A stretch of 64,000 bases of DNA. Origin: Oscillospiraceae bacterium (lineage in GTDB: Bacteria > Bacillota > Clostridia > Oscillospirales > Ruminococcaceae). The DNA lies in assembly GCA_021769525.1 (NCBI GenBank), contig JAETSQ010000018.1:1-64000 (forward strand), given 5' to 3'. The notes under the pieces are model-generated. The model searched no databases and had not been told where the DNA came from. It saw only the letters and a program-made list of their open reading frames with translations. This document shows, piece after piece, positions 1-64,000 of this stretch; position 1 is the stretch's first letter; each line of letters opens with the position of its first letter. The translations under genes were made by a program, and so were the position numbers.

Positions 1-196
1 TTTTCTTTTCACGGGACCAGAAAATTTGCTCGCAAATTTTCAGTGAGCCGGGGCGATGCGTAGCAGCGCCAGCACGCGAAGCGGGCGTATTTTCGATGTA
101 TTTTTACATCGAAAATTAGGATTAAAGAAAAAGAAGCAAAAAGAAAAGCGCCGTTCCCCCGCAGGACCGATAAAAAAGTTTATGAGGAGGGGTCCT

Positions 197-799
197 ATGC
201 CTTGGGAGCAGCTAATGTACAAGGACCGGCTCTTCCGGGAGGAGGACTGGTCCGAATCGGAGCTTACCGGCTGCACCTTTGAGGGCTGCGGCTTCACCGG
301 CGGGAGCTTCGCCGGGAGCCGGCTCTCCCGCTGCGTCTTTACCGGCTGCCGGTTCCGCTTTGCGGACCTTTCCGGCATCACCGCCAAAAACTGCGCGTTT
401 TTAAACTGCGTCTTTGACGAGGCGAATCTCTTTGGGGCGGTGCTCTCCCACTGCAAGTGCACCGGCAGCAGTTTTTCCTCCGCCAGGACCACCGGCCTTT
501 CCCTGGAGGCCGGCACCTACGAATACTGCGATCTTTCCCGGCTCTCCCTCACCGGGGCGGAGCTGGTGGGGGCCTCCTTCGCCCACGCCGACCTGCGGGA
601 ATGCTCCCTCCGGAAGGCGGACCTGCGGCACTGCGACTTCACCCAGGCCCTGATGCAGGGCTGCGACCTGACGGGGGCGGACCTGCGGGGGGCCACCCTG
701 GCCGGGGTGGAGGTGCGGGCGCTGCGGATGAAGAATACGTCCATCGACCTGCCCCTGGCGGTGGCCATCGCCGAGGGACTGGGGGGGAAGCTGCTTTAG
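197..799 (+). CDS. Pentapeptide-repeat protein
   Basis: Cys/Phe/Leu-rich A(D/N)Lxx-type repeats (ADLRECSLRKADLRHCDFTQALMQGCDLTGADLRGATL). Start at ATG 197 chosen because AGGAGGGG lies just upstream; the longer ORF from 56 runs through an intergenic repeat. Confidence 0.85.
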   Translation: MPWEQLMYKDRLFREEDWSESELTGCTFEGCGFTGGSFAGSRLSRCVFTGCRFRFADLSGITAKNCAFLNCVFDEANLFGAVLSHCKCTGSSFSSARTTGLSLEAGTYEYCDLSRLSLTGAELVGASFAHADLRECSLRKADLRHCDFTQALMQGCDLTGADLRGATLAGVEVRALRMKNTSIDLPLAVAIAEGLGGKLL

Positions 800-1006
800 A
801 GCCCATTCAAAATCTCCTGGCGCACCGCTTGAACGAATCTTTTCCCGCCCAGACTGCGTCAAAAATGCTCGGAATACACCAAGTATTCCTGCGCTTTTTT
901 CCTTGTTGGGCGGAAAAATCTCCGTCCATTCTGCGAAGCAGACGTGCCCGAAGGGGCATAGCCCCGTTAGGGCTGGCACACCCAGAGACCTTGAATAGGC
1001 TCTTAG
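797..1006. mobile_element. MITE-like / palindromic intergenic element with ~22-nt imperfect terminal inverted repeats
   Basis: Left end TTTAGAGCCCATTCAAAATCTC and reverse complement of right end CTAAGAGCCTATTCAAGGTCTC match at 17/22; nested inner inverted repeats TTTTCCCGCCCA / TTGGGCGGAAAAA and GGAATAC-ACCAA-GTATTCC. Confidence 0.65.
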
Positions 1007-1057
1007 AAGCGGACAGGCTGTCCTGTCATTATAATAATTGGAACGGAGGGGTAATTT

Positions 1058-1693
1058 ATGGGTGCAGAAACAGGCAAAACCATGGTCATCGGCATCGCCG
1101 GGGGCACCGGCAGCGGCAAGACTACCGTCACGCAAAAGATCAAGGAATACTTCGGGGAGGATGTCAGCGTCATCTACCACGATAACTACTACAAGCGCCA
1201 CGACGAGCTCCCCTACGCCGAGCGGGCCAAGCTGAACTACGACCATCCCGACGCCTTCGATACCGAGATGATGGTGGAGGACCTGCGGCGCCTCCGGACC
1301 GGGGAGGCGGTGCGCTGCCCGGTCTACGACTACTCCATCCACAACCGCACCGATGAGACGGTGGAGGTGCGTCCCACCAAGGTGGTCATCGCCGAGGGCA
1401 TCCTTATCTTTGCGGACCCCCGCCTGCGGGAGCAGATGGACATCAAAATTTTTGTGGATACCGACGCGGACACCCGCATCCTGCGGCGCATCCTCCGGGA
1501 CGTAAAAGAGCGGGGCCGCACCCTGGAAAGCGTCATCAACCAGTATCTCACCACCGTCAAGCCCATGCACGAGCAGTACGTCCAGCCCAGCCGCAAGTAC
1601 GCCGACATCGTCATGCTGGAGGGCGGGCACAACCTGGTGGCGCTGGATATGATCATCCAGCGCATCCGCAGCCACGTGGAGGGCGCGAAGTAA
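1058..1693 (+). CDS. udk: Uridine kinase
   Basis: Walker A GGTGSGKTT, YHDNYYKRHDELPYAERAKLNYDHPDAFD, typical 211 aa length. Confidence 0.93.
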   Translation: MGAETGKTMVIGIAGGTGSGKTTVTQKIKEYFGEDVSVIYHDNYYKRHDELPYAERAKLNYDHPDAFDTEMMVEDLRRLRTGEAVRCPVYDYSIHNRTDETVEVRPTKVVIAEGILIFADPRLREQMDIKIFVDTDADTRILRRILRDVKERGRTLESVINQYLTTVKPMHEQYVQPSRKYADIVMLEGGHNLVALDMIIQRIRSHVEGAK

Positions 1694-1777
1694 AGCAATT
1701 CTGGGGCGCCGCCCCAGCCCCCGCTTCTTTCTCGCTCATGTTTTCAGGCTGCTCTAACGCCGTTCGCCTATCCGGCG

Positions 1778-1811
1778 GGGACCCCCTTTCTGTGCCGACA
1801 GAAAGGGGGGA
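1778..1811. terminator. Strong stem-loop downstream of udk
   Basis: CCCCCTTTCTGT-GCCG-ACAGAAAGGGGG inverted repeat. Confidence 0.6.
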
Positions 1812-1945
1812 AAGAACGGCTCAAGGGCTTTGCCCTTGATAATCCCACCGGGGGGTTCCCCCCTGGACCCTCCCAAAGGGTTCTTGTGAAACAGGATAGT
1901 TTTAGGGAGAAACGACCTCTCCCCCAAAAATGAGGTTTACACGCT

Positions 1946-4321
1946 ATGGAAAACAAGCATTACATCGCCCTGGAGCTGGACAAGGTGCTGGAGCTGCTGG
2001 CGGCAAAGACCACCTGTCCGGCCAGCGCCGCCCGCGCCAGGGAGCTCATCCCCTACAGCGACTGGCGGGACGTCAGCCGGGCAGTCCGGCAGACCGCCCA
2101 ACTGAACACCCTCTCCGTCCGCTTCGGCACGCCGGGGCTGGGGGGCATCCACGACTGCTCCGCCGCGGTGCGGCGGGCGGCGGTGGGGGGGCGGCTCTCC
2201 ATCCCGGAGTTGCTGTCCGTCTGCCGGGTACTGCGCACCATCCGGGCGGTGCGGGACTGGCGGCGGCAGGCGGAGGAACCCACCGACGCCGACGGCCTCT
2301 TTGACGCCCTCACTCCCAACCGGGCCCTGGAGGAGGAGATCGACCGCTGCATCCTGAACGATGAGGAGCTCCAGGACACCGCCTCCCCGGAGCTGGCCAG
2401 CATCCGCCGCAGGATACGCAAAGCCCAGCTCTCCATCCGGGAGAAGCTGGACAGCATCATCAAAAGCCCCCAGTACGCCCAGGTCCTCCAGGAGGCCATC
2501 GTCACCATCCGGGACGGCCGCTTCGTTGTGCCGGTGAAGGCGGAGCGCAAGGGGGAGCTGCGGGGCCTCGTTCACGACACCTCCGGTTCCGGGGCCACCG
2601 TCTTTGTGGAGCCCATGGCGGTGGTGGACGCCAACAACGAGATCCGCGTCCTCCAGGGGGAGGAGCGGGAGGAAGTTGACCGCATCCTGCTGGAGCTTTC
2701 CGGCCGGGTGGGGGAGATGGCGGAGCTCATCCAGGAGTCCTTCTCCGCCCTGGTGGAGCTGGACCTCCTCTTTGCCAAGTCCCGGCTGGCGGACGCCATG
2801 CACGCCTCGGTGCCGGAGATACGCCAGGACCGGGTGCTGCGCCTTAACAAGGCCCGGCATCCCCTCATCCCGCGGGACAAGGTGGTGCCGGTGGACATCT
2901 CCCTGGGGGACAGCTTCGATACCCTGGTCATCACCGGCCCCAACACCGGGGGCAAGACGGTGGCCCTCAAGACCCTGGGGCTCCTCACCCTCATGGCAGC
3001 CTGCGGGATGCTGCTCCCCTGTGGGGACGGCAGCTGTGTCCCGGTCTTTGACCGGGTGCTGGCGGACATCGGGGACGAGCAGAGCATCGAGCAGAGCCTC
3101 TCCACCTTCTCCGCCCACATCACCAACATCATCTCCATCCTGGAGTGGGCCGGGCCCCGGAGCCTGGTCCTCACCGACGAGCTGGGGGCGGGCACCGACC
3201 CGGTGGAGGGGGCCGCCCTGGCCGTCTCCATCCTGGAGGCCCTGCGGCAGAAGGGAGCCCTCGTCGCCGCCACCACCCACTACGCGGAGATCAAGATGTA
3301 CGCCCTCACCACCCCTGGGGTGGAAAACGGCAGCTGCGAATTCAATGTGGAGACCCTCTCCCCCACCTACCGGCTCCTCATCGGGGTGCCGGGGCGTTCC
3401 AACGCCTTCGCCATCAGCCAGCGGCTGGGGCTGCCGGAGGAGATCATCGGCCGGGCCAAGGAGCTGGTGAGCTCGGAAAACACCCGCTTTGAGGATGTGG
3501 TGAGCGACCTGGAGCGGACCCGCCAGGAGCTGGAAAAGGAGCAGCAGGCCGCCGCCAGCCGCCGCCAGCAGATGGACGCCCTCAAGAAGGAGATGGACGA
3601 GGAGCGGCAGCGGCTCTACGCCCAGCTGGACAAGGAGGCCCAGCAGGCCAGGGAGCAGGCCCAGACCATGGTGGAGCGGGTGAAGAGCCAGACCGACCTG
3701 CTCCTCAACGAGCTGGAGGAGCTGAAAAAGCAGCAGGACAAGGAGGAATTCAGCAAAAAATTTGCGGAGCTGCGGGCCGGGTACAAGGGCCGGATGGAGC
3801 ACCTGCGGGACCTGGCGGACCCGGTGGCCCAGCGGCGGGGGGAGGCCTACGTCCTGCCCCGGAAGCTAAAGAGCGGCGACACGGTGCTGCTCACCGGGCT
3901 GAATCTGGAGGGGACGGTCCTCTCCGGGCCGGACAGCTCCGGCTGCTACATGGTCCAGGCGGGCATCCTGAAGAGCAAGGTGAAGGAGGAGGAGCTGCGC
4001 CTGGTGGACACAAAGGACCGGAAGGTGACGGTCAACGGCCGCCGCCGCACCACCACCGAGAGCAAGGTGGACCGGGAGGCCCGCACCGAGATCGACATCC
4101 GGGGGATGGACACCATCGACGGCATCGCCACGGTAGACCGCTTCCTGGACCAGGCCGCCCTGATGGGGATGGGAACGGTGACCATCATCCACGGCAAGGG
4201 TACCGGCGCCCTGCGCACCGCCATCCAGAACCACCTGCGGAAGGCGAAGGGCGTCAAGTCCTTCCGCCCCGGTATGTACGGCGAGGGGGAGGCCGGGGTG
4301 ACGGTGGTGGAGCTGAAGTGA
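1946..4321 (+). CDS. mutS2: Endonuclease MutS2 / RqcU
   Basis: MutS ATPase motifs (TGPNTGGKTVALKTLGL, DELGAGTDPVEGAALA), coiled-coil linker, C-terminal Smr domain (DIRGMDTIDG...IIHGKGTGALR). Confidence 0.95.
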   Translation: MENKHYIALELDKVLELLAAKTTCPASAARARELIPYSDWRDVSRAVRQTAQLNTLSVRFGTPGLGGIHDCSAAVRRAAVGGRLSIPELLSVCRVLRTIRAVRDWRRQAEEPTDADGLFDALTPNRALEEEIDRCILNDEELQDTASPELASIRRRIRKAQLSIREKLDSIIKSPQYAQVLQEAIVTIRDGRFVVPVKAERKGELRGLVHDTSGSGATVFVEPMAVVDANNEIRVLQGEEREEVDRILLELSGRVGEMAELIQESFSALVELDLLFAKSRLADAMHASVPEIRQDRVLRLNKARHPLIPRDKVVPVDISLGDSFDTLVITGPNTGGKTVALKTLGLLTLMAACGMLLPCGDGSCVPVFDRVLADIGDEQSIEQSLSTFSAHITNIISILEWAGPRSLVLTDELGAGTDPVEGAALAVSILEALRQKGALVAATTHYAEIKMYALTTPGVENGSCEFNVETLSPTYRLLIGVPGRSNAFAISQRLGLPEEIIGRAKELVSSENTRFEDVVSDLERTRQELEKEQQAAASRRQQMDALKKEMDEERQRLYAQLDKEAQQAREQAQTMVERVKSQTDLLLNELEELKKQQDKEEFSKKFAELRAGYKGRMEHLRDLADPVAQRRGEAYVLPRKLKSGDTVLLTGLNLEGTVLSGPDSSGCYMVQAGILKSKVKEEELRLVDTKDRKVTVNGRRRTTTESKVDREARTEIDIRGMDTIDGIATVDRFLDQAALMGMGTVTIIHGKGTGALRTAIQNHLRKAKGVKSFRPGMYGEGEAGVTVVELK

Positions 4322-4423
4322 CCGCACCCCCGGCTACTTGAAACCTGTACGAAATCAGGTATAATGGAGCTGCCGGAACGGCAGCCGGAAATGACATATA
4401 TTAGGAAAAGAGGAACCGTCATC

Positions 4424-4771
4424 ATGGAAAAAGCTGTACTGGATTTTGTTACCGAAAAGACCCGCGCCCTGTTGGCCTCCCCTACCTGCTGCGCCGAGCT
4501 GCGGACCGTCGCCCAGAACTGGCTGATCGACCCCAGCGCCGAAATGACCCGCCGCTATGTCGCCGAGATGGAGGCGGACATTATGCCCGCCGAGGGCCTG
4601 CTGGCCTTTGCGGAATCCGAGGCGGGGGCCAAGGTCTTCGGCGCCGAGGACGCCAAAAAGGTGGCCGCCCACGCCCGGAGCCTCATCGCCGCCGGCGCCC
4701 GCTACTGCGACTGCTCCGCCTGTGCCGCCTGTGCCGCCATGCTGGAGATCAAGGACCGGATGCTCCGCTGA
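4424..4771 (+). CDS. Small conserved Cys-rich protein (~115 aa) of unknown function
   Basis: ORF with start at MEKAVLDFVTEKTRALL; C-terminal YCDCSACAACAAM cysteine cluster. Confidence 0.75.
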   Translation: MEKAVLDFVTEKTRALLASPTCCAELRTVAQNWLIDPSAEMTRRYVAEMEADIMPAEGLLAFAESEAGAKVFGAEDAKKVAAHARSLIAAGARYCDCSACAACAAMLEIKDRMLR

Positions 4772-4810
4772 ACCGCTCCCGAAATACTGACTGTAAAAAA
4801 AGGAGTTTCT

Positions 4811-4876
4811 GTCGAAAAAGTTTTTTCGACAAGTTGAAGCGCCCGCCGGAAAGCAAGCAGCTTTCCGGCGGGCGCT
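4811..4876. terminator. Terminator region between convergent genes
   Basis: GTCGAAAAAGTTTTTTCGAC palindrome (4811-4830) plus perfect 16-bp stem AGCGCCCGCCGGAAAG / CTTTCCGGCGGGCGCT (4838-4876). Confidence 0.75.
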
Positions 4877-4903
4877 CTCTGTGCCTTTCATCTACACCGG
4901 GTA

Positions 4904-5476
4904 TCAGGGCTTTACGTAGCCGTGGGTGCTCATGGTGTAGCCTTCCTGCTCGGTCACCGTCAGGTACAGGACCCGGCCGTCCTCCTGGAGCTGAACATAG
5001 CAGACCCCGTCCACAAACTTATCGGTGATCTCCAGCTTCTGGTCGTGGTAGTAGACCCATACGCTGCCGTCCTCCAGGTAGGCCACCTCCGGGGAGTCCA
5101 GATGCTCCAGGATCTCCTCCTCGGTGAGGGGGCGCTCTTTGCCAAAGAGCCCGATGGCGACACCGCCGCCGGCGACGGAGCGGGGCTCGCCGTTTTCGTC
5201 CTCGTAGGAGAGGGTGTAGCTTTTGCCCCGGATGTCCAGGACGGCATTGGTCTGGTCCCCGTGGATCCAGACCTGGACTTTGCGCTGGATGCCGCCGATG
5301 TCGGCGGCGTAGGCAACGCTGGCCATAGCCACGATCAGCACTGCTGCGGCGCAGAGGGAAACCAGCCGGCGGACCGGCAGAACTTTTACATGATCCATTG
5401 ATGCAACCTCCATAAGATCGTGCTCGGAGGCCCGGAGCAGGGAAAATGCCCGTTTGTACCGTTCCTTGTCAGTCAT
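4904..5476 (-). CDS. Membrane-anchored putative anti-sigma factor
   Basis: Short N-terminal cytosolic segment, one TM helix, extracytoplasmic domain; overlaps the end of the upstream ECF sigma gene. Confidence 0.6.
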   Translation of the reverse strand: MTDKERYKRAFSLLRASEHDLMEVASMDHVKVLPVRRLVSLCAAAVLIVAMASVAYAADIGGIQRKVQVWIHGDQTNAVLDIRGKSYTLSYEDENGEPRSVAGGGVAIGLFGKERPLTEEEILEHLDSPEVAYLEDGSVWVYYHDQKLEITDKFVDGVCYVQLQEDGRVLYLTVTEQEGYTMSTHGYVKP

Positions 5477-5984
5477 TGTTCCAGTCCTCCTTGAGTGTGT
5501 TTTTCAGAAGCGCTCTCGCCCGGCTCAGCCGGCTTTTGACGGTGCCGCCGGGGCACCCCAGGATGCGGGCGATCTCCCGGATGTCGTAGTCCTCGTAGTA
5601 AAACATATGGATGACCACGCGGTACTTCTCCTCCAGGCCCATGACGGCCTCAAACAGCCGGCTGTCCTCCGGCTCCTCAAAGGGGAGCGCCGCCATCTCC
5701 TCCTCCCATCCGGCCCGCTTGCGCCGCCAAAAGGAGGCTCGTATGTCCTTGGCCCGGTTGATGACCACGCGGATCAGCCAGGCCCGGATGTGCTCCTCGC
5801 TCTCAAAGTCCTTTTTGGCGCCGCAGTACCGGATGAGGGTATCCTGCACCGCGTCCTCGGCGTCCTCCCGGTTCTGGCACACGGTGAAGGCGATGGCAAA
5901 CAGCCGGTCTGTGTAGGTCCGAAAGATCTCTTCTGTTGTCAGTCTCACAAAAACGCCTCTTTTCTCTCTTGAAGGTCCCTTCAC
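5469..5984 (-). CDS. RNA polymerase sigma factor, ECF (sigma-70 family)
   Basis: EDAEDAVQDTLIRY (region 2), YDIREIARILGCPGGTVKSRLSRARALL (region 4). Start may be an internal codon. Confidence 0.9.
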   Translation of the reverse strand: MKGPSREKRGVFVRLTTEEIFRTYTDRLFAIAFTVCQNREDAEDAVQDTLIRYCGAKKDFESEEHIRAWLIRVVINRAKDIRASFWRRKRAGWEEEMAALPFEEPEDSRLFEAVMGLEEKYRVVIHMFYYEDYDIREIARILGCPGGTVKSRLSRARALLKNTLKEDWNND

Positions 5985-6141
5985 CTACAATACGGAACAA
6001 AGAGAAAAAAGGTTGCAAAAAAGAGAAAAAACTTTGCGGCCCGCCCCTCCCGATTTGGCCGTATCACTTGACACGAATTTGCACAATTGTTAGAATTATA
6101 CAGGGTATCTTTGCATCATCACCTACAGGCTGGGGGAGATC

Positions 6142-9100
6142 TTGATGTACCATTGTCACACGATATTTTACCTGGTGGGACAGCAGGCCGGGACCTTTGA
6201 CCCGGTGCGGCAGCTTGTCCCCCCGGAAGGCTTTACCCACGAGCTGCTGGAAAGCAGCGAGCCGGAAAGATCCTTGGCCGCCAGGGCCAGCGTCATCCTG
6301 GCTGACCTGCGGGGCTCCGACCCGGTAAAGACCGCCCACGCGCTGGCCTCCTGGAAAGCTCCGGAGGCGCAGCTCATCCTCCTGGCGGAGGAGGCCCAGA
6401 CAGCGGAACTTTTCCAAAACCTCCCGCAGCAGACCACCGATGTGTGGAACCTGCCCATGGGGCCTGCCCAGTGGCGCTTCCGCCTGGGGAAATGGCAGCA
6501 GGACTGGAAGTACGCCAAGGACGCCTGGCAGACCGGCCAGTACCTGGAGGCCACCATCAACGCGTCCCCCAACCTCATCTGGTACAAGACGAAGGACGGC
6601 ATCCACGAGAAGGTGAATGACAGCTTCTGCGCCACCGTGGGCAAGACCAAGGCCCAGGTGCAGGGCCGGGGCCACGCCTACATCTGGGATGTGGAGCGGG
6701 ACGATCCCGTCTGCATCGAATCCGAGCGGCTGGTGATGGAAAGCCGGGAGACCCATATCTCGGAGGAGACCATCCAAACCGGCGGGGAACAGAAGATCCT
6801 CACCACCTACAAGTCCCCCCTCTATGACCTGGACGGCAGCGTTATGGGCACGGTGGGGATAGCCATCGATACTACCCTGGAGCGGATCTATGCCCAGGAG
6901 ATCACCCGCAAAAACCAGATGCTGGAGACCATCTTCACCACCATGGACTGCGGCATCCTCTGCCATTCTCTGGATGGCCTCCGGGTCCTCAGCGTCAACC
7001 AGGCCGCTCTGCGCATCCTGGACTACGACTCCCCGGAGAAGCTGGCCGCCGAGGGGCTTTACACCGTATCCCTCCGGGTGGTGGAAGAGGACCGCATCCA
7101 GCTGCAAAAGAGGATCACCACCCTGGAAAACGTGGGGGACACGTTCAGCATGGATTACCGCATCCTCCACCGGGACGGCAGTCTCCTGCACATTATGGGC
7201 AGCTTTAAGCTGGCCGAAAAGGACGGGGAGCGCTTCTACCAGCAGTTCCTCCTGGACTGCACCGCCCGGAAGCGGCAGGAAGCCCAGGACCAGCGGCGGC
7301 AGATGGAGCTGATCCACGCCCTCAGCGTGGATTACAGCCTGGTCTGCTACTTCGATCTGGATACCGGGAAGGGCCGGACTCTGCGCATCAGCGGCTGCGG
7401 CCACAATATCCTGGAGCCCATCTTCTCCGGGGAGCTGGTGCTGGAGGACTGCGTTGGGCGGTACATCGATGTGGGGGTCTATCCGGAGGACCGGGAGGCC
7501 CTGCGCCAGGCTGTCCTGCGGGAAAATCTCCTCCAGGAGCTGCTGAAAAAGCCCGTGTTCCACCAGAACTATCGCACCGTCTGCTGCGGAAAGACCCGGT
7601 ACTTCCAGATGAAAACGGTCCGCGCCGGGGATTGGAACGAGAGCCACGGGATCGTGCTGGGCTTCCGGACCATCGATGAAGAGACGCGGGAGGACCGGGA
7701 GAAGAAGGCCCTCCTGGAGGACGCCCTTTCCCAGGCCAACCAGGCCAACCGGGCCAAGAGCGTCTTTCTCTCCAATATGTCCCACGACATCCGCACCCCC
7801 ATGAACGCCATCATCGGCTTCACCGCCCTGGCCATCACCCACATCGACCACAAGGAGCAGGTGGAGGAGTACCTGAAGAAGATCATGACCTCCGGCAACC
7901 ACCTTCTCAGCCTCATCAACGATGTGCTGGATATGAGCCGCATCGAGAGCGGCAAGATCCACCTGGAGGAGCAGCCCTGCAGCCTGCCGGAGATCCTCCA
8001 CGAACTCAGGAACATCATCCAGGCGGACATCCACGCCAAGCAGCTGGACCTCTACCTGGACGCGGTGGATGTCCGCAACGAAGAGATCTGCTGCGACCGC
8101 CTGCGGCTGAACCAGGTGCTCCTGAACCTCCTCAGCAATGCGGTGAAGTACACCGGTGCCGGGGGCATGGTCAGTGTCAAGGTGGTGGAGCGCTCCGGCG
8201 CCCCCGCCGGCTATGCCAACTACGATTTCCACATCAAGGATAACGGCATCGGCATGAGCGAGGAGTTCGTCACCCATATCTTCGATCCCTTTGAGCGGGA
8301 GCGCAACTCCACCATCAGCGGCATCCAAGGCACCGGCCTGGGCATGGCCATCACCAAGAACATCGTGGATATGATGAACGGCACCATCGAGGTGAAGAGC
8401 AAGCAGGGGGTGGGGACCGAGTGCATCGTCTCCTTCACCTTCCGCCTCCACTCCGGCACAAAGGAGCCTCTCACCATTCCGGAGCTCAGCGGACTGCGGG
8501 CGCTGGTGGTGGACGATGACTTCAACACCTGCGACAGCGTCTCCTGTATGCTCCAGGAGATCGGCCTGCGGGCGGAATGGACCCTTTCCGGCAAGGAGGC
8601 GGTGCTGCGCACCCGCCAGGCCGTCATGCGGGACGACCACTACTTTGTTTATATCATCGACTGGCTGCTGCCGGATATGAACGGCATCGAGGTGGCCCGG
8701 AGGATACGCCAGGAGGTGGGCCACGAGGCGCCCATCATCGTCCTCACCGCCTACGACTGGTCGGACATCGAGGACGAGGCCAGGGAGGCCGGCGTCACTG
8801 CCTTCTGCAGCAAGCCCATCTTCCTTTCCGAGCTCCACGGCTGCCTGCACTCCATCCTCTGGGCGGACCGGCAGAGCAACGCCGTCACCGGAATGCGAAA
8901 GGCCTCCCGCCCCGGACACATCCTGCTGGTGGAGGACAACGAGCTCAATCAGGAGATCGCCGTCACCATCCTGGAGGAGGCGGGCTTCACCACCGAGGTG
9001 GCGGAAAACGGCCAGATCGCCGTGGATATGGTGAAAAATTCCAAGCCCGGCCAGTTCCAGCTGGTGCTGATGGATGTACAGATGCCGGTGATGAACGGCT

Positions 9101-9288
9101 ACGAGGCCACCCGCGCCATCCGCCGGCTCCCGGACAAGGAGCTGGCCTCCATCCCCATCCTGGCTATGACCGCCAACGCCTTCGGCGAAGATAAGCAGGA
9201 GGCCCTCCGCAGCGGGATGAACGGCCACATTGCAAAACCCATCGACATTGAAAAACTCATCGACACCCTGGACGAAATGCTGGAATGA
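6142..9288 (+). CDS. PAS-containing hybrid sensor histidine kinase with two receiver domains
   Basis: SNMSHDIRTPMNAIIGF H-box, HATPase motifs (DNGIGMSEEF, GTGLGMAITKNIV), receivers (LVVDDDFNTCD..., LLVEDNELNQEIA...LVLMDVQMPVMNGYEATRAIR). Confidence 0.95.
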   Translation: MMYHCHTIFYLVGQQAGTFDPVRQLVPPEGFTHELLESSEPERSLAARASVILADLRGSDPVKTAHALASWKAPEAQLILLAEEAQTAELFQNLPQQTTDVWNLPMGPAQWRFRLGKWQQDWKYAKDAWQTGQYLEATINASPNLIWYKTKDGIHEKVNDSFCATVGKTKAQVQGRGHAYIWDVERDDPVCIESERLVMESRETHISEETIQTGGEQKILTTYKSPLYDLDGSVMGTVGIAIDTTLERIYAQEITRKNQMLETIFTTMDCGILCHSLDGLRVLSVNQAALRILDYDSPEKLAAEGLYTVSLRVVEEDRIQLQKRITTLENVGDTFSMDYRILHRDGSLLHIMGSFKLAEKDGERFYQQFLLDCTARKRQEAQDQRRQMELIHALSVDYSLVCYFDLDTGKGRTLRISGCGHNILEPIFSGELVLEDCVGRYIDVGVYPEDREALRQAVLRENLLQELLKKPVFHQNYRTVCCGKTRYFQMKTVRAGDWNESHGIVLGFRTIDEETREDREKKALLEDALSQANQANRAKSVFLSNMSHDIRTPMNAIIGFTALAITHIDHKEQVEEYLKKIMTSGNHLLSLINDVLDMSRIESGKIHLEEQPCSLPEILHELRNIIQADIHAKQLDLYLDAVDVRNEEICCDRLRLNQVLLNLLSNAVKYTGAGGMVSVKVVERSGAPAGYANYDFHIKDNGIGMSEEFVTHIFDPFERERNSTISGIQGTGLGMAITKNIVDMMNGTIEVKSKQGVGTECIVSFTFRLHSGTKEPLTIPELSGLRALVVDDDFNTCDSVSCMLQEIGLRAEWTLSGKEAVLRTRQAVMRDDHYFVYIIDWLLPDMNGIEVARRIRQEVGHEAPIIVLTAYDWSDIEDEAREAGVTAFCSKPIFLSELHGCLHSILWADRQSNAVTGMRKASRPGHILLVEDNELNQEIAVTILEEAGFTTEVAENGQIAVDMVKNSKPGQFQLVLMDVQMPVMNGYEATRAIRRLPDKELASIPILAMTANAFGEDKQEALRSGMNGHIAKPIDIEKLIDTLDEMLE

Positions 9289-9296
9289 TCCACAAA

Positions 9297-9333
9297 AAAG
9301 ACGGAGGTCCTCCGGGGGAGGGCCTCCGTCTTT
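9297..9333. terminator. Intrinsic terminator-like hairpin after histidine kinase
   Basis: AAAGACGGAGGTCCTCC-GGG-GGAGGGCCTCCGTCTTT. Confidence 0.7.
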
Positions 9334-9401
9334 GCCGCCGGACGCACGGTCCTCCGGCGCAGCGCTTATCACACGAAAATCCATGGGAAAGGCTGGATGT
9401 T

Positions 9402-10646
9402 ATGAAAAAGAGATGGTTCCTTTTGGTCCTGCTCATGTGGGCTCTGTTTCTGGCGGCTGCCTGCGGCGGCCAGGAACCGCCTCCCGCCGGCGGCAGCAGT
9501 GAGGCGGCGGACGGGGGCACCGTCCGGCTGACGGTGTGGGGAGCGGAGGAAGATGAGGCTCTCCTTCAGGAGATCTTCGATTCCTTCCGGGCCCGGTATG
9601 CCGGCCAGGCCGATCTTCAGATCACCTACCAGCCCCAGAGCGAATCCAACTGCAAGGATGCCCTGCTGGGGGATCTGGAGGGGGGCGCCGATGTCTTTGC
9701 CTTTGCCGATGACCAGGTGGCCGCCTTGGCGGCCGCCGGCGGGCTGGATCCCATCGGGGACGCGGAAGCCATCCGGAGCGCCAGCCTCTCCGCCGCGGTG
9801 GAGGCGGCCAGCGTGGGGGGTGTCCTCTACGCCTATCCCCTCACGGCGGATAACGGCTACTTCCTCTACTACAACAAGGCTTACTTCTCCCCGGAGGATG
9901 TCCGGAGCCTGGAGCGGATGCTGGAGGTGGCGGCCCAGGCCGAACGCCTGGTGACGATGGACTGGTCCTCTGCCTGGTATGTCTACGCCTTCTTTGGCAA
10001 TACCGGCCTGGAGGTGGGCCTCAACGAGGACGGCCTGACCAACTCCTGCACCTGGAACAGCACCGAGGGGCCCATCCGTGGGGTGGACGTGGCAGAGGCC
10101 ATGCTCGCCATCGCGGCCAGCCCCGGCTTTGCCAACATGACCGATACCCAGTTCCTGGCCGGGGTGCGGGACGGCTCGGTCATCGCGGGGATCAGCGGCG
10201 TGTGGAACGCGGTGGCCATCCGGGAGGCCTGGGGGGAGAACGCCGGGGCGGCCAAGCTCCCCACCTATCTCTGCGGGGGGCAGCCGGTCCAGATGGCTTC
10301 CTTCTCCGGCTGCAAGCTCATCGGCGTCAACGCCTATTCCCGGCATCCGGAGTGGGCGGCCCGCCTGGCGGAGCACATCACCAGCGAGGAAAACCAGCGC
10401 CTGCGCTTCCGGCTCCGGGGGCAGGGCCCCGCCAACGCCAACGCGGCGGCCTCCCCGGAGGTACAGGCCTCCCCCGCCATCGCGGCGCTGCTGGCCCAGT
10501 CGGAATTTTCCCAGCTCCAGCGGGTGGGCGGAAAGTTCTGGGACCCGGTGGCCGAGTTTGCCGGGAGCATGGCGGCGGGGAATCCCTCCGGCGCCTCCCT
10601 CCAGGCCCAGCTGGACCGATTGGTGGAGGGCGTGACCGCCCGGTAA
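9402..10646 (+). CDS. Extracellular solute-binding lipoprotein (family 1-like)
   Basis: Lipoprotein signal peptide MKKRWFLLVLLMWALFLAAACGG; SBP-type sequence (VRLTVWGAEEDEALLQEIFDSFRARY). Confidence 0.85.
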   Translation: MKKRWFLLVLLMWALFLAAACGGQEPPPAGGSSEAADGGTVRLTVWGAEEDEALLQEIFDSFRARYAGQADLQITYQPQSESNCKDALLGDLEGGADVFAFADDQVAALAAAGGLDPIGDAEAIRSASLSAAVEAASVGGVLYAYPLTADNGYFLYYNKAYFSPEDVRSLERMLEVAAQAERLVTMDWSSAWYVYAFFGNTGLEVGLNEDGLTNSCTWNSTEGPIRGVDVAEAMLAIAASPGFANMTDTQFLAGVRDGSVIAGISGVWNAVAIREAWGENAGAAKLPTYLCGGQPVQMASFSGCKLIGVNAYSRHPEWAARLAEHITSEENQRLRFRLRGQGPANANAAASPEVQASPAIAALLAQSEFSQLQRVGGKFWDPVAEFAGSMAAGNPSGASLQAQLDRLVEGVTAR

Positions 10647-10681
10647 GAGCCTAATCCCATGACGATTCAGGAGGAGATCCC

Positions 10682-12268
10682 ATGAAAACCAAACTGACCC
10701 TGCAGCAGCGCCTGGTCCTGCCCATCGTTCTGCTGGGGCTGGTGACACTGCTCTCCAATATTCTGGCTGTGTTCAGCATCAATAACGTCCACGCCAACGC
10801 GGGGACCATCGTGGACCGGTATATGGTCAGCGAGGCCCGCCTGGAGGAGATCCGCCGCTCCATGATGGATATTCACCGCCTGGCCCTCTCCCACATCGTG
10901 GCTGCCGACCACGCCACCATGATCCGCCTGGTCCAGGAGATCAAAACAAAGGAGGCCGGCCTGGACGAACGGCTGGCCTCCTACAAGGAGTTTGTGGGGG
11001 AAGAGGACCTGGGGACCTACCAGTCCCTCCTGCAAAACTACGATTCCTTTAAGCATTCCCTGGTCTATCTGGTCTGTGCCAGCGCCGACAGCAAGACCCA
11101 GGCGGCCTACACCGTGGCCAACGGGGACGTGGCCCTCTGGAGCGGCGCCGCGGAGCAGGACCTGGATACCCTCTACGCCTCGGTGACCGGTCAGGCCGAA
11201 GCCGCCCAGGAGCGCCTTTCGGCGGTCTATCTTTCGGCCCTGGTGACCAGCGCCGTCACCCTCATCCTGGGCATCCTCCTGGTGGCGGCGGCCTTCCGCA
11301 TCGTCCGGCGGTACGTCATCGCCCCCATCCACGATACCATGGGGATGCTCCAGGGAAGCTCCCAGCGCATCAGCGGCGTGGTGCGGGATGTCCGGCGGAG
11401 GACGGAAACCTCCAGCGGCAGCGTCCGGGAGCTTTCCGGCCTCACCGAGCAGCTCTCCGCCGCCCTGGAAGAGATCGCCGGCAGCACCGCCGCCATCAGC
11501 AGCAGCGCCGCCGGGACCCAGGGCGATACCAACCGCATGGCGGAGGAATGCTCCGCCATCACCGCCTACGCTGTGGATATGCGGGGGCGGGCGGAGGAGA
11601 TGGAGCGCTCCGCCCAGGCGGAGGCAGAGGTGGTCCGGGCCAAAACGGAGGAGATCCTCTCGGTGCTGAACGAAGCCATCGAAAAAAGCCGGCAGGTGGA
11701 CCAGATCCGCCTGCTGACCAAGGACATCCTCTCCATCTCCTCCTCCACCGAGCTGATCGCGGTCAACGCCTCCATCGAGGCCGCCCGCGCCGGGGAGGCC
11801 GGGAAGGGCTTTGCCATCGTGGCCAGGGAGATCCGCCAGCTGGCCGATTCCTGCGCCGAGACCGCGGGCCACATCCAGGAGGTGAACGGAGTGGTCACCG
11901 GGGCGGTGGAATACCTGTCCGACAGCGCCAAGGAGCTGGCCGGCTACCTGAGCGAGGCCGTTCTGGCCCAGCTGGAGCGGTCGGTCCGGGCCGGGCGGCA
12001 GTACCGGGAGGATTCCGAGTACATCGGGCACTCCATGGAGGACTTCAACGGCCAGGCGGACCGCCTGCGCACCGCCATGGACGAGGTGGCCGGCTCCATC
12101 TCCAATATCTCCGGCGCCATTGACGGCGCGGTATCCGGCATCAACGGCGCCGCCGGCAGCACCCATGTCCTGGTGGAGGATATGGCCGGCATCACCGCCG
12201 GGATGGACACCAACCAGGAGATCGTGGGGGAACTGCAAAAGCAGATGGATGTCTTCGCCAACCTGTAG
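10682..12268 (+). CDS. Methyl-accepting chemotaxis-like transducer
   Basis: Two TM helices, HAMP-like linker, signalling hairpin [36 protein letters not shown]. Confidence 0.9.
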
Positions 12269-13000
12269 TCACACGTCTGCGCCGGCGGGGTCCCGGCCGT
12301 CCTCCCCTACAAATTTCTTCCGCAGCTGGATCATGGAACGGATGTGCCGGTTCATCAGGGACATGGCGGTGTCCCCGTCCCGCTTCTTCAGCGCCTCCAG
12401 GATCTCCGTGTGCTGGGCGCGGGAGGTGGCGCGCACCTCTTCCTGCTGGGCGATCTCCCTCTGGGATTTCTTCAGCAGCAGGCGGACCACCTGGTACATC
12501 TCGTAGATCACCCGGTTGCCGGCGGCCAGCATGATCAGGTTGTGGTAGGCGATGTCCGCCTTGATGTATTCCTCCACATCGTCGCTCTGCATCCGGCGGT
12601 TCAGCTCCTCCAGCTGCCGCAGCTGGCTGTCCGACGCCCGCCGGCAGGCCAGGCGCGCCACCAGCCCCTCCAGCATCAGCCGGGCCTCGTAGAGCTGGCT
12701 GACGTCGTAGTGGTCGATCATCAGCTGGAGGTAGAACTCCCGCAGGGGGTGTTCCGCCACATCGGTGACGTAGGAATTGTGCTTCTGGCGCTTTACAAGG
12801 CCCAGGGCCGTCAGGGCCATCAGGGCTTCCCGCACCGTGGTGCGCCCCACGGAAAAGGCCTTGCACAGCTCCTGCTCCGTGGGCAGCTTCTGGTCGGGCT
12901 TCAGCCGCCCGTCGGCGATCATCTCCTTGATCTGGAACACGATCTCATCCGAAAGGGATTTTTTATGGATGGGAGCGGGGGAAAAATCTGGTGACGCCAT
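12269..13000 (-). CDS. FadR/GntR-family transcriptional regulator
   Basis: N-terminal wHTH (KLPTEQELCKAFSVGRTTVREALMALTALGLVKRQ) and FCD-like C-terminus; start ATG 13000 with AAGGAGG upstream. Confidence 0.9.
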   Translation of the reverse strand: MASPDFSPAPIHKKSLSDEIVFQIKEMIADGRLKPDQKLPTEQELCKAFSVGRTTVREALMALTALGLVKRQKHNSYVTDVAEHPLREFYLQLMIDHYDVSQLYEARLMLEGLVARLACRRASDSQLRQLEELNRRMQSDDVEEYIKADIAYHNLIMLAAGNRVIYEMYQVVRLLLKKSQREIAQQEEVRATSRAQHTEILEALKKRDGDTAMSLMNRHIRSMIQLRKKFVGEDGRDPAGADV

Positions 13001-13172
13001 ATCGGTCCTCCTTGCTGCAACGCCGCCTTCGGATACGGCACTCCGCCCATCCGGGCGGCTCCGATGCTGTCCAAACGCGCTACCAAAATTATAGCAACAC
13101 AGGGCGGGGGCGTCAATGACCGGCTCTACTTTTGCGGCAAATAAACTTTCCCCGGCAAACCCCTTCCCCTTC

Positions 13173-13201
13173 TTTACATCCGGGGGAAAGGGCTTTATAA
13201 T
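13173..13201 (+). promoter_or_regulatory. Sigma-A-type promoter
   Basis: TTTACA-17 nt-TATAAT upstream of the CDS at 13254. Confidence 0.7.
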
Positions 13202-13253
13202 AAAAGGCAGTAAATAATACTCCGAAAAAAGCAGGGCAGGGGAGGACAGCACG

Positions 13254-13829
13254 ATGGAAAAAAGCAAGGTCTTTTTCGGTGTACTGGCGGCAGGGCTGGC
13301 GGTTTCGCTGGTGGGTAATGTTTACCTGTGGAACAGCCTGAACCAAAAAGATACCGAGTACATAGCAGCTATGGCAAATTTGGAAGAAGAACTCGCCCAA
13401 AATAAAGAGGCCCAGGACACCCTGCGGCAGCAGCTGGAGCAGACCAAGGCAGATTTGGAGCAGGCAGAAAGCCAGCGAGAAATACCAGTAGATGCTCCGG
13501 TATGGATAATAGACCCGAACACTGGACTTCCTATCTTAGCTCCTGGGAATGGAGACCCAAGTATAGATGAAGATGAGTTACAAAATGAGCCAGAGGGCCC
13601 AGGGATAAGTGAAGGGGCACAGCAGGAATTAGAGGACCTTCTAAATGGAGGAGGTACTGGGAACGGAGGGAACACCGGAAACAAGGGGAACAATGGAGGG
13701 AACGGAAACAAGGGGACTTTAGATATAAGCGATTTCAATTTGCCAGATGGAGCTGTCACATCAAACGAAGGCCACAAGGGTGGAACAGGAGACACATCTG
13801 GAGTACCAGAATACAACCCCTTTGCATAA
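13254..13829 (+). CDS. Membrane-anchored coiled-coil protein with Gly/Asn-rich low-complexity tail
   Basis: N-terminal TM, EELAQNKEAQDTLRQQLEQTKADLEQAE coiled coil, GGGTGNGGNTGNKGNNGGNGNKG; preceded by a good promoter. Confidence 0.75.
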   Translation: MEKSKVFFGVLAAGLAVSLVGNVYLWNSLNQKDTEYIAAMANLEEELAQNKEAQDTLRQQLEQTKADLEQAESQREIPVDAPVWIIDPNTGLPILAPGNGDPSIDEDELQNEPEGPGISEGAQQELEDLLNGGGTGNGGNTGNKGNNGGNGNKGTLDISDFNLPDGAVTSNEGHKGGTGDTSGVPEYNPFA

Positions 13830-13940
13830 CAAAATAGGAAGTTTAAACAGAAACCTAAAGCTAAAAATGCTTTAGGTCGCTACAACCAGGGGCCCATGAT
13901 CTACAACCGCCTTACAATTTAATATTTCAAGTGTAGTTTA

Positions 13941-13978
13941 GAACTCTTTCCCGAAATTCGGGAGAGGGTTCTTTTTTT
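13941..13978 (+). terminator. Intrinsic terminator
   Basis: GAACTCTTTCCCGAAATTCGGGAGAGGGTTC followed by TTTTTTT. Confidence 0.8.
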
Positions 13979-14233
13979 ATGCCCAAAAACGGGTTTTAGC
14001 AATAGGCAAAGGCACCGCTTTTTTATATACATTAAAACCGAACCCGTCCCCAATGGGGGAAAGGTTCGGTTTCCCTTTGTTTATCGCATTTTCGTGCGTT
14101 GGCTGCCCGGTGGTTTTGAAGGGTGACAGCCGCTTTCCCCAAAGCGGGGGTAAAAGTGTGAAAGAGGGGGGATGAAATCCCCCTTCTTTCGCGTAGAGGG
14201 AGCGAAGCGAGCGGATAACCCCCGCCGCAGCGG

Positions 14234-14280
14234 GCACCAAACAAAAGAGGACCGGGTTCCGGTCCTCTTTTGTTTGGTGC
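14234..14280 (-). terminator. Perfect 22-bp palindrome overlapping the tRNA-Leu 3' end
   Basis: GCACCAAACAAAAGAGGACCGG-GTT-CCGGTCCTCTTTTGTTTGGTGC. Confidence 0.7.
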
Positions 14281-14361
14281 GGATAGCAGGACTTGAACCT
14301 GTACGAGTTTAACCTCACTAGAACCTGAATCTAGCGCGTCTGCCAATTCCGCCATATCCGC
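14275..14361 (-). tRNA. tRNA-Leu(CAG) with encoded CCA
   Basis: Reverse complement GCGGATATGGCGGAATTGGCAGACGCGCTAGATTCAGGTTCTAGTGAGGTTAAACTCGTACAGGTTCAAGTCCTGCTATCCGCACCA; anticodon loop TTCAGGT, long variable arm. Confidence 0.95.
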
Positions 14362-14508
14362 ACGTCTGCCCAATCGCTTGGTGCTATGTTATTATACCAG
14401 AGCGGCAGGCAGATGTCAACTCTTTCCGATGAAAATTTTTTGCACCGGAAAAGGCCCGGACACCTCAGCCGATGTCCGGACCTTTGTGGACAGGATGCAG
14501 TTCTTCCG

Positions 14509-16014
14509 TCAGGCGGAGGCCTTTGGGGAGGGCGAAGTGCCCCCTTCCACCACCTGGAGGCTGGCCTTGGGCGCCTTCTTCTTCCATGCGTGCATAGCCA
14601 GCGCCATGGCGATAACGCCGTAGGAGATGAACACCCGGAAGTACTCGCCGATCATGGCGTTGCCGAAAAGCTCCTTGCCGGCCAGCGGCGCCACGATGAA
14701 GAGGGTGTGGAACAGCACTACCCCCAGGATGGCCTGCTTGTTGGTGGCCTTCTGGACCGAAGCGCCGCCCACCAGCAGGGAAGCGATGGCGAACTGCCCC
14801 ACCTGGGTGTGGGCCCCGTAGGTGGCCAGGGTGCCGATGTTCTGGAGGTAGATGAGCTGCCCCCAGCTGGCCAGAACGGTGGAAAAGATCATGGCGATGA
14901 TGCGGGTGCGGTCCACATCGATGCCGGCGGCGTTGGCTACCACCCGGCTCTGGCCCACCGTGCGCATATTCTGGCCCAGGCGGGTCCTCATCAGCGCCTG
15001 GTTGAAGAGACAGAGGGCCCCGATGCACAGATAGGTCATCACCGGCAGCCGTACCGCGATGAGCACCCGGTAAATGGCGTCCACGTAGGTGAGGGCGTAG
15101 AGGATCCCCGCGGCGAGGATGACGGCGAGGCACCGCTTCTTGTCAAACTCCGCCTTCTTCACCAGGGCGAACCAAACGAAGCGCCCCGCCTGCCAGAGGA
15201 CGGTGACCAGGACGGCGATCTCCACCGCCCGCAGCAGCATCAGCCGGTCGGCGGCCAGGAAGGTCTCGATGGCCGGGATAAAGGTGAGGGCGTAGACCAC
15301 CGCCGCCCCCAGGATGGTGAGGCCGGTCTTCTTCCAGTCCACCGCCTGCTTCTTCACCAGGCGGAAAACGGCGGAAAGGACCGTCGCGGCGATGACGATA
15401 TAGAAGGCGATCTCCACAATGGAGAGCATAGAGACGGTATCCAGGGCGTATTTGACGGTGGGGGTGAGGTCCAGGGTGTTCTTCACCCCCACCCCGGTGG
15501 GAGTCATGAGGGAGGAAGGGCTGCCGTCCGGGTTCCGGAAGGGGATCACCCCGCCGAAGATAAAGAGGAACAGCAGCTGATAGAGGCCGTCGGCAAAGTA
15601 ACCCAGCACCAGGCCGCCGATCATCTCCGCCCCCTTGATCTTATTGAAGAGGGAGCCCACCAGGAAGCCGAAGAAGACCGCCAGGGGGGTAGCCAGAGCC
15701 ACGGTGACCAAAAAGCCGCCGATGCCGGAAAGGCCCCAGAAGGTGGTGAGGAACAGGGCGATCTGGGCCGCCATGGCCCCTACCACGATGCCGAAGTTCA
15801 GCCCCAGCCCCGCCAGCACCGGGATGATGAGGGAGAGGACCAGGAAGGAGTTGCGGGCCACCCGCGTAAACAGCTCCCCAGCCACAAAGGCCATGGACTG
15901 CTTGGAGGCGATGAGGGCGCCGATGCTGAGGAAGACAAAGATCAGCACTACCTTCTGCTCAAAGATCCAGGCGGTGAGCTTGTGGAGGTTTTTATTTTTA
16001 TCCACGGCTGCCAC
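14509..16014 (-). CDS. ABC transporter permease (nucleoside/sugar BMP-type)
   Basis: Polytopic membrane protein, BPD_transp_2-like segments (LLVGGASVQKATNKQAILGVVLFHTLF); in operon with ABC ATPase. Confidence 0.85.
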   Translation of the reverse strand: MAAVDKNKNLHKLTAWIFEQKVVLIFVFLSIGALIASKQSMAFVAGELFTRVARNSFLVLSLIIPVLAGLGLNFGIVVGAMAAQIALFLTTFWGLSGIGGFLVTVALATPLAVFFGFLVGSLFNKIKGAEMIGGLVLGYFADGLYQLLFLFIFGGVIPFRNPDGSPSSLMTPTGVGVKNTLDLTPTVKYALDTVSMLSIVEIAFYIVIAATVLSAVFRLVKKQAVDWKKTGLTILGAAVVYALTFIPAIETFLAADRLMLLRAVEIAVLVTVLWQAGRFVWFALVKKAEFDKKRCLAVILAAGILYALTYVDAIYRVLIAVRLPVMTYLCIGALCLFNQALMRTRLGQNMRTVGQSRVVANAAGIDVDRTRIIAMIFSTVLASWGQLIYLQNIGTLATYGAHTQVGQFAIASLLVGGASVQKATNKQAILGVVLFHTLFIVAPLAGKELFGNAMIGEYFRVFISYGVIAMALAMHAWKKKAPKASLQVVEGGTSPSPKASA

Positions 16015-17128
16015 CTCCTTGCGTCTGGGTGAGGGAGTAGATGATGATGCCGTTGGAGATGATGAGGCGCATCACCTCGGAGAGGTTGCTCTCCGGGATG
16101 AACTGGTTGGCTACCGGCAGCCCCAGGGCCATGATCCCCTGGAAGAGGAAGGTGCCCAGCAGGACGTGGAAGATGGCCGCCCGGTTGGGGGAGGCGCCGC
16201 CGATGAGCACCGCCGCCACCGAGGTAAAGCCCATCATCATGGGGCCGTTGTAGAGCTGCATGAAGCCGAAGCCCTGGGCGTACACCAGGATGCCCACCGC
16301 CGCCAGGACGGTGGAAAGGGTGGTGCCGATGAGGCGCATCCGGTTCACATTGATGCCGCTGGCCCTGGCAAAGGCGGGGTTCGCCCCCGCGGCGCTCATG
16401 GCCACGCCGGTCTTGGAGCGCATAAAGAGCCACACCAGGAAGCAGACCAGGAAGAAAAAGAGCAGCAATCCGGTGGGGATGGTGAGGCAGTGCCCCTCCG
16501 GACCGATCCGGAAGGCCAGGGTCTTGTTCATCACCTCCGAGAAGGAGGAGGCCAGGGAGATGGTGTTGCGCATCCCCTGCCCGGCGTTGGGGAAGATGAG
16601 CTCCCCGCTTTTAAAGGGGATGACGGTCCAGATGATATTCATAAAGGCGATGATGGAGAAACCCACATAGGTGGTCACCGTCATCTCGGAGCCCTTGACC
16701 CGGTTCAGGAGCAGGCCGTAGAGCCAGCCGATGCCGGTAGCCAGGATCACCCCGATGAGGATGGCAAGCAGCACCGCCGCCCATTTCGCCAGGAAGGGGC
16801 CGTTCTCCTCCCCCAGGAGCTGGGTCCCCAGGGCCAGGAGGGCGGCGTTTTCGGTCACCCGGTATTCAATGACGATGAGCCCCCCCAGCAGGCCCCCCAC
16901 GATGCCCATGGTGATGCCGAAGTTGGGGCCGATGCCGCACTGGATGGCGGGCACCATAGCCAGGGCCAGGATGCCGTACATCCCCCAGCGGCGGATGCAG
17001 TCGCTGAAGATCTGGAGGAGGTCCATCTGGAAGGCCCCCGCGCAGACCACCAGCAGCAGGAAAAAGCCCACGATGATGACACGGGGCAGCCCGAACCGGG
17101 CAACGAATTTTTTCGCGTTTTCAGCCAT
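15998..17128 (-). CDS. ABC transporter permease (nucleoside/sugar BMP-type)
   Basis: Polytopic; VAAVLIGGASPNRAAIFHVLLGTFLFQGI motif; overlaps neighbouring operon genes. Confidence 0.87.
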   Translation of the reverse strand: MAENAKKFVARFGLPRVIIVGFFLLLVVCAGAFQMDLLQIFSDCIRRWGMYGILALAMVPAIQCGIGPNFGITMGIVGGLLGGLIVIEYRVTENAALLALGTQLLGEENGPFLAKWAAVLLAILIGVILATGIGWLYGLLLNRVKGSEMTVTTYVGFSIIAFMNIIWTVIPFKSGELIFPNAGQGMRNTISLASSFSEVMNKTLAFRIGPEGHCLTIPTGLLLFFFLVCFLVWLFMRSKTGVAMSAAGANPAFARASGINVNRMRLIGTTLSTVLAAVGILVYAQGFGFMQLYNGPMMMGFTSVAAVLIGGASPNRAAIFHVLLGTFLFQGIMALGLPVANQFIPESNLSEVMRLIISNGIIIYSLTQTQGGGSRG

Positions 17129-18731
17129 TCTTCTTCCCTCTCTTTCTGGAGCCGGACATGGCGAGGCCGAACTCCGCGTCGCTGGCGTCCGGGGAGAGGA
17201 TGCCGCTCACCTTGCCGTCCGAGACGATGGCGATGCGGTCGCAGATGCTCCGCAGCTCCACCAGCTCGGAGGAGACCACGATGACGGTCATCCCCTGTTC
17301 CCGGTTCAGCTTGGTCAGGTATTCCAGCACCAGCTTTTTGGCGCCGATGTCGATGCCTCTGGTGGGTTCCGAGACAAAGAGGATCTCCGGGTTCAGGGTG
17401 AGGGCGCGGGCCAGGCACACCTTCTGCTGGTTGCCGCCGGAAAGGCGCCCCGCGTGCTGGTGGATGCCGGTGCAGCGGATGTCCAGCTTCTCCACCATCT
17501 CCTGGGCGTGGGCCCTGGCCTTCTTGCCGTCATAGAGGCGCATCCAGCCGATCTTTTTGGTGAAGTCGTTGTTCACCTCCAGGGCGGAAAAGACGATGTT
17601 CTGCTCGATGCTCTCCTCCAGCAGGAGGCCGACTCCCCGCCGGTCCTCCGAGACGAAGGCCACCTTGCTCCGCAGGGCCTCCCCCAGTTTGGAGAGATCC
17701 AGCGTCTTCCCGGCGATCTTCACCTCCCCGGCGGTGTCGTAGAGGCCCATGATGCCGTTGGGGATGCCCAGCTTCCCCTGTCCGGCAAGGCCCCCGATGC
17801 CGAAGATCTCTCCCCGGCGGATGTCCAGGTCCACGCCCTTCACCTGCTCGCCGGGCATATCCACGTAGTAGTTCCGCAGGGAAACGGCGATGTCGCTGTC
17901 GGAAAGAGAACGGGTGTCCTCCCCCTCGGCCTCCACCAGCTTTTCCACCCGGCGGCCGATCATCAGCTCGGCGATCTCCACCGCGCTGGTCTCCGCCACC
18001 TCCCGGCGGGCCACGAACTCCCCGTCCCGCAGGACGGTGAGGCTGTTCGCCACCGCCATCACCTCGTCCAGGCGGTGGGTGATGAAGACGATGGCGATAC
18101 CCTGGGAGGCGATGGTGCGCATGGCCTCCAGCAGGCGGTCCGCCTCGCTCTCGGTGAGGACGGCGGTGGGCTCGTCAAAGACCAGCAGGCGGATGCCCCG
18201 CTTGTCGATCTCGCGGGCGATCTCGATAAACTGCATATACCCCACCGGCAGCCCCCGGACATAGGCGTTCTCGCCGATCTTAAGGCCGATGGTCTCCAGG
18301 GCCTTTCGGGCGTCCCTGGCCATGGCGTCCAGGTCCAGGGTCTCCATGGAGGGGCCCACCAGGCGGCTCACCAGGTTGGGGTGGCTGATCTCCCGCCCGA
18401 TCTTGATATTCTCGGTGACGGTAAAGCCGGGGATGAGCATAAATTCCTGGTGGACCATGCCGATGCCCAGCTCCATGGCCTTCAGGGGGGTATCGATGTT
18501 CACCGTCTCCCCGTCCACCTGGATGGTCCCCTCAAAGCCGCCGGTGGTGTGGATCACCGGCATCCCGAAGAGAATGTTCATCAGGGTGGATTTGCCGGCT
18601 CCGTTTTCCCCCATCAGGGCGTGTATCTCGCCGGGGCGGATGCAGAGGCTGACGTCTTTCAGCACTTGGTTGTCGGCGTACTTTTTGGAGATATGCTCCA
18701 TCTGCAGGACATATTCCCGATTTTCTGCCAT
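17121..18731 (-). CDS. ABC transporter ATP-binding protein with two ABC domains
   Basis: GENGAGKSTLMNILFG, LSGGNQQKVCLARALTLNPEILFVSEPTRGIDIGA. Confidence 0.93.
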   Translation of the reverse strand: MAENREYVLQMEHISKKYADNQVLKDVSLCIRPGEIHALMGENGAGKSTLMNILFGMPVIHTTGGFEGTIQVDGETVNIDTPLKAMELGIGMVHQEFMLIPGFTVTENIKIGREISHPNLVSRLVGPSMETLDLDAMARDARKALETIGLKIGENAYVRGLPVGYMQFIEIAREIDKRGIRLLVFDEPTAVLTESEADRLLEAMRTIASQGIAIVFITHRLDEVMAVANSLTVLRDGEFVARREVAETSAVEIAELMIGRRVEKLVEAEGEDTRSLSDSDIAVSLRNYYVDMPGEQVKGVDLDIRRGEIFGIGGLAGQGKLGIPNGIMGLYDTAGEVKIAGKTLDLSKLGEALRSKVAFVSEDRRGVGLLLEESIEQNIVFSALEVNNDFTKKIGWMRLYDGKKARAHAQEMVEKLDIRCTGIHQHAGRLSGGNQQKVCLARALTLNPEILFVSEPTRGIDIGAKKLVLEYLTKLNREQGMTVIVVSSELVELRSICDRIAIVSDGKVSGILSPDASDAEFGLAMSGSRKRGKKNG

Positions 18732-18907
18732 GTTTTCCCATACCCCCTCTTGTCGTTATCGCGGCCCGCTCCGGGCGGGCCCCTTTCCTGTGGACCACTG
18801 ATCCAGTCCCACGGCCCTTGCGCGTCCTTGGGATCGGATCAATCGTCCACCCTGTTCTTCCTGCGGCAGCAGCGCGGCCGCCGGAGAAAAACAGAATAAA
18901 CCTTGAA

Positions 18908-18946
18908 AAATCCCGCCGGCCTGCCAAATTGAGGCCGGCGGGATTT
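18908..18946 (-). terminator. Intrinsic terminator between the solute-binding gene and ABC ATPase gene
   Basis: AAATCCCGCCGGCCT / AGGCCGGCGGGATTT perfect 15-bp stem, T-rich on minus strand. Confidence 0.8.
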
Positions 18947-18960
18947 GTCCTATCTGCTCA

Positions 18961-20163
18961 TCAGAAATCGATGAAATCCGCCATGACCAGGTAGTGGTTG
19001 GGAACGACGGTGCCGTTCTCCTCGTAGTTGGTGAGGGTCATCTTCATGCCCTTGGTGAAGTGCTCGGCGCACTCCGCGATGGTCTCCCGGATGACGGCAT
19101 CGTCCACGTTGCCGTTGGTCTTGCCGTCCAGGACCTTGCGGGCGTACTCAACGCCGGCATCGATGAAGAGCATGTTGCAGGGAACGCCCCAGGTGGAGGC
19201 GCGGCCGTGCATCCCGTACTCCTCCGCCTTGGCGGTGAGCTGCTCTTTGATGTACTCCACATCCGCCTCATGGCCGGCCATATCGATGTTCAGGGCGGCG
19301 GGATAGGCGTGGAAGGGAGAGGGGCAGCACTGGAGGGTGTAGATGGCGCCCTGCTCAAAGACCTGGCGGATCAGGGGCTCCTGCATCCCGCAGTTGGTGG
19401 TGAAGAAGCAGGTGTCCTTGCCGTACTTGGCGACCTGACGGGGGACATCCTCCATGATGAACTGCTGGGCGCCGGTGATGCCGCTGTCGCCGGTGGGATC
19501 GGGGGCGGTGACGTCAACCAGCTCGATGTTCTGCTCGGCGCAGTACTTCTTCAGGTTCTCGTGACGGGCCACGATGAGGGCGTAGCTCATGTGGCGGGGG
19601 AAGGAGTAGTGGATGAGGGTCTTGGCGCCCTGCTTGGCAGCCTGGGCGGGGATGGCGATGCCGCAGCCGGGCTCATCCACCTGCAGGACCACATCGGCAA
19701 CGGGGTCGATGACGCCGGGGTCCTCGCCGGGGGTGCCGACGATGAAGAGCATATCCGGGCGGGTCTCACGGACCTTGGCGATGGCGGCGGAGGTGGCAGG
19801 AATGGCCTGGCACCAGACGATGGCCTTCACATCCGGGTCGGAGGCCAGAGCCACCGCGTTGGAGATGACCGTCTCGGTCTCGCTGGTGAAGTTATCCGGA
19901 TAGGTGGTGGTGACGATGAGATCGGGATACTTCTCCTTCATCTTGTTGGCCTGGGTGATCTCCTCATCACCCTGGGAGGCGGTGCCGGTGATGATGCCGA
20001 TCTTGTAGCTGGGGGCGGCGGGCTCGCTGCCGCCGTCGCTGGCGGGGGTGCTGGAAGGGGCGGGAGCGGGCGTGCTGGAGGGCGCGGGATCGGCGCCGCG
20101 GCAGCCGGTCACGGCCAGCACCATCAGGGCGGCCAGCACCAGGGAGAGAATTCTCTTCTTCAT
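18961..20163 (-). CDS. DUF3798-type solute-binding lipoprotein
   Basis: Lipobox MKKRILSLVLAALMVLAVTGCRG; family recognised from YKIGIITGTASQGDEEITQANKMKEKYPDLIVTTTYPDNF. Confidence 0.8.
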   Translation of the reverse strand: MKKRILSLVLAALMVLAVTGCRGADPAPSSTPAPAPSSTPASDGGSEPAAPSYKIGIITGTASQGDEEITQANKMKEKYPDLIVTTTYPDNFTSETETVISNAVALASDPDVKAIVWCQAIPATSAAIAKVRETRPDMLFIVGTPGEDPGVIDPVADVVLQVDEPGCGIAIPAQAAKQGAKTLIHYSFPRHMSYALIVARHENLKKYCAEQNIELVDVTAPDPTGDSGITGAQQFIMEDVPRQVAKYGKDTCFFTTNCGMQEPLIRQVFEQGAIYTLQCCPSPFHAYPAALNIDMAGHEADVEYIKEQLTAKAEEYGMHGRASTWGVPCNMLFIDAGVEYARKVLDGKTNGNVDDAVIRETIAECAEHFTKGMKMTLTNYEENGTVVPNHYLVMADFIDF

Positions 20164-20301
20164 GTGGGGTTCCTCCTTGCTTTCTCTTAACCGGGTCGCC
20201 GTCATCCCTCTCCCTCCCATATGGGGAAGGGGAAGCGGAGACCGGGGCCTTATTGCCGGAACACCCTGGTAAAGTGCTACAGCGCTAAGAGCATGTATCC
20301 T

Positions 20302-20330
20302 ATTATAATAGAAAATTCATCGTTTGTCCA
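20302..20330 (-). promoter_or_regulatory. Promoter for DUF3798/ABC operon
   Basis: TGGACA-17 nt-TATAAT on minus strand. Confidence 0.65.
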
Positions 20331-20604
20331 TACGAAAAATGATTTTTGTTTAATTTATCCTGCATTTTCTTTCCGAAAACCCCCATTTTTGTAGCAGGCG
20401 GAGCTATTTTTTTGCATTTTTGGCAATCGCTTCTTACAAATCCTCTCCCTTCCCCCTTGCTCCCCCTTCTTGGGCCTGGGAAAGATCTCCTTTTCCGGGA
20501 AGATCGCCTCTTTGGAATCGTTTTTTTCTTTCGTTGTTTCCCACAGGAAAACGCATCCCGTTTTGGGGAATATTACAATCTTTGTTTAATTCTTAAAAAA
20601 TTAG

Positions 20605-20633
20605 TTGAAATCCGCTGCGGACCATGCTATACT
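20605..20633 (+). promoter_or_regulatory. Promoter for YheO-like regulator
   Basis: TTGAAA-17 nt-TATACT. Confidence 0.65.
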
Positions 20634-20803
20634 TTATTGCAAAGGGGATGTCCGGCAGGACCGGATGTCAGGGCCTGTTTTTCAGGCCGTTATAAAGAAA
20701 GGAAAGAAACCTCTTCCCCACAACAGAAATGCAATTGGCCGGCGAAGGAGGCCGGTCTTCTGCGCAAGAATAGCCGATAAAACTGAATCAGGAGGGCTCC
20801 CCC

Positions 20804-21457
20804 ATGAAGTCCATCGATGAAATCCTCCCTTTCCTCTCTGTGCTCATCGAGGGGATGGCAAAACATTTTGGGGAACGCTGCGAATTTGTAGTACACGACT
20901 ATTCCAAAGGACCTTCCAGCATCGTTGCCATCGTCAATGGCGATATTACCGGGCGCTCCATCGGCCACGGCGGCGAAAAGATCGGCCTGCCCGTTATGGC
21001 GGGACAGGACGAGCCAAGCGGAAAATTCAACTACATCTCCCAAACCTCCGACGGGCGCTTTCTTCGTTCCAGTACGGTCTATCTCCGGGGAGATGAGGGT
21101 GAGGTCCTGGGCGCTGTCTGCGTCAACTTTGACATCACCGAGTTGATCCGTTCCCGGAATTTTATCGAACAGTTTATCCGCCTGGATCTGAACGACACAC
21201 AGCGCCAGCAGATGCAGTCCGCTTTCTGCGAGAATGTGGATGATTTCCTGCTCGGAATGATTAACGATTCCATCAAATATGTCGGTGTGCCGGTGGCTCA
21301 TATGACCAGGGATCAAAAGGTGGAGGGGATCAGCTACCTCAACCGCCGGGGGGCCTTCCGGGTCAAGAATGCCGCTACCATTGCCGCTAAGTATTACGAC
21401 ATCTCCCGCTACACCTTGTATAATTACCTCAACGACATTGAGGACGCACGGGGGTAG
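20804..21457 (+). CDS. YheO/DauR-like PAS + HTH transcriptional regulator
   Basis: N-terminal YheO-PAS-like region (HFGERCEFVVHDYSKGPSSIVAIVNGDITGRSIG), C-terminal HTH (RRGAFRVKNAATIAAKYYDISRYTLYNYLND). Confidence 0.85.
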   Translation: MKSIDEILPFLSVLIEGMAKHFGERCEFVVHDYSKGPSSIVAIVNGDITGRSIGHGGEKIGLPVMAGQDEPSGKFNYISQTSDGRFLRSSTVYLRGDEGEVLGAVCVNFDITELIRSRNFIEQFIRLDLNDTQRQQMQSAFCENVDDFLLGMINDSIKYVGVPVAHMTRDQKVEGISYLNRRGAFRVKNAATIAAKYYDISRYTLYNYLNDIEDARG

Positions 21458-21496
21458 CGCATATTCTAAGCCATCTTCTCACTTTCCCATACATAC

Positions 21497-21538
21497 GGAA
21501 AAAGCACCGTCTCCTATCCTGGGCCGGTGCTTTTTCCG
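21497..21538 (+). terminator. Terminator of YheO-like gene
   Basis: GGAAAAAGCACCG ... CGGTGCTTTTTCC. Confidence 0.7.
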
Positions 21539-21774
21539 TTTTCTTCTCTTCTTTTTCTTCTTGCAAAAGAAGACCGGCGTGCCGCCGGTGTCTCGCCCTA
21601 CACGGCCTTCGGCCTTACCTTGGCAAAAGGCGCAAGTGAGTGCCTGGAGTCTTACCGAAGAAAAATCCCGGCCCCGCAGGGCCGCCAAAAGTTTCGCTCA
21701 AGTCTTTTCAAAGGAACGCGTAGCGGCCCGTTAGGGCTGCGGGGGGAAAGGGCGGCCCCCCTGGCGAAGTTAAA

Positions 21775-22367
21775 CACAAAAGGCACAGGCTCTTTCCGCC
21801 TGTGCCGTTGTTTTATTCACTTGTGGCCTAGATCTCGTTCAGTTTCCGGTAGTTGGGTTTTCCGGTTGCTGCCTGCAATCTATGGTCTGCGGTCCTACCG
21901 CTTTTCTGGCTTTGTGTCTGCCTCTTTTTGCGTTCCATCTCCGGGAATCAGTTCCCGTCCCATTCCAGGCACTGGGTCAGATCCGTCCAGCCTGATGGCG
22001 TCTGCCATCTCCCAGGGGTTCCCCCCTGCCTGGGTGCGAAGCCTGCCGCTGGCACTGTGGTCTTATCAGAAGTTACCGAACACGAAGGCAGCCCCGGACT
22101 GACGGCGGCCAGTCCCAAAGCCCTGCTGGGAAACCGTGTCCATTGGACTCACCTCTCTCCTTCCAAACTTCTCGTGGCCTTTGCCAGGAACTGCTTAGTA
22201 CATTGGGCTCGGTCCTTTCGCTTTTTCTTCGCAGCGCTCAAAGTACCTAGTACATTGGAGTATCCCTTTCTTCGGTCCACTTTTCCGTCTGTACAGAAAC
22301 TGCCAGGTACATGGGAACCAGTCCTTCCTTTCGGCTTCTTGGTCTCATCCATTTCCTTTTTGTTTCT
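21775..22367 (-). ncRNA. Candidate large structured non-coding RNA (~590 nt)
   Basis: Near-consensus minus-strand promoter (22374-22402), intrinsic terminator (21778-21806), no credible ORF, many short perfect hairpins with tetraloops, e.g. CAGGGG-GGAA-CCCCUG, GAUGGC-AGAC-GCCAUC, CGGGAA-CUGA-UUCCCG, GCGGU-AGG-ACCGC. Confidence 0.7.
21778..21806 (-). terminator. Intrinsic terminator of the candidate ncRNA
   Basis: Minus strand GGCACAGGC-GGAAAGA-GCCTGTGCC followed by TTTTGTGTTT. Confidence 0.8.
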
Positions 22368-22373
22368 GTCTAT

Positions 22374-22402
22374 AGGATACCACAACTTCCCCGCCTTGTC
22401 AA
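22374..22402 (-). promoter_or_regulatory. Strong sigma-A promoter of the candidate ncRNA
   Basis: TTGACA (22402-22397) - 17 nt - TATCCT (22379-22374), with A/T-rich upstream sequence. Confidence 0.75.
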
Positions 22403-22506
22403 TAGATATAATTTTATTTCATAAATAATTCATATTTTAGATAGATTGGACAGCATATCTTGTGATGGCGGCGGGTTGGATACAAAATGTGGGGTCTTCT
22501 TTTTGG

Positions 22507-23742
22507 TCAGGCGTTGTTCACCGGCGGGTAGCCGAACAGCTCGTTGATGCGGCTGTGGAGCGTTTCCGCCAGCTTGGGAACAGGATAGAGGGTCCCCACC
22601 TGGAACTCCACGGTGTGTAGGGCATCGCCCACGGTGGGGATGAAATATTCCTGGGTATCGTCATAGAGGAGCGCGCCGGTGGCGAAGTCTGCGATGTTGC
22701 AGAATTTCAACTGCGCGGTATCCGGGTCTATCCTTCCCTCCCGGATGGCGGACTCCAGCAGCTCCGGGTAGCGGAAATCCCAACGGTAGAGGTTGGCGGA
22801 TTCCTCAATGAAGTAGGAATAGGAGCCTATCTCAAAATTCTCGTTGGTTTCCCCGTGACCGGCAATCTTCCCGTCACTGTCGTAGGCTAGGAAGTAATAT
22901 CTTTTGTCAAACAGAAGGTGGTCCGCCAGCTTTTCCCCAGCCAGGAGGTTTTCCAGAAGCGTCTGCATCTCCTGCTGGCCGCTGGTACCGGTGGTGTACA
23001 GGGGGATGAGCCGGGTGTTGTCCCCTGTCACTCCCGGAACATGGATGATGTCGGTACCTTTGAGCTCCGGGGTCTCCGCCAGGTAGTAGCTATCCATAAT
23101 AATGTCCACTGAGGTTTTCTCCTCCTCCGGCTGGCTGGGGGCGGACCGGGGGAAGAAATTCCTTAGCTGGGCCAGGGTATCCCCGGAGCTTTCCAGCGCA
23201 CCATAGCATTCCCTGTCCACCCAAAAGCCGGTGCCACCCTCAACAAGGGGGAAGACTATGGTGGAAAAGACGGCCTCCCGCTCCTCCGGGGGGAAGCCTT
23301 CGGGCACGGCCATACACTGGATGTTGACCTGCTGCTCCCGGTTGTAGGAGAGGCGGATGAAGTCAAAGTCCTCCGCCATCCTTTGCCAGTCGATCCCCTG
23401 GCCGTCCTCCCGGTCCCATTCAAAGGCACAGGCGGCAACGGCCAGTTTTTCCCGCCGGAAACGCCGGCCCAGGGCTTTTATCAGGGCTTGGCCCTCCGGG
23501 GTGTTCTTGTCCAGGGCGGTCTCCAGGCCCCCGGCAAAGAGGACGATTTCATCCGGCTCCCCCAGCAGCTCGGCGGGCTTTGTGACGGGGCGGAGGCCGT
23601 CCGGCTGGGATTCCGGCTCGCTTTGGCTGGGCGGCGCCGGGGTAAAAGGGGCGGTCGGGGCGGGCTCCTGCGGTGCACAGGCGCAGAAGGTGAGCAGCAG
23701 AGCCAGCAGCGCCGCAGACTGTTTTTGACGGCTTTTCTTCAT
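22507..23742 (-). CDS. Lipoprotein of unknown function
   Basis: MKKSRQKQSAALLALLLTFCACAPQEPAP lipobox; Pro-rich linker; unrecognised globular region. Confidence 0.75.
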   Translation of the reverse strand: MKKSRQKQSAALLALLLTFCACAPQEPAPTAPFTPAPPSQSEPESQPDGLRPVTKPAELLGEPDEIVLFAGGLETALDKNTPEGQALIKALGRRFRREKLAVAACAFEWDREDGQGIDWQRMAEDFDFIRLSYNREQQVNIQCMAVPEGFPPEEREAVFSTIVFPLVEGGTGFWVDRECYGALESSGDTLAQLRNFFPRSAPSQPEEEKTSVDIIMDSYYLAETPELKGTDIIHVPGVTGDNTRLIPLYTTGTSGQQEMQTLLENLLAGEKLADHLLFDKRYYFLAYDSDGKIAGHGETNENFEIGSYSYFIEESANLYRWDFRYPELLESAIREGRIDPDTAQLKFCNIADFATGALLYDDTQEYFIPTVGDALHTVEFQVGTLYPVPKLAETLHSRINELFGYPPVNNA

Positions 23743-23900
23743 CGCAGCGGCCTCCTTTGTGTCTTTCTGTAGGATAAAACGAGGGACAGTGGCATTTTAT
23801 TGCTGTCTGCCCATTTTTTTCGTTGATTTTCTTCGGTCCCCTGTATATAATAGAAGTAGGGAAAACCCTACTTTCTTGATTTTCGGGGAGGAATGAAACG

Positions 23901-24176
23901 ATGCTGGCAAAAGCCTTTGTTGATAACGCTAAGGTGATGGCAAAGGGGCAGGTAACGATCCCCAAAGACATCCGCAAGGTGCTGGGGGTATCCAGCGGCG
24001 ACCGCGTTTCCTTTGTTGTAGAGGGGAATACGGTGCGGCTTATCAATTCCGCTGTTTACGCCATGCAGATCCTCCAGCAGGAAATGACCGGAGAGGCCCA
24101 GCGGGCGGACCTTGCCTCCGACGAGGAGGTCATTGCCCTTGTTCGAGAACTGCGCAGTGAGGACGATCTGCCATGA
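23901..24176 (+). CDS. AbrB/SpoVT-domain antitoxin
   Basis: AKVMAKGQVTIPKDIRKVLGVSSGDRVSFVVEGNTVRL; 4-nt overlap with downstream PIN gene. Confidence 0.85.
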   Translation: MLAKAFVDNAKVMAKGQVTIPKDIRKVLGVSSGDRVSFVVEGNTVRLINSAVYAMQILQQEMTGEAQRADLASDEEVIALVRELRSEDDLP

Positions 24177-24592
24177 GGGTCCTGATCGACACCAATGTTC
24201 TTATTTCCGCGGCGCTCAATCCGGACGGCGTCCCCTGCAAGGCTTACCAAAAAGCCGCGCTATACCCGAACCGGGGATTGATCTGCGAGCAAAACGTAGA
24301 GGAAATGCGGCGGATCTTCTATAAAAAGTTTCCTCACCGCATGGCGGCTTTGGAAAAGTTTCTTTCGGTGGCGCTCCTGTCCCTGGAGCTTGTGCCGATC
24401 CCGGAGGATCAACTGCCCGCGGAAGGGCTCATCCGGGACCTGAAGGACCGGCCGCTCCTCCGGGCAGCTGTAGCGGCAAGTGCGGATATTTTTCTTACCG
24501 GTGATAAGGATTTCCTGGAGGCGGATGTAGAAAAGCCGAAAATCATGACTCCGGCTGAATTTTTGCAGACTAAAACCGGCAGCAGCTTCTGA
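24173..24592 (+). CDS. PIN-domain toxin
   Basis: MRVLIDTNVLISAALNP ... DIFLTGDKDFL PIN acidic motifs. Confidence 0.87.
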   Translation: MRVLIDTNVLISAALNPDGVPCKAYQKAALYPNRGLICEQNVEEMRRIFYKKFPHRMAALEKFLSVALLSLELVPIPEDQLPAEGLIRDLKDRPLLRAAVAASADIFLTGDKDFLEADVEKPKIMTPAEFLQTKTGSSF

Positions 24593-24610
24593 TCGTTGCC
24601 CAAATAGAGA

Positions 24611-24656
24611 AAAAGCGCCCGGAATCCGCTATGGACTCCAGGCGCTTCCTGTTTTT
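24611..24656. terminator. Bidirectional terminator at end of alpha operon
   Basis: AAAAAGCGCCCGGAATCC ... GGACTCCAGGCGCTTCCTGTTTTT. Confidence 0.6.
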
Positions 24657-24669
24657 GCTTATCCGGCGC

Positions 24670-25011
24670 TTAGACCAGCTCGATAATCGCCATCTCGGCG
24701 GCGTCGCCGCGGCGGGGACCGGTCTTGATGATGCGGGTGTAGCCGCCATTCACGTCCTTATACTTGGGGCCCAGCTCATCGATGACCTTCTTGGCCACAC
24801 TCTCCTTGGTGATGTAGGAATACACCTGGCGCTTGGAGTGGAGGTCGCCGCCTCCCGCGATGGTAATCATCTTTTCGGCCATGGAACGGACCTCCTTGGC
24901 GCGGGTCACGGTGGTCTCGATCTTGCCGTTCTCCAGCAGGAAGGTGACCATGGCTCGCAGCATGGCTCTCCTGTGGTCAGAGGTTCTGCCCAGCTTTCTG
25001 ACTCCTGGCAC
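24670..25011 (-). CDS. rplQ: Ribosomal protein bL17
   Basis: [30 protein letters not shown]. Confidence 0.95.
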
Positions 25012-25090
25012 TGTTAATCACTCCTTATATCCTTGTTTGGGGACCCGCGGCCAAAGCAGCCGCGGGATGTTTGGTTTGGGCGCGGCCCCG

Positions 25091-26047
25091 TTATTCCTCC
25101 GGGGTGCTCAGGTTGAAGCCCAGAGCCTCCAGCTTGCTCATCACTTCCTCCAGGGACTTTTTGCCCAGGTTGCGGACCTTCATCATCTCCTCCGGAGACT
25201 TGTTGATGAGGTCGCCCACGGAATTGACGCCGGCGCGCTTGAGGCAGTTGAAGGCGCGAACAGACAGGTCAAGCTCTTCAATGGTCATCTCAAGGACCTT
25301 GTCCCTACCGGTATCCTCTTTCTTTTCCATGATCTCGGTAGATCCCACCTCGTCGGAAAGCTCCACAAAGTGGTTGAGCTGTCTATTGAGGATCTTGGCG
25401 GCAAGGCTGACCGCTTCTTTGGCGGAGATGGTCCCGTCGGTCCAAACCTCCAGGGTCAGCTTGTCATAGTCGGTGATCTGTTCCACCCGCGTATTTTCCA
25501 CGCTGTAGTTCACCTTCAGCACCGGGGTGTAGATGCTGTCCACGAAGATGGTGCCCACCGGCGCCTTATCCCCGTCCAGCTGCTTGTTGCGGTCGGAGGA
25601 GACATACCCCTGGCCCTTCTGGAGCACCAGCTCCATGGAGAGCTTGGCCCCTTCCGCCAGGGTGGCGATGTGCATACCGGGGTCCAGCACCTCCACCTCG
25701 GAAGAGCCGGAGATGGAACCCGCGGTGACCTCGCACTCCCCCTCCGCGGCGATCTTTACCCGCACGGGCTCGTCGCAGTACAGCTTCGCCGTCAGCCCCT
25801 TGATGTTGAGGATGATCTCGGTGACGTCCTCCTTCACCCCAGGGATGGTGGAGAACTCATGCTGGATGCCATCGATCTTCACTGAAGACACGGCCACGCC
25901 AGGAAGCGAGGAGAGCAGCACCCTTCTCAGGCTGTTGCCTAAGGTGATCCCAAAGCCTCGATCCAGGGGGTCCGCCACGAACTTGCCATAGGTGCCGTCG
26001 GGCTTCAGCTCCACTGTTTCGATCCTGGGTTCAATAATTTTTACCAT
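25091..26047 (-). CDS. rpoA: RNA polymerase alpha subunit
   Basis: Alpha NTD ([21 protein letters not shown]) and CTD ([22 protein letters not shown]). Confidence 0.97.
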
Positions 26048-26118
26048 GTAGAATAACCCTCCTTGTCAGACAGTCGTCTCTTCTTCCCATAGTGAACGAT
26101 AGACAAATCCACAGCGGA

Positions 26119-26748
26119 TTACTTGCTGTAAAGCTCGACGATGAGGTGCTCGGCAACGTCAAAGTCGATGTCCTCGCGGCTGGGAAGCTCCAGCACGCGG
26201 GTCTCCATCTTGCCGGCGTCCACATCCAGCCACTTGGGAGTGGGACGGGAGGAATTGGCTTCCACAACGGCCTTCAGCTTGTCGGAGGAGCGGCTGCCCT
26301 CGGCGACGGTGACCACATCTCCGGCCCGCAGCTGGATGGAGGGGATATTGGCCTTGTGGCCGTTGAGGCGGAAGTGGTTGTGGCGCACCAGCTGGCGGGC
26401 TTCCTTGCGGGAAGAGGCAAAGCCGCTGCGGTAAACGACGTTGTCCAGGCGGCTCTCCAGAATGCGCATCAGGTTCTCGCCGGCCATGCCGGGCTTGCGG
26501 GAGGCTTCCTCAAAGTACTCCCGGAACTGGCTCTCCAGCACGCCGTAGTAGCGGCGGGTGGACTGCTTGGCGCGCAGCTGCACGCCGTACTCGGACTGCT
26601 TGCGCATCCGGGCCTTGCCGTGCTGGCCGGGAACGGCCTCGCGGCGGGTGACGGCGCACTTGTCGGAATAGCATCTCTCCCCCTTGAGGAACAGCTTCTT
26701 GCCCTCGCGGCGGCAGAGTCTGCAGCTTGGTCCGGTATATCTTGCCAT
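26119..26748 (-). CDS. rpsD: Ribosomal protein uS4
   Basis: [27 protein letters not shown]4 domain. Confidence 0.96.
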
Positions 26749-26766
26749 TGTTAAAACACCTCCTGT

Positions 26767-27168
26767 TTATACTCTGCGGCGCTTGGGCGGACGGCAGCCG
26801 TTGTGGGGGATGGGGGTCACGTCCTTGATCATGGTGACCTCCAGACCGGCCCCCTGGAGGGCGCGGATGGCAGCCTCACGGCCGGCGCCGGGGCCCTTCA
26901 CATACACCTCAACGGTCTTGAGCCCGTGCTCCATGGCGGCCTTGGCGGCTACCTCGGCGGCAGTCTGGGCGGCGTAGGGGGTGGACTTCCGGGAGCCCCG
27001 GAATCCCAGCCCGCCGGAGCTGGCCCAGGAAAGGGCGTTGCCCTGGGTATCGGTGATGGTGACGATGGTGTTGTTGAATGTGGACTGGATGTGAGCGGCG
27101 CCGCGCTCGATGTTCTTGCGCTCGCGGCGCTTGCGAATCACGGTCTTTTTTGCGGGAGTCTTCGCCAT
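26767..27168 (-). CDS. rpsK: Ribosomal protein uS11
   Basis: [46 protein letters not shown]. Confidence 0.96.
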
Positions 27169-27182
27169 TCTCCTGTCCCTCC

Positions 27183-27551
27183 TTATTTCTTCTTATTGGC
27201 GATGGTCTTGGCGGGGCCTTTGCGGGTGCGGGCATTGGTCTTGGTGCGCTGTCCCCGCACCGGCAGCCCTCTGGTGTGGCGCATCCCGCGGTAGCAGCCG
27301 ATCTCCACCAGGCGCTTGATGTTCAGCGCCACGTTCCGCTTCAGGTCGCCTTCCACCATCAGGTGGTGGTCGATGTATTCACGGATCTTCGCCTCGTCGT
27401 CCTCGGTGAGGTCCTTCACCCTGGTGTCAGGGTCCACGCCGGTGGCGGCCAGGATGTCCTTGGCGGTCCGCCGGCCGATGCCGAAGATATAGGTCAGGCC
27501 GATTTCCACCCGCTTCTCTCTGGGCAGGTCGATACCAGCAATACGAGCCAT
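27183..27551 (-). CDS. rpsM: Ribosomal protein uS13
   Basis: [27 protein letters not shown]; start moved to 27551. Confidence 0.95.
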
Positions 27552-27577
27552 AAATGTGCACCTCCTACTTTTTCCTT

Positions 27578-27691
27578 TTAACCCTGACGCTGCTTGTGCT
27601 TCGGGTTCTCGCAGATGACCATGATGCGGCCTTTGCGCTTGATGATCTTGCACTTTTCGCACATGGGCTTTACCGAAGGTCTGACTTTCAT
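27578..27691 (-). CDS. rpmJ: Ribosomal protein bL36
   Basis: [37 protein letters not shown] (37 aa, inside a longer listed ORF). Confidence 0.95.
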
Positions 27692-27744
27692 GGGAAAATA
27701 CCTCCTTGTGCTTTCTCCGGGGGCCAAAGCTCCCCTGCGGATGG

Positions 27745-27963
27745 TTACTTGGTTCTCCAGGTGATGCGTCCCTTGTGGATGTCGCTGGGGGAAAGCTCCA
27801 CCGTAACCTGATCTCCGGGAAGGATGCGGATGTTGTTCATCCGGAGCTTGCCGGAAATATGGGCCAGGATCCTGCTCCCGTTGGGCAGCTCTACCCAGAA
27901 CTGCGCGTTGGGGAGGGCATCCACAACGGTGCCCTTGGCTTCGATCACATCTTTCTTTGACAT
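27745..27963 (-). CDS. infA: Translation initiation factor IF-1
   Basis: [51 protein letters not shown]. Confidence 0.95.
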
Positions 27964-27978
27964 TTGCAAATGCCTCCC

Positions 27979-28236
27979 TTACTCCTTGGCCGGTTCTGTG
28001 TGGCACAGGGCCGCCAAGGCCCCGCGCAGGGCCCGGTCCGACCCGATCTCTTCCAGCTCCACCCGCATCTGGGTGGGGCGCAGATGCTTCTGGTTCTTCT
28101 TCTTGGGGCTCGCGAGCCTCCGGCGGCGGCCGTCGGCGATGCGACAGAAGCCGCCCTCCTCCACTGCCACCACCACATAGAGGCTCCCCCCGTCGTGCCC
28201 GGCGGCGGAATAGACCACCTGTCCCTCTTTGAACAT
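27979..28236 (-). CDS. KOW-domain (L14e-like) RNA-binding protein
   Basis: [32 protein letters not shown] between map and infA, a known Clostridia arrangement. Confidence 0.8.
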
Positions 28237-28247
28237 GGCGCCCTCCC

Positions 28248-29000
28248 CTACGGCCTGGTGAGGATCACCGGGCCGTTTTCGGTGATGGCCACCGTGTTCT
28301 CAAAGTGGGCCGAGGGCAGGCCGCTGGCGGTGCGGATGGTCCAGCCATCCTTTTTGTCCTGGCAGACCCCGTCCCCCTTCATGTTGATCATGGGCTCGAT
28401 GGCCAGGGTCATGCCGGGGCGCAGCCGCAGCCCGTGGCCGGCCTTGCCGAAGTTCGGCACCTCCGGCTCCTGGTGCATCTCGGTGCCGATGCCGTGGCCC
28501 ACGTACTCCTGCACCACGCCAAAGCCGTGGCTGCGGGCGTACTGCTCCACCGCGGAGCCGATGTCCCCCAGGCGGTTCCCCGGCTGGGCGGCCCGGATGG
28601 CCAGCTCCAGACAGTGCTGGGTGACCTCCATCAGCTCCCGGCACTGGTCGGAGGCGGTCCCGGCGGCCACCGTAAAGGCGTTGTCGCCGTGGAAGCCCTT
28701 GTAGATGGCCCCCGTGTCGATGCTGACGATGTCCCCCTCCCGGATCTTCCGGTGCTTGCTGGGGATGCCGTGTATCACTTCTTCGTTTACCGAAACACAG
28801 GCCGCGGCGGGGAAACCGCCGTACCCCAGGAAGGAGGGGGTGGCCCCAAAGGAGAGGATGACGTCGTGGACCGCCCGGTTGATGTCCATAGTGGTGGCAC
28901 CGGGCCGCACCGCCTTCACCCCTGCCATCAGGGCCAGGTGGGAGATCCTTCCGGCCTCCCGCATCAGCTCCAGCTCACGGCTGGTTTTCAGGACGATCAT
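28248..29000 (-). CDS. map: Methionine aminopeptidase
   Basis: [40 protein letters not shown]. Confidence 0.96.
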
Positions 29001-29635
29001 TCCTGCCCCTCCAGAGCCCTGAGAGTAGCTTCGGTGGCAGCCTCGATGGTGGTGCTGCCGTCGATCTCGGAGAGCTTGCCCTGGGCCCGGTAGTAGTCCG
29101 CCAGGGGCTCGGTCATCTGGTGGTAGGTGGCCAGCCGCTCCCGGATGGTCTCCGGTTTGTCATCCTTGCGGATGATGAGTTTGCCGCCGCACTTTTCGCA
29201 CAGGTCCCCCGCGGAGGAGGGCTGATTGATGAGGTGGTAGGTGGCGCCGCACCCCTCGCAGACCCGGCGGTTGCCCAGCCGCTCCTCGATGATCGCATCG
29301 GGGACCTGGATGTACAGCACCTTATCGATGCGCACGCCCATCTGGTCCAGAGCCTGGGCCTGGGGCAGGGTGCGGGGGAAGCCGTCCAGGATGAAGCCGT
29401 TTTGGCAGTCCTCCTGGGCCAGCCGCTCCTTTACGATGCCGTTCACCACCTCATCGGGGACCAGGCCCCCCTGGTCGATGATGGCCTTGGCCTGCTGCCC
29501 CAGGGGGGTGCCGGCCTTGATGGCCTCCCGCAGGATGACGCCGGTGGAGACGGAGGGGATGTCCAGGCGCTCCCGGATGATCTCACCCTGGGTGCCCTTC
29601 CCCGCTCCGGGGGCTCCTAATAGGATCAGGTTCAT
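28997..29635 (-). CDS. adk: Adenylate kinase
   Basis: MNLILLGAPGAGKGTQ, DGFPRTLPQAQALD, Zn-type LID. Confidence 0.96.
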   Translation of the reverse strand: MNLILLGAPGAGKGTQGEIIRERLDIPSVSTGVILREAIKAGTPLGQQAKAIIDQGGLVPDEVVNGIVKERLAQEDCQNGFILDGFPRTLPQAQALDQMGVRIDKVLYIQVPDAIIEERLGNRRVCEGCGATYHLINQPSSAGDLCEKCGGKLIIRKDDKPETIRERLATYHQMTEPLADYYRAQGKLSEIDGSTTIEAATEATLRALEGQE

Positions 29636-29645
29636 ATGCTCCTCC

Positions 29646-30941
29646 TTACTCCAGGAAGCCCTTGTAGTGGCGCATCATCATCTGGCTCTCCAGGCTGCGC
29701 ACCGTATCCAGGGCAACACCCACAAGGATGATGACCGAGGTGCCGCCCAGGGCGACATTGATGCCGGTGACGGCGGTGATGAGGATGGGCAGGATGGCGA
29801 TGGCCGCCAGCATCAGCGCCCCCACCAGGGTGATCTTGGAGATGACCTTGGTGATGAAGTCCGAGGTGGGCTTGCCGGGACGGATGCCGGGGATGGCGCC
29901 GTTGTTCTTACGGAGGTTATTGGCCATCTCGATGGGATTATACTGGATGGCGATATAGAAGTAGTTGAAGCCGATGATCAGCAGGAAGTACAGCACCGCG
30001 TACAGAGCGGAGCGGTAGCTGAACATATTGAAGAACATGGTCCAGTAGGGGTGCTCCACCGGGTTCAGGTTCAGGAATCCGCCGATGGTGCCGGGGATGG
30101 CCAGGAAGGTGGAAGCAAAGATGACCGGCAGAACGCCGCTCATGTTCACCTTGATGGGCATAAAGGAGCTCTGGCCGCCGTACATCTTGCGGCCCACCAC
30201 GCGCTTGGCATACTGGACGGGGATGCGGCGCTCGGCGTTGTTCATCAGGACGATGAAGGCGACTTCCAGGAGGAAGATGACGCCGGTGAGGGGCACCCAC
30301 AGCCACATGATGCCGCCCGCCTTGATCATGGTGTCGATGAGGCCCAGGACGGAGGAGGGCACGCGGGAGACGATGCCGGCGAAGAGGATGAGGGAGATGC
30401 CGTTGCCGATGCCTTTTTCGTCGATGCGCTCCCCCAGCCAGACCACCAGCATGGAGCCGCCGGTAAAGGCGGTGATGATGGTGACTGCCGCCAGGGCACC
30501 GGAGGCGCCGGTGGTGTAGGCCAGGGCGCCGGGGGTGTTGCGGAACATGACGTAATACGCCGCCGCCTGGAGGACCGAAAGGGCCACCGTGGTGTAGCGG
30601 GTGATCTTCTTCAGCCGCTCCTGTCCCTCCGGGCCCTCCTTGGCCATCCGCTCCAGGGCCGGGATGGCCACGGTGAGGAGCTGGATGACGATGGAGGCGG
30701 TGATGTAGGGAGAGATGGAAAGGGCGAAGAGCGTGGCGTTGGAAAAGGCGCCGCCGGTGAGCATATCCAGATAGCCCAGGAGGTTCCCTCCCTCGTTTAC
30801 CATGAGCCGCAGAGAAGTGGGATCCAGGAAGGGCACCGGGATGGCGGAGCCGATGCGGACCACCAGGAGGATCAGCATGGTGTAGATGAGCTTCTTGCGA
30901 AGGTCCTCGATCTTCCACGCGTTTCTCAGGGTCTCAATCAT
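29646..30941 (-). CDS. secY: Protein translocase subunit SecY
   Basis: Position and SecY motifs (GGQSSFMPIKVNMSGVLPVIFAS, GIRPGKPTSDFI). Confidence 0.96.
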   Translation of the reverse strand: MIETLRNAWKIEDLRKKLIYTMLILLVVRIGSAIPVPFLDPTSLRLMVNEGGNLLGYLDMLTGGAFSNATLFALSISPYITASIVIQLLTVAIPALERMAKEGPEGQERLKKITRYTTVALSVLQAAAYYVMFRNTPGALAYTTGASGALAAVTIITAFTGGSMLVVWLGERIDEKGIGNGISLILFAGIVSRVPSSVLGLIDTMIKAGGIMWLWVPLTGVIFLLEVAFIVLMNNAERRIPVQYAKRVVGRKMYGGQSSFMPIKVNMSGVLPVIFASTFLAIPGTIGGFLNLNPVEHPYWTMFFNMFSYRSALYAVLYFLLIIGFNYFYIAIQYNPIEMANNLRKNNGAIPGIRPGKPTSDFITKVISKITLVGALMLAAIAILPILITAVTGINVALGGTSVIILVGVALDTVRSLESQMMMRHYKGFLE

Positions 30942-31382
30942 TTATACCACCTCGGCCTTTCCGCCGGCAGCCTCGATCTTGCTCTTAGCGCCTTTGGAGA
31001 AAGCCGCTACTTTGACGGTCAGCTTCTTGGTGAGTTCGCCTCTGCCAAGGATCTTGATGCCGTCACGAGTGTTCTTGACCAGGCCGGCTGCGACGATGGC
31101 CGCTTCATCCACCACGGAGCCATCTTCAAAGCGGTCCAGCTGGTCCACATTGATGGCCTCGTACCGGGTGGCGAAGATGTTCACGAATCCCCTCTTGGGG
31201 ACCCGGCGCTGAAGGGGCATCTGGCCGCCTTCAAAACCCGGACGGACACCGCCGCCGGAGCGGGCGTTCTGGCCCTTGTGGCCCTTGCCCGCGGTCTTGC
31301 CCGCGCCGGAACCGTTGCCGCGCCCCACGCGGAAGCTCTTCTTGACGGAACCGGGAGCGGGGGAAAGTTCACTCAGTTTCAT
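30942..31382 (-). CDS. rplO: Ribosomal protein uL15
   Basis: [41 protein letters not shown]. Confidence 0.95.
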
Positions 31383-31404
31383 GGTTACCTGCACCTCCTT
31401 ACGT

Positions 31405-31584
31405 TCACGCGTTCTCCACCTCAACGAGGTGGGAAATGGTAGCGATCTTGCCTCTGGTGGCCGCGTTATCCGGCTGTACAGTGCTCTGGCCGATCTTCCG
31501 GAGGCCCAGGGAGTAGGCAGTGGCGATATGGTTCTTCTTCCTGCCAGAGAGGCTCTTTGCCAGTTTGATCTTAAGCTGTGCCAT
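31405..31584 (-). CDS. rpmD: Ribosomal protein uL30 (59 aa, below ORF-track cutoff)
   Basis: Hand translation: [59 protein letters not shown]. Confidence 0.95.
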
Positions 31585-31596
31585 TTCGCTGCCTCC

Positions 31597-32097
31597 TTAT
31601 CCTAAAATCTCTTTGGCGGACTTGCCGCGGACGGCAGCCACCTGCTCGGCATCCCGGAGGGAGGCCAGACCCTTGATGGTGGCGGTGACCACGTTGCAGG
31701 GGTTGTTGGAGCGCAGGCACTTGGTACGGATGTCCCGGATGCCGGCCACTTCCAGCACCGCGCGGACAGGGCCGCCGGCGATAACGCCGGTACCCTCCGG
31801 GGCGGGCATCATCAGCACCTCGCCGGCGCCGAATTTGCCGATGACCTCGTGGGGGATGGAGGTCCCCTTCAGGGAGACCTTGATCATATGCTTCTTGGCG
31901 TCCTCAATGCCCTTGCGGATGGCGTCGGGAACTTCGGAGGCCTTACCAAGGCCAAAACCCACCAGGCCATTGCCGTCGCCCACGACCACCAGGGCAGCGA
32001 ACTTGAAGATACGGCCGCCCTTGACCGTTTTGCTGACGCGGTTGATGGCCACTACTTTTTCATTCAGATCCAGTTTGGATGCGTCGATTCTTGCCAA
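31597..32097 (-). CDS. rpsE: Ribosomal protein uS5 (TTG start)
   Basis: (L)[43 protein letters not shown] at 32097 preceded by GGAGGG. Confidence 0.93.
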
Positions 32098-32113
32098 AAG
32101 TATCCCTCCTTCT

Positions 32114-32473
32114 TTAGAACTTGAGACCGCCTTCGCGGGCTCCCTCGGCCAGCTCCTTGACGCGGCCGTGGTAGATGAATCCGCCCCGGTCAAAGACCAC
32201 TTCCTCGATCTTCTTCGCCTTGGCGCGCTCGGCGATCATCTGGCCCACCTTGCGGGCACCCTCCTTGTTGCCGCCGCTGCCCTCAAAGCCCTTATCCAGG
32301 CTGGAGGCGGCGGCCAGGGTGACACCGGCGGTGTCATCGATGAGCTGGGCATAGATATGGTTGGCGGAGCGGAAAACGGCCAAACGGGGCCGCTCCGGAG
32401 TCCCGGAGATCTTGGCGCGGATGCGGGCGCGGACCTTCTTACGGGCTTCCTTGCTGTTCTTTCTGGTAACCAC
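32114..32473 (-). CDS. rplR: Ribosomal protein uL18
   Basis: [33 protein letters not shown]. Confidence 0.95.
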
Positions 32474-32492
32474 TTAAATACTCCTCCTTCCC

Positions 32493-33038
32493 TTACTTCT
32501 TGCCCTTGCCGGCTTTGCCTTCCTTGCGGATGATGGTCTCGCCGACGTACTTGATGCCCTTGCCCTTGTAGGGTTCGGGCGGACGCTTCTCACGGACCTC
32601 GGCGGCGAACTGGCCCACCTGCTCCTTATCCGGCCCGATGATGGTGATGCGGTTGGGCTGGGGGACCTCGATCTTGATGCCGGGGACCTCAGGCATGATC
32701 ACCTGATGGGAAAAGCCCAGGTTCATAACCAGGTTGCTACCCTGCTTTGCGGCACGGTACCCGACGCCGTTAATTTCAAGCTCTTTGGTGAAATTCTTAT
32801 GCACGCCTTCAACCATGTTGTGAATCAGGGTTCTTGTGAGGCCGTGGAGACTCTTGCACTCCTTGCTGTCATCCGGCCGCTTTACGGTGATGACGCTGCC
32901 CTCCATCTCGATGACCATGCGGCTGTCAAAGGTGCGGGTGAGGGTGCCGTTGGGGCCCTTGGCGGTGACGGTGTGGCCCTCGATCTTCACCTCTACGCCG
33001 GCGGGGATGTCGATGTGTTTGTTTCCGATTCTGCTCAT
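32493..33038 (-). CDS. rplF: Ribosomal protein uL6
   Basis: MSRIGNKHIDIPAGVEVKI ... PPEPYKGKGIKYVGETIIRKEGKAGK. Confidence 0.95.
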   Translation of the reverse strand: MSRIGNKHIDIPAGVEVKIEGHTVTAKGPNGTLTRTFDSRMVIEMEGSVITVKRPDDSKECKSLHGLTRTLIHNMVEGVHKNFTKELEINGVGYRAAKQGSNLVMNLGFSHQVIMPEVPGIKIEVPQPNRITIIGPDKEQVGQFAAEVREKRPPEPYKGKGIKYVGETIIRKEGKAGKGKK

Positions 33039-33052
33039 CTCTTCCTACCCCC

Positions 33053-33451
33053 TTACCAGACAAATGCCAGGACTTCGCCGCCGACATTCTCTTTACGGGC
33101 CTGCTTATCGGTGATGACGCCCTTGGAGGTGGAAAGGATGGCGACGCCAAGTCCCTTCAGCACACGGGGCATATCCTCGCAGCTGGTGTAGATGCGCAGG
33201 CCGGGTTTGGAGACTCTGCGGAGGCCCTGGATGATGGGCGTCTTGCCGGGGCCATACTTCAGTGTCATGTGGATGACCCCCTGTTTGCCGTCCTCCTGGA
33301 CGGTGAAACCTTTGATATACCCCTCGTCGAGAAGAATCTGAGCAATAGCAGTCTTCATCTTGGACGCGGGAATATCGACCGTATCGTGTTTGGCCGAATT
33401 CGCGTTGCGGATGCGGGTCAACATATCGGCGATGGTATCGGTGATATGCAT
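33053..33451 (-). CDS. rpsH: Ribosomal protein uS8
   Basis: [31 protein letters not shown]. Confidence 0.95.
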
Positions 33452-33478
33452 TTGCTGAACCTCCTTCTTGCTATTCTC

Positions 33479-33664
33479 TTACCAGCTTGCTTTCCGGACG
33501 CCGGGGATCTGGCCCTTGTACGCCAGCTCTCTGAAGCAGATGCGGCAGATGCCGTACTTGCGCAGGTACGCGTGGGGCCTGCCGCAGATCTTGCATCGGT
33601 TGTACGCTCTGGTAGAGAACTTCGCGGGGGCCTGCTGCTTGAGCTTCATAGACAGTTTTGCCAT
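33479..33664 (-). CDS. rpsZ: Ribosomal protein uS14, zinc type
   Basis: 61 aa with [21 protein letters not shown]. Confidence 0.94.
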
Positions 33665-33679
33665 TTTTTCTCTACCTCC

Positions 33680-34219
33680 TTACTTTTCAAACGGTGCGCC
33701 CAGCAGGGTGATGAGCTCTTTGGCCTCTTCGTCGGTCTTTGCGGTGGTGACGAAGGTGATGTTCATGCCCCGGACCTTATCGATCTTGTCATAGTCGATC
33801 TCCGGGAAGATGAGCTGCTCCTTGATGCCCATGTTGAAGTTGCCCTTGCCGTCAAAGCCGTTCTGGTTGATGCCGCGGAAGTCCCGGACACGGGGCAGCG
33901 CCACATTGAAAAGGCGGTCGGTAAACTCGTACATCTGGTCCCCCCGCAGAGTGACCTTAGCGCCGATGACCATGCCCTCCCGGAGCTTGAAGTTCGCAAC
34001 GGACTTGCGGGCCTTGGTGGCCACCGGGCGCTGGCCGGTGATCTTCGCCAGGTCCCCCATGATGGAATCCAGCACCTTGGGGTTCTCCCGCAGCTCGCTG
34101 CATCCGCAGTTGATGACGATCTTTTCAAGTTTGGGGATCTGCATGACGCTCTTGTAACCGAACTTGCTCATCAGAGCAGGCGCGATCTCGCTTTTGTAGG
34201 TATCTTTCAAACGAGCCAT
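33680..34219 (-). CDS. rplE: Ribosomal protein uL5
   Basis: [35 protein letters not shown]. Confidence 0.95.
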
Positions 34220-34237
34220 GTTCCAAATCCTCCTTAC

Positions 34238-34552
34238 TTAGTATTCTGCGCCGCAGTGCTTGCACACGCGGACCTTCTTGCCGCCCTCGATCTTGTGGGC
34301 GGGGCGGGTGGCCTTCTGGCACTTAGGGCAGACGGTCTGCACCTTGCAGGCGTAGATGGCGCCCTCCGCCTTGATGATGCCGCCGGCCTGACCCTGGCGG
34401 CGGGGCTTGACGTGTTTGGTCACCAGGTTGCGGCCCTCTACGATGACCTTGCCCTCCTTGGGGCTCACCTGGAGAACTTTGCCCTTCTGGCCCTTATCCC
34501 GGCCGGAGAGCATGACGACGGTGTCGCCGGTTTTTACGTGCAGCTTTGCCAT
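34238..34552 (-). CDS. rplX: Ribosomal protein uL24
   Basis: [31 protein letters not shown]. Confidence 0.94.
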
Positions 34553-34568
34553 TTCTCGCGACACCTCC

Positions 34569-34937
34569 TTACAGCACTTCCGGGGCCAGGGAGAGGATCT
34601 TCATGTATTCCTTCTCCCGCAGCTCTCTGGCAACAGGCCCAAAGATACGGGTACCCTTGGGGTTCTTATCTTCCTTGATGATGACCGCGGCGTTCTCGTC
34701 AAAGCGGATGTAGGTGCCGTCCTCCCGGCGCAGCCCCTTGGCGGAACGCACGATCACCGCCTTCACTACCTCGCCTTTTTTCACCTGGCCGCCGGGGGCA
34801 GCCTTCTTGACGGAAGCAACCACCACGTCGCCGATGTTGGCGTATCTCTTCCTGGAGCCACCCAGCACACGAATGCACATCAGTTCCTTGGCACCGGTGT
34901 TGTCGGCCACCTTGAGATAGGTCTGCATCTGAATCAC
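34569..34937 (-). CDS. rplN: Ribosomal protein uL14
   Basis: [33 protein letters not shown]. Confidence 0.96.
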
Positions 34938-34951
34938 AGAGCGTTCCTCCT

Positions 34952-35212
34952 TTACTTAGCCTTCTCGATGATCTGGCACACGCGCCATCTCTTGTCGCGG
35001 GACAGGGGGCGGGTCTCCATGATCATCACCTTATCGCCGATCCCGCAAGCGTTCTCCTCATCATGAGCCTTGAACTTTACGGTGCGCTTGATGATCTTTT
35101 TATAGAGGGGGTGCCGGACGTTGTCCTTGATGGCCACGACCACCGTCTTGTCCATCTTGTCGCTGACGACGACGCCCACCCTGGTCTTACGCAGGTTTCT
35201 CGCTTCGCTCAC
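34952..35212 (-). CDS. rpsQ: Ribosomal protein uS17 (probable GTG start)
   Basis: (V)[32 protein letters not shown] upstream of GTG at 35212. Confidence 0.92.
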
Positions 35213-35229
35213 AGTTTCGTCCTCCCTTC

Positions 35230-35427
35230 TCACTGAGCCTTCAGCTCTTTCTCGCGGATCACCGTCTTCACCCTGGCGATGTCCTTGCGGACGATCTGGA
35301 GGCGAAGGGGGTTGTCAAGCTGGTTGATGGCGTGCTGGAAGCGGAGGTTGAAGAGCTCTGCCTTCAGGTCGGTGAGCTTCTGGTTCAGCTCGGCCATGGA
35401 AAGTTCGCGGATCTCAGCTGGTTTCAT
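35230..35427 (-). CDS. rpmC: Ribosomal protein uL29
   Basis: [43 protein letters not shown]. Confidence 0.95.
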
Positions 35428-35846
35428 TCCTCAGCACTCCCTTCCTTTTTGATGAACTTGCACTTCACAGGCAGCTTGTAGGCGGCCAGGCGCATAGCCT
35501 CGCGGGCGGTCTCCTCCGGCACGCCGCCGATCTCGAACATCACGCGGCCGGGCTTGACCACCGCCACCCAGTACTCCGGGGAGCCTTTACCGGAACCCAT
35601 GCGGGTCTCGGCGGGCTTTTCGGTGATGGGCTTATCGGGGAAGATCTTGATCCAGACCTGTCCGCCTCTCTTGATGTAACGGGTCATGGCGATACGGGCG
35701 GCCTCGATCTGGTTGGAGGTGACCCAGGCGGGCTCCAGAGCCTGGAGGCCAAAATCGCCGTAGTTCACGACATTGCCCCGCATGGCCTTGCCGGTGAGGC
35801 GGCCTCTGTGTACCCTGCGGTACTTCACTCTCTTGGGCAGAAGCAT
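35424..35846 (-). CDS. rplP: Ribosomal protein uL16
   Basis: [36 protein letters not shown]. Confidence 0.95.
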
Positions 35847-36526
35847 TATTTGTTACCTCCTTCTCTGTGAGGTTTCTTGTCCTGCAGCACCTCGCCGGCG
35901 TAGATCCAAACCTTGACGCCGATGCGGCCGTACTGGGTGGCGGCCTCCGCAAAGCCGTAGTCGATGTCGGCCCGGAGGGTCTGCAGAGGGATGGTGCCCT
36001 CGTGATAGTGCTCGGTGCGGGCGATCTCCGCGCCGCCCAGGCGGCCGGAGACCTGGGTCTTGATGCCCTTGGCCCCGAAGCGCATGGCGTTGCCGATGGC
36101 CTTCTTCATGGCCCGGCGGAAGGAGACGCGGCCCTCCAGCTGCTGGGCGATGGACTCCGCCACCAGCTGGGCGTTCTTATCCGGCTGCTTTACCTCCACC
36201 ACGTTGACGGTGACAGCCAGGTGCTGCTCCTTGCCCTTGTTGACCATCTTCTCGCAGGTCTGGCGGAGCTTTTCGATCTCCGCGCCGCCCTTGCCGATGA
36301 CCACGCCGGGACGGGCGCAGTGGATGTGGATGCGCACGGTGGTGGGGGTGCGCTCGATCTCGATCTTGGGTACCCCCGCGGAGTAGAGGTTCTTCTTGAG
36401 GAACTTCCGCAGGTTGTAGTCCTCCACCAGGATGTCGCCGAAAGCATCGTCACGAGCAAACCAGCGGGAATCCCAATCCTTGATTACTCCCACGCGAAGA
36501 CCGTGGGGATTTACTTTTTGGCCCAT
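35846..36526 (-). CDS. rpsC: Ribosomal protein uS3
   Basis: [24 protein letters not shown]. Confidence 0.96.
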
Positions 36527-36546
36527 AGTTTACCTCCTCTTTCAGC

Positions 36547-36726
36547 TTATTCCTTGTTGGCCACGGCGCTGGCCAGCAGCTTCGCCAGAGGCTCACAGGC
36601 GGCCTTGGGGGTGTATTTGAGGATCGCCGCCGCTTCGTTCACAGGCTTGTTCCGGATGAGGTCCAGAACGATCTGCACCTTGCGGGGCGAGATGCGGGCA
36701 TGTCTCAGGTAAGCCCTTGCTTCCAT
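36547..36726 (-). CDS. rplV: Ribosomal protein uL22, apparently truncated (59 aa)
   Basis: Hand translation: [59 protein letters not shown]; position between rpsS and rpsC. Full-length uL22 is normally ~110 aa. Confidence 0.85.
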
Positions 36727-36750
36727 GTGTTTTTTCCTCCTTTCGGTCCG

Positions 36751-37023
36751 TTATTTGGTCTTCTTGGCGCCGGCGTGGCCCCGGAAGGTCCGGGTGGGGG
36801 CAAACTCCCCCAGCTTGTGGCCGACCATATCCTCGGTGATGTACACCGGGACGTGCTTCCGGCCGTCGTGGACGGCGATGGTGCGCCCCACAAAGTCCGG
36901 GAAGATGGTGGAGGCACGGCTCCAGGTCCGCAGGACGTCCTTCTTGCCTTCCTCATTGAGCTTCCGGACTCTCTCCAGGAGCTTGGGCTGGACAAATGGT
37001 CCCTTTTTAACGCTTCTACCCAT
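36751..37023 (-). CDS. rpsS: Ribosomal protein uS19
   Basis: [46 protein letters not shown]. Confidence 0.95.
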
Positions 37024-37044
37024 ATTACATCTGCCTCCTTCCGT

Positions 37045-37878
37045 TTATTTCGCGTTCCGACGCTTGACGATGAACTTGTCGGAGCTCTTGTGCTTGCCGC
37101 GGGTCTTGTAGCCCAGGGCCGGCTTGCCCCAGGGGGTGACAGGGCCGGGACGGCCCACCGGGGATTTGCCCTCGCCGCCGCCGTGGGGGTGGTCGCAGGG
37201 GTTCATGACGGAGCCGCGGACGGTGGGGCGGATGCCCATGTGCCGGGTGCGGCCGGCCTTGCCGATGTTCACGTTGCCGTGGTCGATGTTCCCCACCTGG
37301 CCGATGGTGGCCATGCACTGGTCGGGGACGTTGCGCTGCTCGCCGGAGGGGAGGCGGACCATGGCGTAGCCGTTCTCCTTAGCCATCAACTGGGCCTGGA
37401 TGCCGGCGGCGCGGGCCAGCTGGGCCCCCTTGCCGGGGTAGAGCTCGATGTTGTGGATGAAGGTACCCACGGGGATGCTGGAAAGGGGCAGGGCGTTGCC
37501 GGGCTTGATGTCCGCGGCGGCGCCGGACAGGATGGTGTCCCCCACCTTCAGGTCGTGGGGAGCCACGATGTAGCGCTTCTCCCCGTCCTCATACTGCACC
37601 AGGGCGATGTGGGCGGTGCGGTTGGGGTCGTACTCCAGGGTCAGGACCTTGGCGGGCATATCGGTCTTATCCCGCTTGAAGTCGATGACGCGGTACTTGC
37701 GGCGGTTGCCGCCGCCGTGGTGGCGGACGGTGATGCGCCCGGTGTTGTTGCGTCCGGCGTTCTTCTTCAGAGGCCGCAGGAGGCTCTTTTCCGGGGCCAC
37801 CTTGGACAGCCCGGAGTAATCGGTCACGGTCATGCCGCGGCGGCCGGGTGTCGTGGGCTTATATGCTTTGATAGCCAT
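37045..37878 (-). CDS. rplB: Ribosomal protein uL2
   Basis: [22 protein letters not shown] ... [24 protein letters not shown]. Confidence 0.97.
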
Positions 37879-38003
37879 TGACGGTTCACTCTCCTTGTTA
37901 TGATTAGCGGGGCTCGGAACACCCCATACCTCCGGGGCTTTTCATCCCCGGCGTTTTTTCGGCCGGTCCGGGCTGGCCCGGCGGCCGTCCTTCTCCGCCC
38001 CGC

Positions 38004-38300
38004 TTACTGCATGGACTCGAAGAACTCGATGCCCTTGCTGTCGGCGGTGAGGGTGACGATGGCCTTCTTCCAGGCGGGGGTCATGCCCTGGTAGCGGCCC
38101 ATGCGCTTCATGCGGCCGCGGCAGTTCATGGTGTTCACAGCGGCCACCTTGGTGCCGGGGAAGAGGGCTTCCACCGCTTTGCCGATCTCGATCTTGCCCG
38201 CGGAACGGGCCACCTTAAAGGTGTATTTGCGCTGGGCCATGGCCTCCATGGAGTTCTCGGTGATCACAGGGGCCAGGATAATGTCGTGAGCGGTCTTCAT
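38004..38300 (-). CDS. rplW: Ribosomal protein uL23
   Basis: Position and IILAPVITENSMEAMAQRKYTFKV. Confidence 0.94.
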   Translation of the reverse strand: MKTAHDIILAPVITENSMEAMAQRKYTFKVARSAGKIEIGKAVEALFPGTKVAAVNTMNCRGRMKRMGRYQGMTPAWKKAIVTLTADSKGIEFFESMQ

Positions 38301-38923
38301 TTGCTGTACACCTCCTCCAGCTTTTCGGCGGCGGCCACGGAGACCACCAGCTTGCCGGCGTTCAGAATGTCGTAGCTGTTCAGGGAGCCCACGATGGTGG
38401 TCTTGACGCCGGGGATGTTCCGGGCGCTGCCCACCAGGACGGGGTCCGCATCGGCGGTGATGATGAGGGCCTTGCGGTCCGCGCCCAGGGCCTTCAGCAT
38501 CGCCACGACGGCCTTGGTGCGGTAGCCTTCCACCTTGATGTCATCCACCAGCACCAGGTCATTTTCCAGCACCTTGGCGGAGAGGGCGGACTTGAGGCCC
38601 AGCACCTTCATCTTGCGGTTGAGGGCGTAGCGGTAGCTCCGGGGCTTGGGGCCCAGGGCGATGCCGCCGTGGGTCCACTGGGGGGCGCGGGTGCTGCCCT
38701 GCCGGGCGTGGCCGGTGCCCTTCTGCCTCCAGGGCTTCTTGCCGCCGCCGGAGACCTCGGTGCGGGTGAGGGTGGACTGGGTGCCCTGGCGCTGGTTGGC
38801 CAGGTAGTTCTTGATGACGGCGTGGAGGACCACCTTGTTGGGGACGATCCCGAAAATGGCATCAGAAAGGTCTTTTTCTCCAACGCTCTTGCCGGTCATG
38901 TCATAAATCGTAACCTTTGGCAT
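38297..38923 (-). CDS. rplD: Ribosomal protein uL4
   Basis: GGGKKPWRQKGTGHARQGSTRAPQWTHGGIALGPKPRSY. Confidence 0.96.
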   Translation of the reverse strand: MPKVTIYDMTGKSVGEKDLSDAIFGIVPNKVVLHAVIKNYLANQRQGTQSTLTRTEVSGGGKKPWRQKGTGHARQGSTRAPQWTHGGIALGPKPRSYRYALNRKMKVLGLKSALSAKVLENDLVLVDDIKVEGYRTKAVVAMLKALGADRKALIITADADPVLVGSARNIPGVKTTIVGSLNSYDILNAGKLVVSVAAAEKLEEVYSK

Positions 38924-38940
38924 TGTAAATTCCTCCTTCC

Positions 38941-39570
38941 TTACGCCTTGACGCTGTCGGTGATATAGACGATGCCGTTCTTGGGGCCGGGCACGGCGCC
39001 CCGGATGGCGATGAGATTGTTCTCCGCGTCCACCTTCACGATGTCCAGGTTCTGGACGGTGACGCGCTCGGAGCCCATGTGGCCCGGCAGGCGCTTGCCC
39101 TTAAAGACCCGGCTGGGGCTGGAGCAGGCGCCGTTGGAACCGGCGTGGCGGTGGACAGGGCCGGAACCGTGGGTCTCCTTGAGGCGGTGGTTGTGCCAGC
39201 GCTTGATGGTGCCGGCGTAGCCCTTGCCCTTGGAGGTACCGCAGACATCCACCTTGTCGCCGGGGGTGAAGGTATCCGCCTTGATGATGTCCCCCACCGC
39301 CAGGGTGATCTGGGAGAGCCGGAACTCCCGCAGCACCCGCTTCGCGGCCACGTCCGCCTTGGCGAAGTGGCCCTTCAGGGCCTTGGTGAGCCGCTTGTCG
39401 CTGACCGCCCCGAAACCGATCTGCACGGCGTCATAACCGTCGTTTTCGGTTGTCTTTCTCTGGACGACCACGCAGGGGCCAGCCTCCACCACGGTGACGG
39501 GGACGATGTTCCCGTTCTCGTCAAAAAGCTGGGTCATGCCGATCTTTTTGCCGATGATGCACTTTTCCAT
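38941..39570 (-). CDS. rplC: Ribosomal protein uL3
   Basis: [33 protein letters not shown]. Confidence 0.96.
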
Positions 39571-39671
39571 TGTGTAATTCCTCCTGTACGGTTATTGGTT
39601 GACTCTTTGGTTAGGGGAGAGCCAACATGACCTTGCCGGGACCGCCCGGCGCAGGGTTCTTTGGGTTTTCG

Positions 39672-39983
39672 TTAGGCCTTGATCTCGATCTCGACTCCCG
39701 GAGGGAGCTCCAGGCCCCGCAGGGCCTCCACGGTCTTGTTGGAAGGCCGCAGGATGTCGATGAGCCGCTTGTGGGTCCTCATCTCAAACTGCTCCCGGCT
39801 GTCCTTGTACTTGTGGACCGCCCGCAGGATGGTGACGATCTCCCGCTCGGTGGGGAGGGGGATGGGACCGGATACGCGGGCGCCGGTGCGCTTCGCCGTT
39901 TCCACGATCTTCTCCGCCGCGGTGTCCACCAGCTGATGGTCGTAGCTCTTGAGCCTGATTCGGATCTTCTCCTTGACTGCCAC
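39672..39983 (-). CDS. rpsJ: Ribosomal protein uS10
   Basis: [43 protein letters not shown]. Confidence 0.96.
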
Positions 39984-40330
39984 TTATTCATCGCCTCCTA
40001 AAATTTTTGACTGTTTGGCGACGGTTGTTTCTACTGATCTTGCCGCAAACCCCGCCGGGTGTTTCGTCCCGCCGCATAAGAAAATCCGGGAAACCGCCTG
40101 CCCCTTTTTTCTGGGGCGCGGTTCCTCCGGGAACCCATACGCCAAGGACGCACCCCGCCTGGGGCCGCGTCTTGCCAGTATTCCAAGCCGCCCGGTTTCA
40201 AATCGGACATACTCCGCGGAAATTCCCCGCATACCCTGCCGTCGCAGGGCTCCGGAAAACGCCCCTTCGGGCCCTCCGGACGCGGCCACCTCCCGCATCA
40301 TCGCATATCTATGTGCAGTCACGCCCTAGT

Positions 40331-40359
40331 ATAATACCATGTCCGCACCAGGAATGCAA
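40331..40359 (-). promoter_or_regulatory. Candidate promoter for the S10 operon
   Basis: TTGCAT-17 nt-TATTAT on minus strand, ~340 nt upstream of rpsJ. Confidence 0.5.
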
Positions 40360-40470
40360 GGGTTTTTTTCGCTTTTCCGGAAAAAATTTTGCGCCGCGGG
40401 CAGCCCTTGCGGGGCATCCCCCTCTGGTGCTACAATAAGGATACCGATCTATATTAGGGAGGCGTTTGGT

Positions 40471-40863
40471 ATGGGATTTTTCGACTTCCGGAAGAAAAAA
40501 GGGGAAGTGCAGGAGCCGGCTCCCGGCCCCGGCCCGGATTTTTCCCATGTGGACCGGCAGAAGGCGCAGGAGCTGGCAAGGGCGGGGACACTGGCCCCCA
40601 TGTATATGATGCCCCTGCGCTTTGGCGGGGAGGGATCGGAGCGCAACCGCCTCTTTGTGCCGCCGGTGGCGGCGGCCCTCAAGGACCGGTGCGACGACAT
40701 GGTGGAGGACCTGCTGCGCCAGGAAAAGGTGAACGGCTACGAGTGCGCCCCGGAGTATCAAGGGACCAGCTTCGTTCCCACCGCCGTCACCGTCATCGCC
40801 AAGATGGACGGGAAGCCGGTCTTTACCCAGCGGATCCAGATCTGGGGCGGCCAGGGGCAGTGA
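40471..40863 (+). CDS. Hypothetical protein
   Basis: MGFFDFRKKKGEVQEPAP...; RBS GGAGG upstream; cluster with HSP90-like gene. Confidence 0.75.
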   Translation: MGFFDFRKKKGEVQEPAPGPGPDFSHVDRQKAQELARAGTLAPMYMMPLRFGGEGSERNRLFVPPVAAALKDRCDDMVEDLLRQEKVNGYECAPEYQGTSFVPTAVTVIAKMDGKPVFTQRIQIWGGQGQ

Positions 40864-40935
40864 CCCAGGACAGACCCTCCCCCGGATCCTGTCCGGTCCT
40901 TACCTATTTATATATGCAAAGGATGTGACATCAAG

Positions 40936-41667
40936 ATGGGAAACAACTACCAGGCCTGGATGGACTATGAATCCAAATGGATCGCCGGATACCGCAAAAA
41001 GCTGATGCGCACCACCACCCATATCACCATCCCCATCGTCCTTGTGTTCCTCACCCTCTTTATGGGGGCGGTGGGCTTCGTGGACCGCATGAGCCCGGAG
41101 GACGCTTTCTACGGCGCGGTGGGCGGGTTCTTCTGCGGCGCGGTGGTCTGCGGCGTCATCTACCTCTGCCTGCGGTTTGGCCTGCGCAGCGGCAAGTACC
41201 GCAAACTGGTCCGGCAGGCGGTGGAGACCGCCGGCATCCCGGAGGGGGAACGGGAGCAGCTAGGGGCGGAGATGCTGGCCGCCCGCGATGATCCGAGACA
41301 GCGCATCTTTTTTGAGATGGTGGGCTTCGGCTCCAACCACACCCCCGCCCGTTTTGTCCTCACCCCCCACTACGCCTGCCTGATAGGGGGCTACCCCTAC
41401 GCCATCCTGGTGCGCCTGGCCGACCTCCGGGAGATCCGCCCTGGGGAGGAGCGGAAGGTGGCCGTTGGCCGGGGGACCCAGACCCGCAGGGTCCACACCT
41501 TCACCCTGCACACCATCGGCTATTACCGCCGGGACCGGGCCGACCGGGACCTGGGCCCCGGCGACCTGCCGGATGAATCCATGGGCTTCTTCTCCGAAGA
41601 GATACGGGACAAGGCCCTGGCTATGCTGCGGGAGGGCACCGGCATGGTGCGGACCGGTGCGGATTGA
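40936..41667 (+). CDS. Hypothetical membrane protein
   Basis: Two adjacent TM segments (ITIPIVLVFLTLFMGAVGFV, AVGGFFCGAVVCGVIYLCL). Confidence 0.75.
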   Translation: MGNNYQAWMDYESKWIAGYRKKLMRTTTHITIPIVLVFLTLFMGAVGFVDRMSPEDAFYGAVGGFFCGAVVCGVIYLCLRFGLRSGKYRKLVRQAVETAGIPEGEREQLGAEMLAARDDPRQRIFFEMVGFGSNHTPARFVLTPHYACLIGGYPYAILVRLADLREIRPGEERKVAVGRGTQTRRVHTFTLHTIGYYRRDRADRDLGPGDLPDESMGFFSEEIRDKALAMLREGTGMVRTGAD

Positions 41668-41691
41668 TTATTAGGAAAGGCAGGATGCACA

Positions 41692-42003
41692 ATGGAGTTA
41701 TCGGAAGAAAAAAGGCCACGGGAGAAAAACGAGATCGAAAATCAGGAGCTGAAGGAGAATCTGGCGAACCTGGCCCTGGACCTGCTGCGGGAGGGGGAGG
41801 ACTACCGGGAGCTGGCCTACGCCCAGTGCCAGTTCGGGTATCTCTTCGTCATCGAGGACCACGGCCTGGAGGCCCTCTTTAAGATCATCACCGACAAGGG
41901 GACCGCTTACTTCGCGGCCCAGAAGCAGTCGCTGATACGCCTCTGCTTCACCGAAGAGCTGTTCCAAAACGCCGCCGAGACCTTCCTGAGCCTGCACCAA
42001 TAA
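41692..42003 (+). CDS. Hypothetical protein
   Basis: 103 aa ORF, tight spacing to flanking genes. Confidence 0.7.
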   Translation: MELSEEKRPREKNEIENQELKENLANLALDLLREGEDYRELAYAQCQFGYLFVIEDHGLEALFKIITDKGTAYFAAQKQSLIRLCFTEELFQNAAETFLSLHQ

Positions 42004-42027
42004 AAGGCTGAAAGGAGCCAAGTCATC

Positions 42028-43812
42028 ATGGAACATCCGGAGACCGCCCCGGAAAAGACCTTCCGCTTCCAGGTGAACCTGGGGGGAATGCTGGACATCC
42101 TCTCCAACCACCTGTACAAAAGCCCCGACGTCTTCCTCCGGGAGCTGCTGCAAAACGGCATCGACGCCATCACCCTGCGCAAAAAGCGCCAGCCGGAGTG
42201 GACCGGGGGGCGCATCACCGTCGCCCTTACCCCTGGGGAAAAGCTCACCCTGCGGGACAACGGGGCGGGCCTCACCCAGGAGGAGATCCACCGGTTCCTG
42301 GCGGTGATCGGCCAGTCCTCCAAGACCATCCTGGAAGCCGACGGCACCGTCCCGGAGGACTACATCGGGCGGTTCGGCATCGGCCTTTTGTCCTGCTTTA
42401 TGGTGTCCGATTCCATCGTGGTGGAGACCCAGCCCGCCGGCGGTGGGACGGCCCACGTCTGGACCGGCTACCCCGACGGCACCTACACCCTGGAGCCCCT
42501 GGAGGTGGGGGTGGTGGGCACCGCCGTCACCCTCACCGCCAAGAAGGGGGCGGAGCGGTACTTCTTCCGGCGGGAGATCGAGCGGCTGGTGCGCTACTAC
42601 GGCCTGGCTCTGCCGGTGCCGGTCTGCTTCGCCGGGGAGGCGGAAGCCGTCAACCGGGTGCCGGGGGATTTTTCCTCCGTCAGCCGTGGAAAGCTCCTGG
42701 CCTTCGGGGAACAGGTCTTCGGGGAGGAATTTCTGGACGTCCTCCCCATCGCCACCCCCCACCTCAGCGGGGCGGCCTTTGTCCTCCCCTACCGCACCGA
42801 CCCCTCCTCCAGGGAGGGGCACCGCATCTACCTAAAACAGATGCTCCTCACCGAGCGGGGGGACACCCTCCTGCCCCCCTGGGCCTTCTTCCTGCGGTGC
42901 TTCCTCAATACCCAGGGGCTGCGGCCCACCGCCAGCCGGGAGGACTTCTACGAGGACCGGGAGCTGGACGCCGCCCGGCAGGAGTTTGCCGGAGCGGTGC
43001 GGGACTACCTGGAGACCCTCTCCCAGGAGGAGCCGGAGCGGCTGCGCCGGCTGGTGGACATCCACGCCCAAGCCATCAAATCCATGGCGGTGTGGGATGA
43101 CTCCCTCTTCCGCATCTTCATCGACTTTCTCCCCTTCGAGACCTCCCAGGGGACCCTCACCGGCCGGGCGCTGAAACGGGCGGGGGAAGGCTGCTGGGTG
43201 GCCTCGGTCCCCCGCTTCCAGCAGTTGAAGCCGGTGTTCCTGGCCCAGGGGCGGCTACTCGTCTGCACCGGGTACGTCTACGACCAGGAGCTGGTGGCAA
43301 AGCTGGCCCGCTTCTGCTCCCTGCCCCTCTCCCCCCTGGGGGAGGAGGGGATGGAGCTGGTGCTGGAGGAGCCCACGCGGGCGGAGAAGGAGGAGGGCTT
43401 TTCCTTCCTCCGGGCGGCAAACCGGGTGCTGGCCCCCCTGGACTGCCGGGGGGAGCTGCGGCGCTTTCTGCCGGCGGGGCTGCCCGGCCTCTATTCGGTG
43501 AGCGAGGATTCCCGCTTTCTCCGCCAGGTGGAGACGGCCCAGGAGATGAACAGCTTCTTCTCCGACGCCCTGGGCTCCCTTCTCTCCGGCCAGGGGGCCG
43601 CTCCCCTCTCCACCCTTTACCTAAACCTCAACAATCCCCTGGTGCGGCGGCTCTGCCGCCTGCCGGAGGGGGAGCTGCTGGAGGACGCCCTGCGGGTCCT
43701 CTATGTCCAGGCCCTGCTGGCCGGGGGGCACCCCCTCCGGGGCGGGGAGCTGAAGCTGATGAATCAGTCCCTGCTGGGGCTGGTGGAGGAGGCGGCAAGA
43801 GGCGTGGACTAG
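42028..43812 (+). CDS. HSP90-family GHKL ATPase-like protein
   Basis: NHLYKSPDVFLRELLQNGIDAI, LRDNGAGLTQEEI, GRFGIGLLSCFMVSDSI; middle-domain-like QMLLTERGDTLLPPWAFFLRCFLNTQGLRPTASRE. Confidence 0.87.
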   Translation: MEHPETAPEKTFRFQVNLGGMLDILSNHLYKSPDVFLRELLQNGIDAITLRKKRQPEWTGGRITVALTPGEKLTLRDNGAGLTQEEIHRFLAVIGQSSKTILEADGTVPEDYIGRFGIGLLSCFMVSDSIVVETQPAGGGTAHVWTGYPDGTYTLEPLEVGVVGTAVTLTAKKGAERYFFRREIERLVRYYGLALPVPVCFAGEAEAVNRVPGDFSSVSRGKLLAFGEQVFGEEFLDVLPIATPHLSGAAFVLPYRTDPSSREGHRIYLKQMLLTERGDTLLPPWAFFLRCFLNTQGLRPTASREDFYEDRELDAARQEFAGAVRDYLETLSQEEPERLRRLVDIHAQAIKSMAVWDDSLFRIFIDFLPFETSQGTLTGRALKRAGEGCWVASVPRFQQLKPVFLAQGRLLVCTGYVYDQELVAKLARFCSLPLSPLGEEGMELVLEEPTRAEKEEGFSFLRAANRVLAPLDCRGELRRFLPAGLPGLYSVSEDSRFLRQVETAQEMNSFFSDALGSLLSGQGAAPLSTLYLNLNNPLVRRLCRLPEGELLEDALRVLYVQALLAGGHPLRGGELKLMNQSLLGLVEEAARGVD

Positions 43813-44252
43813 TCTGCTCTGGGGCGTATCCCGGAAAACCGCTGGCGGCGGTAGACGGCGTAGCTTGTCAGGTGGTATAGAATCGCACCGGGCACCATAA
43901 AGGTGACCGTCACCGCCTGGGGGAACCAGTACCACAGCGTCCACAGGAGGCCGCCTATGGGTGCATCGCAGCGGAACCAGATCCAAATCAGCCCATAGCT
44001 TACCACCTGTACCACCCCATACCAGCACCAGAACACCCGGAATTCCCGCCAAAAGTGCCATCCCTCCCGTTTTGGGGCAAAGCAGGCGCCAACCGCCCCC
44101 AGCACCCCGCCGGCCGCCAGACTGGCGGCTACCATCCGGGTGATGGAATACTCGCTTAAATGGCCGCTAAGGCAAATGTGGAGTGCGCCGTACAGGAGGA
44201 AAAAAACTAGGATAGGCGGGAGAAGCTCCCGGAGCGCTCTGCTGGGTTTCAT
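43809..44252 (-). CDS. Hypothetical multi-pass membrane protein
   Basis: Four hydrophobic segments; start uncertain. Confidence 0.6.
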   Translation of the reverse strand: MKPSRALRELLPPILVFFLLYGALHICLSGHLSEYSITRMVAASLAAGGVLGAVGACFAPKREGWHFWREFRVFWCWYGVVQVVSYGLIWIWFRCDAPIGGLLWTLWYWFPQAVTVTFMVPGAILYHLTSYAVYRRQRFSGIRPRAD

Positions 44253-44352
44253 CATCTGGGCACCGTCCTTTCCGGATGTTGAAAAACTGATACCAATTTT
44301 AAGTATAGCCTTTTCCGCCATTCATGACAAGTAGGAAGGAAGGTATCGTTTT

Positions 44353-44781
44353 ATGGCCGAAGTGCTTTTTATCCACTCCCTGTTCGTCTCCTACGGGAAG
44401 GATGTCCCTAGGGAGGAGCGCATCCCCTACACCGTGGGGGAAAAGCTAACCCCGGAGGTGCTGTCCCGGCTGGCGGAGCATATCCGCAGCGGCCGGGCGC
44501 AGTCGGTGCAGCTGGAGGACGAGACGAGGGAAAACAGCCTGGCGGCGGATTTCCGGGAGGGCTGGGCCACCGTCTACATTGTAAAGGAGGCGGAAAACTA
44601 CTTCGAGTTTGTAAACAGCGGCTGTCCGCACGACGAAACTCCGCTGAACATCACCGGGGACGGCCCCACCCCCAAAAAGCACGCCACCGATGACCTGCCG
44701 CTGATGGCGGAGATCATCGTCCACTTTGCCCGGACCGGCAGCCCGCTGCCCGCCTGCGGCTGGGAGCACACCATCCATTGA
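44353..44781 (+). CDS. Hypothetical protein
   Basis: 142 aa ORF MAEVLFIHSLFVSYGKDVPREERIPY. Confidence 0.65.
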   Translation: MAEVLFIHSLFVSYGKDVPREERIPYTVGEKLTPEVLSRLAEHIRSGRAQSVQLEDETRENSLAADFREGWATVYIVKEAENYFEFVNSGCPHDETPLNITGDGPTPKKHATDDLPLMAEIIVHFARTGSPLPACGWEHTIH

Positions 44782-44806
44782 CGTAAAGCAGGAGGAATAA
44801 ATAAGT

Positions 44807-45946
44807 ATGAAAGGCAAAGACGGCAACAGCTACAAGGAGAAGGCCGCAGGGGGCAAGAGCTTCAATGGCCGGGGCCTCCAGAACCTCATCCAGCGGCTGC
44901 CGGAGGGCGCCCCCCGGATGGCAGCCATTGCCGATGCCATCCGCCAGGCGGACGAGGCCCAGGATCACTTCTGGCGGCTCTTCTTCCGGTACGACTACGC
45001 CTGCGAGGCCACCTTCCGGGACGACCCGCCCAAGTGTATGCCGGTGGCGGCGGAGTTCCAGGCCATCTACGAGGAGCACCCGGACGCCCTGGGCCCCAAC
45101 GGGCCGGAGATGTACCTGATGATCATGCAGATGGGCATCGACCCCATCGCCCACCTGCCCCAGATCCCCATGGCCCAGTGGCAGACGCTGATGAACCAGT
45201 TCCTGGGGCTCACCAAGCGGTTCAACCTGGCCCACCGCACCTACTGGTGGCAGATGTGCCAGTTTATGATCTACGTGGACCAGAAGAAGGCCTACGAGTG
45301 CTTCCGGAAGTTCTGGAAGACCGGCCGGGACGCCATTTCCGACTGCCGGGCCTGCGAGCGGAGCAACGCCGTCCGCCTCAGCCTGCTGGCCGGGGACCGG
45401 GAGGGGGCGGAGGAGTACGCCGCGCCCCTCAAGGCGGGAAAAATCTCCTTCTGCGCCGACACCCCCCAGAAGATGTGGATGGCCTACCTGGAGGACTACT
45501 ACCGCCACGGGGACTACAAGGCGGCGGCCCCCATCGCCGAATCCCTCTACCGCAAGGGGAACAAGGACCGCAGCAACCTGGACTATGTGGGGGCGGTGCT
45601 CCAGTGCTGGGCCCACACCGACAACGACCGGGCGGTGACCCTGGCGGAGAGCCGCCTTAGCTGGCGCATGGGGATGTGGGACCAGCGCCTCTCCTACCTC
45701 TACGACAAGGGGGCGTGGCTCACCTTCCGGGAGCTGGCGAAGCGGATGGATACGGTCCACCTGGAGCTGCCGAAGGAGTTCCCCCTCTGGCGGGAGGACG
45801 GCAGCTACAGCGCCCAGGCCCTGGCGGACCACTTCTACAGCCAAGCCGCGGACATCGCCGCCCGCTTTGACGCCCGCAACGGCTCCCGCTGGTACGCCGA
45901 CGATTTAAAGGCCTCCGGGCGGATGCCCCGGACCATGCCGGACTAG
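44807..45946 (+). CDS. Hypothetical TPR-like helical repeat protein
   Basis: Repeated helical segments with Tyr/Trp/Ala pattern (DQKKAYECFRKFWKTGRDAISDC, YYRHGDYKAAAPIAESLYRKG). Confidence 0.7.
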   Translation: MKGKDGNSYKEKAAGGKSFNGRGLQNLIQRLPEGAPRMAAIADAIRQADEAQDHFWRLFFRYDYACEATFRDDPPKCMPVAAEFQAIYEEHPDALGPNGPEMYLMIMQMGIDPIAHLPQIPMAQWQTLMNQFLGLTKRFNLAHRTYWWQMCQFMIYVDQKKAYECFRKFWKTGRDAISDCRACERSNAVRLSLLAGDREGAEEYAAPLKAGKISFCADTPQKMWMAYLEDYYRHGDYKAAAPIAESLYRKGNKDRSNLDYVGAVLQCWAHTDNDRAVTLAESRLSWRMGMWDQRLSYLYDKGAWLTFRELAKRMDTVHLELPKEFPLWREDGSYSAQALADHFYSQAADIAARFDARNGSRWYADDLKASGRMPRTMPD

Positions 45947-45998
45947 AGCCGGAGACACAAGTGGATGGCCGGCGCAAGGATTTAGAGGTAAGCTAAAA

Positions 45999-46030
45999 AC
46001 AGCCCCGGAGCCGAAAAGCTCCGGGGCTGT
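45999..46030. terminator. Intrinsic terminator hairpin
   Basis: ACAGCCCCGGAGC-...-GCTCCGGGGCTGT perfect 13-bp stem. Confidence 0.75.
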
Positions 46031-46215
46031 GCCATTTGGCTTTTGTTATAATGGATGTAAAGCGGGGGAAACCCCTCCGTCTGGCCTATCGGCCAGACAC
46101 CTCCCCTTTCAGGGGAGGTTTGCGGGAAGGGTGAACGCCGCTTTTCTTTTTGCTTCTTTTTCTTTTCCCGCGAAAAGAAAAAGAAGGCGGGGTTTGGGGC
46201 GGCAGCCCCAATTCT

Positions 46216-46929
46216 TCATTCCGCGATGGCGGTCTCCAGGGCGATGGCCATCATATCCCGGAATTTGGTCTGGCGCTCCTCGGCGGTCATGGCCCGGTCC
46301 GGGTCACTGATAAGGTCGGAGATGGTCAGGAGGCCCAGGGCCTTTTTCTTCAGGTAGGCGGCGTTCATGTAGAGGGCGGCGCACTCCATCTCGGCGCAGA
46401 GGACACCCATATCCAGCCAGCGCGCGCTGCGCTCCGGATGGGCGCTGTAGAAGCAGTCGCTGGAGACGACATTGCCCACCATGAACTTGCAGCCCTGCTT
46501 CTGGGCCATCCCCACGGCGGTGGAAAGGAGGCCGTAATCCGCAATGGGAGCGAAGGGGCCGGGGAGGTCATACTGGGCGCCGTAGTTGGAATCGGTGCAG
46601 GCGCCCTGGGCGATGACCACATCCCCCAGGTCCAGGTCGGGGTGCATCCCGCCGGCGGAGCCGATGCGGATGATCTTCTCCACATCGTAGAAGGCGAACA
46701 GCTCGTAGCTGTAGATGCCCACCGAGGGCATCCCCATGCCGTGGCCCATCACCGAGACGGGATGGCCCTTGTACTTGCCGGTGTAGCCGTTCATCCCCCG
46801 GACGCTGGTGACAAGCCGGGCGTCCTCCAGGAAGTTTTCCGCGATGAACTTTGCCCGCAGGGGATCGCCGGGCATGAGGCAGACCTTGGCGAACTGGCCT
46901 TTTTCGGCCGCGTTGTGGGGAGTACTCAT
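46216..46929 (-). CDS. deoD: Purine-nucleoside phosphorylase
   Basis: MSTPHNAAEKGQFAKVCLMPGDPLRAKFIAENFLEDA ... MSVMGHGMGMPSVGIYSYELF-like region. Confidence 0.94.
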   Translation of the reverse strand: MSTPHNAAEKGQFAKVCLMPGDPLRAKFIAENFLEDARLVTSVRGMNGYTGKYKGHPVSVMGHGMGMPSVGIYSYELFAFYDVEKIIRIGSAGGMHPDLDLGDVVIAQGACTDSNYGAQYDLPGPFAPIADYGLLSTAVGMAQKQGCKFMVGNVVSSDCFYSAHPERSARWLDMGVLCAEMECAALYMNAAYLKKKALGLLTISDLISDPDRAMTAEERQTKFRDMMAIALETAIAE

Positions 46930-47145
46930 AGACGTTTCTCCTTTCGTCAAAAACAGCGATGGCGGACCGCCCCCGCCATGGGGGAACTTTTATTGTAATT
47001 GTAACATAAATTCGGACGTTTTACCATAAATATTTTGGGGGGAATTTACGGAACGGCGCCGCCGCCTTGCCTTTTCCCCATAAATTGGGTATTATAGGGG
47101 CAGATCGCAAAAGAAGAGAAGCCCATCACGACTTTAGGGAGGACA

Positions 47146-48933
47146 TTGGATTTGGACTTTTTTGGTTTTGTCAGTCTGTTCGGCGGGCTGGCCCTCTTCC
47201 TGTACGGGATGTCGGTACTGGGGGGCAGCCTGGAGAAGGCCTCCGAGGGCCGGCTGGAAAAGATACTGGAGCGGCTCACCGGCAGCGCCCTGCGGGGGGT
47301 GCTGCTGGGGGCGGTGGTCACCGCCGCCATCCAGTCCTCCTCCGCCGCCACCGTCATCGTGGTGGGGCTGGTAAACGCCCGCGTGATGAAGCTCCGCCAG
47401 GCCATCGGGGTCATCATGGGGGCCAACATCGGCACCACCATCACCGCCCACATCCTCCGTCTCAGCGGCGGGGAAGGGGGCTTTCTGCTGCGTCTCATCG
47501 CCCCCACCACCCTGGCCCCCGCCATGGCCATCGCCGGCATCCTGTTCTTTATGCTGGCCAAAGGGGACCGCCTGCGGGAGGTGGGACAGATGCTCCTGGG
47601 CTTTGGGGTGCTCTTTACCGGGATGTTCCAGATGGAGGCGGCGGTGAGGCCCCTGCGGGAGCTGCCCGCCTTCGCCCAGCTCTTCCAGGCCATGACCAAC
47701 CCCATCCTGGGGGTGCTGGTGGGGGCCGGAGTCACCGCGGTCATCCAGTCCTCCTCCGCCTCGGTGGGCATTTTGCAGGCCCTTTCCTCCACCGGGGCCA
47801 TCACCTGGGCGGCGGCGGTGCCCATCATCCTGGGGCAGAACATCGGCACCTGCGTCACCCCCATCCTGGCCAGCGTGGGGGCCTCCAAAAACGCCAAGCG
47901 GGCCGCCCTGGTCCACCTCACCCTGAACCTTCTGGGCACCGGGGTGTTCCTCTGCGGCATCTACGGGGTGCAGCACCTCATCGGCCTGCCCTTCTGGGGG
48001 GATGTCATCGACAAAGGCGGCATCGCCAACTTCCACACCTTCTTTAATGTCTCGGTGACGGCGCTGTTCCTGCCCTTTGTGGGCCTTTTGGAGCGGTGCG
48101 TCTACCTCCTGGTCCCCCAGGAGGAGGGGGAGGGACAAGCCCCCCAGGAGGATCCCGCCGTTCTGGCCCTGGATCCTCTCCTGCTGGTCTCCCCCGGACT
48201 GGCCCTGGAGCAGGCCCACGCCGCCACCTGCCGGATGGCCGCCCTGGCCCAGGAGAATTTTTCCTTGGCGCGGGAGATGATCCTCTCCGGGGTGGAGGAG
48301 GAAAAGGCCGCACGCCTGCTGCGGCAGGAGAAGCTGGTGGATACCCTTCAGGACCGGGTGGAGACCTACCTCATCCAACTTTCCCGCCGCCACCTCACCG
48401 AAGGGGGCAAGGGGGCGGTCTCCCGGCTGCTGCACATGATCGGGGAGCTGGAGCGGGTCTCCGACCAGGCGGAGAACATCCTGGAGGACGCCCAGCTTTT
48501 GGAAAAGGCGGGGATCTCCTTCTCCCCTGGGGCCAAAGCGGAGATGGAGCTGTACAGCGCCGCCGTCACCGAGATCCTGGATACCGCCATCCGGGCCTGG
48601 GAAAACCGGGACCCGGAGCTGGCCCGGAGCATCGAACCCCTGGAGCAGGTGGTGGACCTGGCGGAGGAATACCTGAAGGACCGCCACATCAGCCGCCTGC
48701 GGGACGGGGACTGCACGGTGGACGCCGCCTTCGCCTTTGTGGAGGCCCTTTCCTCCATGGAGCGCATCGCCGACCACTGCTCCAACATCGGGGTGCTGCT
48801 GGCCCCCGGCAGCCGGGAGGGGGACAGCCACGCCTACCTCCACGCCCTCCACAAGGGGCAGGACCCGGACTACATCCGGGCCTACCGGGGGTACGAGGAA
48901 AAGTATCTTGCCTCCCTGCGGACCCTTTCCTGA
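47146..48933 (+). CDS. Na/Pi cotransporter family protein (NptA-like) with PhoU-like C-terminus
   Basis: Duplicated QSSSA motifs (AAIQSSSAATVIVVGLVNA, AVIQSSSASVGILQALSS); TTG start. Confidence 0.92.
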   Translation: MDLDFFGFVSLFGGLALFLYGMSVLGGSLEKASEGRLEKILERLTGSALRGVLLGAVVTAAIQSSSAATVIVVGLVNARVMKLRQAIGVIMGANIGTTITAHILRLSGGEGGFLLRLIAPTTLAPAMAIAGILFFMLAKGDRLREVGQMLLGFGVLFTGMFQMEAAVRPLRELPAFAQLFQAMTNPILGVLVGAGVTAVIQSSSASVGILQALSSTGAITWAAAVPIILGQNIGTCVTPILASVGASKNAKRAALVHLTLNLLGTGVFLCGIYGVQHLIGLPFWGDVIDKGGIANFHTFFNVSVTALFLPFVGLLERCVYLLVPQEEGEGQAPQEDPAVLALDPLLLVSPGLALEQAHAATCRMAALAQENFSLAREMILSGVEEEKAARLLRQEKLVDTLQDRVETYLIQLSRRHLTEGGKGAVSRLLHMIGELERVSDQAENILEDAQLLEKAGISFSPGAKAEMELYSAAVTEILDTAIRAWENRDPELARSIEPLEQVVDLAEEYLKDRHISRLRDGDCTVDAAFAFVEALSSMERIADHCSNIGVLLAPGSREGDSHAYLHALHKGQDPDYIRAYRGYEEKYLASLRTLS

Positions 48934-49050
48934 TTTTCTTTTCACAAAAAGATTGTAACCTCTCCTGTTTTGCACTATAATAAAAATAGCGGCCTATTAT
49001 CCGAAGAAAATAGGCAACCTGACAGCTTTAGGACAGAGGAGGCTTTCATT

Positions 49051-50283
49051 ATGACCCTTCGGGAAGACGCTGACAAGATCATTCGGGATTCCATCGCCGC
49101 CGCCATGCCGGACGCCGCGGTGCGCCGCGCCCTGGAGCGCCACCGCTTCGGCTCCGGGCGGCTGCTGCTCACCGCCGCCGGCAAAGGGGGGTGGCAGATG
49201 GCCAAAGCCGCCTACGACCTCCTGGGGGACCGCATCCGGGACGGGGTGGTCATCACCAAGTACGACCACGCCAAGGGCCCCATCGGGAACCTGCGGATCT
49301 TTGAGGCGGGGCACCCGGTGCCGGACGAGAACTCCTTCGCCGCCACCCAGGCGGCCATCGACCTGGTGAAGGACCTCACGCCGGAGGACACGGTGCTCTT
49401 CCTCCTTTCCGGCGGCGGCTCCGCCCTCTTTGAAAAGCCCCTCATCCCCCCGGAGGAGCTCACCGGCCTCACCAAGCAGCTGCTGGCCTGCGGGGCGGAC
49501 ATCGTGGAGATGAACACGGTGCGAAAGCGCCTTTCCGCCGTCAAGGGGGGACGGTACGCGGAGCTCTGCGCCCCCGCCAGGGTCTTTTCCATCGTCCTTT
49601 CGGACATCATCGGGGACCCCCTGGATATGATCGCCTCCGGCCCGGCCTACCCGGACCAGTCCACCTGCCGCCAGGCCCTGGACATTGTGGAGAAGTACGG
49701 CCTCACCCTCTCGGACCGGGCCATGGAGCTGCTGCGCCAGGAGACCCCCAAGGCCCTGCACAATGTGGAGACCCACATCACCGGCAGCGTCCGGGAGCTC
49801 TGCGCCGCCGCCGCGGCCAGCGCGCGGGAGCTGGGGTACGAGCCGGTGGTCCTCACCGACTGCCTCACCTGCGAGGCGCGGGAGGCCGGGAGCTTCCTGG
49901 CCTCGGTGGCCCGGTATCACCGGGATGTGGACCACTCCCTGGCCTTCATCGCCGGGGGGGAGACGGTGGTGCACCTCACCGGGGACGGCAAGGGGGGCCG
50001 CAACCAGGAGCTGGCCCTGGCCGCCGCCCAGGGGCTGGACGGCCTGCGGGACACCGCGGTGTTTTCCGTGGGCTCCGACGGCACCGACGGCCCCACCGAT
50101 GCCGCCGGGGGCTACGTGGACAGCACCACCCGGCAGCGCCTGCGGGAGCAGGGGGTGGAGATCTTTGAGGTCCTCCAGCGCAACGATGCCTACCACGCCC
50201 TCCGGAAGGTGGATGGGCTGGTCATCACCGGCGGCACCGGCACCAACGTCAACGATGTGAGCGTGGTGCTGCTGAAGCGGTAA
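49051..50283 (+). CDS. Glycerate 2-kinase (MOFRL family)
   Basis: LFLLSGGGSALFEKP, ... VLSDIIGDPLDMIASGPAYPD, GGRNQELALAAAQGL, SVGSDGTDGPTDAAGGYVD. Confidence 0.92.
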   Translation: MTLREDADKIIRDSIAAAMPDAAVRRALERHRFGSGRLLLTAAGKGGWQMAKAAYDLLGDRIRDGVVITKYDHAKGPIGNLRIFEAGHPVPDENSFAATQAAIDLVKDLTPEDTVLFLLSGGGSALFEKPLIPPEELTGLTKQLLACGADIVEMNTVRKRLSAVKGGRYAELCAPARVFSIVLSDIIGDPLDMIASGPAYPDQSTCRQALDIVEKYGLTLSDRAMELLRQETPKALHNVETHITGSVRELCAAAAASARELGYEPVVLTDCLTCEAREAGSFLASVARYHRDVDHSLAFIAGGETVVHLTGDGKGGRNQELALAAAQGLDGLRDTAVFSVGSDGTDGPTDAAGGYVDSTTRQRLREQGVEIFEVLQRNDAYHALRKVDGLVITGGTGTNVNDVSVVLLKR

Positions 50284-50341
50284 TGCACAAAGGGCCCGGA
50301 TGCTTTGCAGCCATCCGGGCCCCCCGCCGGCGGAAAAGGAT

Positions 50342-50587
50342 CTACGGCTTCCTCACCACGGCCGCCCGGCCGAAGGAGGCCCATCCCAGGCACTGGCCGC
50401 AGCGGTCGCAATAGGATTGGTATTCCCGCTCCATCGTCACGCGGCACCGGGGACAGACGGCGTACATACTTCCGTCCCGGTAGCGGTACACCTGGGTGAC
50501 CGCCATGGAGCAGCGAAACGACTCCGCTCCGGGCGGATCGGCCTCCTCCGGACAGCCGGCTTCACCCACGCCTCTGTTTTTCGACAT
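50342..50587 (-). CDS. Small zinc-ribbon-like protein
   Basis: CPRC...CDRCGQCLG pairs; 81 aa. Confidence 0.55.
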   Translation of the reverse strand: MSKNRGVGEAGCPEEADPPGAESFRCSMAVTQVYRYRDGSMYAVCPRCRVTMEREYQSYCDRCGQCLGWASFGRAAVVRKP

Positions 50588-50647
50588 ATGTAACCACCCC
50601 TTTCCTCTAGCATAGGCGGGATCCTTTCAAAAATCCAGAGGATATAT

Positions 50648-50790
50648 CGGTGGCGGAAGCCTTTAAGAGGCTGTTTGGGATCGGGCACACCCGCCTTATT
50701 CGGTGACGGGAGCCTTTAAGAGGCTGTTTGGGATCGGGCACACCCGCCTTATTCGGTGCCGGGAACCTTTAACTGCCTGTTTAGGGAACC
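50648..50790. repeat. 53-bp tandem repeat, two near-identical copies plus a degenerate third
   Basis: CGGTG(G/A)CGG(A/-)AGCCTTTAAGAGGCTGTTTGGGATCGGGCACACCCGCCTTATT at 50648-50700 and 50701-50753; partial from 50754. Confidence 0.85.
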
Positions 50791-50936
50791 GCTCCGGGGA
50801 AATCGCCGGGCCGGGGGCACAGCGATGACACAGATGTAAAAAGTCCCTTGTGTTCCCTTGTATTCCAGGAACATCCAGGAAATGAGCCTAAATTTTTTTC
50901 ATGCGCTGTGTTTTCTGAAAATATTTTTCTTTCCTC

Positions 50937-50965
50937 TTGACATACGGCCCAAAACACTGTACAAT
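50937..50965 (+). promoter_or_regulatory. Promoter of sugar ABC transporter operon
   Basis: TTGACA-17 nt-TACAAT. Confidence 0.75.
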
Positions 50966-51024
50966 TTTAATAGTTTGAACCCGTTTATTTTTGCAAGATT
51001 TATTCAACAAGGAGGATGTATTCT

Positions 51025-52392
51025 ATGAAGATCAAGCGCATTCTCGCCATGTTCCTGGCGGCCTTTATGGTAGCCAGCCTGGCAGCCTGCGGCGGGCAGC
51101 CCGCCGCTCCCTCTTCCCCTGCCTCCACCCCGGAGGCCTCGGCTCCCGGCTCCACCCCGGAGCCCGCTCCCGCCGCCGGCGGCTCCATCACCCTGTGGAC
51201 CTATCCCATCGGCAACTGGGGCCAGGAGGCCGAAGTCAAGAAGCTCACCGACGCCTTCACCGCTGAGACCGGCATCGAAGTCAAGGTGGAGTACCTGGCT
51301 TACGCCGACGGCGACGACAAGGTGAACGCTGCCATCACCGGCGGCAACGCCCCCGACCTGGTCATGGAAGGCCCTGAGCGCCTGGTCGCCAACTGGGGCG
51401 TCAACGGCCACATGGTGGACCTGAAGGATATGCTGGACGACACCGACAAGAAGGAGATCCAGGAATCCGTTCTGGCCTCCTGCACCGCTCCCGACGGCGC
51501 TGTCTACGAGTATCCCCTGGTCATGACCGCCCACTGCATGGCGGTGAACCTGGACGCCTTTAAGGAAGCCGGCGCCGACCAGTACCTGAACCTGGAGACC
51601 CGCACCTGGACCACCGATGACTTCCTGAAAGCTGTGGACGCTCTGTACGCCAAGTACGGCCAGACCGTGGGCGCTGTCTACTGCGCCGGCCAGGGCGGCG
51701 ACCAGGGCACCCGCGTCCTTATCAACAACCTGTATGGCGGCACCTTCACCGATGCTGCCCACACCAAGTACACCTGGGACGACCCCAAGAATATCCAGGC
51801 TCTCCAGAAGCTCAAGGAGATCAACGGCATTGACTTTGATGCTTCTCTCGCCGGCGGCGATGAGATCGCGAAGTTCTACCAGGGCATCCTGAAGATGGCT
51901 TTCTGCTGGAACATCGCCCAGCAGAAGAACCCCAACTCCGCCAACGGCCCTGAGGGCCAGACCCAGACCGGCGAGGAGATCGCTTTCATGAGCTTCCCCT
52001 CTCAGGACGGCACCGCCAAGCTCAACGGCGGCATCTGGGGCTTCGGCATCTTCGATAACGGCGACGCTACCCGCATCGAGAACGCCAAGAAGTTCATCAA
52101 GTACATGGCTGACTCCGCCCACACCGTGGAGGCTGTCAAGACCGCCAACTACTTCCCCGTCCGCTCCACCGCCGAGGGCACCGATCTTTCCGGCATCTGG
52201 GCTGACGACAAGACCATGAACGACTACCAGATCCTGATGCCCTTCCTGGGTGACTACTATCAGGTCACTAAGGGCTGGGCCGGCGCCCGGACCGCCTGGT
52301 GGAATATGCTCCAGGATGTAGGCGAGGGTCAGGACATCGCCACTGTCGTGGCTGCCGGCGTTGCTGAGGCCAATGCTGCTGCTGCCGGCTAA
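51025..52392 (+). CDS. Sugar ABC transporter solute-binding lipoprotein
   Basis: MKIKRILAMFLAAFMVASLAACGGQ lipobox, family-1 SBP features. Confidence 0.92.
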   Translation: MKIKRILAMFLAAFMVASLAACGGQPAAPSSPASTPEASAPGSTPEPAPAAGGSITLWTYPIGNWGQEAEVKKLTDAFTAETGIEVKVEYLAYADGDDKVNAAITGGNAPDLVMEGPERLVANWGVNGHMVDLKDMLDDTDKKEIQESVLASCTAPDGAVYEYPLVMTAHCMAVNLDAFKEAGADQYLNLETRTWTTDDFLKAVDALYAKYGQTVGAVYCAGQGGDQGTRVLINNLYGGTFTDAAHTKYTWDDPKNIQALQKLKEINGIDFDASLAGGDEIAKFYQGILKMAFCWNIAQQKNPNSANGPEGQTQTGEEIAFMSFPSQDGTAKLNGGIWGFGIFDNGDATRIENAKKFIKYMADSAHTVEAVKTANYFPVRSTAEGTDLSGIWADDKTMNDYQILMPFLGDYYQVTKGWAGARTAWWNMLQDVGEGQDIATVVAAGVAEANAAAAG

Positions 52393-52434
52393 GTCCCCCC
52401 TCTGACATCATTTCCTGAAACGAAGGGTTTCGCG

Positions 52435-52467
52435 CACCCTTTCCCCGCTTTGCGCGGGGGAAGGGTG
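52435..52467 (+). terminator. Intercistronic terminator-like hairpin
   Basis: CACCCTTTCCCCGC / GCGGGGGAAGGGTG, followed by TGTTT. Confidence 0.75.
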
Positions 52468-52495
52468 TGTTTCTATTTTGAAAGGGGCGATCGAT

Positions 52496-53407
52496 TTGGC
52501 AAACTCAGGTACTCTCCGAAGCCGTGAGCTGATGATGCGGGAGGCCCGCACCGCTTACCTCTTCCTCCTCCCCAGTCTCATCTTCTTTGTGGGCTTCGTC
52601 GTTTTCCCCATGTTCATCTGCATCTTCTACAGCCTTACCAACGCGAATATGAACGCCAAGGCCGCTACCGAGTTCATCGGTCTTTTAAACTTCCAGAAAC
52701 TTCTTTCCGATAAGACCTTCCTGGAGGCGCTGCGCAACACCTTCGTCATCGTGCTGGTGAGCGTGCCCGCCGTCTGCGCCTTTTCCCTTTGGGTATCCTC
52801 CGCTATCTATAAGCTCAGCGGTCCGGTGCTCTCCGCCTTCCGGTGCATCTTCTACCTGCCGGTGGTCACCGGCTCGGTGGCCGTCACCGTGGTGTGGAAG
52901 TGGATGTACGATAACTACACCGGTATCCTGAACTACGTCCTCAAGGGCGCGGGCCTCATCGAAAAGAACATCAACTGGCTGGGGGACAGCAAGTACGCCC
53001 TATGGTGCATCATCCTCATTTTGTTCACCACCTCGGTGGGGCAGCCCATCGTGCTGTATGTCTCCGCTCTGGGCAACGTGGACGCCACCCAGATCGAGGC
53101 GGCCAAGGTGGACGGCGCCACCGATTTCCAGGTGTTCTGGAACGTCAAGTGGCCCCAGATGATGCCCACCACCCTGTACATACTGGTCATCACCACCATC
53201 AACTCCTTCCAGTGCTTCGCCCTCATCCAGCTGCTCACCAGCGGCGGATCGGGCACCAACACGGTGATGTATTACATCTACTACACCGCCTTTAAGCTCA
53301 CCGAGCAGTTTGGCCACTTCGGCTACGCCAACGCCATGGGCGTGATCCTGGCCATCTTCATCGGCATCCTGTCCGCCGTCCAGTTCAAGCTGGCGGCCGA
53401 AAAGTAA
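52496..53407 (+). CDS. Carbohydrate ABC transporter permease (MalF type)
   Basis: EAAKVDGATDFQVFWNVKWPQMMPTTLYILV EAA loop; probable TTG start. Confidence 0.92.
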   Translation: MANSGTLRSRELMMREARTAYLFLLPSLIFFVGFVVFPMFICIFYSLTNANMNAKAATEFIGLLNFQKLLSDKTFLEALRNTFVIVLVSVPAVCAFSLWVSSAIYKLSGPVLSAFRCIFYLPVVTGSVAVTVVWKWMYDNYTGILNYVLKGAGLIEKNINWLGDSKYALWCIILILFTTSVGQPIVLYVSALGNVDATQIEAAKVDGATDFQVFWNVKWPQMMPTTLYILVITTINSFQCFALIQLLTSGGSGTNTVMYYIYYTAFKLTEQFGHFGYANAMGVILAIFIGILSAVQFKLAAEK

Positions 53408-53419
53408 GGGGGTGGGGAT

Positions 53420-54352
53420 ATGAATAAATCAGAGCTTCAGCGCAAGGGTGCCTACGGCGTCATGTCGGTGGTCATCCTGGTGATCCTGGCCTTCCTCTTT
53501 ATGTTCCCCCTCTACTGGATCGTCACCGGCGCCTTTAAGATCGCCAAGGAGTACAACTCGGTGACGCCGGTGTGGTTCCCCACCGTCTTCACCCTGGATA
53601 ACTTTGCCCGGCTGTTTGCCCGCCGCACTGCCCCCCTGTGGGAGCTGGCGGTTCCTTTCAGCGCCTTGTTCACCGCCGATAAGACCCCCATCATGCTTTC
53701 GGTGGGGCCCACCGTCCCGGCTGCCATCCGGTGGCTCTTAAACACGGTGTTCATGGCGGTGATGGCTATGGTCCTCACCTGCATCACCGCCTCCATGGCG
53801 GGGTACGCCCTGGCCAAGAAGCGGTTCCCCGGCCGGGCGCTGCTCTTCTCCCTCATCGTCTGCGCCATGGCCCTGCCCAAGCAGGTCATCCTCATCCCCC
53901 TCATCAAGGAGATCTCTGCTATGGGGCTTTGGGATAACATCTGGTCGGTCATCTTCCCCACCGTGGGCTGGCCCTTCGGCGTCTTTTTGATGAAGCAGTT
54001 CTCCGAGGGCATCCCCGGCGAGATCCTGGAGGCCGCCCGCATCGACGGCGCTAGCGAGTGGCGGACCTTTACCACCATCGTGGTGGACCTGGTGAAGCCG
54101 GGCATCGGGGCCCTGGCCATCTTCACCTTCATCAACTCCTGGAACGACTACTTCCTCCAGCTCATCATGCTGGGCAGCGGCAACAACTACACCATCTCCC
54201 TGGGCATCGCCACCCTCCAGGCGGAGACGTCCATCGACGTGGGCATCCTGATGGCCGGCGCCACCCTGGCCGCCATCCCCATCATCGCCATCTTCCTCGC
54301 CTTCCAGAAGTACTTCACCCAGGGCATCACCATGGGTGCTGTCAAGGGTTGA
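53420..54352 (+). CDS. Carbohydrate ABC transporter permease (MalG type)
   Basis: EAARIDGASEWRTFTTIVVDLVKPGIGALAIF EAA loop. Confidence 0.93.
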   Translation: MNKSELQRKGAYGVMSVVILVILAFLFMFPLYWIVTGAFKIAKEYNSVTPVWFPTVFTLDNFARLFARRTAPLWELAVPFSALFTADKTPIMLSVGPTVPAAIRWLLNTVFMAVMAMVLTCITASMAGYALAKKRFPGRALLFSLIVCAMALPKQVILIPLIKEISAMGLWDNIWSVIFPTVGWPFGVFLMKQFSEGIPGEILEAARIDGASEWRTFTTIVVDLVKPGIGALAIFTFINSWNDYFLQLIMLGSGNNYTISLGIATLQAETSIDVGILMAGATLAAIPIIAIFLAFQKYFTQGITMGAVKG

Positions 54353-54381
54353 TCTCACGGCAAGCAGTAAAAAACGACCAG

Positions 54382-54424
54382 AGCCGCGGGACCGGTCCTT
54401 TTGGACCTGTTCTGCGGCTTTTTC
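54382..54424 (+). terminator. Intrinsic terminator of ABC operon
   Basis: AGCCGCGGGACCGGTCC-TTTT-GGACCTGTTCTGCGGCTTTTT. Confidence 0.8.
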
Positions 54425-54442
54425 CACGAAAGGATGAAAGAC

Positions 54443-55096
54443 ATGAAAAAGCACATCGTCTGTATCGGAGATTCCAACACCCACGGCTACTGCGCCGACC
54501 CCACCGACTGCGCCGACGGCGGCATCCGCTTCAACGAGGATGAGCGGTGGACCTGTCTGCTGCAAAAGGCCCTGGGGGAGGATTACCTGGTCACCGAAGA
54601 GGGCCTCAGCGGCCGCACCACCGTCTTCCCGGACCCCCTCCACGAGAGCATGGACGCCCTGGGGGTCATTTACCCCCTCCTCAAAAGCCACGAGGTGGTG
54701 GACCTTCTCATCATCATGCTGGGCACCAACGATGTAAAGGAGCGGCTGGGCGCCAACGCCGCCTGCATCGCCATCGGGATGGAGCGGCTGGTGCGAAAGG
54801 CCCAGAGCGTGGATTGCTGGGGGGATAAGGCTCCCAACATCCTCATCGTCTGTCCGCCCCCCATCCTGCCCCTGATGGAGCAGGACCCCTGCGGGAAGCC
54901 TATGGGAAAGGGCTGCGTGGAAAAATCCAGGGAGCTGCCGAAGTTCCTGGAGCCCAAAGCCCAGCTTGTGGGAGCGCACTACATGGACGCCGCCCAGTGT
55001 GAATTCAACCACGTGGACGGGATGCACCTGACCAAAAAGGGACACGCCCAACTGGCCCAACTGCTGGCCGAGGCGGTGCCGGGGCTGCTGCGGTAG
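54443..55096 (+). CDS. SGNH/GDSL-family hydrolase
   Basis: CIGDSNTHGYC catalytic block I, IIMLGTNDVKERLG block III, DGMHLTKKGH block V. Confidence 0.9.
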   Translation: MKKHIVCIGDSNTHGYCADPTDCADGGIRFNEDERWTCLLQKALGEDYLVTEEGLSGRTTVFPDPLHESMDALGVIYPLLKSHEVVDLLIIMLGTNDVKERLGANAACIAIGMERLVRKAQSVDCWGDKAPNILIVCPPPILPLMEQDPCGKPMGKGCVEKSRELPKFLEPKAQLVGAHYMDAAQCEFNHVDGMHLTKKGHAQLAQLLAEAVPGLLR

Positions 55097-55102
55097 GGCC
55101 CT

Positions 55103-55861
55103 ATGCTGGTCATCCTCTCCCCCGCAAAGCGGCTCTCCCCCGCCCCCTGTCCCCCAGGGCTCTCCCTCACCACCCCTGCTTTTTTGGAGGAGGCGCGGGA
55201 GCTGGGGGACCTGCTGCGGGCTTATTCCCCCTGGCAGCTGGAGGGGCTCCTTTCGGTGAGCCCGGAGCTGGCCCTGGATGCCTTTGCCCTCTGCCAGAGC
55301 TTTGCCCCGGATACCCCCGCCGCTCCGGCGGTCCTGGCCTACCACGGCCTTGCCTACCAACACCTGGCGGCGCAGACCCTCACCCCAGGGGAACTCTCCG
55401 CCGCCCAGGGGCGGCTGCGCATCCTCTCCGCCCTCTACGGCGTCCTGCGGCCTCTGGACGGGGTCTGCCCCTACCGCCTGGATTTTATGGCGAAGCTCCG
55501 CCCCGGCGGAAAGACCCTCTACTGCTGGTGGGGGGATAAGCTCTACCGGGAGCTCTTCTCCGCCGGGGAGCCGGTGGTGAACCTCTGCTCCGGGGAGTAC
55601 GCCAAGGCGGTGGAGCCGTGGCTAAAGCCGGGGGACCGGTTCATCACCGTCCGGTTCCTCCAGCGGAGCCGGGGCAGGCTCCTGACCAAGGCCACCGCCG
55701 CCAAAGCGGCGCGGGGAGCGATGGCCCGGTGGATCATCCGGGAAGGACCGGACCGCCCGGAGCAGCTCCCCGCTTTTTCCCAGGGGGGATGGCGTTTTTC
55801 CCCGGAGCTTTCCGGCCCCCTCCGGTATGCCTTCCTCCTGGAGGAAGACGAAGCGGAGTGA
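55103..55861 (+). CDS. yaaA: Peroxide stress protein YaaA family
   Basis: MLVILSPAKRLS ... ILSALYGVLRPLDGVCPYRLDF. Confidence 0.9.
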   Translation: MLVILSPAKRLSPAPCPPGLSLTTPAFLEEARELGDLLRAYSPWQLEGLLSVSPELALDAFALCQSFAPDTPAAPAVLAYHGLAYQHLAAQTLTPGELSAAQGRLRILSALYGVLRPLDGVCPYRLDFMAKLRPGGKTLYCWWGDKLYRELFSAGEPVVNLCSGEYAKAVEPWLKPGDRFITVRFLQRSRGRLLTKATAAKAARGAMARWIIREGPDRPEQLPAFSQGGWRFSPELSGPLRYAFLLEEDEAE

Positions 55862-56226
55862 GGCGGAGAGCGGAAAAACAGCGTCCGCTCCACCTGACGC
55901 GGCAAAAAGGGAAGGCGAAGCACCGGGGGATACCCCGGCGCTTTTCTTTTTGCTTCTTTCCGGGGTGCCCCCGGAGCCGCGCCCTACACGGACCGGGGCC
56001 CCTGCCCCGGCCCTTACCCATGCGCGGAGCATAAGCAAGTGCCTGGAGTCTTGGTTCCTGCACCTCTCACCGGCGGCATTGGCCATTCTTCTTTTTGCTT
56101 CTTTTTCTTCTTTTGCAAGAAGAAAAAGAAGGCGGGGCTGGGCGGCAGCCCAGATTTGTGTTACAATAGGATAAGCATCTTGGGAGCCTGCCCTCGCAGG
56201 GCAGGGCCAAAAGGGGGAAGCAGAAC

Positions 56227-56913
56227 TTGGCGGACGAAAAATGGCCGGGAGAACAGCGTCTTCCGGCGGGGCTGATCCTGGCGGTGGTGGGAGGATTCTT
56301 GGACACCTACACCTACTTTACCCGCGGCGGGGTCTTTGCCAATGCCCAGACCGGGAACATGGTGCTCCTGAGCATCGCCGCCGCCCAGGGGGATTTCGGG
56401 CGGGCGGGGCAGTACCTCATCCCCATCCTGGCCTTCGTCCTGGGGGTGATGGCCACCGAAGGACTGCGGGCCAGGGCCGAGAAAAAAGGCCGGGCGGCGG
56501 GCCACTGGCAGCGGACCCTGCTGCTCCTTGAGGCGGCCATCCTGGCCGTGGTAGGGTTCCTGCCCCCGGCGGTCCCCGACTTTTTGGTGAACGTCACCGT
56601 CTCCTTCCTCTGCTCCATGCAGGTGAACGGCTTCCGCCTGCTGGAGGGGATGCCCTACGCCACCACCATGTGCACCGGCAACCTCCGCTCCGGCTCTTAC
56701 CACCTGTGGCGGTTCCTCTTTGACGGGGAGCGGGGCGAGGGGCGGAGGGCGGCCCGCTACCTGTGGGTGATCCTGGTCTTCTGCGCCGGGGCAGGGTTGG
56801 GAGTGCCCGTCTCCGCCTGGATGGGCGGCCGGGCCGTCTGGCTCTGCGCTCTGGCCCTCCTGGGGGTATACTTCCTCCTTTTGGAACGGACCTCTCAGGG
56901 GGAGAGTAAATAG
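56227..56913 (+). CDS. YoaK/DUF1275 family membrane protein
   Basis: VVGGFLDTYTYFTRGGVFANAQTGNMVLL. Confidence 0.9.
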   Translation: MADEKWPGEQRLPAGLILAVVGGFLDTYTYFTRGGVFANAQTGNMVLLSIAAAQGDFGRAGQYLIPILAFVLGVMATEGLRARAEKKGRAAGHWQRTLLLLEAAILAVVGFLPPAVPDFLVNVTVSFLCSMQVNGFRLLEGMPYATTMCTGNLRSGSYHLWRFLFDGERGEGRRAARYLWVILVFCAGAGLGVPVSAWMGGRAVWLCALALLGVYFLLLERTSQGESK

Positions 56914-56936
56914 AAAGAAGAAAGGGGGCGCGGCCC

Positions 56937-58331
56937 ATGTCCAGGGAGCTTTCCCGCCAGCGGGACATCATCGCCGCCATCTCCACCGGCAGCGGCGGAG
57001 GGGTGGGGATGGTGCGCCTTTCCGGCCCTGGGTGCCTCCAGGTGGCGGGGCGGGTCTTCTTCCCCCAGGACCGGGAGAAGAAGCTGCCGGAAATGCCCGG
57101 CTACACCGGGGCCTACGGCCAGTTCCGCCGGGAGCCGGAGGGGCCCGCCCTGGACGACGGGGTGGCCTTTGTCTACCACGCCCCCAGGAGCTACACCGGG
57201 GAGGAGATGGCGGAGCTCTGCTGCCACGGCGGCGCCTTTGTGATGGAGCAGGTGCTGGAGCTCTGCCTCCGGCAGGGGGCGCGGCTGGCGGAGCCGGGGG
57301 AATTCACAAAGCGCGCCCTCCTGAACGGCAAACTGAGCCTGACCCAGGCGGAGGGGGTGGCGGACATCATCGCCGCCCAAAGCGCCCAGGCCCTGGGGGC
57401 GGCCCAGGAGGCCCGGCGGGGGGCCCTCCACCGGGCGGTGATGGCGGTGGCGGACCGCCTCACCGACGCCGCCGCCCACATCTCCGCCTGGATCGACTTC
57501 CCGGAGGAGGATGTGGAGGAGGTGCTGGCCGAGGAGCTGGAGGACACCCTCACCGCCTGCCAGCGGGAGCTGGGGCGGCTGGCCGGCAGCTACCATACCG
57601 GCAAGGTCCTCCGGGAGGGGATCTCCACCGCCATCGTGGGCAGCGCCAACGTGGGCAAATCCACCCTGATGAACCTCCTGGCCGGGGAGGAAAAGAGCAT
57701 CGTCACCGAGGTCCCCGGCACCACCAGGGACGTCATCCGGGAAACGGTGCGGCTGGGGGAGGTGCTGCTGGACCTTTCCGATACCGCCGGCCTGCGCCAG
57801 ACCGACGACCGGGTGGAGATGCTGGGGGTGAGCCGCTCCCTGGAGCTGCTGGAGCGCTGCGACCTCATCCTGGCGGTGTTTGATTCCTCCCGGCCCCTGG
57901 AGGCCGGGGACCGGCAGCTGCTGGAAAAGCTCGGCGGGCGGCTGGCCATCGGGGTGCTGAACAAGTGCGACCTGCCGGAGCAAGCGGCCGACCGGGAAGC
58001 GATACGGCGGCACACCTGCGCCCTGGTGGAGCTTTCCGCCAGGGAGGGGACCGGGCTCCCGGAGCTGGCCCAGGCGGTGGCGGAGCTCACCGGCGCCGCC
58101 AACCTGGACCCCGCCGCCGGGATGATCGCCAACCGGCGGCAGCTGGACTGCATCCTCCAGGCGGCCCGCTCCCTGGACGAGGCCCTGGAGACCCTGGGCT
58201 GGGGCCAGGCCCTGGACGCCGTTTCGGTCTGCATCGAGGAGGCCCTGGACGGCCTGCTGGAGCTTACCGGCCAGCGGGCCGGCGGGGAGATCATCGACCG
58301 GGTGTTCGAAAACTTCTGCGTGGGGAAGTGA
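56937..58331 (+). CDS. mnmE: tRNA modification GTPase MnmE
   Basis: GSANVGKSTLMNLLAGEEKSIVTEVPGTTRD; C-terminal FCVGK. Confidence 0.96.
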   Translation: MSRELSRQRDIIAAISTGSGGGVGMVRLSGPGCLQVAGRVFFPQDREKKLPEMPGYTGAYGQFRREPEGPALDDGVAFVYHAPRSYTGEEMAELCCHGGAFVMEQVLELCLRQGARLAEPGEFTKRALLNGKLSLTQAEGVADIIAAQSAQALGAAQEARRGALHRAVMAVADRLTDAAAHISAWIDFPEEDVEEVLAEELEDTLTACQRELGRLAGSYHTGKVLREGISTAIVGSANVGKSTLMNLLAGEEKSIVTEVPGTTRDVIRETVRLGEVLLDLSDTAGLRQTDDRVEMLGVSRSLELLERCDLILAVFDSSRPLEAGDRQLLEKLGGRLAIGVLNKCDLPEQAADREAIRRHTCALVELSAREGTGLPELAQAVAELTGAANLDPAAGMIANRRQLDCILQAARSLDEALETLGWGQALDAVSVCIEEALDGLLELTGQRAGGEIIDRVFENFCVGK

Positions 58332-58376
58332 CCGCGCCGGGGCATCCGATACAAACTTTTTTCGGGAGAACGAGCC

Positions 58377-60278
58377 ATGAAACCATACCTTGCCGGAAGC
58401 TACGACATCGCCGTGATCGGGGCGGGGCACGCCGGGGTGGAGGCCGCCCTGGCCGCCGCCCGCCTGGGGTGCTCGGTGGTGATCTTCACCATCAGCCTGG
58501 ACGCGGTGGCCAATATGCCCTGCAACCCCTCCATCGGCGGCACCGCCAAGGGCCACCTGGTCCGGGAGCTGGACGCCCTGGGAGGGGAGATGGGCCGGGC
58601 CGCCGATGCCACCATGGTCCAGAGCCGGATGCTCAACCGCGGCAAGGGCCCCGCCGTCCACAGCCTGCGGGTGCAGTCGGACCGGGCCGCCTACCACCGG
58701 TACATGAAGGAAAGGCTGGAATCCACCCCCGGCATCCTGCTGCGCCAGGGGGAGGTGGTGGAGATCGAGACGGACGGAGAGGGGCGCGTCTCTGCCGTCC
58801 GCACCGCCATGGGGGGACGGTATTCCGTAAAGGCCGCCATCGTCGCCACCGGCACCTACCTGGGGGGAAAGGTCTTTGTGGGGGAGTATTCCCAGGAGAG
58901 CGGCCCCGACGGCACCCATCCGGCGAAGGCCCTCACCCAGAGCCTCACGCGGCTGGGCATCCCCCTGCGGCGGTTCAAGACCGGCACCCCCGCCAGGGTC
59001 CACCGGGATTCCATCGACCTTTCCCGCCTGGAGGTCCAGAATGGGGACGAGCCGGTGATCCCCTTTTCCTTCGGCAACTGGGGCAAGGGGGAATATAAAA
59101 ATCTCCTGCCCTGCTACATCACCTACACGAACGCCGAGACCCACCGGGTCATCCGGGAAAATCTCCACCGCTCCCCCCTCTACGCCGGGGAGATCCAGGG
59201 CATCGGCCCCCGGTACTGCCCCAGCATCGAGGACAAGGTGGTGCGTTTTGCCGACAAGGAGCGGCACCAGCTCTTCATCGAGCCCATGGGCCTTTCCACC
59301 AGGGAGATGTACCTCCAGGGGATGAGCAGCAGCCTGCCGGAGGAGGTGCAGCTGCAGATGTACCGCACCATCCCCGGCCTGGAGCGGGTGGAGCTGATGC
59401 GCTCCGCCTACGCCATCGAGTATGACTGCGCCGACCCCACCTGCCTGCGCCCCACCCTGGAGGTAAAAACGGTGCCGGGGCTCTACGGCGCGGGGCAGTT
59501 CAACGGCACCTCCGGCTACGAGGAGGCGGCGGTCCAGGGCTTTGTGGCGGGGGTAAACGCCGCCCACGCCGTGCTGGGGCGGGAGCCCTTCACCCTCCCG
59601 CGGTCCGGCTCCTACATCGGCACCCTCATCGATGACCTGGTGACCAAGGGCTGCATGGACCCCTACCGCATGATGACCAGCCGCAGCGAGTACCGCCTGC
59701 TGCTGCGCCAGGATAACGCCGACGCCCGGCTGATGCCCCTGGGCCATGCTCTGGGGCTCATCGGGGAGGAGCAGTACCGGGAATTCCTGCGGCAGCAGGA
59801 GGAGAAGGAGGCGGAAAAGGCCCGGCTGGCCGCCCTCACCATCCCCGCCGGCCCGGAGGTGGACCGCTGGCTGGAGTCGGTGGGGACCGCTCCCCTGGAG
59901 CGGGGCGTCCGGGCGGCGGAGCTTCTGCGGCGGCCCCAGGTGACCTACCAGGGGCTGGCCCCCTTCGACCCGGAACGGAAACCCCTCCACCCCCACGTTG
60001 TGGAGCAGGTGGAGATCGAGGTGAAGTACGAGGGGTATCTCCGCAAGCAGCAGGCCCAGGTTGCGGCGGCCCGCCGCCTGGAGTCCCTGCCCCTGGGGGA
60101 CGGCATCGACTACGGCGGCATCCGGGGGCTGCGGCTGGAGGCGGCGGAAAAGCTCCGGAAGCTCCGGCCCGCCACCCTGGGCCAGGCCAGCCGCATCAGC
60201 GGGGTGAGCCCCGCCGATGTCTCGGTGCTGATGATCTGGCTGGAGAGCCGCAGAAGAAGAGGGGAGGCAGAGGTATGA
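58377..60278 (+). CDS. mnmG: tRNA uridine-5-carboxymethylaminomethyl modification enzyme MnmG
   Basis: [44 protein letters not shown]. Confidence 0.97.
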
Positions 60279-60982
60279 TCCCAAAGGAAGAATTTGACGC
60301 CCTATTTCAGGGCATGGGCCTTGCGGGGGATTACGAGAGGTTCTCCCGGTACTGTACGATGCTCCAGGAGTGGAACCGGAAGATGAACCTCACCGCCATC
60401 ACCGAGGACCGGGGCGTGGCCGTCAAGCACTTTGCGGACAGCGTTCTGCCCCTCACCCTCCGGGACATCCCCGCCGGGGCCTCCCTCATCGATGTGGGCA
60501 CCGGGGCGGGGTTCCCCTCCGTCCCCATGAAGCTGCTGCGGCCGGACCTGCGCATCACCCTCCTGGACAGCCTGCAAAAGCGCCTGGGGTTCCTCCGGGC
60601 CCTCTGCGGGGAGCTGGAGGTGGAGGCGGAGCTGGTCCACGCGCGGGCGGAGGACGCCGGGCGCGACCCCCAACACCGGGAGCGGTACGACGTTGCCGCC
60701 AGCCGGGCGGTGGCCGGGATGGCCCTGCTGGCGGAGTACTGCCTGCCCCTGGTGAAGGTGGGGGGCCTCCTGCTGGCCCTGAAGGGGAGCGCCGGCCCGG
60801 AGGAAGCCAAGGCCGGGGAAAAGGCGGTGTCCCTCTGCGGCGGGACCATCCGGGAGGTGAAGAGCTACACCCTCCCCGGCGGGGACCCACGCACCCTCAT
60901 CGTGGTGGAGAAGGTCTCCCCCACCCCCGCCGGATACCCCCGCACCTCCCAGAAGCTGGCCAAGGAGGGGCCCCTGGGGTGA
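60275..60982 (+). CDS. rsmG: 16S rRNA m7G527 methyltransferase RsmG
   Basis: [41 protein letters not shown]. Confidence 0.95.
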
Positions 60983-61043
60983 TTCGTGGCACAACAAAAG
61001 GCCCCCGCCGAGAAGGCAGGGGCCGCTGCTTTTTGCGGGACCG

Positions 61044-61604
61044 TCACCGGGTGGCCAGGCGCTGGTCCAGCACCCGCATCACCAGGACGGCGGCAATGGT
61101 GGTGAGGATGATCTCCGGGATCATATAGCTGCCGTTGTAGGTGAGGGAGTAGAGCCAGACCGGCATGGTCTCCGGGGCGTACTCCCGCCAGATGATGACG
61201 CCGGAGAGAAAGCTGCAAAGATACCGCAGCAGCCCGGCGACCACCGTCCCCACGGCCACGCTGGCGGACCGGTTCTTTAGGGGCTTCCCGAAGAGGCAGC
61301 TAAGGCCCATGACGGCGTAGGCCAGCAGGTAGTCCAGCAGGATGCACAGGAGCATCGCCCCCAAGGTGGCGCAGTACATAACGTTCTTAATGCCCAGCAG
61401 CATCTGGATGAGGCCGTAGGTAAAGCCGGTAAACAGCCCCCATTTGGGGCCGTGGCGGAAGGACGCCAGCACCAGGGGCATCATGCTGACGGCGGTGATG
61501 TCCCCGCCCTGGGGAAGCTGGTAGATGGGGATGAAGCTGAGGACGGTGGAAAGGGCGATCATCAGGGCACATTCCACAAGGGTCTGGGTCTTTCGGTTTC
61601 TCAT
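61044..61604 (-). CDS. thiT: Energy-coupled thiamine transporter ThiT
   Basis: VECALMIALSTVLSFIPIYQLPQGGDITAVSMMPLVLASFRHGPKWGLFTGFTYGLIQ; TPP riboswitch upstream. Confidence 0.92.
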   Translation of the reverse strand: MRNRKTQTLVECALMIALSTVLSFIPIYQLPQGGDITAVSMMPLVLASFRHGPKWGLFTGFTYGLIQMLLGIKNVMYCATLGAMLLCILLDYLLAYAVMGLSCLFGKPLKNRSASVAVGTVVAGLLRYLCSFLSGVIIWREYAPETMPVWLYSLTYNGSYMIPEIILTTIAAVLVMRVLDQRLATR

Positions 61605-61710
61605 GGGTGGTTCCTCCTTCTTACGTGCCTGGAGCTGTTGCGGAGGGGAAAAGAAAGAGCGCCCCGCGGACTCATACCGCAAAGCGCACATCAGGAAAAC
61701 GGCTATATCC

Positions 61711-61821
61711 CTTCCCTACGCTGGCATGATCCAGATCAGGTTCTGAACCGGGCCGAAGCCCGGCTCTAGGGTCATGGGATACCGTCCCATATCTCAGCCC
61801 GCACATACGGACCCCCCTGGC
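61711..61821 (-). ncRNA. TPP riboswitch (THI element)
   Basis: Minus strand GGGGGGTCC...GGGCTGAGATA...ACCCT...GAACCTGATCTGGATCATGCCAGCGTAGGGA. Confidence 0.96.
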
Positions 61822-61909
61822 TTGTGCCTTTCATCATACCACGGGTCCGGTTGACTGTCAAGGCAAAGGGGAGTATAATGAAAAAAATTTTGGGAAAGCG
61901 GTGACCTCT

Positions 61910-62572
61910 ATGGATCCGGTGATTTTATTTGATTTGGACGGGACCCTCCTGGATTCCCTGGCGGATATTACCCTCTGCGCCAATACCGCCCTGGAGATCT
62001 CCGGCCTGCCTCAGCATACCAAGGAGGATTACCGGGGATACATCGGCAACGGCATGGAGATGCTCCTGCGCCGGATGATGACCCCGGAAGCCTACGAAAA
62101 GCACGGGGGCCGGGTGCGCAGCGATTACATGACCATCTACGGGGACCTGTGCGCCCAGGGCGGCAGGCTCTTCCCCGGCATCCCGGAGATGCTAGGCGCC
62201 CTCCAAAAGGCGGGGGCGAAGACCGCCGTCATCTCCAACAAGCCGGACTACCAGACCCGGCTGGTGTGGGAGAGCACCTTCGGGGAGGCCCTGGACCTGG
62301 CCCAGGGGCAGCTGGAGGGCATCCCCACCAAGCCGGACCCCGCCGGCCCCAGGGAGGTGCTGCGCCGCCTGGGCGGGGAGTGCATCGCCTACGTGGGGGA
62401 TTCCGAGGTGGATATGCAGACGGGAAAGAACTGCGGCTTTTACACCGTAGGGGTCACCTGGGGGATGAAGCCCCGGAAGGTGCTGCTGCAAAGCGGGGCG
62501 GACGCCCTGGCGGACACGGTGGAGGAGCTGACGGAGCTGCTGCTGGAACGGATACCGGAGCGGCTGCGCTGA
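61910..62572 (+). CDS. HAD-family phosphatase (phosphoglycolate phosphatase-like)
   Basis: DPVILFDLDGTLLDSLADI, AVISNKPDYQTRLV, CIAYVGDSEVDMQTGKN. Confidence 0.9.
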   Translation: MDPVILFDLDGTLLDSLADITLCANTALEISGLPQHTKEDYRGYIGNGMEMLLRRMMTPEAYEKHGGRVRSDYMTIYGDLCAQGGRLFPGIPEMLGALQKAGAKTAVISNKPDYQTRLVWESTFGEALDLAQGQLEGIPTKPDPAGPREVLRRLGGECIAYVGDSEVDMQTGKNCGFYTVGVTWGMKPRKVLLQSGADALADTVEELTELLLERIPERLR

Positions 62573-62909
62573 AACCGGGGGCTTTGCCCCCGGTTTTCCT
62601 TTTGCGGAGGTCCGGGGGGCTGTCTGTCCGTTTTCACCAAAAGACGCGCTTCTTTTTCTCCATATCGTCACTTGTTATCCCGGTATGGGTGGTGTATAAT
62701 AGAGCCATAAAAATTTACATATGTAATAACTCCGCAGGCAAAAAATTTTTTGAATGGGAAAGGAACGGAAGGACTGTCTGTAAATCCAGGGCTTTATACA
62801 GATGCTTCCGTTTGCTACAAACGAAAAGAAAGGGTGAGCCCCATGTTCTAGCCAGATTTTTACTGGACACAAGCAGCTATCTATGGTATGATTGGAAAGG
62901 AGAAAAAAC

Positions 62910-64000
62910 ATGAAACGCACACTTTCTATTTTGATTTCTTTGGTGCTTGTATTTTCCATGGTTCCCTGTGCGTATGCTGTGGATAGTACATCAAACAACC
63001 TCAACGCCGACATTGAATCACTGGTGGCTTCTTATCTGCGCAACTACAATGATCCCAGCCTTTTTGAATCTACCTATGCCGTTGGGCAAGAACTGCCCGC
63101 CTATGTTTTTAAGGATGGTGATTTTGAGGAGTTTCGCACAGCAAGATATTTCCCCATCTTCAAGGATAATGAAATTTGGGCAATGGTCACGATGGTAAAC
63201 GCCGATACCAACGACCCTTCTTATACTATCGACCGGGATTTCCCAAAGGAATTAAAGGCCGCTACAAATAACGGGGCAAATAACGGCTGTCTGATTCTTG
63301 ATTTTCTTACCGTATATTCCTATTCGGGGAGCGATTTGTCCGAGCTGATGACCTACGATTTGACCCTTGAAGGTGACGAATCTACATCTCGGCCACAAAA
63401 AACCAAGGCAAGAACGATTAAAGACTTTATACAGGATTCCGGCATAAACTTTAAGCAGGTAAAAGCAAATGACTTATCCCCATTAAATATTTCTGTTCCC
63501 GTAGCTACAAGGTCGGTAGAGCCCCCCATACGGCATACACTTGATGTAACTTTATATAAACAGCCACAAGGATCTGAAATCTGCTGGGCTGTTGCGACCT
63601 ATTGCATAGCGAGGGAACTCCTTTGGCCAACTGCGCCAACTCCGTACCCCTATCCTAGTAATCCCATGGAAATCGTCAACTACAGGAACGCAAATTTCCC
63701 TGACCCTGATAGACCCACTAGGCAGTCCGGTAAAATTGAAGAGGCCCAAAGATGCCTAAAAGAAATGTATCATATCTATACAAATTACTATACAAGGTCT
63801 CTCACCGTAGATGAAATGGAAGAAAGTCTGGATGACTTTTGTCCTATGTATTCAGCATGGTACAATGCAGGATGGACCTACGGGCATTCTGTCTGTGTAG
63901 CCGGATATAATTTAGACGAAGACTACACAACGACTGTCATTATTATGGAATCCTTGACTGGTTATTATAAAGAAATTGTCCGGAACGGTGCCGGAGAATA
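62910..64000 (+). CDS. Secreted papain-like cysteine peptidase (partial, continues past window end)
   Basis: Hand translation: signal peptide MKRTLSILISLVLVFSMVPCAYA; catalytic-like QGSEICWAVATYCIARELL and GHSVCVAGYN; open to the window edge, absent from the ORF track. Confidence 0.75.
   Translation, partial: MKRTLSILISLVLVFSMVPCAYAVDSTSNNLNADIESLVASYLRNYNDPSLFESTYAVGQELPAYVFKDGDFEEFRTARYFPIFKDNEIWAMVTMVNADTNDPSYTIDRDFPKELKAATNNGANNGCLILDFLTVYSYSGSDLSELMTYDLTLEGDESTSRPQKTKARTIKDFIQDSGINFKQVKANDLSPLNISVPVATRSVEPPIRHTLDVTLYKQPQGSEICWAVATYCIARELLWPTAPTPYPYPSNPMEIVNYRNANFPDPDRPTRQSGKIEEAQRCLKEMYHIYTNYYTRSLTVDEMEESLDDFCPMYSAWYNAGWTYGHSVCVAGYNLDEDYTTTVIIMESLTGYYKEIVRNGAGE

Follow-up and report, generated by a model that had tools for sequence, protein, structure and literature searches.

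Several kinds of bacterial RNA contain very short ORFs. In dual-function small RNAs (RNAIII/hld and SgrS/SgrT), a transcript resembling a regulatory RNA contains a short ORF led by a Shine-Dalgarno (SD) sequence. In the leader-peptide attenuators (trp and tna), the stop codon of a short ORF overlaps or adjoins the terminator hairpin. Lambda bar is a minigene that acts in cis on bacterial mRNAs. The cis-acting minigenes axe-txe mg2 and the LEE4 mini-ORF are SD-led ORFs of 2-6 codons near the 5' end, where ribosome occupancy protects the transcript; acting in cis, such minigenes either protect mRNAs or tune them (PMC8708949). The STAB-SD or 5' SD stabilisers (cryIIIA, ermC, and hbs) carry the SD close to the 5' end. 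There, SD occupancy by the ribosome stabilises Gram-positive and also E. coli transcripts, sometimes without translation (PMC7509114). OLE, ROOL, and GOLLD are structured, self-contained RNAs of several hundred nucleotides, and ROOL is encoded by phages and prophages (PMC12286853). A structured-RNA survey of five bacterial genomes found sORF candidates in other organisms (PMC6429828). Here, we analyzed a locus in a window of 64,000 nt from an Oscillospiraceae bacterium (contig JAETSQ010000018.1; the whole stretch is meant by "the window"). Comparison of sequences strongly supports the identity of the locus as a long, divergent representative of a new family of free-standing, translated-looking RNAs, which extends across the order and into some other Clostridia.

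Transcribed unit and micro-ORFs of the window

The transcribed unit (21775-22367, minus strand, ~590 nt) consists of a 5' minigene array, a structured body, and a terminator, as judged from the fold, the homologues, and the alignment. The promoter TTGACA-17-TATCCT (22374-22402, minus strand) has TTGACA at 22402-22397, a 17-nt spacer, and TATCCT at 22379-22374, with an extended -10 TG; the predicted transcript start is 22367. The intrinsic terminator (21782-21806, minus strand) has a 9-bp stem, a 7-nt loop, and the T-rich tail TTTTGTG. The GC content of the unit is 0.541, compared with 0.60 in the surrounding 20 kb, and the fold is better than those of shuffled sequences (z = -2.56; 0/100 shuffles as good). 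Homologues with 73-75% identity were found in two genomes of the same genus (Angelakisella). The alignment of the three Angelakisella copies keeps the promoter (the TTGACA box and TGGTATNNT in L043 and L044), the terminator stem, several islands, and stretches of the form GAAAGGGAUACUCCAAUGUACUAG. A 27-nt element, AGCGGTAGGACCGCAGACCATAGATTG (21876-21902, minus strand), contains a hairpin at 21901-21889, and is identical in the three genomes. The long ORFs that overlap the unit (78 aa in sense; 191 aa in antisense, twice) gave no match in Pfam, contain stops in the Angelakisella relatives, and were rejected as genes. Considering the promoter, the ~590-nt extent, the terminator, the GC dip, the fold, and the broken long ORFs, both the unit and the absence of a long gene are therefore real.

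Three neighbouring regions were also noted. A YheO-like PAS plus HTH regulator gene (20804-21457, plus strand) is convergent with the RNA unit. The gene upstream of the unit (22507-23742, minus strand) encodes a lipoprotein-like protein of 411 aa without a Pfam match. The adjacent ORFs at 23901-24592 (plus strand) resemble an AbrB-type antitoxin and a PIN-type toxin, as judged by eye only.

An initial annotation, made from the letters alone, had proposed the same promoter, a clean terminator, a GC content lower than the surroundings, and a self-contained, structured, long RNA unit of unknown class; the promoter, terminator, homologues, and fold all agree with this description. The cmscan search against Rfam gave no match for the window at the gathering threshold and nothing convincing at E up to 10, and the homologues matched no family at gathering or relaxed thresholds. 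The initial annotation had not recognised the unit as a tmRNA; ARAGORN gave only a tRNA-Leu in the window, and there was no Rfam tmRNA match. The suggested resemblance to OLE, ROOL, and GOLLD was not borne out, either by cmscan or by the collections of mobile elements: two family patterns scanned over 2.9 million viral contigs gave 0 matches, and blastn against phage and plasmid collections gave no family match. The annotated "purine-rich GNRA-like loops" turned out to be largely SD sequences (GAAAGGG, CGAAAGGA, and GGAGAGAGG), which sit ~8-9 nt before the AUGs of very short conserved ORFs. The statement that ~590 nt lack a credible ORF is therefore valid for long ORFs only. The label "non-coding" is not supported either. 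The conserved hallmark of the RNA is a set of micro-ORFs, each led by an SD, whose start and stop codons are kept.

The GAAAGGGAUACUCCAAUGUACUAG-form stretches consist of an SD sequence, a spacer, and AUG-UAC-stop. Minigene 2 (AUG UAC UAG; 22247-22270, minus strand) has its SD GAAAGGG at 22270-22264 and its codons at 22255-22247; this 24-nt stretch is identical in the distant genome G148, with nearly identical copies in L002/L043 and L003/L044. Minigene 3 (AUG UAC UAA; 22195-22220, minus strand) has its SD CGAAAGGA at 22220-22213 and its codons at 22203-22195. Its counterparts, with peptides written here up to the stop codon, are MY in L044 and MYSKDKE in L043. Micro-ORF 4 (22063-22160, minus strand) has the SD GGAGAGAGG at 22160-22152 and a 25-codon ORF, MDTVSQQGFGTGRRQSGAAFVFGNF, at 22143-22063, with a hairpin GGACUG...CAGUCC inside and the tandem stops UGA UAA (22068-22063) at its end. 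L043 has a 25-codon ORF in the same place; L044, as read from the alignment, has a GTG start and a middle frameshifted by an indel. A 23-aa ORF with the SD context and the tandem stops of micro-ORF 4 is also present in L098 and L117. A weak candidate, possible micro-ORF 1 (MYLAVSVQTEKWTEERDTPMY; 22247-22312, minus strand), has the SD AAAGGAAGGA upstream and a copy of the motif, and shares its stop with minigene 2; it is not kept in the aligned L043 or L044. In the window and its relatives, the minigenes combine an SD at the proper distance, an AUG, a stop within a few codons, and conservation.

The minigene motif is not readily explained by chance. The core motif AAGGN6CCAATGTACTA had 0 matches in 100 shuffles of the window. 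A scan with AAGGRNNNNTCCAATGTAC, a pattern that contains no stop codon, gave 23 matches in 16/397 family genomes, and the reversed control gave 0. An in-frame stop follows directly after UAC or one codon later in 19/19 of the matches inside such units (MY, MYK, MYN, MYR, and MYT). The matches in four of the 16 genomes (G057, G105, G151, and G386) lie in or adjoin ordinary genes, and are apparently due to chance.

Canonical form and distribution of the family

The scan of 84,980 species genomes with AAAGGRN{4,5}TCCAATGTACTAR identified 73 stretches, nearly all in Oscillospirales. They were mostly labelled Oscillospiraceae, Faecalibacterium, Flavonifractor, Pseudoflavonifractor, Faecousia, and unclassified Clostridia; the Streptococcus and Peptoniphilus loci look like chance matches. 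Many of the stretches are compact: a minigene, ~45 nt, the SD GAGAGGTTA, and a second ORF of 7-10 codons running into a terminator. In the canonical member, a sigma-A-type promoter is followed within ~20 nt after the -10 box by an SD and then by a minigene of 2-4 codons (such as MY, MYR, MKT, and MI). Next come a variable body of ~40-1000 nt and an SD-led last ORF of 7-10 codons, typically the 9-codon MLDxKxxxK; the stop codon of this ORF belongs to the terminator stem.

The 3' end is under two constraints. The triplet that precedes the CCC core of the terminator was read in 60 nucleotide-anchored loci; it is TAA in 31, TGA in 18, TAG in 6, and AAA in 5, and the AAA loci have TAA two bases earlier. 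Among 37 diverse sequences, the stop and the 3' arm pair as UAA/UUA in 15, UGA/UCA in 13, and UAG/CUA in 1. Changes on both sides were seen in 10/13 terminator stem pairs, a number reached by 0/500 shuffles, and slid controls were far lower. The identity of the stops and their covariation with the partner indicate that both base pairing in the stem and a stop codon at the triplet are required. The Leu codon of the last ORF is synonymously variable (TTA, TTG, CTA, CTC, and CTG), which would argue for amino-acid selection; the Asp codon is always GAT, which points to a probable nucleotide constraint too.

At the 5' end, the -35/-10 spacer is 17 nt in 87/89 family promoters, as found with a search that had a mild preference for this length, and most SDs start 8-19 nt downstream of the -10 box. 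The codon after the minigene AUG varies (Y, I, F, K, N, R, W, and T), and one member (L182) retains the SD without the minigene AUG; these minigene peptides may therefore not matter. A switch between the SD and an anti-SD, with the SD pairing to a C-rich stretch after the minigene, beat shuffled sequence but not swapped partners (p = 0.16), and was rejected. Some promoters (L085, L126, L155, L176, and others) share an upstream element, TTCTCnnTTTTGCACA, ~40 bp before the -35 box. Compact members have CTTATGGAACATyCCATC, with a partial palindrome, adjoining the -35 box. Such recurrent elements suggest that a shared regulator may act on family members. The bodies of a subset of long forms (L037, L091, L159, L171, L173, L182, and L183) have a hairpin of the CUCGCUUAnGAG type, which reads CCCGCUUAAGGG in L037 and is mostly located 65-95 nt before the last SD. 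A CUCGCUUAAGAGA hairpin was found in a subset only, and was rejected as a common feature of the body.

A covariance model of the 3' element only (R1) was used for independent validation. It matched 50/297 genomes of the window genome's order, in 31/146 genera and about ten families. In the class-wide sample, it matched 6/243 genomes, and the families of all 6 lie outside the order. Among the new loci, 29 of 30 were readable, and all 29 have a last ORF closing at the terminator, nearly always M(M)LDxKxxxK. The first ORF has at most 4 codons in 21 of the 24 loci with a recognisable promoter and SD, none of which had been selected by its 5' end, compared with 25% of the body AUGs (Fisher p = 3e-8). 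These first ORFs include MYR, MYK, MYNQ, MNR, MKT, MRN, MI, and MW. The class-level loci agree, with MEE, MY, MYK, or MR together with MLDIKSEQK. The family members are free-standing, with their own promoter and terminator, and a genome often has several of them. Three units in tandem are present in each of L037 and L038, and L147 has five tandem copies of the 3' element within ~3 kb (4775-7599, minus strand). Literature searches on the last-ORF peptides, Faecalibacterium sRNAs, and large RNAs, covering a library of 5.4 million papers, found neither the peptides nor the class.

In Faecalibacterium (genus g81), a homologue of 680 or about 1150 nt is present in 28/31 genomes, including 22/22 of high quality. 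All 25 loci examined have the identical order of micro-ORFs: MVDMEPAQxGQTVGxR, MKxxxRxxxFE, MY or MI, another of the MY type, MKxxx..K, and MTPKK, the last of which directly precedes the terminator. In 15 species with the short form, the ORF lengths, read from start to stop, vary by whole codons only; the spacers between the micro-ORFs take all three residues modulo 3. RNAalifold placed ORF 1 and ORF 2 inside hairpins, with a few covarying pairs (e.g. AGCUC/GAGCU to GGAUC/GAUCC). Structure and frame-kept micro-ORFs therefore coexist in these RNAs.

The window copy is tied to the family through its genus relatives and through the 24-nt minigene identity with G148 (L005/L034). L034 and L120 have both the minigene motif of the window and a last ORF (LNIEEQK) closing in the terminator stem, and were scored by R1 at E = 0.006-0.011. 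The L005/L034 unit is ~2 kb long, very A-rich, and ORF-poor, and its region also has a THF riboswitch and a 6S RNA. Among the three weakest BLAST hits of the family search, L005 is real, and L004 and L006 look unrelated. R1 gave no hit on the window copy (the best match in its own genome had E = 1.0), and no last ORF with its stop in the terminator stem was recognised there. The minigenes do lie in the first part of the transcript, with minigenes 2 and 3 at 110-170 nt from the predicted start, not directly at the start as in canonical members. Of the canonical design, the window therefore has the minigene half only, and its RNA is a divergent long member that has an array of minigenes but in which no last ORF was recognised.

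Proposed ribosome docking and alternative explanations

We hypothesize that ribosomes dock at the 5' end and that the 3' hairpin and translation of the last ORF are in competition. Ribosomes would dock at the 5' minigene and terminate at once, and would not plough through the body. The docked ribosome might serve as a removable 5' cap against 5'-end-dependent decay; the SD-only member L182 would fit docking rather than a peptide. At the other end, a ribosome finishing the last ORF would cover or melt the 5' arm of the terminal hairpin, and translation termination and 3'-end structure would be mutually exclusive. The lifetime of the RNA body, and hence its activity, would be set by the state of translation. 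In the long forms (Faecalibacterium and Angelakisella), the extra micro-ORFs may repeat this device along the RNA. As a whole, the identity of a new family together with 5' docking and a gate formed by the 3' ORF is the best explanation, and we give it a probability of about one half. More tentatively, these RNAs might form a "ribosome-gated" class, in which a micro-ORF guards each end and the lifetime or structure reports ribosome activity; such a free-standing sensor of translation in gut Clostridia is conceivable, and we would not yet call it probable.

The RNA might instead be a micropeptide mRNA, in which MLDxKxxxK would function as a peptide of 9 residues, with its expression tuned by the 5' minigene in the way that mg2 tunes txe. 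The conservation of MLDxKxxxK across families and orders, with a synonymously variable Leu codon, is in line with this idea, and a cis-acting minigene has precedent (PMC8708949). However, the last peptides of the compact forms are quite different (MEPTFEKE, MSDPIIH, and MLEPNNF), the long forms put hundreds of body nucleotides between the two ORFs, and the window copy has no recognised last ORF. We consider a micropeptide mRNA unlikely.

Less likely still is a ribosome or tRNA decoy, which would trap initiating ribosomes or drain peptidyl-tRNA by repeated two-codon minigenes, and slow translation when induced. The strong SDs are followed by a stop at once, one RNA can have as many as four sites of the minigene type, and a genome can have several copies, with five in tandem in L147; all of this would suit a decoy, and the dose would rise with the number of minigenes in each RNA and of RNA copies in each genome. 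When overexpressed, minigenes can become toxic through peptidyl-tRNA drop-off (PMC8708949). Yet the second codon varies, which leaves no single tRNA as the target, and the compact form has one minigene and a longer, terminator-tied ORF that would be superfluous for a decoy.

In nearly all copies, the stop lies inside the terminator stem, an arrangement that is classical for antitermination dependent on the ribosome. The terminator would then be blocked by a ribosome positioned at the last stop, and RNA polymerase would read into the next gene. The next genes, however, are randomly oriented (27 on the same strand and 37 on the opposite strand) and seem unrelated, and the next gene in the window is convergent. 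The family RNA is therefore not the leader of one gene, and such transcription attenuation is improbable.

The least probable reading is a large ncRNA that is purely structural, like OLE, ROOL, and GOLLD, and whose purine-rich loops would contain start and stop codons by chance. Length, fold, the covarying Faecalibacterium hairpins, and the 27-nt Angelakisella element may be cited for this reading; it is opposed by the missing Rfam match, the SD-start-stop kept across independent loci, and the frame kept through length changes. A type I toxin was set aside (the peptides are hydrophilic), as was a CsrA decoy. The class looks new, and it looks like a translated regulatory RNA and not a silent structural one.

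Significance and comparison with known systems

The family occurs in many dominant gut genera, including Faecalibacterium, Flavonifractor, Pseudoflavonifractor, and Angelakisella, and is not in Rfam. No gene finder has a limit low enough for its micro-ORFs of 2-9 codons, and translated RNA of this kind may thus escape notice as an entire layer. Inside the terminator stem, the stop codon covaries with its partner and is thereby constrained twice, which is unusual and makes a possible switch between translation and structure directly testable by point mutation.

The family shares with OLE, ROOL, and GOLLD a structured and self-contained organization, and the window unit is in their size range. 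In contrast to them, it matches no Rfam model, was not found in the phage collections and viral contigs searched, and has SD-led micro-ORFs. Like trp and tna, it has a short ORF ending at the terminator hairpin; unlike these attenuators, it has no conserved downstream gene, and the orientation is random. The position of the SD close to the 5' end resembles the STAB-SD cases, which have no obligatory start-stop minigene and form no free-standing RNA family. The SD-led minigene near the 5' end resembles axe-txe mg2 and the LEE4 mini-ORF. These minigenes are leaders of ordinary genes, whereas the family RNA is free-standing, with no ordinary gene and with its final micro-ORF in the terminator. 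Similar to the dual-function small RNAs RNAIII/hld and SgrS/SgrT, the family has its own promoter and terminator and contains short SD-led ORFs, whose translation is judged from evolutionary evidence. It differs from them in having two to ~8 micro-ORFs, mostly of 2-12 codons, with stops built into stems.
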